IMG/VR virus record: IMGVR_UViG_3300033149_004993
Coordinates: 1 to 29,974 of that record
Origin: a virus
Length of the DNA: 29,974 nucleotides
Reading direction: 5' to 3' (one strand)
In this document: piece after piece, positions 1-29,974 of the stretch
Layout: each line of letters begins with the position of its first letter
Position numbering within the stretch: position 1 is the stretch's first letter
Program-made: the position numbers and the translations under genes
The notes under the pieces: model-generated
Seen by the model: only the letters and a program-made list of their open reading frames with translations
The model's database searches: none
Told to the model about the DNA's origin: nothing

Positions 1-1
1 A

Positions 2-166
2 AAAAAAGCAACTGAAGTCCACCACGAAAGACCACAAAAACTAGAACCATTTTTCGCTTTGGATCCAGATTTAGCTTGGTCTGTTTGTAAGAAATGTCAT
101 TATAAATATGGTCATAAAACAGGAACTGAGTGTTCAACTGGAAAATTAGCTAAATTAAACTGTTAA
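2..166 (+). CDS. C-terminal end of an unknown protein with a Cys/His-rich tail
   Basis: An open frame enters from the left edge and stops at TAA 164-166, so only about 54 residues are visible and the start is outside the window. The visible part ends with a CKKCHYKYGH stretch, then GTEC and a terminal Cys, which suggests a small zinc-binding tail. It ends 10 bases before the SbcC-like gene and probably shares its transcript. In phages the SbcC partner (an SbcD/gp47-type nuclease) is often adjacent, but nothing in this fragment identifies it as that. Function not recognised. Confidence 0.6.
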   Translation, partial: KKATEVHHERPQKLEPFFALDPDLAWSVCKKCHYKYGHKTGTECSTGKLAKLNC

Positions 167-176
167 GGAGTTTTAT

Positions 177-2369
177 ATGCGTAATATTCAATTTCAAGAA
201 GTTATTATGGAGAATTTTGGACCCTATATTGAACCGATGAGTTTATCGTTCTCAAATAATCAATTAACTTTATTAACAGGTCCGAACGGTATCGGCAAAA
301 CGCTGGCACTTGATGCACTCCCATTCACTCTTTATGGTATCACATCAAAGAAGGCAAAAGGTGATGATGTTGTCAATAATCGAGTTCAGAAAAATTGTAA
401 AACCTGTGTTCGTTTTAAAATAAATGATGACCAGTATATTGTAACACGTTATCATAAATATACAAAACTTGGTAATACAGTTATTTTAAACAAGAATGGA
501 GTTGATATAAGGAAGGGTCACCGAGAAGTAGTTCCTGAAATTGAGAGACTTGTTTGTCCACAAAAAGCATTTATGAATACTTTAATGTTTGGTCAAAAGG
601 TCAAAGATTTCTTTACTGATTTGGTTGACTCAGATAAGAAAGAAATTTTTAGAAAGATTCTGGGTTTTGAAAAATATGTTACTTATTATAAGAAGGCTGA
701 TGAAGAACTTAAAGGAATAGTAAAATTATTAGATAGTATCCAACGTCAAATCGGTATTGATGAGGGATTACTTGAAGATTCAATTATTCAAATAAAGTCT
801 TTAGAAAAATACCAAGATGATTTTTATAAAAGAAAACAAGATTCAATTGACTCATTAAATAAATCGTTAGAAGAAAATAAAAGACTATTAAAAATTTGGC
901 AACGGAAATTAGAGTCTATTCAATCTGATAGTGATACAGATTCAACGAAAATAATAAAAGAATTAAGTCAGGTTGAATCTAAACTTGCATTTATTCAAAG
1001 TAATTATAAGCAAGAACTTAATATTCTACATCAGAAAAAGACATTAAAAATTAATGAAGTTACCTCAGAAGCAGACACACAGATAAAGTATATCACTGAT
1101 AATATTAAATCTAAACTGGATGAAATAAGAGACGAACGATTAACTTTACAAAATGAGTTAACTGATTTCATTTCGATAAAACAAAAAGAAATTCATCAAG
1201 TTGAACTTGAGATTGGAAACATCAGAGCCCTAAATAAAAATATTCAAGAGAATATTAATAACATAATTCATAATGTTTTAGAGCAAGATATTTCATCATG
1301 CCCAACTTGTGAACAAAGTGTAACTGACGATGTAAAAGATAACCTTCTTGCTAAAACAGAGAATCTTAAATCAGCAATTGGGGAAAATGAAAGTAAAATT
1401 GAGGAATTAAAAAAGAGAAAAATTCTCTTGAAAAACGAAAGAGAATCTTTCAAAACTAAAACTCTTGAAAAGTCTGATAAATTAAATTCTCAAATTGAAG
1501 AATTACATAAAGAGGAAAATAACGAACGATCTAAAATCAATGAGCGGTTACTTGATGTTATCTCTAAAATTGAAGACATTGCAACTCGAGAAGGACAAAA
1601 TATTTTAAAAAAAACAAAATCTGATGAAAAAGAGTTAATTGAAAGAGAAAAACAACTTAAAGAAGAAAAAGAGAAAATTGATAAAAAACAACAAGAAATT
1701 GACGGAGTAAAAGATAATATTAAATTATCAGAACAGGAAATTAATTCTATTGAAAGACAGATAAAGAATAAGCGAGAAGAAGAATATGATGAAACACAAT
1801 TGAACTCCTATATCAAAAAGAAATCAACTTTGGAAAATACGTTGATAGAAAATAAAGAACAAACTTCTAGATTAGAAAAGCAAGTTGAAATTTATAGATT
1901 TTGGAAAACTGCATATTCATCATCTGGAATTCCTTCAATGTTGATTGATGACGCAGTTCCGTTTATGAATGAGAAGATTAGTGAGTATCTAGAAATGTTA
2001 ACTAATGGTAGATATATTGTCTCATTTGATACATTAGATTCGACAAAAGCTGGAGAATTTAGAGATAAAATATCTGTTCATGTTATAGATACAGAAACTA
2101 GAGCAAATTCGAGAGTTCAATTATCAGGTGGCCAGACAAGGATTATTGATATTGCTACTATTTTAACGCTTGGGGATTTGCAGTCGAGTATTCAAGATGT
2201 TAAATTTAATATCTTATTATTTGACGAAATATTTGATGCGTTAGATACTAATAACACAGCATATGTTTCAAAGGTTTTAAATAAATTGAAGATTGGGAAA
2301 TCAATCTATGTAATATCTCATCAACATCAGGATCATTTAGAACCTGATAATACTCTTAGTATGAGATAA
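177..2369 (+). CDS. SbcC/Rad50-like recombination ATPase (T4 gp46 type)
   Basis: The 730-residue protein has the full SMC/Rad50 plan. A Walker A GPNGIGKT lies at residues 35-42, followed by a long charged coiled coil from about 170 to 590. The coil is interrupted near its middle by a zinc-hook CPTC (C375, C378). The C-terminal lobe has the ABC signature LSGGQ at 649-653, Walker B ILLFDE with D683/E684, and the switch histidine in ISHQHQ. Family knowledge: these proteins pair with an SbcD/Mre11 nuclease to process DNA ends and support recombination-dependent phage replication. AAGGAG (165-170) sits just before ATG 177. No SbcD-like gene is visible here; it may lie upstream. The length is intermediate between T4 gp46 and bacterial SbcC. 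The fold and family are secure; the phage role is inferred. Confidence 0.93.
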   Translation: MRNIQFQEVIMENFGPYIEPMSLSFSNNQLTLLTGPNGIGKTLALDALPFTLYGITSKKAKGDDVVNNRVQKNCKTCVRFKINDDQYIVTRYHKYTKLGNTVILNKNGVDIRKGHREVVPEIERLVCPQKAFMNTLMFGQKVKDFFTDLVDSDKKEIFRKILGFEKYVTYYKKADEELKGIVKLLDSIQRQIGIDEGLLEDSIIQIKSLEKYQDDFYKRKQDSIDSLNKSLEENKRLLKIWQRKLESIQSDSDTDSTKIIKELSQVESKLAFIQSNYKQELNILHQKKTLKINEVTSEADTQIKYITDNIKSKLDEIRDERLTLQNELTDFISIKQKEIHQVELEIGNIRALNKNIQENINNIIHNVLEQDISSCPTCEQSVTDDVKDNLLAKTENLKSAIGENESKIEELKKRKILLKNERESFKTKTLEKSDKLNSQIEELHKEENNERSKINERLLDVISKIEDIATREGQNILKKTKSDEKELIEREKQLKEEKEKIDKKQQEIDGVKDNIKLSEQEINSIERQIKNKREEEYDETQLNSYIKKKSTLENTLIENKEQTSRLEKQVEIYRFWKTAYSSSGIPSMLIDDAVPFMNEKISEYLEMLTNGRYIVSFDTLDSTKAGEFRDKISVHVIDTETRANSRVQLSGGQTRIIDIATILTLGDLQSSIQDVKFNILLFDEIFDALDTNNTAYVSKVLNKLKIGKSIYVISHQHQDHLEPDNTLSMR

Positions 2370-2387
2370 CGAGGAATAAGTCAATTA

Positions 2388-2424
2388 CTTCGACCACAAG
2401 GTTTTCTCGCGTCAAACTTATAAA
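2388..2424 (+). promoter_or_regulatory. Promoter-like element, degenerate copy of the phage repeat
   Basis: This block begins CTTCGACCACAAGG and ends GCGTCAAACTTATAAA. It matches the near-identical elements at 21239 and 22831, except that the bases forming the 3' half of the main hairpin stem are missing. The shared part is the CCACAAGG core plus GCGTCAAACTTATAAA. It lies in the gap right after the sbcC-like gene and upstream of the 2566 gene. The conserved TTATAAA looks like a -10 box, without a recognisable -35. Its use as a promoter is inferred from conservation and position. Confidence 0.55.
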
Positions 2425-2514
2425 TTTCAATTATATTAACCTTTCATATATTTTAATATTTGTTCTATAAAAAACATCAGATCAAAATTAAAAAAATAAC
2501 TTAAGGAGGTATAA

Positions 2515-2558
2515 GGTGAGTTCCTCTTCGACCATAAGGGTACGAGGTTTCTCTCACC
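2515..2558 (+). promoter_or_regulatory. Stem-loop between a Shine-Dalgarno and the 2566 start codon
   Basis: GGTGAG (2515-2520) pairs with CTCACC (2553-2558). Inside, CCTC (2523-2526) pairs with GAGG (2544-2547), enclosing the CGACCATAAGGGTACGAGG core shared with the other phage repeats. A strong AAGGAGGT (2503-2510) lies 5' of the hairpin, and ATG 2566 lies 7 bases after it. Folding would bring the two within about 11 bases. The same bases also encode the leader peptide at 2516-2566, so folding and translation exclude each other. Confidence 0.5.
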
Positions 2559-2566
2559 GATTCTAA
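2516..2566 (+). CDS. 16-residue leader peptide coupled to the downstream gene
   Basis: AAGGAGGT (2503-2510) is ideally spaced from GTG 2516. Reading from there gives a 16-residue peptide starting MSSSSTIRVRG and ending at TAA 2564-2566. That TAA shares its last base with the ATG of the next gene (TAATG). The peptide is encoded by the hairpin repeat itself. A good Shine-Dalgarno plus a stop-start overlap is typical of translational coupling or a regulatory leader. The alternative is that the Shine-Dalgarno serves ATG 2566 directly through the folded hairpin. There is no independent evidence that the peptide is made. Confidence 0.4.
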   Translation: MSSSSTIRVRGFSHRF

Positions 2567-2949
2567 TGAAAATAAAAAGTGATTTCATCACTAACAGTTC
2601 TTCAACTTCATATATTGTTTTAGATAATGGAAGGATTCCATTAAATTTAAAACTGCTTTTAGATAAAGAAGGACTTGAAGGATTCGATATTCGAGAATGT
2701 GAAGTATTTGAAGGAGGGCAAGTAGATAAGTTTAAACGATATAATAATTATGGTGATCGTTTAGATTGGGTTGAAAACGTAGTTGGGCCGCAACTTGGAG
2801 TATTAAGCAGGACAGCATATAATATTGCAATTACTCATATAAGCGAAGGTCGTCATATTCATTATATTAGAGTAACCAAAAATTATGATTTTCACCAACT
2901 TGTTAATAAAATATATCAACTTCAAATAGTATATTCACAAGGAGATTAA
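2566..2949 (+). CDS. Small protein with an FITNSSSTSY-type N-terminus
   Basis: A 127-residue protein beginning MKIKSDFITNSSSTSYIV. A closely similar N-terminus (F-V/I-S/T-N-S-S-S-x-S-F/Y) recurs at the start of many otherwise unrelated phage and bacterial hypothetical proteins; its role is not known to me. The rest is a mixed alpha/beta chain rich in Tyr and His, with no signal peptide or membrane segment. Start ATG 2566 overlaps the stop of a short leader reading frame, so its translation is probably coupled to it. It ends 2 bases before a radical SAM gene, so the two are very likely co-expressed. Function not recognised; a modified substrate of the radical SAM enzyme is one speculative option. 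Confidence 0.75.
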   Translation: MKIKSDFITNSSSTSYIVLDNGRIPLNLKLLLDKEGLEGFDIRECEVFEGGQVDKFKRYNNYGDRLDWVENVVGPQLGVLSRTAYNIAITHISEGRHIHYIRVTKNYDFHQLVNKIYQLQIVYSQGD

Positions 2950-2951
2950 GA

Positions 2952-3995
2952 ATGAGTAAGATTCGTATTGTCAATTGGTTATTAACAAGAAGATGTAATT
3001 TAAATTGTGATTATTGTGCTATTGTAAAGGACTATACTATAAAGCCGCCAGGATATCCAGACATTTCCTATTATATTAAAAATGAAATGACAACAGATTA
3101 TATAATCAAGTGTTTAGATTTATTTAAAAAACATAACCCTGACCATTTTAATATCTTTTATGGTGGTGAACCATTATTGAGAAAAGATTTACCTGAAATT
3201 ATAAATTTCTGTAACGATAATAATATTTATTACACAATCATCAGCAACAACACAAAGCAAATTCAACCAGCAATAAAAAGACTTTTTAGGAATACAAAGT
3301 ATATTCAAGGTTTTACAAGTTCAGTAGATCCAATTTTCAATAATAAAAATAATTTTACTGATCGAGTAATAAAAAGCATTGAAGGTTTTAAACAGTTGGT
3401 TGAAATTAAAAAGCAAGGAAAAATTAAAGATGTTGTGGCTGAAATTACAGTTATGAAACACAACGTCAAATATTTATTTGATCTTGTTAAAAAATTAACT
3501 ACAGAAGGGATAAATAGTGATATAACATTTATTGATATTTCTAAGAATCCTTTCTATGACTTTTCAAACGTACATGATAAAAGTCAATTAGTAACAAAAG
3601 AAGAAGCAAAAGATCAAATTCAAATGCTTCTGGATAGTGATCTAAATATACATATGAAAGATCAATTGTTACCTAAAATATTTGACTCACTTCCATCTAA
3701 TATGGATTGTGAAATTGATAAAGGTCTTCATAATGTAACTATTGATGCAGATGGTTCAATTAGATTATGTCTTCGTGTAAGAGGACTAAAAAGTCCAACA
3801 ATACAAGCACATCAATTATTTGACAAGTCTGATATTAATCTTACATCTCCAATCGTTCAAAAAGTGATAAATAAGGATAAAAAAGACTTTTGTGAATTAT
3901 GTAATCATACATGCCAATTAATGAGCAAGATTATTGATAGTCAAAATCTTGATCCTAATGACCTAGTTCATAAGGATATAAGGGAGGGTAATTGA
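2952..3995 (+). CDS. Radical SAM enzyme with C-terminal Cys-rich (SPASM/twitch-like) region
   Basis: The 347-residue protein opens with the canonical RRCNLNCDYC: C15, C19 and C22 form the CX3CX2C motif that binds the SAM-cleaving 4Fe-4S cluster. The FYGGEPLL motif that contacts SAM follows. The C-terminal third holds several more cysteines (MDCEID, RLCLRV, then CELCNHTC), in the position where SPASM or twitch enzymes carry auxiliary clusters. Such enzymes often modify peptides or proteins, but the substrate cannot be read from the sequence. It overlaps the following gene as TGATG, and the NSSSTS-type protein lies immediately upstream. It is much longer than QueE, so 7-carboxy-7-deazaguanine synthase is a weaker alternative despite the folE2-like gene in the window. 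Confidence 0.85.
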   Translation: MSKIRIVNWLLTRRCNLNCDYCAIVKDYTIKPPGYPDISYYIKNEMTTDYIIKCLDLFKKHNPDHFNIFYGGEPLLRKDLPEIINFCNDNNIYYTIISNNTKQIQPAIKRLFRNTKYIQGFTSSVDPIFNNKNNFTDRVIKSIEGFKQLVEIKKQGKIKDVVAEITVMKHNVKYLFDLVKKLTTEGINSDITFIDISKNPFYDFSNVHDKSQLVTKEEAKDQIQMLLDSDLNIHMKDQLLPKIFDSLPSNMDCEIDKGLHNVTIDADGSIRLCLRVRGLKSPTIQAHQLFDKSDINLTSPIVQKVINKDKKDFCELCNHTCQLMSKIIDSQNLDPNDLVHKDIREGN

Positions 3996-4333
3996 TGCCT
4001 GACAAAAAGAAAAAAGATAATGTTGATTCTGATATTATTGTCTCAGCTGTCAAATTTTGGAAAAAGGTATTTGAGGAAAAAGATGTTGTTATAAAATTTG
4101 TTAAGAAAGATGGAACAGATCGTATAATGAGATGTACTTTAGATTTTACCAAAATACCAAATATAGATCATCCCAAAAGAGTCGATATTGAGAAAATCCT
4201 TAAACTTATTCAACAGAATAAAATTATGCACGTTTATGATTTAGAAAAAAAGGGATGGAGATCTGTACCTTTTGATAGAGTTGAATGGATGGATACAAAA
4301 ACAAGACGATACTATGTAAAGAAGAAGAGGTAG
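3995..4333 (+). CDS. SH3-beta-barrel-like phage protein
   Basis: 112 residues from ATG 3995, which shares a base with the TGA of the radical SAM gene. AGGGAGGG at 3981-3988 fixes this start over the TTG one codon upstream. The middle reads VVIKFVKKDGTDRIMRCTLD and the C-terminus contains VYDLEKKGWRSVPFDRVEW. This is the pattern I associate with the short phage SH3-barrel family (DUF2693-like): a strand-turn-strand around KKDGTxR and a final strand around W-R-S/F. Family assignment is from memory of the motif. Members are small and of unknown function. The basic N-terminus (PDKKKKD) and C-terminus (VKKKR) could favour nucleic acid or RNA polymerase contact, which is speculative. Confidence 0.7.
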   Translation: MPDKKKKDNVDSDIIVSAVKFWKKVFEEKDVVIKFVKKDGTDRIMRCTLDFTKIPNIDHPKRVDIEKILKLIQQNKIMHVYDLEKKGWRSVPFDRVEWMDTKTRRYYVKKKR

Positions 4334-4334
4334 A

Positions 4335-4688
4335 ATGACTTTATTAAAGCAACTATTAGGTGAGATCAAATCTGATAACAGACTTGATAAATTAAGGCAA
4401 TTATGTGATCAAATCATCAAGGAAGAAAACAAAAGCACACATAAACAACTTCCTAAAGGTCCAAATATTATTTTAGCATTAGAAGTACCCGGAAGAACAT
4501 CAAAAGAAATTGCATTTCTAACTTTAGAACGAGAAAGTGAAGATATTTACTTGTCAGTTCTATACACATTACCAATATTGGGGGATGACAAATTAAAGAA
4601 ACAACGAGTTTGGGAAATAAAAGATCACAGACCCGAAAAAATATTAAACAATTACTTAAAAGTTTATAAATACTTAAGAGGTGAATAA
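4335..4688 (+). CDS. Unknown 117-residue protein
   Basis: ATG 4335 follows the previous stop by one base, and the gene's TAA overlaps the ATG of the next gene. It therefore sits tightly in the operon that leads into the conjugation cassette. The N-terminal 35 residues look helical and charged (LLKQLLGEIKSDNRLDKLRQL). A small alpha/beta part follows, with IILALEVPGRTSKEIAFLTL and a helical end. I see no motif, signal peptide or membrane segment and do not recognise the family. Confidence 0.7.
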   Translation: MTLLKQLLGEIKSDNRLDKLRQLCDQIIKEENKSTHKQLPKGPNIILALEVPGRTSKEIAFLTLERESEDIYLSVLYTLPILGDDKLKKQRVWEIKDHRPEKILNNYLKVYKYLRGE

Positions 4689-7246
4689 TGAGTAAAGAAG
4701 TTCTTGAAATTAGAATTAATCCAGAATATTCACAATTAAACAGATCAATTTATGATAAGTCATTGAAAGAAGATTCAATTCCACAAATCAGACAAAAAAT
4801 AGTAACGACTGATCTTTATATGAAGAAAATAAACAATAAAATGAATACTACAACAACATTCATTCCAACAAATTGTCGTTATTTAGAAAAATTATCTGAT
4901 GGAAGCCATTTAGTTGTAACAGAAGAAGCACCAGCTATAAGAACAATTAAATTTGATTTTCCCTATGAAAAAGAACTTTATCAATTAGAAGAAGCTGGAA
5001 AATTAAAGGAATGGGGAATTTCACGAGATGAATATATAAAGAATAAACCTTCAAAACCCTATTCTTACAGACTTGCATTTCCTTATGTAGTTTTTATTCA
5101 AGCATTTGATAGAAATAATTATTTATATGCTGGACAGGTATTTTTTAGAGTTGCTAGACTTAGTGGATTTGCAGATTATCTTTTGAAAGCACCGCTTCTT
5201 AATATTTCTTCTGATCAATTCATTTGTTATGGAGAATTTAATAAAGAGAATAGGTCACTAGAGGCTGCTGTTCAGGATACTAGCTTAACATTTTGGTCAA
5301 CAAAATTTAATGATGATTATGTGTATAATTATCAATCTTATAGAAGCAAACCAATTTTTGGAAATTATATTGAGTGGGAATATTATACTGAGTTGAATCC
5401 AATGTTCATATATAGCGCTGATTGGATTAAAATAGATAAGAATATAGGTCAAATGATAGGTAAATTTAAAGAAAGATATAAACTCAATGGTAATAGAAGG
5501 TTCGGATTCAGCGATTTATCAAAACTATTTACATCACCATCAACAACATCAAAAGTAGAGAAGGTTACTAAAAACCATACAAAGGAATTATATTATGATG
5601 TTGCACAAGGTCTGTTCTTAACAAGGAATTTATTTATCAATGTTGGAGATTCTTTAACATTGAAAAATGGGAAACGTGCTTATATAAACTCATTTATTAG
5701 TTTTCTAGATGCATCTGATATAAAATATATTCAGTTGAAAGATGAAAATGGCAAGGAAATATTGCTGAAATATAACAATAGAGTTGCTAAGTTTCTTAAA
5801 GATGTATTTGAAAAAGAAAGAAATCAAAAAGAAGGTATGTTTGCTAATGGAAAGAAAGTTAAAGCTGGGGATATTGTAGCTATCAAACCAGTTAATGCTA
5901 TTAAGAAAACTAATGTGCCACCAATTTATAAGAAAGTTCAATATATAAGGAAAACTATAGATGGCATGACAGAAGCTAGACTAAATGATACTTTCTATAT
6001 CCTAGAAAATACCGTTGGTCAAGTTGTTGACTTAAATAAACCGATATACGGAGATATCAAGATATCTAAAGATAAAGAATATCTCTTAATATCATCAATT
6101 GATAAAACTTGCATTCATAGAGGAGCAGCTGTTAAATTTAATAACGTAACTGTAGATTCAAAAGGTTCATTAGTATTAAAGTTTATTGATCACAGTTCTA
6201 TTGGTAATGGTTATGAACACAATCTCAAAAGTAACTCTCAGTATAAAAGATTGGTTGAAATTCATAATACTAGAAAACTTCCAGATATATTTAAAGTCAA
6301 CAGAACATTAATGACAACTTATCCAAGAGGTTTAGCTTGGGGGTCAGAACATGGTTTAATTCTTCATGATAAGTGTGAGATACAAACTCCAAGAATAAAT
6401 TCTTTTGTAAAAAATTGTCTATTAGATAACAATACAAGACTTCACGTTGAAGGTGTCGACTCTGATATAGATTTTCAAATTGGAGATAAAGTTGTTTCTG
6501 CCGACTGGTTAAATCCAATAAATACTCTCATTATCAAAACTATTCAGGGATTTAAAGTTAATAAAGATACTGGAATTATTGATTTTGTCCTAGAAGATAA
6601 AAATGGAAAACTAACTATCACAAAATATATAGATATTACACATGGAATTATATTTGTTGGGAGAATAAGAAGGATTGTTAATGAATACGAAAAGGTTTTA
6701 GCTGGGACAAAAATCATTGCCGAAAAGGGTTATATTCCAAACTTCCCCAAGAAAGATACCAATATTATTATCGGTTTTATCACTGATACAGGGAGAGACG
6801 ATCCTCTAGTTCTTTGTTCTAACGGTTGTACTTTATGGTATAGTTTTATGATGAAGAACTTCAAGAGAGTAACAATGAAATCGAGTAAATGGAAAAACCT
6901 CCAACATGTTCCTCTTGATATAAGAAAAATCCCTTTTCAACCAGGCGATATTATTCAATATAAAGGTTTTGATGAGAATAGATCTGGTTGGGTAATTTAT
7001 TTGAATAACCACTCAACACAAAAAATAGTTAAAGCAGCATATTCCAGATATATTAGTACACATTCTTTAGATTCTTATATTAAGGATTCGTCATATTTTG
7101 ATTGTATCCCAAATCCAAGAATACCAAGAAAAGATATTAATCTTGAGAATTGTAGAAATGGATATACAAATTACCATGGTCACTTTATAGAAAATTCAAT
7201 CTCAAAATTTAGATTTATAGACGAAGGGAGTTTTTTGAATGTTTAA
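4688..7246 (+). CDS. E2-like domain (PRTRC-B/Prok-E2_D-like) fused to repeated SH3/KOW-like barrels
   Basis: 852 residues. Around residues 120-215 the protein reads YRLAFPYVVF, then KAPLLNISSDQFICYGEF, then FWSTKF. This P-x-L-N-x4-(D/G)-x-(I/V)-C-x-G pattern, with C180 as candidate active-site cysteine and an aromatic FW..xF after it, matches what I recall of the PRTRC protein B / prokaryotic E2 family D. From about 310 onward there are repeated short beta units with a GD/GK turn: VGDSLTLKNGKRA, KAGDIVAIKP, QIGDKVVSAD and QPGDIIQYKG. These suggest four to five SH3/KOW-type barrels. The gene overlaps the JAMM peptidase gene by 8 bases, which supports a shared pathway. The E2 call is an inference from motif and neighbourhood; a structural protein with tandem barrels is the alternative. 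Confidence 0.55.
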   Translation: MSKEVLEIRINPEYSQLNRSIYDKSLKEDSIPQIRQKIVTTDLYMKKINNKMNTTTTFIPTNCRYLEKLSDGSHLVVTEEAPAIRTIKFDFPYEKELYQLEEAGKLKEWGISRDEYIKNKPSKPYSYRLAFPYVVFIQAFDRNNYLYAGQVFFRVARLSGFADYLLKAPLLNISSDQFICYGEFNKENRSLEAAVQDTSLTFWSTKFNDDYVYNYQSYRSKPIFGNYIEWEYYTELNPMFIYSADWIKIDKNIGQMIGKFKERYKLNGNRRFGFSDLSKLFTSPSTTSKVEKVTKNHTKELYYDVAQGLFLTRNLFINVGDSLTLKNGKRAYINSFISFLDASDIKYIQLKDENGKEILLKYNNRVAKFLKDVFEKERNQKEGMFANGKKVKAGDIVAIKPVNAIKKTNVPPIYKKVQYIRKTIDGMTEARLNDTFYILENTVGQVVDLNKPIYGDIKISKDKEYLLISSIDKTCIHRGAAVKFNNVTVDSKGSLVLKFIDHSSIGNGYEHNLKSNSQYKRLVEIHNTRKLPDIFKVNRTLMTTYPRGLAWGSEHGLILHDKCEIQTPRINSFVKNCLLDNNTRLHVEGVDSDIDFQIGDKVVSADWLNPINTLIIKTIQGFKVNKDTGIIDFVLEDKNGKLTITKYIDITHGIIFVGRIRRIVNEYEKVLAGTKIIAEKGYIPNFPKKDTNIIIGFITDTGRDDPLVLCSNGCTLWYSFMMKNFKRVTMKSSKWKNLQHVPLDIRKIPFQPGDIIQYKGFDENRSGWVIYLNNHSTQKIVKAAYSRYISTHSLDSYIKDSSYFDCIPNPRIPRKDINLENCRNGYTNYHGHFIENSISKFRFIDEGSFLNV

Positions 7247-8807
7247 AATCCACATAAACGATGGAACAAATGAGTTACCTAAAGATGATATATTTTATAT
7301 CGTTGCAAAAGATGGAATATATCTTAAGAAAACATTAGGAGTAATGGACAGTATCGCACCAGTGAAAAATATTTCAACACTACAAGAAATTTCAACTGTA
7401 GCAAGAATGAATATCAAGAAAATTCCTGGTGGCCAATTTGCTAAAGTTATAGCTTTTTTTAAAGAAGTCTATAACAAATATAAATCAGAAGCTGTGGTGC
7501 TTTTATTCTATAATGAGAAAACGAAAGTTTATAAGATAGTTGTCCCACAACAAAAAGTTTCTGCTACATCTATTGAGTATGACCGAGGCATGATTCTAAA
7601 AGGTTATAATATGATTGGTACAATTCATAGCCATGCTGCCATGTCTGCTTTTCATTCTGGTACAGATCACGATGACGAAATATCATTTGATGGTCTTCAT
7701 ATAACAATTGGTAATATCAATACAGATTTTAGTATTTCAGCATCAATAATCTCTAATAAGAACAGATTTATGGTTGAACCTGAAGAATATATTAACAGAA
7801 TTACTAAAATAAAAGATGTTAATGAAAATATCACCAAACCAGTAAGAGTGGTATATAAATATTGTCACACTCAAAAGAAACTAGTTCCTGACGAAAAAGC
7901 ATCAGCCAGATTTGGGACTACAAGTTATACCAAACTGGATAAACGTTATCAAGTTAATGTTTCAGAACGAAATTTCAAAGTTTCAAAAGGTTGGATGGAT
8001 ATGGTTGAGCACATAACCTACTATAATAGACATTGGCAGAACCACTATCATAGAAATCAACATATGATTAACCATTCGTGGGGGGGTCATTATGATGCAT
8101 CCTTATGGGGCTATGGTTATAATTATAATAATCCAAATCTTGTAGGAAAAACAACTATGCCTGCAACTGTAGATGACAAAAAGGATAATGATGATATCCC
8201 CTGTCTAACTTGTAAGTTTAAAAAATATAAAATCCTTATTGAAGAAGATGAGGATGATACAATTGATTATTATGTCTGTAAGAAATGTGAAAGTATATGG
8301 GAAGAAGAAAATCTAATTGATGGAGAACAATGTCCCATTTGTATCACTGGAGATTTTCTAATTCCATATGAAGATCAAGATGGAGATCAAGAGAACGAAA
8401 AAGGTCTTAAAAATAACTATGTATTAGAGGATAAATATGATCACCTATTTGAAAAAGATACATCTATTCCTCTAACTCCTCCATCTGAATTTATTAGTTG
8501 TCCACATTGTAATGAGACTTTTCATATGTTCAACAGAGAAAGTAAATGTCCTTTTTGTCATAAATTACTAACTTCAAAAGTACAAGATACTGAATCAGAA
8601 CGAGAACAACAGTTGAGTAAAGACTCGGGTCAATTCTTGGGTGAAGATACGGAAGAAATAAATCTAATAGCCAAAGAGATTATACAGAAATCTAAAGAAA
8701 TCAATGTGGAAAAAATTCCTGATCCTAATGAAAACTCCACTCCCATTCAAGAGAATCAAAATATAATCCGAGGGATGTTTAGAAAAGTATTTGGAAGGAA
8801 ATGGTAA
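7239..8807 (+). CDS. JAB/JAMM metallopeptidase with five CxxC zinc pairs
   Basis: 522 residues. The N-terminal MPN domain carries a complete JAMM motif: E84 in the SEAVVLL strand, then H130-S-H132, seven residues, S140 and D143 (HSHAAMSAFHSGTD). Family knowledge: JAMM enzymes cut isopeptide or peptide bonds after a ubiquitin-like C-terminus. A low-complexity His/Asn/Tyr/Gly stretch follows at about 260-300. Then come five CxxC pairs at C322/325, C347/350, C365/368, C421/424 and C437/440; the last two pairs form a classic zinc ribbon. The end is acidic and probably disordered. ATG 7239 lies inside the end of the E2-like gene and the E1-like gene follows at once. Likely role: deconjugation or processing of the modifier encoded at 9510. 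No NlpC domain is present, so this is not the lambda tail type. Confidence 0.88.
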   Translation: MFKIHINDGTNELPKDDIFYIVAKDGIYLKKTLGVMDSIAPVKNISTLQEISTVARMNIKKIPGGQFAKVIAFFKEVYNKYKSEAVVLLFYNEKTKVYKIVVPQQKVSATSIEYDRGMILKGYNMIGTIHSHAAMSAFHSGTDHDDEISFDGLHITIGNINTDFSISASIISNKNRFMVEPEEYINRITKIKDVNENITKPVRVVYKYCHTQKKLVPDEKASARFGTTSYTKLDKRYQVNVSERNFKVSKGWMDMVEHITYYNRHWQNHYHRNQHMINHSWGGHYDASLWGYGYNYNNPNLVGKTTMPATVDDKKDNDDIPCLTCKFKKYKILIEEDEDDTIDYYVCKKCESIWEEENLIDGEQCPICITGDFLIPYEDQDGDQENEKGLKNNYVLEDKYDHLFEKDTSIPLTPPSEFISCPHCNETFHMFNRESKCPFCHKLLTSKVQDTESEREQQLSKDSGQFLGEDTEEINLIAKEIIQKSKEINVEKIPDPNENSTPIQENQNIIRGMFRKVFGRKW

Positions 8808-8808
8808 T

Positions 8809-9489
8809 ATGAAATTAGATATCGCTATAATTGGATTAGGCGGAGTCGGATCTATTCTATTGGGAAGACTCTCTAGATTCTTAAACTTTTCTAGAGATAT
8901 AGAGGCAAAAATCAATCTCATTGACGGAGATAATTATGAAGTAAAAAATTATGAACGACAAGAATTTGGTCAAATTGGAAACAAAGCAGATATTAAAGAG
9001 TTAGAATCAATAACAAGATATACTAATATCAAATTCGAGTCCTTTCCTGTCTTTATAAACGAAACAAACCTTAATGAAATGATTAAAGAAGACAGTATCG
9101 TATTTATGTGCGTAGATAACCATAAGACCAGAATGTTAGTATCCAATTACTGTAGAAATTTGAAAAATGTTACTTTAATTTCTGGTGGAAATGAATTTAC
9201 GGATGGAAATGTACAGATATATATAAGAAAAGATAGTAAGGATCTAACTCCTGATTTATGTAAATACCATCCGGAAATTGCAAATCCAGATGACAAATTA
9301 CCAGAGGAAATGTCTTGCGAGGAATTAGCACAATCCGATCCTCAACTATATTTTACTAATTTAGGTGTTGCAACATTAATGTGTTGGGCGTTTTATAACA
9401 CAGTTATAAAACAAGATTATGAACGTTCAGAAATCTATTTTGATATTCTATCAATGAATACCAATTCAAAAGTCAGAGTAGTAAACTAA
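8809..9489 (+). CDS. E1/ThiF-like adenylating enzyme (first copy)
   Basis: 226 residues from ATG 8809, chosen over TTG 8791 because GGAAGGA (8792-8798) is correctly spaced. The Rossmann loop is IIGLGGVGS near the N-terminus. LIDGDNYEVKNYERQEF follows, then the basic residue of GNKADIKEL and the CVDNHKTR segment. These are the ATP-binding and adenylation positions of the ThiF/MoeB/E1 fold. GGNEFTDGNVQIYI resembles the equivalent part of PRTRC-type ThiF proteins. Candidate thioester cysteines are in DLCKYHP and EEMSCEEL; neither is proven. The length is that of a bare ThiF domain without eukaryotic-style extra domains. It is expected to adenylate the C-terminus of the SAP-Ubl protein encoded 20 bases downstream. 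Confidence 0.88.
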   Translation: MKLDIAIIGLGGVGSILLGRLSRFLNFSRDIEAKINLIDGDNYEVKNYERQEFGQIGNKADIKELESITRYTNIKFESFPVFINETNLNEMIKEDSIVFMCVDNHKTRMLVSNYCRNLKNVTLISGGNEFTDGNVQIYIRKDSKDLTPDLCKYHPEIANPDDKLPEEMSCEELAQSDPQLYFTNLGVATLMCWAFYNTVIKQDYERSEIYFDILSMNTNSKVRVVN

Positions 9490-9509
9490 TGAAAGGAGAA
9501 CTTTAACGA

Positions 9510-9986
9510 ATGGCACAAAAAAAGTTTACCAGAGAAGAACTCGATGCAAAACGTGTAGTTGATTTGAAAGAAATGTGTGTTTATGAACTGGATATTCCAG
9601 GGATGACCAAGAAAAGAAAAGAGGTGGTTATAGATGCTATTATGGCAAAATATGGAGAAGCCAGTACAGCAAAGACATCTGCTATCTCTACAAAAGCAGA
9701 ACCCATTAAGGGTGTTGAATTTTCTGGTCATAGTGTTCTATCAAAACCGGAAATGCCTTTCGGAAAAAGAACAAGTACCACCATTCAAGTTTCTTGTGGT
9801 GCTTCTTCTGGTAATTTTCCTGTTGCAGGTAGGTCAGTCAAGGAAGTTGGCGAATTTCTACGTGAAGTTCTAAACGTGGATCGTCTTTCGACAGGTCTAG
9901 TCAATGGTAAAGAAGTTGATCCAGATTATCTTCTAAAACCAGGCGACAACCTTGAATTCTTGAAACCAGCCGGTAGGAAAGGATAA
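9510..9986 (+). CDS. SAP-domain/ubiquitin-like (beta-grasp) fusion protein
   Basis: 158 residues. Residues 6-48 form a SAP-like helix-extension-helix (VVDLKEMCVYELDIPGMTKK...EVVIDAIMAKY), a fold that usually binds DNA. A Ser/Thr/Ala-rich linker runs to about 85. Residues 88-158 match a MoaD/ThiS/ubiquitin-type beta-grasp: TTIQVSCG strand, helix SVKEVGEFLREVL, then VNGKEVDPDYLLKPGD and NLEFLKPAGRKG at the C-terminus. The chain ends exactly in Gly, as needed for adenylation, although it is KG rather than GG. It has its own AAAGGAG site and a strong terminator directly after it, and looks less AT-rich than its neighbours, suggesting high expression. Likely the modifier of the cassette. A sulfur-carrier role is the main alternative. 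Confidence 0.8.
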   Translation: MAQKKFTREELDAKRVVDLKEMCVYELDIPGMTKKRKEVVIDAIMAKYGEASTAKTSAISTKAEPIKGVEFSGHSVLSKPEMPFGKRTSTTIQVSCGASSGNFPVAGRSVKEVGEFLREVLNVDRLSTGLVNGKEVDPDYLLKPGDNLEFLKPAGRKG

Positions 9987-10004
9987 AAACCTGAGGTTAA
10001 CCAG

Positions 10005-10037
10005 AAAGGGGGAATCTTAACAGATTCCCCTTTTTTT
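10005..10037 (+). terminator. Intrinsic terminator after the ubiquitin-like gene
   Basis: AAAGGGGGAATC (10005-10016) pairs with GATTCCCC and the following Ts (10023-10034) around a TTAACA loop. A run of seven Ts begins at 10031. This is a textbook rho-independent terminator. It probably sets the Ubl level apart from that of the second E1, the E2 and the RNA polymerase genes, which would need read-through or their own promoter. Confidence 0.9.
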
Positions 10038-10064
10038 CAAAAAACTAAAACGAAAGGGATAAAT

Positions 10065-10925
10065 GTGGTGTATAAGAATATAACTGTTATAGGACTCGGA
10101 ACCCTTGGAGGTTTCGTTGCTGATGCTGTTTCAAGTTTAGAAAGTACTGAGAAGATAATAATTATAGACCACGATGTAGTTGAGTCAAAGAATCTTAAAA
10201 ACTCAATATACAGACAAATTGATATTGGCTTGCCAAAAACTGAAGCACTTAAAGATATTTTACAATCGAAAAATCAAGATCTAGATATTGAAATTATGAC
10301 AGAAAAATTTCTTGAGCAGAAATCAGAAATTCCAGATAGTGATTTAATCTTAGACTGTAGAGATATAACATATGATCGAGGAACTAAAATTGATGCTCGT
10401 ATGTTTATTTCGTCTAGATATTTAATAGTTGATTGTCGTAAAAATGTCAATTACTCAAAACAAGTAGTTGGAAAATATATAGTCGAATTAAGCAAAGATG
10501 ATTTAAGATATGCTGCTTCAATTGTATCAATGGCAATTCATAGTGGAACATTTAAGTCTTTGTTAAAAAACAAATCAGTGCAAAAATATGAACTAGATTA
10601 TGTAAAGCATATTGACAATTACGAATGTGATATTGTATATGAAAATTTAGTTGGAGAAAATAAATTTATTAACCTTCCAGACAAAATTGTTCCTATAATT
10701 GACATGAACAAATCAAAAGATATAAATGTCTTTTTAGGAAGTAAAGTATTACCAATCACTGAAAGATTGATTCCAAAGAATACATTACAGAACAGCGGAG
10801 ATTTAATTTCAAATTTAATATCTGTCGCTACAAGCGAATGTGATTTTAACCATTTTATTATCTCATTATTTCAAGAAAACAACCAAGTTTTTATTGAATT
10901 AATACCAGAAACGGGAGCAGCTTAA
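10065..10925 (+). CDS. E1/ThiF-like protein (second, divergent copy)
   Basis: 286 residues from GTG 10065 (GTG 10068 is also possible); AAAGGG at 10053-10058 supports either. The ATG at 10063 is out of frame. The N-terminal half is a Rossmann domain: VIGLGTLGG, IIIDHDVVESKNLKNS, then YRQIDIGLPKTEALKDIL, which keeps the Arg-Gln and Lys expected in ThiF/MoeB adenylation domains. DLILDCRD follows. The C-terminal half (from about 150) is unlike the first copy and has no clear catalytic CxxC; scattered Cys occur in NYECDI and SECDFN. Its TAA shares a base with the ATG of the E2-like gene, so the two are likely translated together as an E1-E2 pair. It may activate the same modifier, a different one, or act as a non-catalytic partner. 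Confidence 0.75.
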   Translation: MVYKNITVIGLGTLGGFVADAVSSLESTEKIIIIDHDVVESKNLKNSIYRQIDIGLPKTEALKDILQSKNQDLDIEIMTEKFLEQKSEIPDSDLILDCRDITYDRGTKIDARMFISSRYLIVDCRKNVNYSKQVVGKYIVELSKDDLRYAASIVSMAIHSGTFKSLLKNKSVQKYELDYVKHIDNYECDIVYENLVGENKFINLPDKIVPIIDMNKSKDINVFLGSKVLPITERLIPKNTLQNSGDLISNLISVATSECDFNHFIISLFQENNQVFIELIPETGAA

Positions 10926-11263
10926 TGTTAGTAAAAAATACATTTGTTCCCGGTGTTTTTGTCCCATATAAATTAATTTTTAAAAATGAACTTTACAATA
11001 TTATAGATTTAGAAAAAAAATTTATAATTAGAGGATATACGATCCAGACTGTAGATAAACAAATTGATATGGTTTTTATAAAGAATCCACATCCAAATGC
11101 AAATCCAAAGACTGGTGAATTTTGTATCCCCAACTCATTAAGAGAACATACTATTTGTACAAGTAGTAAAAATATCTTAGAATTAATGTTATGTTGCTTT
11201 AATTTAGACGATTGTTATTTTACTCCTTGGGACGAAATAAAATATAAAAGACAAGAGGTGTGA
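10925..11263 (+). CDS. Compact E2-like conjugating enzyme with HPN...C motif
   Basis: 112 residues. The core reads NPHPNANPKTGEFCIPN: H56-P57-N58, eight residues, then C67. This is nearly the spacing of the ubiquitin E2 signature, where HPN is followed after about seven residues by the active cysteine. The strands before it (FIIRGYTIQTVDKQIDMVFI) and the helix after it (NILELMLCCF) also fit a minimal E2/UBC core, with FTPWD near the end. It is shorter than eukaryotic E2s, lacking much of the C-terminal helices. It overlaps the second E1 gene by one base (TAATG). No other E2 with HPN is present in the window. The assignment is from motif plus context. Confidence 0.65.
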   Translation: MLVKNTFVPGVFVPYKLIFKNELYNIIDLEKKFIIRGYTIQTVDKQIDMVFIKNPHPNANPKTGEFCIPNSLREHTICTSSKNILELMLCCFNLDDCYFTPWDEIKYKRQEV

Positions 11264-11265
11264 AA

Positions 11266-11478
11266 ATGTCAGAAGAAAAAAGAAATGCCGGTGAGGAAAA
11301 ACTAAAACATCGAGTTTCAGAAGCTATAGATGAAATCACTGAGGCAACAAAACAAGCTCTCGAAAAAGTATTTGCAGGAATGGTCGAGAGAACATCTGAA
11401 GTTTGCTCTGATATAATTAATAAGAAACGAGATAAAATTAAAAGTAAAATTGAAGGTATAAACAATGGAGAAGAATAA
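11266..11478 (+). CDS. Small helical protein, unknown
   Basis: 70 residues from ATG 11266; an upstream in-frame GTG (11260) is less likely because it would swallow the AGAGGTG binding site. The chain is almost wholly helical and highly charged (EEKRNAGEEKLKHRVSEAID, later KKRDKIKSKIEG), consistent with a short coiled coil. Its 3' end overlaps the next small gene. Unrecognised. Its place between the conjugation genes and the RNA polymerase genes makes it a candidate accessory factor of either. Confidence 0.65.
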   Translation: MSEEKRNAGEEKLKHRVSEAIDEITEATKQALEKVFAGMVERTSEVCSDIINKKRDKIKSKIEGINNGEE

Positions 11479-11671
11479 TCCAACTCTTTCAATTGAAGAA
11501 ATATTAGATCAAAAAATTGAAGAAAAAATCAAACATTTGACTAAAGAGGATGTCCAATTTATAGTAAATGAATTAATCCCAAAGTTTGATGAGTTAATTG
11601 CAGAAAGAGTGAAAATTCATTTTTATGAACTGGGCAAATTCCTCACAGAAAAATTTGATCCAGGAGCGTAG
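11465..11671 (+). CDS. Small acidic helical protein, unknown
   Basis: 68 residues; ATG 11465 lies within the end of the previous gene and the stop is 2 bases before the RNA polymerase beta' start. The sequence is predicted helical with many Glu/Lys (EEILDQKIEEKIKHL, FIVNELIPKFDEL). There is no known motif. The pair of small overlapping helical genes directly ahead of beta' could encode a heterodimer. A divergent small polymerase subunit (omega-like) cannot be excluded but is not supported by any motif. Confidence 0.65.
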   Translation: MEKNNPTLSIEEILDQKIEEKIKHLTKEDVQFIVNELIPKFDELIAERVKIHFYELGKFLTEKFDPGA

Positions 11672-11673
11672 GT

Positions 11674-14379
11674 ATGCCAAAAATATTAGATTATAATTCA
11701 TTTTGTGAAAACTTAGACGAAGTGACGTCTCTAAAAACATTTAGTAAAAAGAAGTTCCATCCAGAGGGACTATTTTCTGAGCAAATATTCGGTCCAATAA
11801 AAAATTATACTTGCCAATGTGGAACCTATTATGGAATTTCACGAACAGGCGAACAATGTAAATTATGTAAAGTTGATATTGTAAACAGTAATATACGAAG
11901 AAAAAGATTCGCAAAAATTACAATACCAATTAAAGTTGTAAATCCATTATTTTATGACCTTTTGGTAGATCTTGGTGGAAAGGATTTAAAGAAAGCTATT
12001 GATACACTTATGCGAAATGAGAAAAGTATTTTATATAAATCTCAAGATGATTATATAGTTACTGTTAATCAGAATACTCCAATTCCAGAAGGTTGTCAAG
12101 TTTGGGAACGAGCTGGTGCGATCTATGAGTTAATACTTGGAGTTGCAACAGTTGCAGTTAAGGGTGGTTCTGTTGAATGGAAATATATATTAGAAACTCT
12201 TGACAATTTATTAATTGACCAAATAATTGTTTTACCTCCTGACTTGAGACCAACATCAAAAAGTTCAGGAAAAAATAAGCAATTAATGGACAGAATAAAT
12301 AGATATTATATTCAAATTCTTACAAGGAAAGAAGCTATGAAAGAGACAATTATAAATATCTATAAAGATAAGGATTTGTATTATACCTATTTTAAACAAC
12401 TCCAAAAAGATGTAAATGAATTATATACAAGGATATTAGAAAAGATAGCAAAGAAAGAAGGTCTGATAAGAGGAAACATTCTTGGAAAAAGAATTGACTT
12501 TTCAGGTCGCGCTGTTATTACACCAGATCCTACTCTTAAGTTAGACGAGTGTAAATTACCATATCTAATGGTCCTTGAAATATTCAAATTACCAATAGCA
12601 AAGAGATTGTTAGAACTTGGCAAGTTTAAGCCATTAAACCAGGCAATTGATTTTGTAGATAAATGTATTGACAATCAAGTTCCTGTTTTATATGGAATTT
12701 GTAACGATATAATTACTGGAAAATATTGCGTATTAAATAGACAACCTTCTCTTCATAAATTAAGTATGCTTGGTTTTAAAATTAAAATAACATTAGATCA
12801 AGTTATTAAAATACACCCTCTTTCTTGTCCTCCATTCAATGCTGATTTTGATGGGGATCAAATGGCGGTTTATATACCAATTACTGAAGAATGTGAAAAA
12901 GAGATTGAAGAAAAGATATCAATTAAAGAAAATTTAAATAGTCCTGCAAACGAATCTCTTACAACCATACCAACTCAAGATATTGTCTTAGGAATATACT
13001 ATTTAACATCATCTGAATTTAAAAATAGAGAAAAAGTCACATATAAAAATCAGAAAATCACTTGGGGTCAAGTAGTATTTAATAAACAATTACCAAAAGA
13101 TTATCCAGTTATATCAGATGTTGTTAATAAAAAATTATTACTTCAAATATTAAATGATATTAAAAATAGATATACGACAGATGAAGCAATTAAAGTTCTT
13201 GATAATATAAAACGTATTGGTTTTAAATATGCAACATTGTTTGGTTGTACAATGTCATTAAAAGATTGCTATATTGAAGAATCAAAAGAACTTAAGAAAG
13301 ATATTTACTCTCCTAAAAGTACAAGGGAGCAATTAGTTGCTTCATCAGATCAGTCACTAATTGAAAAAATAAGAAATAGTTTTAAATACTCACATATGAT
13401 TGAATCTGGTGCTAGAGGTAGTTGGGACCAGGTAAAACAGTTAATTTTAACACGAGGTTTTATTTCAAATTTTGATGGTGAGATTTTACCTTACCCAATT
13501 AAAAACTCATTGATTGACGGGCTAAACCAAGAAGAGTTTTTCTTTTCAACATATGGATGCCGTAAAGGTTTATTGGATGTTGCTTTAAATACTGGAACGT
13601 CTGGCTACCTTTCAAGAAAATTAATTTTTACATGCGCAAATTTGCAAATTGATTTAGAACTAGAAGATTGTGGCACTAAAGATCTTCTTGAAGTAAATGT
13701 AAGCAGTAAACGAAAAGCAAGAATGTTAATTAATAGATATTATTCTGAGAATAATTCTCTACATAAAATTACAAGTGAAAATTATAAAAGTCTTATTGGT
13801 AAACATATTGAAATAAGAAGTCCAGTTCTTTGTAAGAGTCCAAAAATTTGCCATAAATGTTATGGTGATTTATACAAAAACTTAAATAGTCGATTCATTG
13901 GGATTATTGCTGCTCAAACTCTTGGTGAAAGGGGTACACAATTAGTATTAAGAACTTTTCATACTTCAGGGTCAGCAATTATAAAAGGCGAAGAAACCCA
14001 AGATGAATCAATGAGACAAAAAGATATTATTGGCGATCTCGCCTCAGTTTCAAAGTTACTGCATAAATTTAGAGGAAAAACATATACTGATATAATTGAA
14101 GAATTATTTGATGTCTATGATAAAGATATATATCACGTTCATTTTGAATGTGTAGTTTCACAGTTAATGTGGAAATTCCATACTAAATGGAGATTGCTAG
14201 AAAACAGAGATCAAGTTTCGCCAGATTATTTCTCAGTCCAAAGCGTCCCAAACAACGAAAGTTGGATTTTAGCTATGGCATTTTCAAACCCCAAGAGAGC
14301 AATTTTACAGGGAATCTTATATGAGAGTAGATACTCAGGAATCATTGATAAGATTCTGAAAGGTGAAAAAATAAACTAG
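11674..14379 (+). CDS. Phage DNA-directed RNA polymerase, beta'-like subunit
   Basis: 901 residues in one chain. The N-terminus has the beta' zinc-binding pattern CQC (C47, C49) and CKLC (C62, C65). The catalytic magnesium motif NADFDGD is intact, with D391, D393 and D395. GARGSWDQVKQL corresponds to the region before the bridge helix, and GTQLVLRTFHTSG (R760 to H763) to the trigger loop. The C-terminus keeps beta'-like blocks (DIIGDLASV, SNPKRAILQGIL) but ends early at KILKGE and has no large insert. It is shorter than E. coli beta' (about 1400 residues) and, unlike several giant phages, is not split into pieces. With the beta subunit at 14593 it would form the catalytic core that transcribes phage promoters. 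No alpha, omega or sigma gene is recognised here. Confidence 0.95.
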   Translation: MPKILDYNSFCENLDEVTSLKTFSKKKFHPEGLFSEQIFGPIKNYTCQCGTYYGISRTGEQCKLCKVDIVNSNIRRKRFAKITIPIKVVNPLFYDLLVDLGGKDLKKAIDTLMRNEKSILYKSQDDYIVTVNQNTPIPEGCQVWERAGAIYELILGVATVAVKGGSVEWKYILETLDNLLIDQIIVLPPDLRPTSKSSGKNKQLMDRINRYYIQILTRKEAMKETIINIYKDKDLYYTYFKQLQKDVNELYTRILEKIAKKEGLIRGNILGKRIDFSGRAVITPDPTLKLDECKLPYLMVLEIFKLPIAKRLLELGKFKPLNQAIDFVDKCIDNQVPVLYGICNDIITGKYCVLNRQPSLHKLSMLGFKIKITLDQVIKIHPLSCPPFNADFDGDQMAVYIPITEECEKEIEEKISIKENLNSPANESLTTIPTQDIVLGIYYLTSSEFKNREKVTYKNQKITWGQVVFNKQLPKDYPVISDVVNKKLLLQILNDIKNRYTTDEAIKVLDNIKRIGFKYATLFGCTMSLKDCYIEESKELKKDIYSPKSTREQLVASSDQSLIEKIRNSFKYSHMIESGARGSWDQVKQLILTRGFISNFDGEILPYPIKNSLIDGLNQEEFFFSTYGCRKGLLDVALNTGTSGYLSRKLIFTCANLQIDLELEDCGTKDLLEVNVSSKRKARMLINRYYSENNSLHKITSENYKSLIGKHIEIRSPVLCKSPKICHKCYGDLYKNLNSRFIGIIAAQTLGERGTQLVLRTFHTSGSAIIKGEETQDESMRQKDIIGDLASVSKLLHKFRGKTYTDIIEELFDVYDKDIYHVHFECVVSQLMWKFHTKWRLLENRDQVSPDYFSVQSVPNNESWILAMAFSNPKRAILQGILYESRYSGIIDKILKGEKIN

Positions 14380-14388
14380 GGTATTATT

Positions 14389-14577
14389 ATGAGAGATCCA
14401 AAACGTATTGACGAAACTTTAGATGTGATTCGGGGAATCTGGAAACGAAGTCCAGATCTCCGACTCACTCAATTAATTATGAATGCTGTGTATCCAACCA
14501 AAGATCCATTCTATATTGAGGATGAAGATTTGGTGAAAAGGCTTAAAGATTTCAGTAAAAAATTAAAAAATATTTAG
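14389..14577 (+). CDS. 62-residue MRDPKRI-type protein between the RNA polymerase genes
   Basis: A small protein starting MRDPKRIDETLDVIRGIWK, followed by SPDLRLTQLIMNAVYP and FYIEDEDLVKRL. This pattern is well known in short bacterial and phage hypothetical proteins (a DUF1040/YihD-like group as far as I recall; the exact family name is uncertain). The fold should be mostly helical. It lies 9 bases after beta' and 15 bases before beta, so the three are surely co-transcribed. The position suggests a polymerase accessory factor, but there is no direct evidence, and the family also occurs away from polymerase genes. Confidence 0.75.
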   Translation: MRDPKRIDETLDVIRGIWKRSPDLRLTQLIMNAVYPTKDPFYIEDEDLVKRLKDFSKKLKNI

Positions 14578-14592
14578 GGAGGAAGTAATAAC

Positions 14593-17583
14593 TTGAATAT
14601 AATTAATCCTACATTTAAAATTCAAGATGAAGATTTTAATATCTTCACAATAAGGAAAAAAGATTATGAACAGATTTTACCTTTAGTTGAAGAAATAGTT
14701 AAGCCAGTAGAGGAAATTGGATTTGAAATTATTGAAGTAAATTTAAAAGACTCTCGTTTTTCATCAAGAGAGTTATCAAAAACAATTAAACAAACTTTGG
14801 TTATTAAATTAAGGAAAGGGAATTCAAATATCGACTTGAGCATTTTTATTCCAAAGTTGATAGATGATAATTATGTTGTAATAAATGGGAGAAAAAAAAT
14901 TCCATTATTTCAACTATTTGATATACCTATCGTAACCAGAGGTGAGAGTATAAAAATTAGAACAAATGTAGCTACAGTAATGGTTTATAAAGATCGAGAA
15001 GAACCAGCTATAAAAGTAAGTTTTCTTGGTAAAAAAGTTCCACTGTCTCTGATCTTATGCGCATATTACAGTATGGAAGATGTTAAGAAATTGTTTGATA
15101 TTGATCTTCCTATTGATGAAAATTCCGAAGATTTATATGAGTTATTAAGGAAGGATATAAAATTTCATCTTGATGAGTCTGAAGGCTATACGCAAGACGA
15201 TTTTATCATTGAGCTTGGTAGAATCTACTCCAAATATAATGCCAAATCAAAGGGTGAAGATATTTTATATGCAATTGATTTGATTCCAAAGGTTGATCTT
15301 TTAACCACTAAATTCTTTCATACTGATTCTTTATTAAATGAAATTATATATGCAATCAAAACAGTAAATATTGATGACACATTATTTACAAATAAAAGAG
15401 TCAGATGTTTTGAATATATGATATTATCAAAGATTTCAAAGATCATATTTGATTTATGTTTTGCTAACAGAACAGCCAGACAACCAAAATTTAATATTAA
15501 CTCAACTCAAATATTATCAGAATGTAATGTATCAGAAATAGTCCAGTTCAATTTCTCTATTAATCCTGTTGAAGAGTTGACAAAGTTATCACGAATTAGT
15601 TTATTAGGACCTGGAGGTTTCAAAAGAGAAAATATTCCAAAACATTTAAGAGATATTTGTCCAACAATGTTTGGAAGAATTTGTCCAGTGGATACTCCAG
15701 ATAGAGATAACTGTGGAGTATTACAGAATCTAGTACCAAATGTTAACTTAAGTGATGATTTAAGATTTACTAATGAAATCTGTGATAAACAGCCAATCTC
15801 AATACCTGTTTCACTAACTCCATTTTTAAAGCATGACGATCAAACCAGATTACAGATGGCTTCATCTCAAATGAGACAATCAATAATGCTGAAAGATTTT
15901 GATCCACCGTTAATAGGTTCCGGTTGTGAAAATCTATATACAGATTTTACCCAGTTTGTTAAAAGAGCAAAACATTCTGGTAAAGTGGTGTATATTGATG
16001 ACGATTATATTATCGTAATGTATGATAATGGTAAACCAGACATTTTTGATATTTCATATCGAAAAATTTATGTTGAGCATTTAGACTTTATGAATCTATA
16101 TGTTAAAACGGGAGATAAATTTAAATCTGGAGATATTTTAGCAGAAAGTAATTTCTGTAAAAATGGTCATATCAACATTGGAAAAAATCTTTTAGTAGGT
16201 GTTATGGTTTATTACGGAAATAATTATGAGGATGGTGTCGTTATTTCTGATAGATTAGTAAACAAAGATATATTTACATCTGTGCATTACAGAGATTTGT
16301 CATTTATGCTATCTCCAGATAAAGTTCTTTTATCTTTAGATGAAAAAGAGTATAAACCATTACCAAATAACTTAGAAACAATTAAAGCAGGGAACCCTTA
16401 TGCAATCATTAAAAAATTGACTTCAAAAGAATTGTACTCACCATTTTCTGAAGATGTTGTTCTCGAAGCGAAAAAGAGTTTCATTATATCTGAAGTAAAT
16501 TTATATGCAAATGACTGGAATACTGAGATTCCAGAGTTTCGAGATTGGGTAAAGGAGTGTTTAGATAAACAAAGAGATAAACAAAAATATTTACAAAAAG
16601 TAGTGGTAGATATTTTTGGTAAAGATGAAGGAACAAAGGTCATTCGAGAAAGAAGTATGGATAAATTTTCAGTTGATAAAAAATATAAACTGAAACGTGA
16701 AAAAATAAACGGAATCTTTGTTGAAATGTATGGAGTTCATTTTAGAAAGATAAGAGTTGGAGATAAAATTGCTAATAGGCATGGTAATAAAGGAGTAATT
16801 TCACAGATTGTTCCACACAAAAAAATGCCACAATTAGAAGATGGAAGACATTTAGATATTTGTATTAACCCATTAGGAATAATTTCTAGAATGAATATTG
16901 GTCAGCTCTATGAAATGCATCTATCAATGTCTATACAAGATCTAAAAAATAATATAGTTATAATGTTAAGTGAAAATAAACCACAAGATGAAATTAAAAA
17001 ATATTTACTTGATTATATTAATATCATTGACAAGACAATTGATAACTGGTATTATAAACAATTCGTTGAGCAAATTCCTGAAGTAATAACTGAAGATTTT
17101 ATAAAAGATCTTACTATAATACAACCTCCGTTCGAATCTTGTAGGTTAGATGAGGTTAAGAAAGCTCTTGAGTACACCAATACAAAATTTGAGCAAAAAA
17201 TTTATGATCCTCTATCAGAAACTCATCTTGCAAACAAAATTGCTACAGGATTTATTTATTTTTTCAGAATGGTTCATATTGCAGAAGAAAAATTAGCTGC
17301 TAGAGGTATTGGTGCATATGCTAGACGAACATTACAGCCGCTTGGTGGAAGAAAGAATAAAGGCGGTCAAAGATGTGGAGAAATGGAAACTGCATGTTTA
17401 ATCGGTCATGATGCACCACATAATTTATTTGAGTTTCTAACTACAAAATCAGATTGTATTGATTTGAAAAATAATTATATTAGAAATCTTATTGAACCAA
17501 TGTTCAGTGATGAATTATGCGATATAGTTCCAGAATCAGTTAAGTTATTAAAATCATATCTAACTGTAATAGGAGTTGATTAA
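14593..17583 (+). CDS. Phage DNA-directed RNA polymerase, beta-like subunit
   Basis: 996 residues, starting at TTG 14593 because GGGAGGAAG (14578-14586) lies at the right distance. Conserved beta blocks are in order. GPGGFKRENIPKHLRD begins near residue 339 and is followed by PTMFGRICPVDTPDRDN. Next is NYEDGVVISDRL. Then RHGNKGVISQIVP around H730, with NPLGIISRMNIGQ. The C-terminal clamp block includes RMVHIAEEKLAARGIGAY, LQPLGGRKNKGGQRCGEME from residue 914, and LTTKSD. It is shorter than E. coli beta (about 1340) mainly by lacking lineage inserts. Unlike cellular operons, beta lies downstream of beta'. The stop overlaps the ATG of the next gene. Likely role: the second large subunit of the phage polymerase. 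Confidence 0.95.
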   Translation: MNIINPTFKIQDEDFNIFTIRKKDYEQILPLVEEIVKPVEEIGFEIIEVNLKDSRFSSRELSKTIKQTLVIKLRKGNSNIDLSIFIPKLIDDNYVVINGRKKIPLFQLFDIPIVTRGESIKIRTNVATVMVYKDREEPAIKVSFLGKKVPLSLILCAYYSMEDVKKLFDIDLPIDENSEDLYELLRKDIKFHLDESEGYTQDDFIIELGRIYSKYNAKSKGEDILYAIDLIPKVDLLTTKFFHTDSLLNEIIYAIKTVNIDDTLFTNKRVRCFEYMILSKISKIIFDLCFANRTARQPKFNINSTQILSECNVSEIVQFNFSINPVEELTKLSRISLLGPGGFKRENIPKHLRDICPTMFGRICPVDTPDRDNCGVLQNLVPNVNLSDDLRFTNEICDKQPISIPVSLTPFLKHDDQTRLQMASSQMRQSIMLKDFDPPLIGSGCENLYTDFTQFVKRAKHSGKVVYIDDDYIIVMYDNGKPDIFDISYRKIYVEHLDFMNLYVKTGDKFKSGDILAESNFCKNGHINIGKNLLVGVMVYYGNNYEDGVVISDRLVNKDIFTSVHYRDLSFMLSPDKVLLSLDEKEYKPLPNNLETIKAGNPYAIIKKLTSKELYSPFSEDVVLEAKKSFIISEVNLYANDWNTEIPEFRDWVKECLDKQRDKQKYLQKVVVDIFGKDEGTKVIRERSMDKFSVDKKYKLKREKINGIFVEMYGVHFRKIRVGDKIANRHGNKGVISQIVPHKKMPQLEDGRHLDICINPLGIISRMNIGQLYEMHLSMSIQDLKNNIVIMLSENKPQDEIKKYLLDYINIIDKTIDNWYYKQFVEQIPEVITEDFIKDLTIIQPPFESCRLDEVKKALEYTNTKFEQKIYDPLSETHLANKIATGFIYFFRMVHIAEEKLAARGIGAYARRTLQPLGGRKNKGGQRCGEMETACLIGHDAPHNLFEFLTTKSDCIDLKNNYIRNLIEPMFSDELCDIVPESVKLLKSYLTVIGVD

Positions 17584-17783
17584 TGGCTTATAAGCAATAT
17601 ATAACGTGGGAGTCTATTACTGCTGATACAAGCACTTCCAATTGTCTATTTCGATATGATCCTAGTCCTTTATTAGAAACAAGGTTAAAAAGAAAATTAG
17701 GTCTTGATAAAAATGAGAAGAAAGAAAAAATTAGTCAAAATATAGAACTAGTTCTTTTTAATATAAAGGATTTGGTAGTATGA
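17583..17783 (+). CDS. Unknown 66-residue protein
   Basis: ATG 17583 shares its first base with the beta-subunit TAA, and its own TGA overlaps the next ATG, so it is coupled on both sides. The sequence has a Thr/Ser-rich N-terminal part, a basic centre (RLKRKLGLDKNEKKEK) and a hydrophobic C-terminus. No motif is recognised. It could be a polymerase-linked small protein because of translational coupling to beta, but this is inference. Confidence 0.65.
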   Translation: MAYKQYITWESITADTSTSNCLFRYDPSPLLETRLKRKLGLDKNEKKEKISQNIELVLFNIKDLVV

Positions 17784-18016
17784 AGAAAAGATTTTGTCCA
17801 GTATGTGGAGGTGAAATATTATTTCATTATGAAACTCCCACTAAGGTATTTCGTATCGAAAATGGAACATTGTTCAGAGAAGATAATGTTCTATATGATA
17901 TTCCTGAATTAAAACCATATTGTTCAAATGATAAAACACATATATTAGATAAAGATCTAGACTTTTGGCAATGGGTTGATTCAGTAGAAATGTTTTTTAA
18001 AGATAAAGGCTTATAA
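17780..18016 (+). CDS. Small zinc-ribbon-like protein
   Basis: 78 residues starting with KKRFCPVCGGEILFHYE: C6 and C9 form a CPxCGG knuckle typical of zinc ribbons. A second half-site, YCSNDKTH, lies near residue 48-56 and could supply Cys and His. The C-terminus is acidic and aromatic (DFWQWVDSVEMFF). It overlaps the previous gene by ATGA and is 19 bases upstream of folE2. The zinc ribbon is a reasonable reading; the function is unknown. Confidence 0.7.
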   Translation: MKKRFCPVCGGEILFHYETPTKVFRIENGTLFREDNVLYDIPELKPYCSNDKTHILDKDLDFWQWVDSVEMFFKDKGL

Positions 18017-18035
18017 TTTATAGGGGGAAATATAA

Positions 18036-18878
18036 ATGGATTGTTTACCAGATATACAATGTTCTCATCCAGAGGTAAATATACCTATACAACAAGTTGG
18101 TGTTGAGAATATAGAAGTACCTTTTAAACTCGAGTTTAGAAGTGGAGGTTTCTGCCAGATGAATGCTAATGTATCAATAAGAACAGATCTTGATCAAGAT
18201 ACAAAGGGAATTTCAATGTCTAGACTCTTATTAACTTTAAAGCCATATTTAGATTTACCTCTTAAACAAAAATTAATTAAATTAATATTAGAAGATTTAC
18301 GAAACAATATTGGTAGTACAAATAGTTTTATGAAATTTAGTTTTCGTATGCCAATAATTAGAAAGTCAATTTTGTCAGACCATCAATTTCCAATATACTA
18401 TAAATGTCGGTTCGAAGGTCAATTGAAAAATGGAGATTTTAGTTTTTTTCAAGGAGTTGTAGTTCAATATGCATCATATTGTCCATGTTCCGCAGAACTC
18501 TGTCAACATTTAAGAGAAAATGATTCAGTCGGTTTTCCACATAACCAAAGATCGTTTGCTGACGTTTTAGTACAAGTGAAACAACCAAACTATGTCTGGC
18601 TTGAAGATATTATTGATTCCATTGAATCTGCAATTAAAACATTACCATATCCTATAATCAAAAGAGTTGATGAGCAAGAAATTGCAAGAGTAGCAGCAGA
18701 AAATCCTTTGTTTGTTGAAGATGCAATCCGATTAATTTCATATCAACTAAATAATATGGGAACATTATATGATTGGATAGTTAAATGTAGTCATGAAGAA
18801 TCAATCCATACATCTGAAGCAATTGCTATAAATTGGAAAGGTGTACCAGGTGGTTTTAGTGAAAGGAGATTTTTATGA
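18036..18878 (+). CDS. folE2: GTP cyclohydrolase IB (FolE2-type)
   Basis: 280 residues, close to the normal FolE2 length. Diagnostic segments are present. KGISMSRL (residues 58-64) corresponds to the family's KGTHMSRF. SYCPCSAELC, with C149/C151, corresponds to the CPCSKEIS active-site cysteine motif. It is followed by FPHNQRS, matching the family's AHNQRS. The enzyme converts GTP to 7,8-dihydroneopterin triphosphate, the first step of both folate and queuosine/7-deazaguanine synthesis. FolE2 differs from FolE in metal choice and is less dependent on zinc. TAGGGGGAAA precedes ATG 18036. In a phage the likely purpose is 7-deazaguanine DNA or tRNA modification, but QueD, QueC and a clear QueE are not seen in the window. 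Confidence 0.88.
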   Translation: MDCLPDIQCSHPEVNIPIQQVGVENIEVPFKLEFRSGGFCQMNANVSIRTDLDQDTKGISMSRLLLTLKPYLDLPLKQKLIKLILEDLRNNIGSTNSFMKFSFRMPIIRKSILSDHQFPIYYKCRFEGQLKNGDFSFFQGVVVQYASYCPCSAELCQHLRENDSVGFPHNQRSFADVLVQVKQPNYVWLEDIIDSIESAIKTLPYPIIKRVDEQEIARVAAENPLFVEDAIRLISYQLNNMGTLYDWIVKCSHEESIHTSEAIAINWKGVPGGFSERRFL

Positions 18879-19576
18879 TTCAAGTTACAATAAGTTATAA
18901 TGTAACTGAAGAAACTTACCAAAAATTAGATAACTTACAAACTGATATCCAATTGGCTTTATATGATTATGATTTATATAAAAATAAGAAAGATAAAATT
19001 CTATCAAAATTAGAAGATAATCCAAAAATTAGAATTGTGCATTTGCCTTTACAAACTCTAAAAATTCCAGTCACTGAAATTGACGAGTTAATAAATGATA
19101 TTTTTATAAGAACTGGTTGTGTCAATTTTGTTGTGCACCCAAATAGAGGCATCGAAAAATTTCTAAGATATTTTCAAAAAAAGTCTCCGCAAATAATCTG
19201 TGTTGAAACATTTGCATGGCGCAGAAAAAAAGCTTTAAGAACTCCTCTCGAAATAATTGATGTATGTAGATGGTATAATTCTGCCTACATGACAATAGAT
19301 ACTTGCCATATTGAAGATATTTGGTTTGATCATAAAATTATGTCTTATCTACTAAAATATACAAAAGTTATTCATCTATCAAATAGAGCAAAAGGATTCG
19401 GTTCTCATATTCCATTTAATCATCCACATGGAGAATTGAAGTTAGTAAGTTTTGTAAGAGAATTAAAATTTAAATATAAATGGAGTGGATATATCGTATT
19501 GGAATATATGGCTGAATATCAAGATAAATTATTAAAAAATTATAATTATGTTAAGAGGCTTTTAGAGATCGAATAA
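18875..19576 (+). CDS. Xylose isomerase/AP-endonuclease-IV-like TIM barrel protein
   Basis: 233 residues. The chain alternates strands and helices as in a TIM barrel, with candidate metal ligands at strand ends: ICVETFAWR (Glu), MTIDTCHIED (Asp and His), VIHLSNRAKGFGSHIP (His), NHPHGELKLVSFV, and VLEYM (Glu). This arrangement is typical of the xylose-isomerase-like superfamily, which includes endonuclease IV and sugar epimerases. ATG 18875 overlaps the folE2 stop as ATGA, so the two are translationally linked. It is shorter than endonuclease IV (about 285 residues), so a sugar or pterin-related isomerase is at least as likely as DNA repair. The superfamily is fairly clear; the substrate is unknown. 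Confidence 0.7.
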   Translation: MIQVTISYNVTEETYQKLDNLQTDIQLALYDYDLYKNKKDKILSKLEDNPKIRIVHLPLQTLKIPVTEIDELINDIFIRTGCVNFVVHPNRGIEKFLRYFQKKSPQIICVETFAWRRKKALRTPLEIIDVCRWYNSAYMTIDTCHIEDIWFDHKIMSYLLKYTKVIHLSNRAKGFGSHIPFNHPHGELKLVSFVRELKFKYKWSGYIVLEYMAEYQDKLLKNYNYVKRLLEIE

Positions 19577-20130
19577 TGAAAATATTACCTTGGGAACAAG
19601 TTGAATATGAAGATTGTATTACCTCTAATTCATATATACATGATAGTGTAACAGAAACGAACAGACAATTCCAACATATCTCAGATAATGAAAGTTTAAA
19701 ATATAGAAAAGGAGATATTGTTAAAATATTAAGTGGACTATATCAAGATTGTTCTTGGAAAGGTTGGTTTCTAACTCCAACCGATTATCAAGATTTTTTG
19801 AAGACCTTCAAAAATAGGGACAAAAAAATTCCATTATATGCAGCAAATCAATATGGTATGGTCGTTGGAAGATACCGAATAGTTAAGAGAAAATATTGTG
19901 GTATATTCTATGACTATGGTACACTTTTAATGACTCTAACTGGAACTAAAATAGGTCGGATAAAGAAATATTTTTCAAGATATCCATTTTATCTAGTTAG
20001 TAATTATCCACATAACCAAATACCTTTTGATACAGATATCAAAGATATTCTACTTATGAATCCTGGTAACTCAAATGATTCTAGAAATAAATATGTATAT
20101 ACCATATTTAAAAAAATAACTGAGGAGTAA
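19576..20130 (+). CDS. Unknown 184-residue protein
   Basis: ATG 19576 shares a base with the stop of the TIM-barrel gene. From about residue 45 the protein looks beta-rich (YRKGDIVKILSGLYQD, AANQYGMVVGRYRI), and the GDIVKI turn resembles a KOW/SH3 barrel. Aromatic residues are frequent (FSRYPFYLVSNYPH). There are no catalytic motifs, signal peptide or membrane segment. I do not recognise the family. Confidence 0.65.
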   Translation: MKILPWEQVEYEDCITSNSYIHDSVTETNRQFQHISDNESLKYRKGDIVKILSGLYQDCSWKGWFLTPTDYQDFLKTFKNRDKKIPLYAANQYGMVVGRYRIVKRKYCGIFYDYGTLLMTLTGTKIGRIKKYFSRYPFYLVSNYPHNQIPFDTDIKDILLMNPGNSNDSRNKYVYTIFKKITEE

Positions 20131-20132
20131 AT

Positions 20133-20483
20133 ATGGATATTAAACGAATAATAAATATTTATCAGAAAGAACGAGAATATGAACACAGCGTATTTGGTGA
20201 CTACGCAGACGACAAGTCTTTAAGTTTTCCCAGTTTTTTGCTTTTTCTTGAGCAATATATAGAGAAAGCAAAAAAAGCATACACAGAAAAATGGGAAACC
20301 GAATTACCGCCTTGGTTATTAAGTTGTGCGGAATTTGAAAATCACGGAGTAGCCCCAGTAAAAGCATATGAAGAAATCATTAAAGTTTTAGCATTAGCAG
20401 GTGCAGCTCTGGAAACGTATGCATTATTAGATCCAAGTGAGTGGAGAGCAAATGCAGAAAAAGATGCTCTCAAATGGAAATAA
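20133..20483 (+). CDS. Helical phage protein, possibly MazG/pyrophosphohydrolase-like
   Basis: 116 residues, almost all helical. It starts MDIKRIINIYQKEREYEHSV, and includes FLLFLEQYIEKAKKAY and a last helix EEIIKVLALAGAALETY. The order (ERE-type first helix, FLL..EQY.EKA, then an Ala-rich VLALAGAALE helix) recalls short helical phage proteins often labelled MazG-like or dATP/dGTP pyrophosphohydrolase-like. The metal-binding EExxE motif of true MazG is not evident, so an enzymatic role is doubtful. GGAG precedes ATG 20133. Confidence 0.6.
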   Translation: MDIKRIINIYQKEREYEHSVFGDYADDKSLSFPSFLLFLEQYIEKAKKAYTEKWETELPPWLLSCAEFENHGVAPVKAYEEIIKVLALAGAALETYALLDPSEWRANAEKDALKWK

Positions 20484-20504
20484 AAATCAAAGGAGTAGTT
20501 AACT

Positions 20505-21245
20505 ATGAACGAAAATCTATCTCAAATGGTAAAAGATAGCAAAATACTAAGCGAGGATGATGTTATTTTTTCTGAAAGTAATTTAGATCTTCCTATTGAA
20601 GAAGAAGTAGAGAAGGTAGTAGAAAAAAATATAATTAATATTGTTCCATTATTTGAGTGGTTCAATGTAAACTCCGATAAATTTGAAAATATCAATGAAG
20701 TTCAAATGTCAATCAGAGGAGTTGATTCTCGAAAGACATTGATTATGGCTGTAAAAACCAATAGCGGAGCTAAAGATGAAGAAGGTAATGATGAACGTGT
20801 TTTAAGGCTCTTCGATGATGCACATATCAGACCAGTTCTAAATTTACCCGCTTTAGATATGCAAGTATATAGCAATAAGAATTTCAAGATTCTTTATGAA
20901 TATAATGGAATCTTTATTAAATGTTATGGAGTGAGAACAGGTCTGATTGTTTCTTTTTGTAATGAGATTGATGGAAAGATAATTCCATATTCAGTTTCAA
21001 GAATAAGAAAGAAAGACACTGAATTAGAAGTTCCAATTTTCGACAAAGAAATTGTAGTTCAAAAATTAAAAGAAAATGCTGATGTGGAGGTTTTACAATT
21101 ACTTTATAAACAAAGTGCAAAAGTTATTGACCAATTTAGTACAAATGAAAGTGTGGTTGATTGGTTGCTCTCTAAGCAAAGTGAGGTTACAGACATTAGT
21201 CATCATCTTCAGATTGATAATGTAATTATTGATATGCTAAAGTGA
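20505..21245 (+). CDS. Unknown 246-residue acidic protein
   Basis: AAAGGAGTAG at 20489-20498 precedes ATG 20505. The first 45 residues are acidic and probably disordered (DLPIEEEVEKVVEKN). The rest looks like a mixed alpha/beta fold with several strands (RKTLIMAVKTNSG, FKILYEYNGIFIKCYG) and a helical C-terminus. The stop TGA 21243-21245 lies inside the repeated AAAGTGAACAACCTCG block, so this is the last gene before a hairpin-promoter element. No family is recognised. A structural or DNA-associated role is possible but unsupported. Confidence 0.65.
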   Translation: MNENLSQMVKDSKILSEDDVIFSESNLDLPIEEEVEKVVEKNIINIVPLFEWFNVNSDKFENINEVQMSIRGVDSRKTLIMAVKTNSGAKDEEGNDERVLRLFDDAHIRPVLNLPALDMQVYSNKNFKILYEYNGIFIKCYGVRTGLIVSFCNEIDGKIIPYSVSRIRKKDTELEVPIFDKEIVVQKLKENADVEVLQLLYKQSAKVIDQFSTNESVVDWLLSKQSEVTDISHHLQIDNVIIDMLK

Positions 21246-21294
21246 ACAACCTCGGCCACAAGGGTACGAGGTTTTCCCGCGTCAAACTTATAAA
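21239..21294 (+). repeat. Hairpin plus promoter-like element, copy A of a 56-base direct repeat
   Basis: These 56 bases match 22831-22886 with one difference (G at 21255, C at 22847). AACCTCG (21248-21254) pairs with CGAGGTT (21267-21273), and an inner CC-ACAA-GG forms the tip. TTTTCCCGC follows, then GTCAAACTTATAAA (21281-21294), whose TTATAA looks like a -10 box. The element may end the upstream transcript and start the next. The hairpin is weak as a stand-alone terminator because no long T run follows. Transcription would start near 21300 if TTATAA is the -10. Confidence 0.7.
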
Positions 21295-21302
21295 CCTAAC
21301 AT

Positions 21303-21327
21303 GGGGCTGATATTACTCATCGGTCCC
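21303..21327 (+). promoter_or_regulatory. Hairpin at the predicted 5' end of the 21340 transcript
   Basis: GGGGCTGAT (21303-21311) pairs with ATCGGTCCC (21319-21327) through nine pairs, including two G-T wobbles, around the loop ATTACTC. It would stand at the very 5' end of the transcript from the promoter-like element just upstream. It could protect the mRNA or affect translation, since no Shine-Dalgarno precedes ATG 21340. Confidence 0.45.
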
Positions 21328-21339
21328 ACTCAAAATATT

Positions 21340-22071
21340 ATGAAAATAAATGAAAATTGTAAATTAGTTTTAAGAGATTTATATCTTTACGATATTGAAG
21401 CATGTCACTACACTATAATGGGGAAGCTTTCTCTTGACTTAAGTCATATTAATCGAGAAGATAAAACAAAAAGAAATATTCAAATTGGTCAAATGATGAA
21501 AAAAAATCCACGCCTAACCTCTCTACTAAGAAGCACAACCCGCTCAGTAATTAATGAATTTATATCTATAAACAAGATAGAAAAAAATGATATTATATTA
21601 AGACAATATGATGGTATTATAATCTCAAAAATATTACGAATTACAGATACACATCATATTCCATTAAATATTCGTAAACATTTTCAGATATTTATTTCAT
21701 CAGTTGATCGAAGAAAATATATCGCATTAGATAGTAAACAAAATGTGATTATTAAAGGTATTCCATTAAGATATAAAAGAATAGACGAAATTTATAAAAG
21801 GATATGTAATATAAATTTTGTTAGAAAAGAATCAATTTTTAGAAATCTTCAAAAGATAAAAGATTCAATAATTAATTCAAAAGATCCAAAATTGTTTGCC
21901 ATTCCATTAAAGAATGGTAAATTTAGTATTTTTTTAAAAGAATATGACCAAATTGAAGTTTCTAGTTCTATTCTAAAAATAATGGATACTGATGATATTG
22001 ATAAGGTGAGATATTTCAAACATTATATTGAGCCTTTCACAAAAAGTATTGTAATAGAATTTGTGAGGTAG
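21340..22071 (+). CDS. Protein with polymerase-palm-like motifs, unknown
   Basis: 243 residues from ATG 21340. An in-frame ATG at 21301 would add 13 residues but sits at the predicted transcript start inside a hairpin, so I prefer 21340; neither has a clear Shine-Dalgarno. The N-terminal half reads LYDIEACHYTIMGKLSLDL, then RNIQIGQMMKKNPRLTSLL and NDIILRQYDGIIISK, followed by DRRKYIALDSKQNVIIKGIP. This order resembles a DNA polymerase palm: motif A (D-x2-SLYP-like or D-Y-S-Q-I-E-like), a basic helix, motif C (YxD), and the KKRY/KG segment of family B. The protein is far too short for a normal polymerase and motif C has only one clear Asp. Polymerase relationship is a hypothesis; the gene itself is sound. 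Confidence 0.6.
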   Translation: MKINENCKLVLRDLYLYDIEACHYTIMGKLSLDLSHINREDKTKRNIQIGQMMKKNPRLTSLLRSTTRSVINEFISINKIEKNDIILRQYDGIIISKILRITDTHHIPLNIRKHFQIFISSVDRRKYIALDSKQNVIIKGIPLRYKRIDEIYKRICNINFVRKESIFRNLQKIKDSIINSKDPKLFAIPLKNGKFSIFLKEYDQIEVSSSILKIMDTDDIDKVRYFKHYIEPFTKSIVIEFVR

Positions 22072-22074
22072 AAA

Positions 22075-22671
22075 ATGAAAATTCTAAATATTGCAGCAGG
22101 AAAACAAACTCCCTTAGATCTGGATATATTCCTTCCACCTGACTCGCCAAAAGATATCCTAAATATGGATACTTGTTATTTTCTAGATAACCATAATGTC
22201 GAGGATATAGAAACAACTTTTAAAGGTGAAGATTATCATAGAGAAACATACTTCAACTATGACGTATTTGAATTTATGGAACGAACTACAGTTCTTTTTG
22301 ATCATGTAGTTATATATAGATATCTAGAACATATATCATTTACTCAAATAAATTATTTTATATATTTAATTTCAACTATCCTTAAAAAAGGATGTTTGGT
22401 AGATATTATAGTTCCTGATTACAAAATACTTGGTCAAATGCTCATGGATGATAATCCTCATAGGCAAGATTTTGAAGCATTTAATATTCTGCTTACAACT
22501 GAACTTTTGAATGAACCATCTTGTCCTCATGCCTCTATATGGACTCCAGATAGAGCAAAATATTTCTGGGAACTTGAGGGTAGATTTAAAGTTAGACAAC
22601 GTGATATTTTTACACCTTATAATTTTGATGGTAGAAATATTTATTTAAGATTTTTAGCGAGGAGAGTATGA
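22075..22671 (+). CDS. Class I SAM-dependent methyltransferase-like protein
   Basis: 198 residues. The N-terminus MKILNIAAGK fits a variant of methyltransferase motif I, normally LDxGxGxG. FDHVVIYRYLEHIS matches the FDxVxxxxxLEH motif IV region. ILKKGCLVDIIVPDYK matches the LKPGGxLxIxVPD post-motif strand seen in methyltransferase-11-like proteins. The substrate is unknown. ATG 22075 is 3 bases after the previous stop. The glycine-rich loop is weaker than usual (AAGK instead of GxGxG), so the protein may be degenerate or bind a related nucleotide. The next possible ATG (22668) overlaps its TGA but opens only six codons. Confidence 0.7.
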   Translation: MKILNIAAGKQTPLDLDIFLPPDSPKDILNMDTCYFLDNHNVEDIETTFKGEDYHRETYFNYDVFEFMERTTVLFDHVVIYRYLEHISFTQINYFIYLISTILKKGCLVDIIVPDYKILGQMLMDDNPHRQDFEAFNILLTTELLNEPSCPHASIWTPDRAKYFWELEGRFKVRQRDIFTPYNFDGRNIYLRFLARRV

Positions 22672-22705
22672 CTGCTCTGGACAGCTAAAGCTATCAGCTT
22701 CGTTC

Positions 22706-22743
22706 TGCTAGTTTTCTAGGTCCTAGCATGGGTTAAAGCCATG
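22706..22743 (+). promoter_or_regulatory. Potential stem-loops in the intergenic region
   Basis: After the methyltransferase gene, TGCTAG (22706-22711) can pair with CTAGCA (22723-22728). CATGG (22727-22731) can pair with CCATG (22739-22743). The two share bases and exclude each other. Slightly upstream AAGCT ATC AGCTT can also fold. They end directly at a TCAACTTATAAT promoter-like site. Not recognised as a tRNA or a known riboswitch. Confidence 0.35.
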
Positions 22744-22757
22744 GGTCAACTTATAAT
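22744..22757 (+). promoter_or_regulatory. Second promoter-like site GGTCAACTTATAAT
   Basis: GGTCAACTTATAAT resembles the GTCAAACTTATAAA of the 56-base repeat with one base missing in the A run, and contains a perfect TATAAT. It lies about 130 bases upstream of the 22831 repeat, so the 22918 gene may have tandem promoters. The remainder of 22758-22830 shows nothing else. Confidence 0.4.
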
Positions 22758-22830
22758 TAGCCTTAGAGAGGTATTTTCAAAGTTTTAAAAAGTAGATGGT
22801 GGCATTTACATTATTAAGAAATATTATCAG

Positions 22831-22886
22831 AAAGTGAACAACCTCGCCCACAAGGGTACGAGGTTTTCCCGCGTCAAACTTATAAA
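22831..22886 (+). repeat. Hairpin plus promoter-like element, copy B of the 56-base direct repeat
   Basis: Near-identical to 21239-21294. AACCTCG (22840-22846) pairs with CGAGGTT (22859-22865). In this copy the inner part is CCC-ACAA-GGG, one pair stronger than in copy A. GTCAAACTTATAAA occupies 22873-22886. It lies in a true intergenic gap, not at the end of a gene, which shows that the whole block is conserved as an element and not as coding sequence. It probably drives the 22918 gene. Confidence 0.7.
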
Positions 22887-22902
22887 AAAACTCTTTTAGA
22901 AG

Positions 22903-22912
22903 AAGGTGGTGA
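22903..22912 (+). promoter_or_regulatory. Strong Shine-Dalgarno deciding the TTG start at 22918
   Basis: AAGGTGGTGA is close to the full anti-16S complement AAGGAGGTGA. It is spaced 5 bases from TTG 22918, which marks that codon as the start. The upstream GTGs at 22906 and 22909 lie inside the site. Confidence 0.75.
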
Positions 22913-22917
22913 TTTTA

Positions 22918-23853
22918 TTGAGAAACTCATTCAATCAACGAGCGAATGATATGGGTTTAACATCAGACGAAAATAAAGGTCTTTATAGTTATTCTGATAG
23001 ATATAGCGAAGTCGTTTATAGACAATTGATAACTTTACCTTCTGAAGCATATGCGACCAGTAATGAAGATTCAGTTCACGAAACAGATGGTCAACAAGTT
23101 CCATTAATGGCAATCTACACAAGATCACTAACTGCAGTTGGATATACCTATTGTGGTTATGTTTCAGATATTTATCAATTTATTGGAAACGATGTTTTAA
23201 ATCAACAAATTAGAAATGCTATTCAAGAAGTTGGTCTACCGATCATAACTGAAAATACAAATATGGATTTTCTACTAACTCAAATGAGAAATGAAATAGT
23301 AATTCAAAGTAGTCAAAACTGCGCAAATGTTGGTGATATTCTTCCAGTAATGATAGTTAATAATAGTTATAACGGAAGGAGAGCTGCTACAGTTGCTTTT
23401 GGTATATCAGTTCAGCATGAAAACGATCGGTTAGTGTTTGCATTTAACTTAGGTGAAATGAAACAAATTCATATAGCAAATTCTAATACACAAATGTCTT
23501 CAGTAATAACATCATATATTCAAGTGTTTTCAAATGATATTACAGATATGATTACATCAAGTTTTCAAAGTCAATTAACTCAAGACCAGTTTCTTTCTAC
23601 CTTAGATGTAATTGAAAACATTGGTAAAAGAAGAAGAGAAGAAATATCAAAATTCCTTGCAGAAATGAATCCTTCAGAAGAAGGCGAAGATATTGCGTTA
23701 CCATCTGCTTGGCAGATGTTTTTAGCAATTGTAAGATATAGTAGCTTTGAACCAAATCTAAATATGAAGAGACTATTAGAGAATGCTGCAGAAAGTGTTC
23801 TAGTTATTCCAACAAGGATGCAAGAAGTCTTAAATAGACTTCAGTCGTCATAA
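22918..23853 (+). CDS. DUF932-like phage protein, monocistronic
   Basis: 311 residues from TTG 22918 (see the Shine-Dalgarno at 22903). The middle part ILPVMIVNNSYNGRRAATVA resembles the DUF932 pattern in which a ItNSYDG strand is followed by a conserved barrel segment. The C-terminal AWQMFLAIVRYSS also fits the 'N-a-iTry' helix of that family. Resemblance is moderate and from memory. The gene has its own promoter-like elements and a strong terminator, so it is expressed alone and perhaps at high level. DUF932 proteins are common in phages and plasmids and lack a firm function. Confidence 0.6.
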   Translation: MRNSFNQRANDMGLTSDENKGLYSYSDRYSEVVYRQLITLPSEAYATSNEDSVHETDGQQVPLMAIYTRSLTAVGYTYCGYVSDIYQFIGNDVLNQQIRNAIQEVGLPIITENTNMDFLLTQMRNEIVIQSSQNCANVGDILPVMIVNNSYNGRRAATVAFGISVQHENDRLVFAFNLGEMKQIHIANSNTQMSSVITSYIQVFSNDITDMITSSFQSQLTQDQFLSTLDVIENIGKRRREEISKFLAEMNPSEEGEDIALPSAWQMFLAIVRYSSFEPNLNMKRLLENAAESVLVIPTRMQEVLNRLQSS

Positions 23854-23867
23854 TCTTCTTTTTATAA

Positions 23868-23905
23868 GGGGAGAGCAACTCGCTTTCCCCCAACCAATTT
23901 TTTTA
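23868..23905 (+). terminator. Intrinsic terminator after the DUF932-like gene
   Basis: GGGGAGAGC (23868-23876) pairs with GCTTTCCCC (23882-23890) with one G-T wobble, loop AACTC. A T-rich tract (TTTTTTT from 23898) follows after a short spacer. A second T run begins at 23909. Confidence 0.8.
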
Positions 23906-23946
23906 CTATTTTTTTTGGAACAAAATTATAAAAAAAGGATATTAGT

Positions 23947-25230
23947 ATGCCAGAAAAAGAAGGATTTTATAAACAACGAAGACTATATGAATTAGTAGTA
24001 AAAATAAAAGGTTTAGACTATACAAATGAGTTAGTTTCGCTAGAACTTGTTTCATCCTTATCAACTGCATATCCAATAGTAAATTTGGTATTCTCGATTG
24101 ATCCAAATGATGTATTAGCAGAATCAATATTTGGGGGAGAACCAATAAAAGTTTCAATTATCTTATACAGAGAAAGTTCTTTTCCAGGTCCAAAAGTAGA
24201 TCTAGAATTAATGTATCTTAAATCTGATTTTCTCTTAACTGAAAAATCAGACATGACTGAAGCAGGACCACAAGTTATAAAAGATAGAACTCCTTTGATA
24301 ATAACAACAGTGGTTAGAAAACCTTATAAAATTATGACTAGTTTAGTTAATGACGTTTTTATTGGAACGAATTTAAGAAGTATAATAACATCGTTAGCAT
24401 CAGATGTAGGTGCTACACTAAAAATGGATTCAGATAATGAGAACAAAACTTCTATTGATCAAGTTTGTATCCCTCCTACTACATTCTATAAAGTTATAAA
24501 AGAATATAACAGAACAGATCCAGATATGTTTGACGGTTTCCTTGACCAAAGGTTTGGTTTATTTGAAGGTACGCCAGGAGTATTTTGTCAATATGACGGA
24601 ACTGTTTATATAAAAAATTTAACATCAAAGCTTCAAAAAAATCAAACTTTTACTGTATATCAATTAGCTTCTGGTATTAAAGATAAAAAATTAAAACAAT
24701 TATTCAAAGACTCGTTAAAAGGAGATACGTTTTATACCTACGATTTAGTCACAACAGACTATTCTGGTAATGCAAAATTTGGAGTTTTAGCTACGGATAT
24801 CAATCATCTTGTAAGACCAAATAAAAGTATATCAGCTACTATTGCTCAAGATTTAGAAGATGTAGCAAAACAATATTCACTATTTTATAGCAAAAAAAAT
24901 ACAAGTCTTTATATTAATAAATCAACATATAGAAAAAAATATTATAACGAAGACACTGGTTATGACACAGAAACAACTCTTTTTAGATCTAGATTTGGAA
25001 GATTATTATCAGACTTATCAAGTGTGTCTCTTAATCTAGAAAGAAATTTACCAATTTTAAATCTTATTAATGTTGGTGAGTGTGTAAAATTTAAACCACA
25101 AACTTTAGAGTATAATGATTTAGAAGGGAAATATATACTATGGAGTTCCCACTTAAATTTCTCAAGAACAGCTGCTATTTGGGAAACTACAGCTACAATT
25201 AATCTTGCTAGAACCAACAAAAAGAATTAG
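23947..25230 (+). CDS. Putative tail/baseplate hub-like protein
   Basis: 427 residues. The N-terminus (YELVVKIKGLDYTNELVSLE, then a strand ending NLVFSIDPND, and GGEPIKVSIILY) resembles the first beta-barrel of phage tail hub proteins such as T4 gp27 and gpD/VgrG-like proteins: a strand, 'xDYTxxLVSxxI', a further strand and a 'G..V.I' strand. The C-terminal VGECVKFKPQTLEYNDLEGKY followed by LWSSHLNF fits the later hub barrel that ends in a similar turn. The rest is beta-rich. AAAAAAGGAT precedes ATG 23947 by a short spacer. The neighbours are a terminase and a tape-measure-like protein, which supports a structural role. The assignment is by pattern, not certain. Confidence 0.5.
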   Translation: MPEKEGFYKQRRLYELVVKIKGLDYTNELVSLELVSSLSTAYPIVNLVFSIDPNDVLAESIFGGEPIKVSIILYRESSFPGPKVDLELMYLKSDFLLTEKSDMTEAGPQVIKDRTPLIITTVVRKPYKIMTSLVNDVFIGTNLRSIITSLASDVGATLKMDSDNENKTSIDQVCIPPTTFYKVIKEYNRTDPDMFDGFLDQRFGLFEGTPGVFCQYDGTVYIKNLTSKLQKNQTFTVYQLASGIKDKKLKQLFKDSLKGDTFYTYDLVTTDYSGNAKFGVLATDINHLVRPNKSISATIAQDLEDVAKQYSLFYSKKNTSLYINKSTYRKKYYNEDTGYDTETTLFRSRFGRLLSDLSSVSLNLERNLPILNLINVGECVKFKPQTLEYNDLEGKYILWSSHLNFSRTAAIWETTATINLARTNKKN

Positions 25231-25448
25231 GGGGGGGATTACCCCTAACCCAGTTTTCTTTATAACCACTTATAACGACAGCAAGACTAAATAATAAAAA
25301 AATAAACTAATAATTAACCAAATTAAATAATACTTCATAAATATTCTCCTTCTATAAAAATTAAAAAAATTAACATCTTTTCATTTATTAATATATATAG
25401 TAATTAGAACTCTTCTAATATTTAGAACAAAAAATAAAGGAGTATAGT
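25231..25448 (+). promoter_or_regulatory. 218-base AT-rich gap upstream of terminase with weak signals
   Basis: The gap starts with GGGG-ATTA-CCCC right after the stop of the tail-like gene, a short hairpin without a clean T tract. CCACTTATAAC (25266-25276) shares ACTTATAA with the promoter-like elements but lacks GTCAA. The rest is very AT-rich, with no gene or RNA that I recognise. AAAGGAG at 25436-25442 is the terminase binding site. Confidence 0.35.
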
Positions 25449-27092
25449 ATGGGAAATCTACAGAATTTAGCTGATGAATATATTACCGAGTTTCTTCATT
25501 GTAAAACTGACTTTAACTATTTCTGTGGAAAGTACATCCTTATTGAAATACCAGGAAAAGATGTTCATTTACAAGCATATTCAAAACAGGTTGAATTAAT
25601 TAATCTAATTGAAGAAAAAAGATATGTTCTTGTTCTGAAAAGCAGGCAGATTGGTATCTCAACAATCATACAAGCATATGCTGCTTGGTTAACTGTATTT
25701 TTTAGCAATGTCGTTATTGGTATTATTTCAAAAGATGGAAAAGAAGCAACTGATTTTGCAAGAGCTGTCCGTGGTATGGTTGAAAAACTACCAAACTGGA
25801 TGAAACCTCCAAAAGGATTATTAGGAAAAGGATTTGCAAAAAGAACTGAGCAATCTTTTATTTTAACAAATGGATCAAAAGTTTTTGCTTCACCAGTTAA
25901 CCCAATTGCACCTGAAAAAACTCTTCGTGGTAAAGCAATTACATTTTTGGTTATTGATGAGGCAGCGTTTGTTCAATATATTGATACTGCTTGGACGTCT
26001 CTGGTTCCAGCTTTATCAACAAATCAAATGCATGCTAAAAAAGCAGGTGTTCCATATGGAACTGTAGTTCTATCCACACCGAATAAAACAGTTGGTGTTG
26101 GAGAATGGTATTTTAAACGATATTCTAGAGCCGTCTCAAGAGATGATATATTTGAACCTTTTGTCATTCATTGGGGAATGATTCCAGAATTAGCAAATGA
26201 TCCAGATTGGTATAAAACACAATGTAAGTTATTTGATAATAACCAACGAAAAATTGCTCAAGAGTTAGAATTAAAATTCTTACCAGCAGAAGGTTCATTC
26301 TTCGAACCTGAGACAGTCGAAAAAGTACAAGATGCAGTTCAAAAACCATTAGAAAAATTAAAATTATTTAATGGAGAAGTCTGGAAATTTGCTAATCCAA
26401 TCTCTGGGAGATATTATATAAGTGGAGTAGATACCGCACCAGAACATGGAGAAGATAAGTCTGCTATTACTGTATGGGATTATGAAACAATGGAACAAGT
26501 AGCAGAGTACCAAGGGAAATGTAAAGTTTTGGATTTCGTTAAAGTTGTAAAAGTAATAGCAGCACAATACCCTGGTTTATTAGTTATAGAATCAAACTCA
26601 TATGGAAATCAAGTTGTAGAGCAACTAAATAGTAGTGAATTATCATATATGATCTATAAAGAAAAACGAGGTAAACAAACAGTATTGCCAGGTCTTGCCA
26701 CTACGCCAAAAACTAGACCATTAATGATTGACGCATTATATTCATATATTACAGAATTTCCTGAGTCTGTCAAATCTGAAAGACTTGCTTTAGAAATAGC
26801 TGGTTTAGTTACAAAACCAAGTGGTAAAGTTGAAGGTGATACTTCTTGTTACGATGACTTAGTCCTTGCCACCTCAGTAGTAATGTATGTACGAAAATAT
26901 GATCCACCATTGTTAATTGGTTCTCAAGAACATACACAAATTTCAATGGATATAAACGAAATTATAGAGGGTAATATTCCAGGCGTTCTTGATAAATCAA
27001 ACGAAGGGATAATGAAACACGTAAAAGAAAATATAAATGATATGCAAGGGTTTGTCGATGTATTTAATATTTACGACCATCAGAGAGGTTAA
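25449..27092 (+). CDS. terL: Terminase large subunit
   Basis: 547 residues with the full packaging motor layout. The ATPase domain has a Walker-A-like KSRQIGIST at residues 64-72, Walker B FLVIDE with catalytic E171, and coupling motif STPN at 209-212. The RNase-H-like nuclease domain has GVDTA (D328), LLVIES (E381), and an aspartate pair CYDD (D469/D470). These cut concatemers and pump DNA into the prohead. No small terminase is recognised nearby. The deviant Walker A (SRQIGIST) is common in T4-type phage terminases. AAAGGAG before ATG 25449. Confidence 0.95.
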   Translation: MGNLQNLADEYITEFLHCKTDFNYFCGKYILIEIPGKDVHLQAYSKQVELINLIEEKRYVLVLKSRQIGISTIIQAYAAWLTVFFSNVVIGIISKDGKEATDFARAVRGMVEKLPNWMKPPKGLLGKGFAKRTEQSFILTNGSKVFASPVNPIAPEKTLRGKAITFLVIDEAAFVQYIDTAWTSLVPALSTNQMHAKKAGVPYGTVVLSTPNKTVGVGEWYFKRYSRAVSRDDIFEPFVIHWGMIPELANDPDWYKTQCKLFDNNQRKIAQELELKFLPAEGSFFEPETVEKVQDAVQKPLEKLKLFNGEVWKFANPISGRYYISGVDTAPEHGEDKSAITVWDYETMEQVAEYQGKCKVLDFVKVVKVIAAQYPGLLVIESNSYGNQVVEQLNSSELSYMIYKEKRGKQTVLPGLATTPKTRPLMIDALYSYITEFPESVKSERLALEIAGLVTKPSGKVEGDTSCYDDLVLATSVVMYVRKYDPPLLIGSQEHTQISMDINEIIEGNIPGVLDKSNEGIMKHVKENINDMQGFVDVFNIYDHQRG

Positions 27093-27094
27093 AA

Positions 27095-28006
27095 ATGTCT
27101 AACCAATTAAAAGAATTATTTGCTGCACCAAAAGGTAATCTAAAAATAGTTTCAACAGTGGATGGGAATCCTCTTTATTCTTCTGAAGATTTAAAACGTA
27201 GATATATCATAGCTATGACAAAATCAGGAAGAATTAGACCTATCTTTAAAAAAGTAAAAGAATTAGTTAAGCAAAATAAGATAATACCAGCATATACTAC
27301 AAAATCTTTTTTTAAATCAATAGTTAAAAAACAACCTCTAAACTTAAAGGGTATTGCTGGTTATTGGAGCTGGGAACAACATATTGTGTATTTACTTGTT
27401 GAAGAGACAGCAAATATTTTTTCATTTACTTCAAACGATGCTCTTGCAATTCTAACAATACACGAGCTAGTTCATGCTTGTTATACATTAAGAAAAACAT
27501 TGTTTCTAAAATTATTTAATGATGATTTTAAGAAGTTTTACTCTTTTTATTTCTCTAAAGTTTTTAGCATTAATGAAAAAGATATAAAAGGAAATGATAT
27601 AAATGAAATAGTTAATTTTCTTTCTAGAGTTGAAAGTAAAGGAAAATGTATGGATAATAAAACTCTAAAAAAATATTACGATCTAATTGGGAAATCATTT
27701 ATGGACATTTCTTCTTTATCAACTGAAGAATTTGATAAAATGAGAAATGAACTAATAATTAGTATAAAATTAATACAACGACTTTCAGCTTTTGGGCAAG
27801 GACATCAAGTATCAAGAGTTATCTTAACTTTTAAGCATATTTATGCTCCTCTATATACTACCTATAAGCACATTTTTTCAATTGATCCACTTAAAAATAG
27901 AGACCTCTGTTATCAAGAATTATTTACACCCAGTGAAATAATATCAATTACAGCTATATCGAGATTACCAAACCCAAAAATTTGTAGAATAATCAACACT
28001 TTGTAA
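27095..28006 (+). CDS. HExxH putative zinc metallopeptidase next to terminase
   Basis: 303 residues, 2 bases after the terminase stop. The central helix ALAILTIHELVHACY holds HELVH (H123, E124, H127), the classic zincin metal-binding motif, with a preceding helix rich in small hydrophobics. A third ligand is not obvious, though several Glu/His follow. No signal peptide is seen. Position between terminase and tape-measure-like genes suggests a virion-assembly protease or an internal virion protein, but typical prohead proteases are serine enzymes, so this would be unusual. The motif may also be coincidental in a helical protein. Confidence 0.6.
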   Translation: MSNQLKELFAAPKGNLKIVSTVDGNPLYSSEDLKRRYIIAMTKSGRIRPIFKKVKELVKQNKIIPAYTTKSFFKSIVKKQPLNLKGIAGYWSWEQHIVYLLVEETANIFSFTSNDALAILTIHELVHACYTLRKTLFLKLFNDDFKKFYSFYFSKVFSINEKDIKGNDINEIVNFLSRVESKGKCMDNKTLKKYYDLIGKSFMDISSLSTEEFDKMRNELIISIKLIQRLSAFGQGHQVSRVILTFKHIYAPLYTTYKHIFSIDPLKNRDLCYQELFTPSEIISITAISRLPNPKICRIINTL

Positions 28007-28019
28007 GGAGATATAATAA

Positions 28020-29974
28020 ATGCCAGATGATGAGAAACTTAAACCTGCCACTGATATTTTAAAAGAAGGCGCAATCAACATGGCCAGTGATAGAGCCCGT
28101 CGTATAAATAGTCTCCATAAATCTATTGAAGATATAACAAAAGAGCAAAATCAAAAAAGATTACAAGTGTCTACTGAAGTTAGTGCGTTAACAAGAGAAC
28201 AGCAAAAGTTAATGCAACAGTTAGAACTAGAACGAAGTAAGATAACTAGTGATACTGCTAATGCATACTCAACAGTAATTAAAGGTTTAGGTGATACAAT
28301 TAAACAGCTATCTGTTGGTGTTACAAGGATAACCACTGATACAGCCAAAATGACATCTGGTGCTATAAGGCAATATGGTAAAGCTATTAGTGAAGATATT
28401 AGTATTAACAAAACAAATACAATTGCTATGGCTCTTTCTAGAGCTACTCCTTTATTCGGCTATTTCGCTGCTAAGTTTATGGAAACTGATGTTTTTAGCG
28501 AAGCAGCAAGAAAGATTAAAGATAAAATTGGTGGGGCAGTTTCTTCAGGGTTATCAAGAGCAGGAGAATCAATAGCTGGAATATTCAGAAAAGGAAAAGG
28601 TGAGGAAGAGGCACGAGCAAGAGAAGATCTTGGAGCTATTTCTGCTAGTGTAAAAGATTTAGAAGCTGAATTAAAACGAGAAGCCCCAAAACTTCAAGTT
28701 GGTGGATATGTAAGAGAAGGTGGTTTAGTACAAGTACATGCTGCTGAAGTTATTACTCCAATTGATAAACTTCTTAAACAAATAGATGAAGCTAAAAGTA
28801 GAGATTTAGCAAAAGCTCTAAAAACAAACCTTCAAGTAATGGGTCAAACTCTAAATAGATTAGAAACTGTTGTTATTGAAAGAGATGAAACTAGAAAAAA
28901 TATAATTTCTACATTCATTGATGAGTTTAGACGTGCTAGAGACCCACGTACAGAATCTTGGCAAGATAGAGTATTAAAGGCGTTAGTAGAATTAAAAGTT
29001 GCTATGGTAGGTACGACTTCTCAGTTAAGACTATCTTGGCAACGAACATTAGTTCAACATCCTTCATTTAGAGCAATATTGATGTTCTCACAGACAATGG
29101 GAACGTTATTCACAGCTCCATGGAAAATGCTTTTTGGTATTAGAGGTGGTTATTTAACTGATATTAGAAGAGCCACAAGAACTAATAATGTATATATGAA
29201 GATAGTTAATCTTCTATCTATTATATACTCTACTATGATGCCAAAATTAGATGATATATCCGTTTATACAAAAGCAGCAGCCGAAGCAGCAGTAGGAAGA
29301 GAAATAAAACCAGGAACTAAAACAACATTTACGTGGTTTGATAAAATTCGTGAAACTTTAACATCTAGAAAACTTGGCACACCAGCTGAAAGAGGTTTTG
29401 ATGCATTTGTAGATAAATTAGGTTTAGACAGAAGAGCTCTCAAAGAAGCTGGAATTGAAAGTTTATCTGATTTATTTAGACCAGGTTTAATGATACGTAG
29501 AATGGGCGTGTCAAAAGAAAATATTGGTGAAATGCTTGGATTAGAAAAAGGCAAAGGAATTTTTTCATCCATCATTGACAATTTAAAAAGTTTAGTTAAA
29601 CTTAAAGAAAAACAAGAAGCGAGGGAAGGTCCTCATTCGCCTAGTATGGCAGAAAATATTGCATCAACTGCAAAAACTACATATGAAAGTTTTAAAACAA
29701 GAATAAAAACAGAGAAAATTAAAATAAGTTTGTTAGGAGGAATCAAGAAAAAAGCTAAAGAACAGCTTGATAAGCTAAAAGGACTTGGTGACAAACTTAA
29801 AAAAATAGGAAAGAAATTATTAGGATGGATTCCTGTTGTTGTTGGTTTTATAAGTAAAATTTTGGGTGGTGGTCTTAGAGGTCTGGGAAAACTTGGAGGA
29901 TTAGCTTTCGGAGCTGCTGGTACTGCACTTGGAGCTGCTGGCGGTTTGTTAGGAAGAGGTGCTGGAGCTGTTGG
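28020..29974 (+). CDS. Tape-measure-like tail protein, partial (runs off the right edge)
   Basis: AAGGAGAT before ATG 28020; open to the window end, giving about 651 residues without a stop. The first 100 residues are helical and coiled-coil-like. GGYVREGGLVQVHAAEVITP lies near residues 228-247. That segment strongly recalls the 'GGxVxxPxLVxVHAGEVVxPL' motif of phage tape-measure and tail-length proteins. Later come hydrophobic and Gly/Ala-rich stretches (IPVVVGFISKIL, then GGLRGLGKLGGLAFGAAG), also usual for tape measures. It is the third gene of a terL-peptidase-tape-measure run. Final length unknown. Confidence 0.65.
   Translation, partial: MPDDEKLKPATDILKEGAINMASDRARRINSLHKSIEDITKEQNQKRLQVSTEVSALTREQQKLMQQLELERSKITSDTANAYSTVIKGLGDTIKQLSVGVTRITTDTAKMTSGAIRQYGKAISEDISINKTNTIAMALSRATPLFGYFAAKFMETDVFSEAARKIKDKIGGAVSSGLSRAGESIAGIFRKGKGEEEARAREDLGAISASVKDLEAELKREAPKLQVGGYVREGGLVQVHAAEVITPIDKLLKQIDEAKSRDLAKALKTNLQVMGQTLNRLETVVIERDETRKNIISTFIDEFRRARDPRTESWQDRVLKALVELKVAMVGTTSQLRLSWQRTLVQHPSFRAILMFSQTMGTLFTAPWKMLFGIRGGYLTDIRRATRTNNVYMKIVNLLSIIYSTMMPKLDDISVYTKAAAEAAVGREIKPGTKTTFTWFDKIRETLTSRKLGTPAERGFDAFVDKLGLDRRALKEAGIESLSDLFRPGLMIRRMGVSKENIGEMLGLEKGKGIFSSIIDNLKSLVKLKEKQEAREGPHSPSMAENIASTAKTTYESFKTRIKTEKIKISLLGGIKKKAKEQLDKLKGLGDKLKKIGKKLLGWIPVVVGFISKILGGGLRGLGKLGGLAFGAAGTALGAAGGLLGRGAGAV

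Follow-up and report, generated by a model that had tools for sequence, protein, structure and literature searches.

Introduction

In bacteria, the conjugation of ubiquitin-like proteins is known chiefly as an anti-phage weapon, as illustrated by Cap2 from CBASS. In eukaryotes, UBE2O, an E2/E3 hybrid, carries a UBC-type E2 and SH3-like barrels on one chain. The phage protein analyzed here shares this composition, but its E2 belongs to a different family, its domain order is reversed and there is no evidence for common descent.

Closer systems are found in bacterial operons which encode a JAB protein, an E1, a tag and an E2 devoid of the HPN histidine but possessing another, absolutely conserved histidine downstream (Iyer et al., 2006; PMC1779556). 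Among them, Prok-E2 family D, or PRTRC-B (operon type 6d in Iyer et al., 2006), contains an E2 module homologous, by profile comparison, to that of the phage protein, with the same P-x-x-N...C-x-G motif. PRTRC-B operons similarly encode as neighbors a PRTRC-A-like JAB, a ThiF E1 and a ubiquitin-like protein with a C-terminal glycine. While plasmid and phage E2-D proteins stand alone, with 229–270 residues, the phage fusion is extended by ~570 residues of barrels. In addition, its operon contains a further E1-like protein (E1b), a small candidate E2 of the HPN type and a tag joined to a Rho-N/SAP-like domain. Because all PRTRC bit scores in the operon are far under the equivalog cut-offs and profile scans recognized in it none of the other genes known from PRTRC (those for the helical protein, ParB, etc.), its sequences identify it as a PRTRC-like variant and not as the PRTRC system proper. 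What is new with respect to PRTRC is the E2 architecture, the additional E1-like protein and a further protein that is probably an E2.

The window, i.e., the whole stretch of a virus record that was analyzed, comprises 29,974 bases and belongs to a large bacterial virus that is uncultured. We assign a probability of roughly 0.7 to the reading that the fusion serves as E2 in a ubiquitin-like conjugation system encoded by the phage and has its own substrate receptor; this reading is built on homology, residue conservation, gene linkage and the fold of at least one barrel. A phage lineage appears to have its own complete pathway, with the substrate receptor built into the E2. If true, ubiquitin-like conjugation pathways serve viruses too, the fusion provides an independent example of the UBE2O-style E2-plus-barrel design, and the function of E2 family D becomes testable in a compact operon of four to six genes.

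Gene Organization

The window contains genes for the RNA polymerase beta' and beta subunits, a large terminase and an SbcC/SMC-like ATPase. The fusion is read from one uninterrupted frame, stops being abundant on the opposite strand. The genes of the operon are closely packed, several of them overlapping by a few bases, and follow each other in the order radical SAM, WYL_2, 117-aa protein, fusion, JAB, E1a, ubiquitin-like tag, E1b and 112-aa protein, after which the gene for beta' starts at position 11674 (Table 1).

Table 1. Coordinates of the fusion, its domains and the neighboring genes within the window.
Feature	Position	Strand	Basis
E2 family D and tandem barrel fusion, 852 aa	4688..7246	+	single ORF; 56 distinct homologues
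E2-D (PRTRC-B-like) module, residues ~33-215	4784..5332	+	hhalign against 15 E2-D proteins; Prok-E2_D
C180 codon, predicted thioester-forming cysteine	5225..5227	+	invariant 56/56; aligns with E2-D cysteine
Beta-rich tandem SH3-like barrels, residues ~285-852	5540..7243	+	AF2 model; Foldseek
Best-defined barrel, residues 596-663	6473..6676	+	VIA-align
JAB/JAMM isopeptidase (predicted), C-terminal zinc-ribbon-like cysteine pairs, PRTRC-A-like	7239..8807	+	PRTRC_A; JAMM residues
E1a, E1-like adenylating enzyme (ThiF; predicted)	8791..9489	+	ThiF; conserved residues
Ubiquitin-like protein, N-terminal Rho-N/SAP-like domain, C-terminal G-[RK]-K-G	9510..9986	+	weak profiles; conserved end
E1b, second E1-like protein	10065..10925	+	ThiF; arginine finger position not kept
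112-aa minimal UBC-like E2 candidate, HPN...Cys (H56-P57-N58, C67)	10925..11263	+	conservation; AF2
WYL_2/Sm-like barrel protein, same operon	3992..4333	+	WYL_2 E 4.9e-7; cluster neighbor kept in relatives
117-aa operon protein	4335..4688	+	precedes fusion in most contigs
Radical SAM protein, C-terminal cysteines	2952..3995	+	Radical_SAM E 7.7e-12; in nearly all contigs, upstream of cluster

The N-Terminal Module and Its Cysteine

The original prediction, made from the sequence of the window, placed a PRTRC-B-like E2 domain at residues 120–215 of the fusion. Profile–profile comparison (hhalign) with 15 E2-D proteins, independent of each other and encoded by plasmids or named phages, bears out the E2-like nature of this region (probability 97.6%, E = 3.5e-12) but enlarges the module to residues ~33–215. 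As negative controls, three segments of the barrel region reached only 0.1–0.6% probability against the same E2-D profile. Judged from these alignments, homology to E2 family D extends along the N-terminal module. Library profiles gave scores under their cut-offs for the fusion itself: Pfam Prok-E2_D (PF14460) matches residues 163–219 with E = 5.1e-4 and 20.3 bits (cut-off 25 bits), and NCBIfam PRTRC_B gives E = 0.027 and 13.8 bits (cut-off 131). Prok-E2_D is found at E ≤ 1 in 18 of 22 relatives, and its cut-off is exceeded by two relatives. Sequence searches with the fusion and with the E2-D alignment found no matching solved structure. The list of PDB fold matches to the full-length model shows no UBC chain, probably because the barrels fill this list, and this absence is not counter-evidence to an E2 fold.

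Residues 169–182 of the fusion, PLLNISSDQFICYG, include C180. In the joint alignment with the 15 E2-D proteins, P169, N172 and C180 are the sole invariant positions, C180 being aligned with the E2-D cysteine. Conservation of this residue had been put forward as a check of the prediction and it holds throughout the 56 distinct full-length homologues, which are 20–49% identical to the window protein where measured. Only nine positions of the window protein are invariant in this set, including C180, N172, W203 and N208 (56/56 each), while D210 is kept in 55 and G182 in 53 homologues. D210 occupies the position taken as that of the downstream histidine of Iyer et al. (2006), provided that the latter corresponds to FNxH, in which case the fusion would depart from E2-D as described. 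Of the E2-D proteins examined from plasmids and phages, roughly half likewise lack this histidine and have an aspartate or another residue. It is therefore not family-defining in this sample.

Homologues of the fusion range from 785 to 1094 residues among those measured and the E2 and barrels are always joined; the fusion is therefore fixed, and ancestral, within this group. In one contig (L092), the fusion gene is duplicated in tandem (2307–4664 and 4664–7108, coding for 785 and 814 residues), with the C180 equivalent present in both copies.

The Barrel Region

An AlphaFold2 model of the fusion, built with 22 sequences, has a mean pLDDT of 85.5 and a pTM of 0.56, meaning that confidence is high for the individual domains but not for the way they are arranged. 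The model is almost entirely beta from residue ~285 onward, these ~570 residues being mostly folded as barrels. The best PDB matches obtained with Foldseek are Spt5/DSIF chains (E = 3.3e-5), followed by the triple Tudor of SETDB1. Similarly to the tandem KOW domains of Spt5/DSIF, the fusion would thus display a row of SH3-like barrels, among which a single one, residues 596–663, is individually well matched and securely superposed. With VIA-align, this barrel resembles the Tudor domain of 53BP1 (Z 6.4, rmsd 1.9 Å over 52 positions), Spt5 KOW2–KOW3 (Z 6.0, rmsd 2.1 Å over 48 positions), ribosomal proteins of the small subunit (Z about 6) and a UBE2O barrel (7yw1, Z 5.2).

In contrast to Spt5/DSIF, Pfam scans recognized neither an NGN domain nor the KOW family in the fusion, and the KOW family was likewise not recognized in its relatives. 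The prediction of several SH3/KOW-type barrels is supported by the Foldseek matches to Spt5, with one secure barrel. Since the Z scores are modest and small barrels are common, we read these modeled likenesses as a shared fold and not as descent; KOW, Tudor or generic SH3-like barrels would all fit the fold matches. Two candidate relatives were discarded: the barrels have no profile similarity to the neighboring WYL_2 gene, of which they might have been duplicates, and gp579 of Bacillus phage G, a Foldseek match from the viral library, has no profile relation to either half of the fusion.

C710, located in the barrel region, is found in 49 of the 56 homologues and is, together with C63, the best kept cysteine after C180. 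It lies within a strongly conserved stretch of this region, LVLCSNGCTLW (residues 707–717, window 6806–6838).

JAB, E1-Like Proteins and Tag

By their conserved residues, two neighbors of the fusion, the JAB protein and E1a, are intact. In the JAB protein, which matches PRTRC_A with E = 2.3e-12 and 46.9 bits (cut-off 102), the complete JAMM set (E84, H130, H132, S140 and D143) is found in 53/53 sequences. E1a matches ThiF (E 1.5e-17), and its GxGGxG motif, R56, Q57, K65, D109 and C176 are strictly conserved (51/51); PRTRC_ThiF is also matched in the operon (E 7.1e-9). E1b matches ThiF as well (E 1.4e-15) and keeps GxGxxG, D35 and K58 in all 52 sequences. Because the position of its arginine finger, R50, is kept in only 19 of these, E1b is probably, on sequence grounds, a partner protein, a partial E1 or a pseudo-E1. 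Both E1-like proteins match PADLOC profiles of E1–E2 defense proteins (E 4.6e-6 and 1.5e-10). In contrast to these, the operon is phage-borne and encodes separate proteins, and no PADLOC profile matches the E2-D/barrel protein.

The tag has weak matches to ThiS/TGS/MoaD and Rho_N profiles (Rho_N, E = 0.033), Rho being also among its weak PDB profile matches, and its C-terminal domain is beta-grasp-like. Its C-terminal G-x-K-G is invariant (G155, K157 and G158, 51/51). It stops precisely at KG in 31 of the 51 sequences, with one extra cysteine in 13 and more residues in a few, as if the JAB protein would need to trim the terminal cysteine of these 13 tags before activation. A second tag-like protein is encoded in L025 (6060–6497) and L026 (6046–6486), just 5' of the E2 fusion, as well as in L081–L083 and L088. 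Where measured, the likeness lies mainly in the Rho-N-like part.

Since the tag and E1 also resemble ThiS and ThiF, the cluster is preceded by a conserved radical SAM gene and folE2 lies inside the window, the cluster could alternatively be a sulfur-carrier pathway (ThiS/ThiF/JAB-like) feeding, together with the radical SAM protein, the modification of a cofactor or base, with E2-D as a scaffold for sulfur or acyl transfer instead of a protein-conjugating enzyme. We consider this quite improbable: known sulfur-carrier pathways include neither an E2-D whose cysteine is invariant nor a second protein of the HPN...Cys kind. Moreover, no major metabolic links were seen for operons of this kind (Iyer et al., 2006; PMC1779556).

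The 112-Residue Protein

The last protein of the operon was not part of the original prediction. It contains an HPN motif followed, nine residues on, by a cysteine, which is a classical E2 signature; H56, N58 and C67 are found in 50/50 sequences and P57 in 49/50. In Foldseek searches with its AlphaFold2 model (pLDDT 94.8), the top three matches are ubiquitin-conjugating enzymes, with E values of 0.3–0.5 however, and the matches listed by VIA-align are ubiquitin E2s, with Z scores of 5.0 or less. UQ_con was matched in one of 22 family members (E = 0.0059), and no profile relation to E2-D was found. Collectively, this protein is a probable minimal E2.

The presence in one operon of two conserved proteins with E2-type cysteines (C180, 56/56; C67 with HPN as above), the smaller of which resembles ubiquitin E2s in its modeled fold, allows another assignment. 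The 112-residue protein could be the true E2 and the fusion an E3-like protein of HECT type, which would receive the tag from the small E2 on C180 and transfer it to a target bound by the barrels. This assignment appears unlikely. In L108, a 64.8-kb fragment, the fusion, JAB, E1 and tag are present but neither the small E2 nor E1b was found, and the plasmid E2-D loci L038, L044 and L050 lack an annotated partner of HPN type. The content of L108 suggests that the core of the system consists of the four genes for the E2 fusion, JAB, E1 and tag.

Distribution and Relatives

In IMG/VR, about 55 contigs, with lengths reaching 277 kb, carry the cluster, which adjoins rpoC in nearly all of them. The whole fusion had no match by tblastn in 50,697 phage records, nor in a single-sequence scan of IMG/VR; relatives were reached via the JAB, E1a and tag genes, and later also directly. 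The tag profile had no match in one genome per species from 84,980 bacterial and archaeal species, and the only match of the fusion profile in cellular genomes is a contig (L114) from a Thermoplasmatales MAG. As its gene order, SMC-rSAM-E2-JAB-E1-tag-E1b-p112-rpoC, is the same as in phage contigs, L114 is probably a misbinned phage contig; alternatively, it could reflect an archaeal host.

Short E2-D proteins (229–255 aa) adjoin JAB and ThiF-like genes in Vibrio phage D69, Salmonella phage Arash and Bacillus phage KLEB27-3. In Arash, mass spectrometry of purified particles revealed Gp248 (E2-D), Gp247 (JAB) and Gp246 (ThiF) (PMC10585845), which would be expected if the fusion were a virion or structural protein with a purely structural E2-D fold. 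Yet the proteins detected in these particles number 116 and include many enzymes, and the authors allow for carry-over (PMC10585845). These data show that Gp246–Gp248 are made, with carry-over into particles possible. Furthermore, the strict conservation of C180, N172, W203 and N208 and the intact E1 and JAB sequences argue for catalysis, making a structural role very improbable indeed.

No description of the E2-D/barrel architecture was found in the literature searched, the coverage of which was incomplete, and ubiquitin is not mentioned in a 2026 review on jumbo phages.

Proposed Pathway

For a fusion acting as the E2 of a conjugation system, the following mechanism can be proposed. The JAB protein would first trim the residues past the last glycine of the tag, where present. 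E1a, whose key residues are conserved, would then adenylate this glycine and take the tag as a thioester, probably on C176. The tag would next move to the conserved C180 of the E2-D module, while the fused barrels, as their place in the architecture suggests, would hold the target, one protein thus likely performing the jobs of an E2 and of an E3-like substrate receptor, as in UBE2O. Finally, the intact JAMM motif is consistent with the JAB protein removing the tag again.

The leading guess for the target is a nucleic-acid or transcription-complex partner, because of the Spt5-like barrels, the Rho-N/SAP-like domain of the tag and the adjoining phage RNA polymerase. In its fullest form, this proposal is a reversible phage pathway for protein tagging that has two proteins each of the E1-like and E2-like kinds, and in which the main E2, by its fixed Spt5/Tudor-like barrel array, steers the tag during infection to the transcription complex of the phage or of the host; so detailed a scheme is possible, though on balance doubtful. 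A scaffolding of RNA polymerase by the barrels, as suggested earlier, is kept as a hypothesis. The link to this polymerase rests on the gene order of one lineage and weak fold matches, and since these phages share their gene order as one lineage, adjacency to rpoC is not independent evidence.

Other Genes of the Window

The radical SAM protein contains a CxxxCxxC motif and, close to the C-terminus, additional cysteines; its scores with the viperin and NirJ profiles are far under their cut-offs. A folE2-type GTP cyclohydrolase is encoded at window 18036–18878 (GCHY-1, E 1.7e-62) and might indicate that the phage has a pathway for 7-deazaguanine or folate. The sequence MKIKxDF[VI]TNSSSxxF starts small proteins encoded by 56 ORFs, which are spread over 38 contigs; it was seen only at the N-terminus, with no internal occurrence. 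Examples are found in L002 (1136–1480, 1485–1775 and 5235–5621), L114 (544–933) and the window (2566–2949). As the latter gene is directly 5' of the radical SAM gene, its product could be a substrate or leader of the radical SAM protein.

Follow-up and report, generated by a model that had tools for sequence, protein, structure and literature searches.

The modifier gene and its product

This locus raises the question of whether a phage can encode a ubiquitin-like (Ubl) modifier that carries a nucleic-acid-type domain of its own, together with the enzymes that would attach and remove it. The window, that is, the whole stretch of DNA analysed, comprises 29,974 bases and is the virus record of a tailed phage that encodes the beta' and beta subunits of an RNA polymerase of its own. 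The gene under study and its parts are as follows.

9510 to 9986, plus strand: Rho_N-Ubl modifier gene, ATG start, 158 aa, C-terminus AGRKG
9525 to 9662, plus strand: Rho_N-type head, residues 6-51, assigned from Pfam and Rho structures, with the basic loop GMTKKRK
9663 to 9767, plus strand: linker, residues 52-86, pLDDT below 50 at 52-79
9768 to 9983, plus strand: Ubl domain with a beta-grasp, residues 87-158, last residues KPAGRKG

A Shine-Dalgarno-like AAAGGAG was found about 11 nt 5' of the modifier ATG as the ribosome-binding site. After the first two scans, the modifier gene was present in 28 viral loci from environmental viruses. In 12 close pairs, purifying selection acted on both the head (dN/dS 0.10-0.49) and the Ubl domain (dN/dS 0.04-0.17), and the linker was the fastest-evolving part of the protein in most of the pairs. 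Because relatives exist at many loci and both folded halves are under purifying selection, 9510-9986 is a real gene.

The AlphaFold model of the modifier has helices at 8-13, 16-26 and 37-48, followed by a disordered linker and then a beta-grasp with a strand at 90-96, a helix at 110-121 and strands at 129-131 and 148-150. The mean pLDDT was only 67.5, with both halves fair and the linker low. The first-pass annotation had proposed a helical head, a flexible linker and a beta-grasp in this order, and the model and the fold matches of each half (a Rho-like head and a MoaD/TGS/ubiquitin-like tail) agree with it. The search for homologues of the same order also returned relatives. Among 50,697 named phage records, no direct relative of the Ubl was matched, the PHROGs search returned no match for the Ubl or for the HPN-type E2 described below, and the BFVD fold search gave only weak matches, several of which were Rho_N proteins.

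The head belongs to the Rho_N type

The helix pair at residues 6-48 had been read as SAP-like. The fold type of that reading stood, since Rho_N and SAP both have the SAP-like helix-extension-helix fold, but the family did not. The Pfam Rho_N profile (PF07498) matched 23 of 26 relatives (best 1.1e-8), and L097 (49.6 bits) and L123 (34.1 bits) scored over the Pfam cut-off of 24.9 bits. The SAP profile (PF02037) matched one of the 26 relatives, at 0.086, and did not match the window protein. Two odd relatives gave better SAP scores (L068, 3.8e-6; L097, 3.4e-4), and the SAP cut-off was passed solely in the double copy L068 (26.8 vs 23.9 bits). SAP was therefore rejected as the family of the head, because Rho_N matches better and in more relatives. 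In VIA-align, Rho N-terminal structures were the top matches on residues 6-51 of the predicted model (Z 6.2, 45 residues, 1.5 A). The window protein alone scored 14.6-17.7 bits against Rho_N, under the cut-off, with 0.0036 for residues 1-57, and this weak score would be expected if the similarity were incidental, the head being a generic three-helix segment and the Ubl half alone of importance. We find this hardly credible, given the number of matching relatives, several of them over the cut-off, the independent fold match and the purifying selection seen in this segment.

Nucleic acids are frequently contacted by folds of the Rho_N, SAP and LEM types. K34 and K37 of the head loop were invariant in 26 sequences, the loop pattern GxxKxxK was basic in 58 of 58, and we take this loop to resemble the RMRK loop of Rho. 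Two heads were present in the relatives L070, L077, L097 and L123. From these features, we consider it probable that the head is a nucleic-acid binder. Its main competitor is a reading in which the conjugation pathway is unchanged and the Rho_N head serves to dock a protein, for example the phage polymerase, host Rho or the E2_D protein described below. The head carries little net charge (median +2, range -3 to +7), Rho has its main RNA site in an OB fold distinct from its N-terminal helical domain, and the head occurs together with the second E1-like protein, the HPN-type E2 and the polymerase, all of which would suit docking. It is less easily reconciled with the invariably basic, RMRK-like loop, with the frequent nucleic-acid contacts of such folds and with the double heads, and we regard docking as possible but doubtful. 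The first-pass annotation had proposed that the modifier, if conjugated, would tether its target to DNA; such tethering could equally well be to RNA or to a protein.

In one subclade, a further ORF of Rho_N type lies upstream of the cassette (L023:4048-4485, L024:4034-4474 and L058:3414-3776); it has a long acidic tail but no Ubl.

The Ubl domain, its C-terminus and tandem copies

The TGS profile matched the Ubl half in 25 of 26 members and ThiS in 18 of 26, each match being sub-threshold singly, and VIA-align placed MoaD, TGS and ubiquitin structures on residues of about 87-157 at a Z of about 5. No direct Pfam match linked the Ubl to Prok_Ub; end-to-end comparison with Prok_Ub-type repeats in hhalign gave an E of 1.7e-4 as a single comparison, with a probability of 49%.

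G155, K157 and G158 were invariant in 26 sequences, the end being AG[RK]KG, so that the terminal Gly is kept in the homologues. The C-terminus is thus -KG and not -GG. Trypsin would cut after K157, and the remnant on a lysine would therefore be a single Gly instead of the GRKG-type remnant first suggested. Among the head-bearing Ubls, nearly all of which have KG either at the very end or before a tail, 39 end in KG and 15 in KGC, and single members add R, DRKGC, YK, VILTK or LL after KG (the tail pattern used for this count missed L081 and L123, which also have KG ends; L110 is degenerate and L113 is cut off). We regard the C-terminus as a putative processing site, and the variable tails after KG fit what would be expected if tails are removed. 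In L068:7989-8948, the arrangement is Rho_N-Ubl-Rho_N-Ubl, head to tail, with the junction KPAGRKG intact. Such tandem Ubls resemble polyubiquitin genes and would fit cutting by a JAMM peptidase.

Several other arrangements were seen. In L107:8586-9215, the Ubl (ending AGDKG) is followed by a 67-residue basic extension; a NUMOD-type domain was considered for this extension and rejected, as no Pfam family matched. Gp199 of the cultured Bacillus phage vB_BauM_KLEB27-3 (L147:718-1425), annotated as hypothetical, consists of four head-to-tail Prok_Ub domains (Pfam 5e-27), each repeat ending in AGVKG, with a short tail added, and it adjoins E2_D, JAB and ThiF genes. In Vibrio phage D69 (L146:4262-5053), three Ubl-like repeats end in TGTKG, with E2_D-like, JAB and ThiF genes nearby. 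In Alicyclobacillus plasmid p1 (L149:3916-4857), a Ubl-like segment is apparently fused ahead of a JAB domain.

The genes around the modifier

The order of the conserved block is Prok-E2_D protein, JAMM, E1a, Ubl, E1b, UBC-like E2 and polymerase beta'/beta, and these parts, their motifs, their order and their synteny can be read directly from the DNA. The neighbours of the modifier are as follows.

4688 to 7246, plus strand: Prok-E2_D/PRTRC_B-like protein, 852 aa, domain at about 163-219, C180 invariant
7239 to 8807, plus strand: JAMM (JAB) metallopeptidase, HSHx7SxxD, predicted Ubl processing/deconjugating enzyme
8809 to 9489, plus strand: E1a, ThiF-family activating enzyme, Pfam ThiF 1.5e-17
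10065 to 10925, plus strand: E1b, second ThiF-like protein, Pfam ThiF 1.4e-15
10925 to 11263, plus strand: UBC-like E2, 112 aa, HPN(56-58)-x8-C67
11674 to 14379, plus strand: phage RNA polymerase beta', context and candidate target
14593 to 17583, plus strand: phage RNA polymerase beta, context

The E2_D protein matched Pfam PF14460 at 5.1e-4 (below the cut-off) and PRTRC_B at 0.027, and its C180 was conserved in 100% of an aligned set of 85; the same domain adjoins JAB and ThiF genes in named phages. The JAMM protein matched NCBIfam PRTRC_A at 2.3e-12 (below the equivalog cut-off) and Prok-JAB at 5.8e-5, and 82 of 84 relatives keep its motif. In the window, its C-terminal residues 322-460 (8200-8640) carry zinc ribbons that weakly resemble transcription factor S and fingers of the RING type, whereas the JAB protein of many relatives is shorter, at about 300-400 aa.

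E1a has the invariant residues R50, K59 and D103 and the candidate catalytic C170 (numbered from the ATG at 8809; C176 in the other alignment numbering). It matched PRTRC_ThiF at 9.7e-9, with ThiF/MoeB models scoring equally well. E1b retains the nucleotide-binding residues and loop, R50 is present in 37%, and the catalytic Cys is not conserved. An active E1a with a degenerate E1b recalls the paired halves of eukaryotic E1, as an analogy that does not imply kinship. The C-terminus of E1b, ETG[AG]A, is strongly conserved (GAA in 42 and GGA in 11 of 62 sequences, the window and 61 relatives), which is unusual for a ThiF protein, and this end may serve for docking or mark the protein for degradation. 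It also suggested that E1b might end in a Ubl-like domain, but this was rejected, since profile comparison with the cassette Ubls gave a probability of about 1% at most.

In the 112-aa E2, HPN plus Cys was the sole invariant motif (21 sequences). The strict HPN..C was found in 53 of 58 E2s, and the remaining five have a longer insert or HVN. The E2 model had a pLDDT of 94.4 and all 50 PDB matches listed were of E2 type, the best fold scores among the matches listed being modest (Z 5.1; Foldseek E 0.1). The UQ_con profile matched one of the 21 E2 sequences. The polymerase beta' gene lies 3' of the cassette at 63 unique loci.

Upstream, at 2952-4688 of the window, lie a radical SAM gene (55 of 89 loci), a WYL_2-like gene (55 of 89) and a 117-aa orphan (47 of 89), and a presumably FolE2-like gene lies in the same region. 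Viperin was rejected as the identity of the radical SAM protein: its scores (pVip 4e-14, viperin 1e-12) were far under the NCBIfam cut-off, and NirJ/MoaA-type models score as well.

Sulfur-carrier systems likewise employ a Ubl, an E1 and a JAMM protein, and the strongest rival on the pathway is that this Ubl is a sulfur carrier (cf. CysO/Mec+ and QbsE/QbsD), which is thiocarboxylated by E1 and recycled by JAMM, the sulfur going to the modification of a small molecule or a nucleic acid. The nearest single folds and profiles are ThiS, MoaD and TGS, 15 relatives end in KGC, and the radical SAM and FolE2-like genes would suit such chemistry. However, the cassette also conserves two proteins of E2 type whose cysteines are invariant, the tandem Ubls and the retained nucleic-acid-type head would have no obvious role, and no sulfurtransferase was recognised within the conserved block. 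We thus consider a sulfur carrier unlikely.

Signals of a high dose

One more feature stands between the modifier and E1b.

10003 to 10036, plus strand: terminator-like hairpin, 15-bp stem, directly 3' of the Ubl gene

Its folding energy was -21.3 kcal/mol (z -3.57). A strong fold, defined as -12 kcal/mol or better over 60 nt past the stop, followed the Ubl gene in 54 of 58 relatives, and the same test past the E1a, JAB, E2 and beta' stops was positive in 3, 7, 2 and 5 of 58, respectively. A terminator scanner run on the plus strand did not call this hairpin, which was found by folding; the scanner probably missed it because the A-T pairs of the hairpin use up the T-run. The GC content of the Ubl gene exceeded that of its own locus in 62 of 62 cases (0.43 vs 0.31), and its GC3 was 0.34 against 0.19-0.26 in the neighbour genes. 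A strong terminator of its own and a composition less AT-rich than the neighbours had both been noted for this gene from the window alone, and both were borne out. The high dose deduced from them is predicted, and comparison supports it well because the hairpin and the GC bias are conserved among relatives.

A high dose would also suit a decoy, in which an abundant phage Ubl saturates the host antiviral systems (Bil, CBASS Cap2/Cap3 and Bub), and PADLOC E1-E2 models do score on the ThiF domains of the cassette. However, these matches span only the common ThiF domain, for which reason the cassette was also rejected as a known defence system. An own E1, E2 and JAMM with conserved active sites would be needless for a decoy, and the cassette is kept together with the polymerase genes. 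A decoy is thus very unlikely.

Distribution of the cassette

Profile scans of viral and genome contigs gave 89 loci with distinct E1a sequences, and co-occurrence was counted in the 86 unique loci whose downstream flank spans 4.5 kb or more. The head, E1b, the HPN-E2 and the polymerase were all present in 58 of these loci and all absent in 20, the other 8 being intermediate or incomplete; the cassette is conserved in about 60 related phages. The 20 loci came from environmental virus contigs and from the genomes of uncultured bacteria, NC10 and Patescibacteria-type members among them. All of them have E1a, nearly all JAB and most E2_D; their Ubl is short and headless, or no Ubl was recognised. 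A single change on the E1a tree accounts for the head, and the branch that separates the two groups has an SH-aLRT of 98. Because of this single change, we consider that the elaboration of a PRTRC-like core happened once, in phages of a lineage with its own polymerase. This is one evolutionary event, and co-occurrence by itself therefore does not suffice to identify the polymerase as the target.

Comparison with known systems

The PRTRC or class 6d operons, for which Iyer, Burroughs and Aravind (2006) predicted Ubl transfer through an E1-E2 relay (PMC1779556), also combine, in a single gene cluster on a mobile element, an E2_D-type protein (PRTRC_B), a JAMM protein (PRTRC_A JAB), an E1 of ThiF type (PRTRC ThiF) and a short Ubl (PRTRC_C/Prok_Ub) with an -xKG end. 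The phage cassette goes beyond them in the Rho_N head, the second E1-like protein, the HPN-E2 and the linkage to RNA polymerase. The E2 of class 6d is without the classical histidine (PMC1779556), whereas the phage cassette has an additional HPN-E2; no ParB-like member was seen in it. Judged by its gene content, the cassette is a phage-specific elaboration of the Ubl system of PRTRC type, and its modifier probably binds nucleic acid. KLEB27-3 (gp194-gp199) and D69 have related JAB, ThiF, E2_D and Ubl genes, the Ubl ending in -KG, and no Rho_N head, second E1 or HPN-E2 was seen in them.

Bil and Bub are bacterial antiphage Ubl systems with E1, E2 and JAMM chemistry. In type II CBASS, Cap2/Cap3 bring the same chemistry into a phage-bacterium setting (PMC10097602). 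These three are host defences, whereas the present cassette is phage-borne and built from different gene families. The tail-assembly proteins TAPI-TAPK of Lambda and T1 are a phage-encoded Ubl and JAB peptidase (PMC1779556); they differ from the cassette in belonging to the tail genes, without E1 or E2, and in location and architecture.

The first-pass annotation knew of no other modifier of this build. This calls for a qualification, since one eukaryotic gene, SDE2, unites a DNA-binding SAP domain with a ubiquitin fold (PMC5131917). SDE2 also has a Gly processing site, and differs in that the order is reversed, its Ubl being N-terminal and cleaved off at GG, the SAP fragment being the effector, so that it is no conjugated modifier. 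The open-access literature that we searched contained no account of a phage Ubl with a Rho_N or SAP domain; a prior mention elsewhere is possible.

Proposed pathway and its meaning

In this study, we believe that the cassette encodes a reversible conjugation pathway with a head-bearing modifier and a target that is likely in the transcription apparatus, to which we give a probability of about 0.6. Owing to the hairpin behind its gene, the Ubl would be produced in larger amounts than the enzymes encoded downstream. The JAMM peptidase would trim the C-terminal extension or cut tandem copies, exposing ...AG[RK]KG. E1a would adenylate the terminal Gly and may hold the Ubl on C170, with E1b as a probably non-catalytic partner, and the HPN-Cys E2, the E2_D protein or both would pass the Ubl to a lysine on the target. 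The JAMM peptidase would also reverse the conjugation. Because the head stays on the modifier, the tagged protein would gain a handle for binding RNA, DNA or a transcription complex. The likeliest target would be the phage or host transcription apparatus, because the polymerase genes directly follow. The adenylation, conjugation, transfer, nucleic-acid binding and target are inferred. The conserved active sites (JAMM, the R/K/D/Cys of E1a, the HPN..C of E2 and C180 of E2_D) and the tandem Ubls with intact KG-type junctions back the conjugation reading. We counted against this reading the -KG end, the modest fold scores of the E2, whose assignment partly rests on the HPN-Cys motif, the middling pLDDT of the modifier, the head charge of about +2, the confinement of the head and polymerase linkage to one clade, and the fact that no E3 was identified for the pathway.

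A fuller form of this proposal is that the phage has a complete reversible pathway with two E1-like proteins, two E2s and a JAMM protein, and that the bifunctional modifier is itself the effector instead of a signal for other proteins to read, its Ubl half being joined to lysines and its Rho_N half docking targets on nucleic acid, with the RNA polymerase perhaps recruited to RNA or DNA in the course of infection. We hold this form tentatively, at somewhat short of even odds.

Known Ubl modifiers act chiefly through recognition by other proteins. If our reading is true, this modifier has a nucleic-acid-type domain of its own, and conjugation would directly move a protein onto RNA or DNA. The set of E1, E2 and deconjugase is carried by the phage instead of the host and is syntenic with the phage RNA polymerase. 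The pair of active and degenerate E1, the HPN-type E2 and the polyubiquitin-like precursors, one of which sits in a cultured phage, would be prokaryotic counterparts of eukaryotic features.
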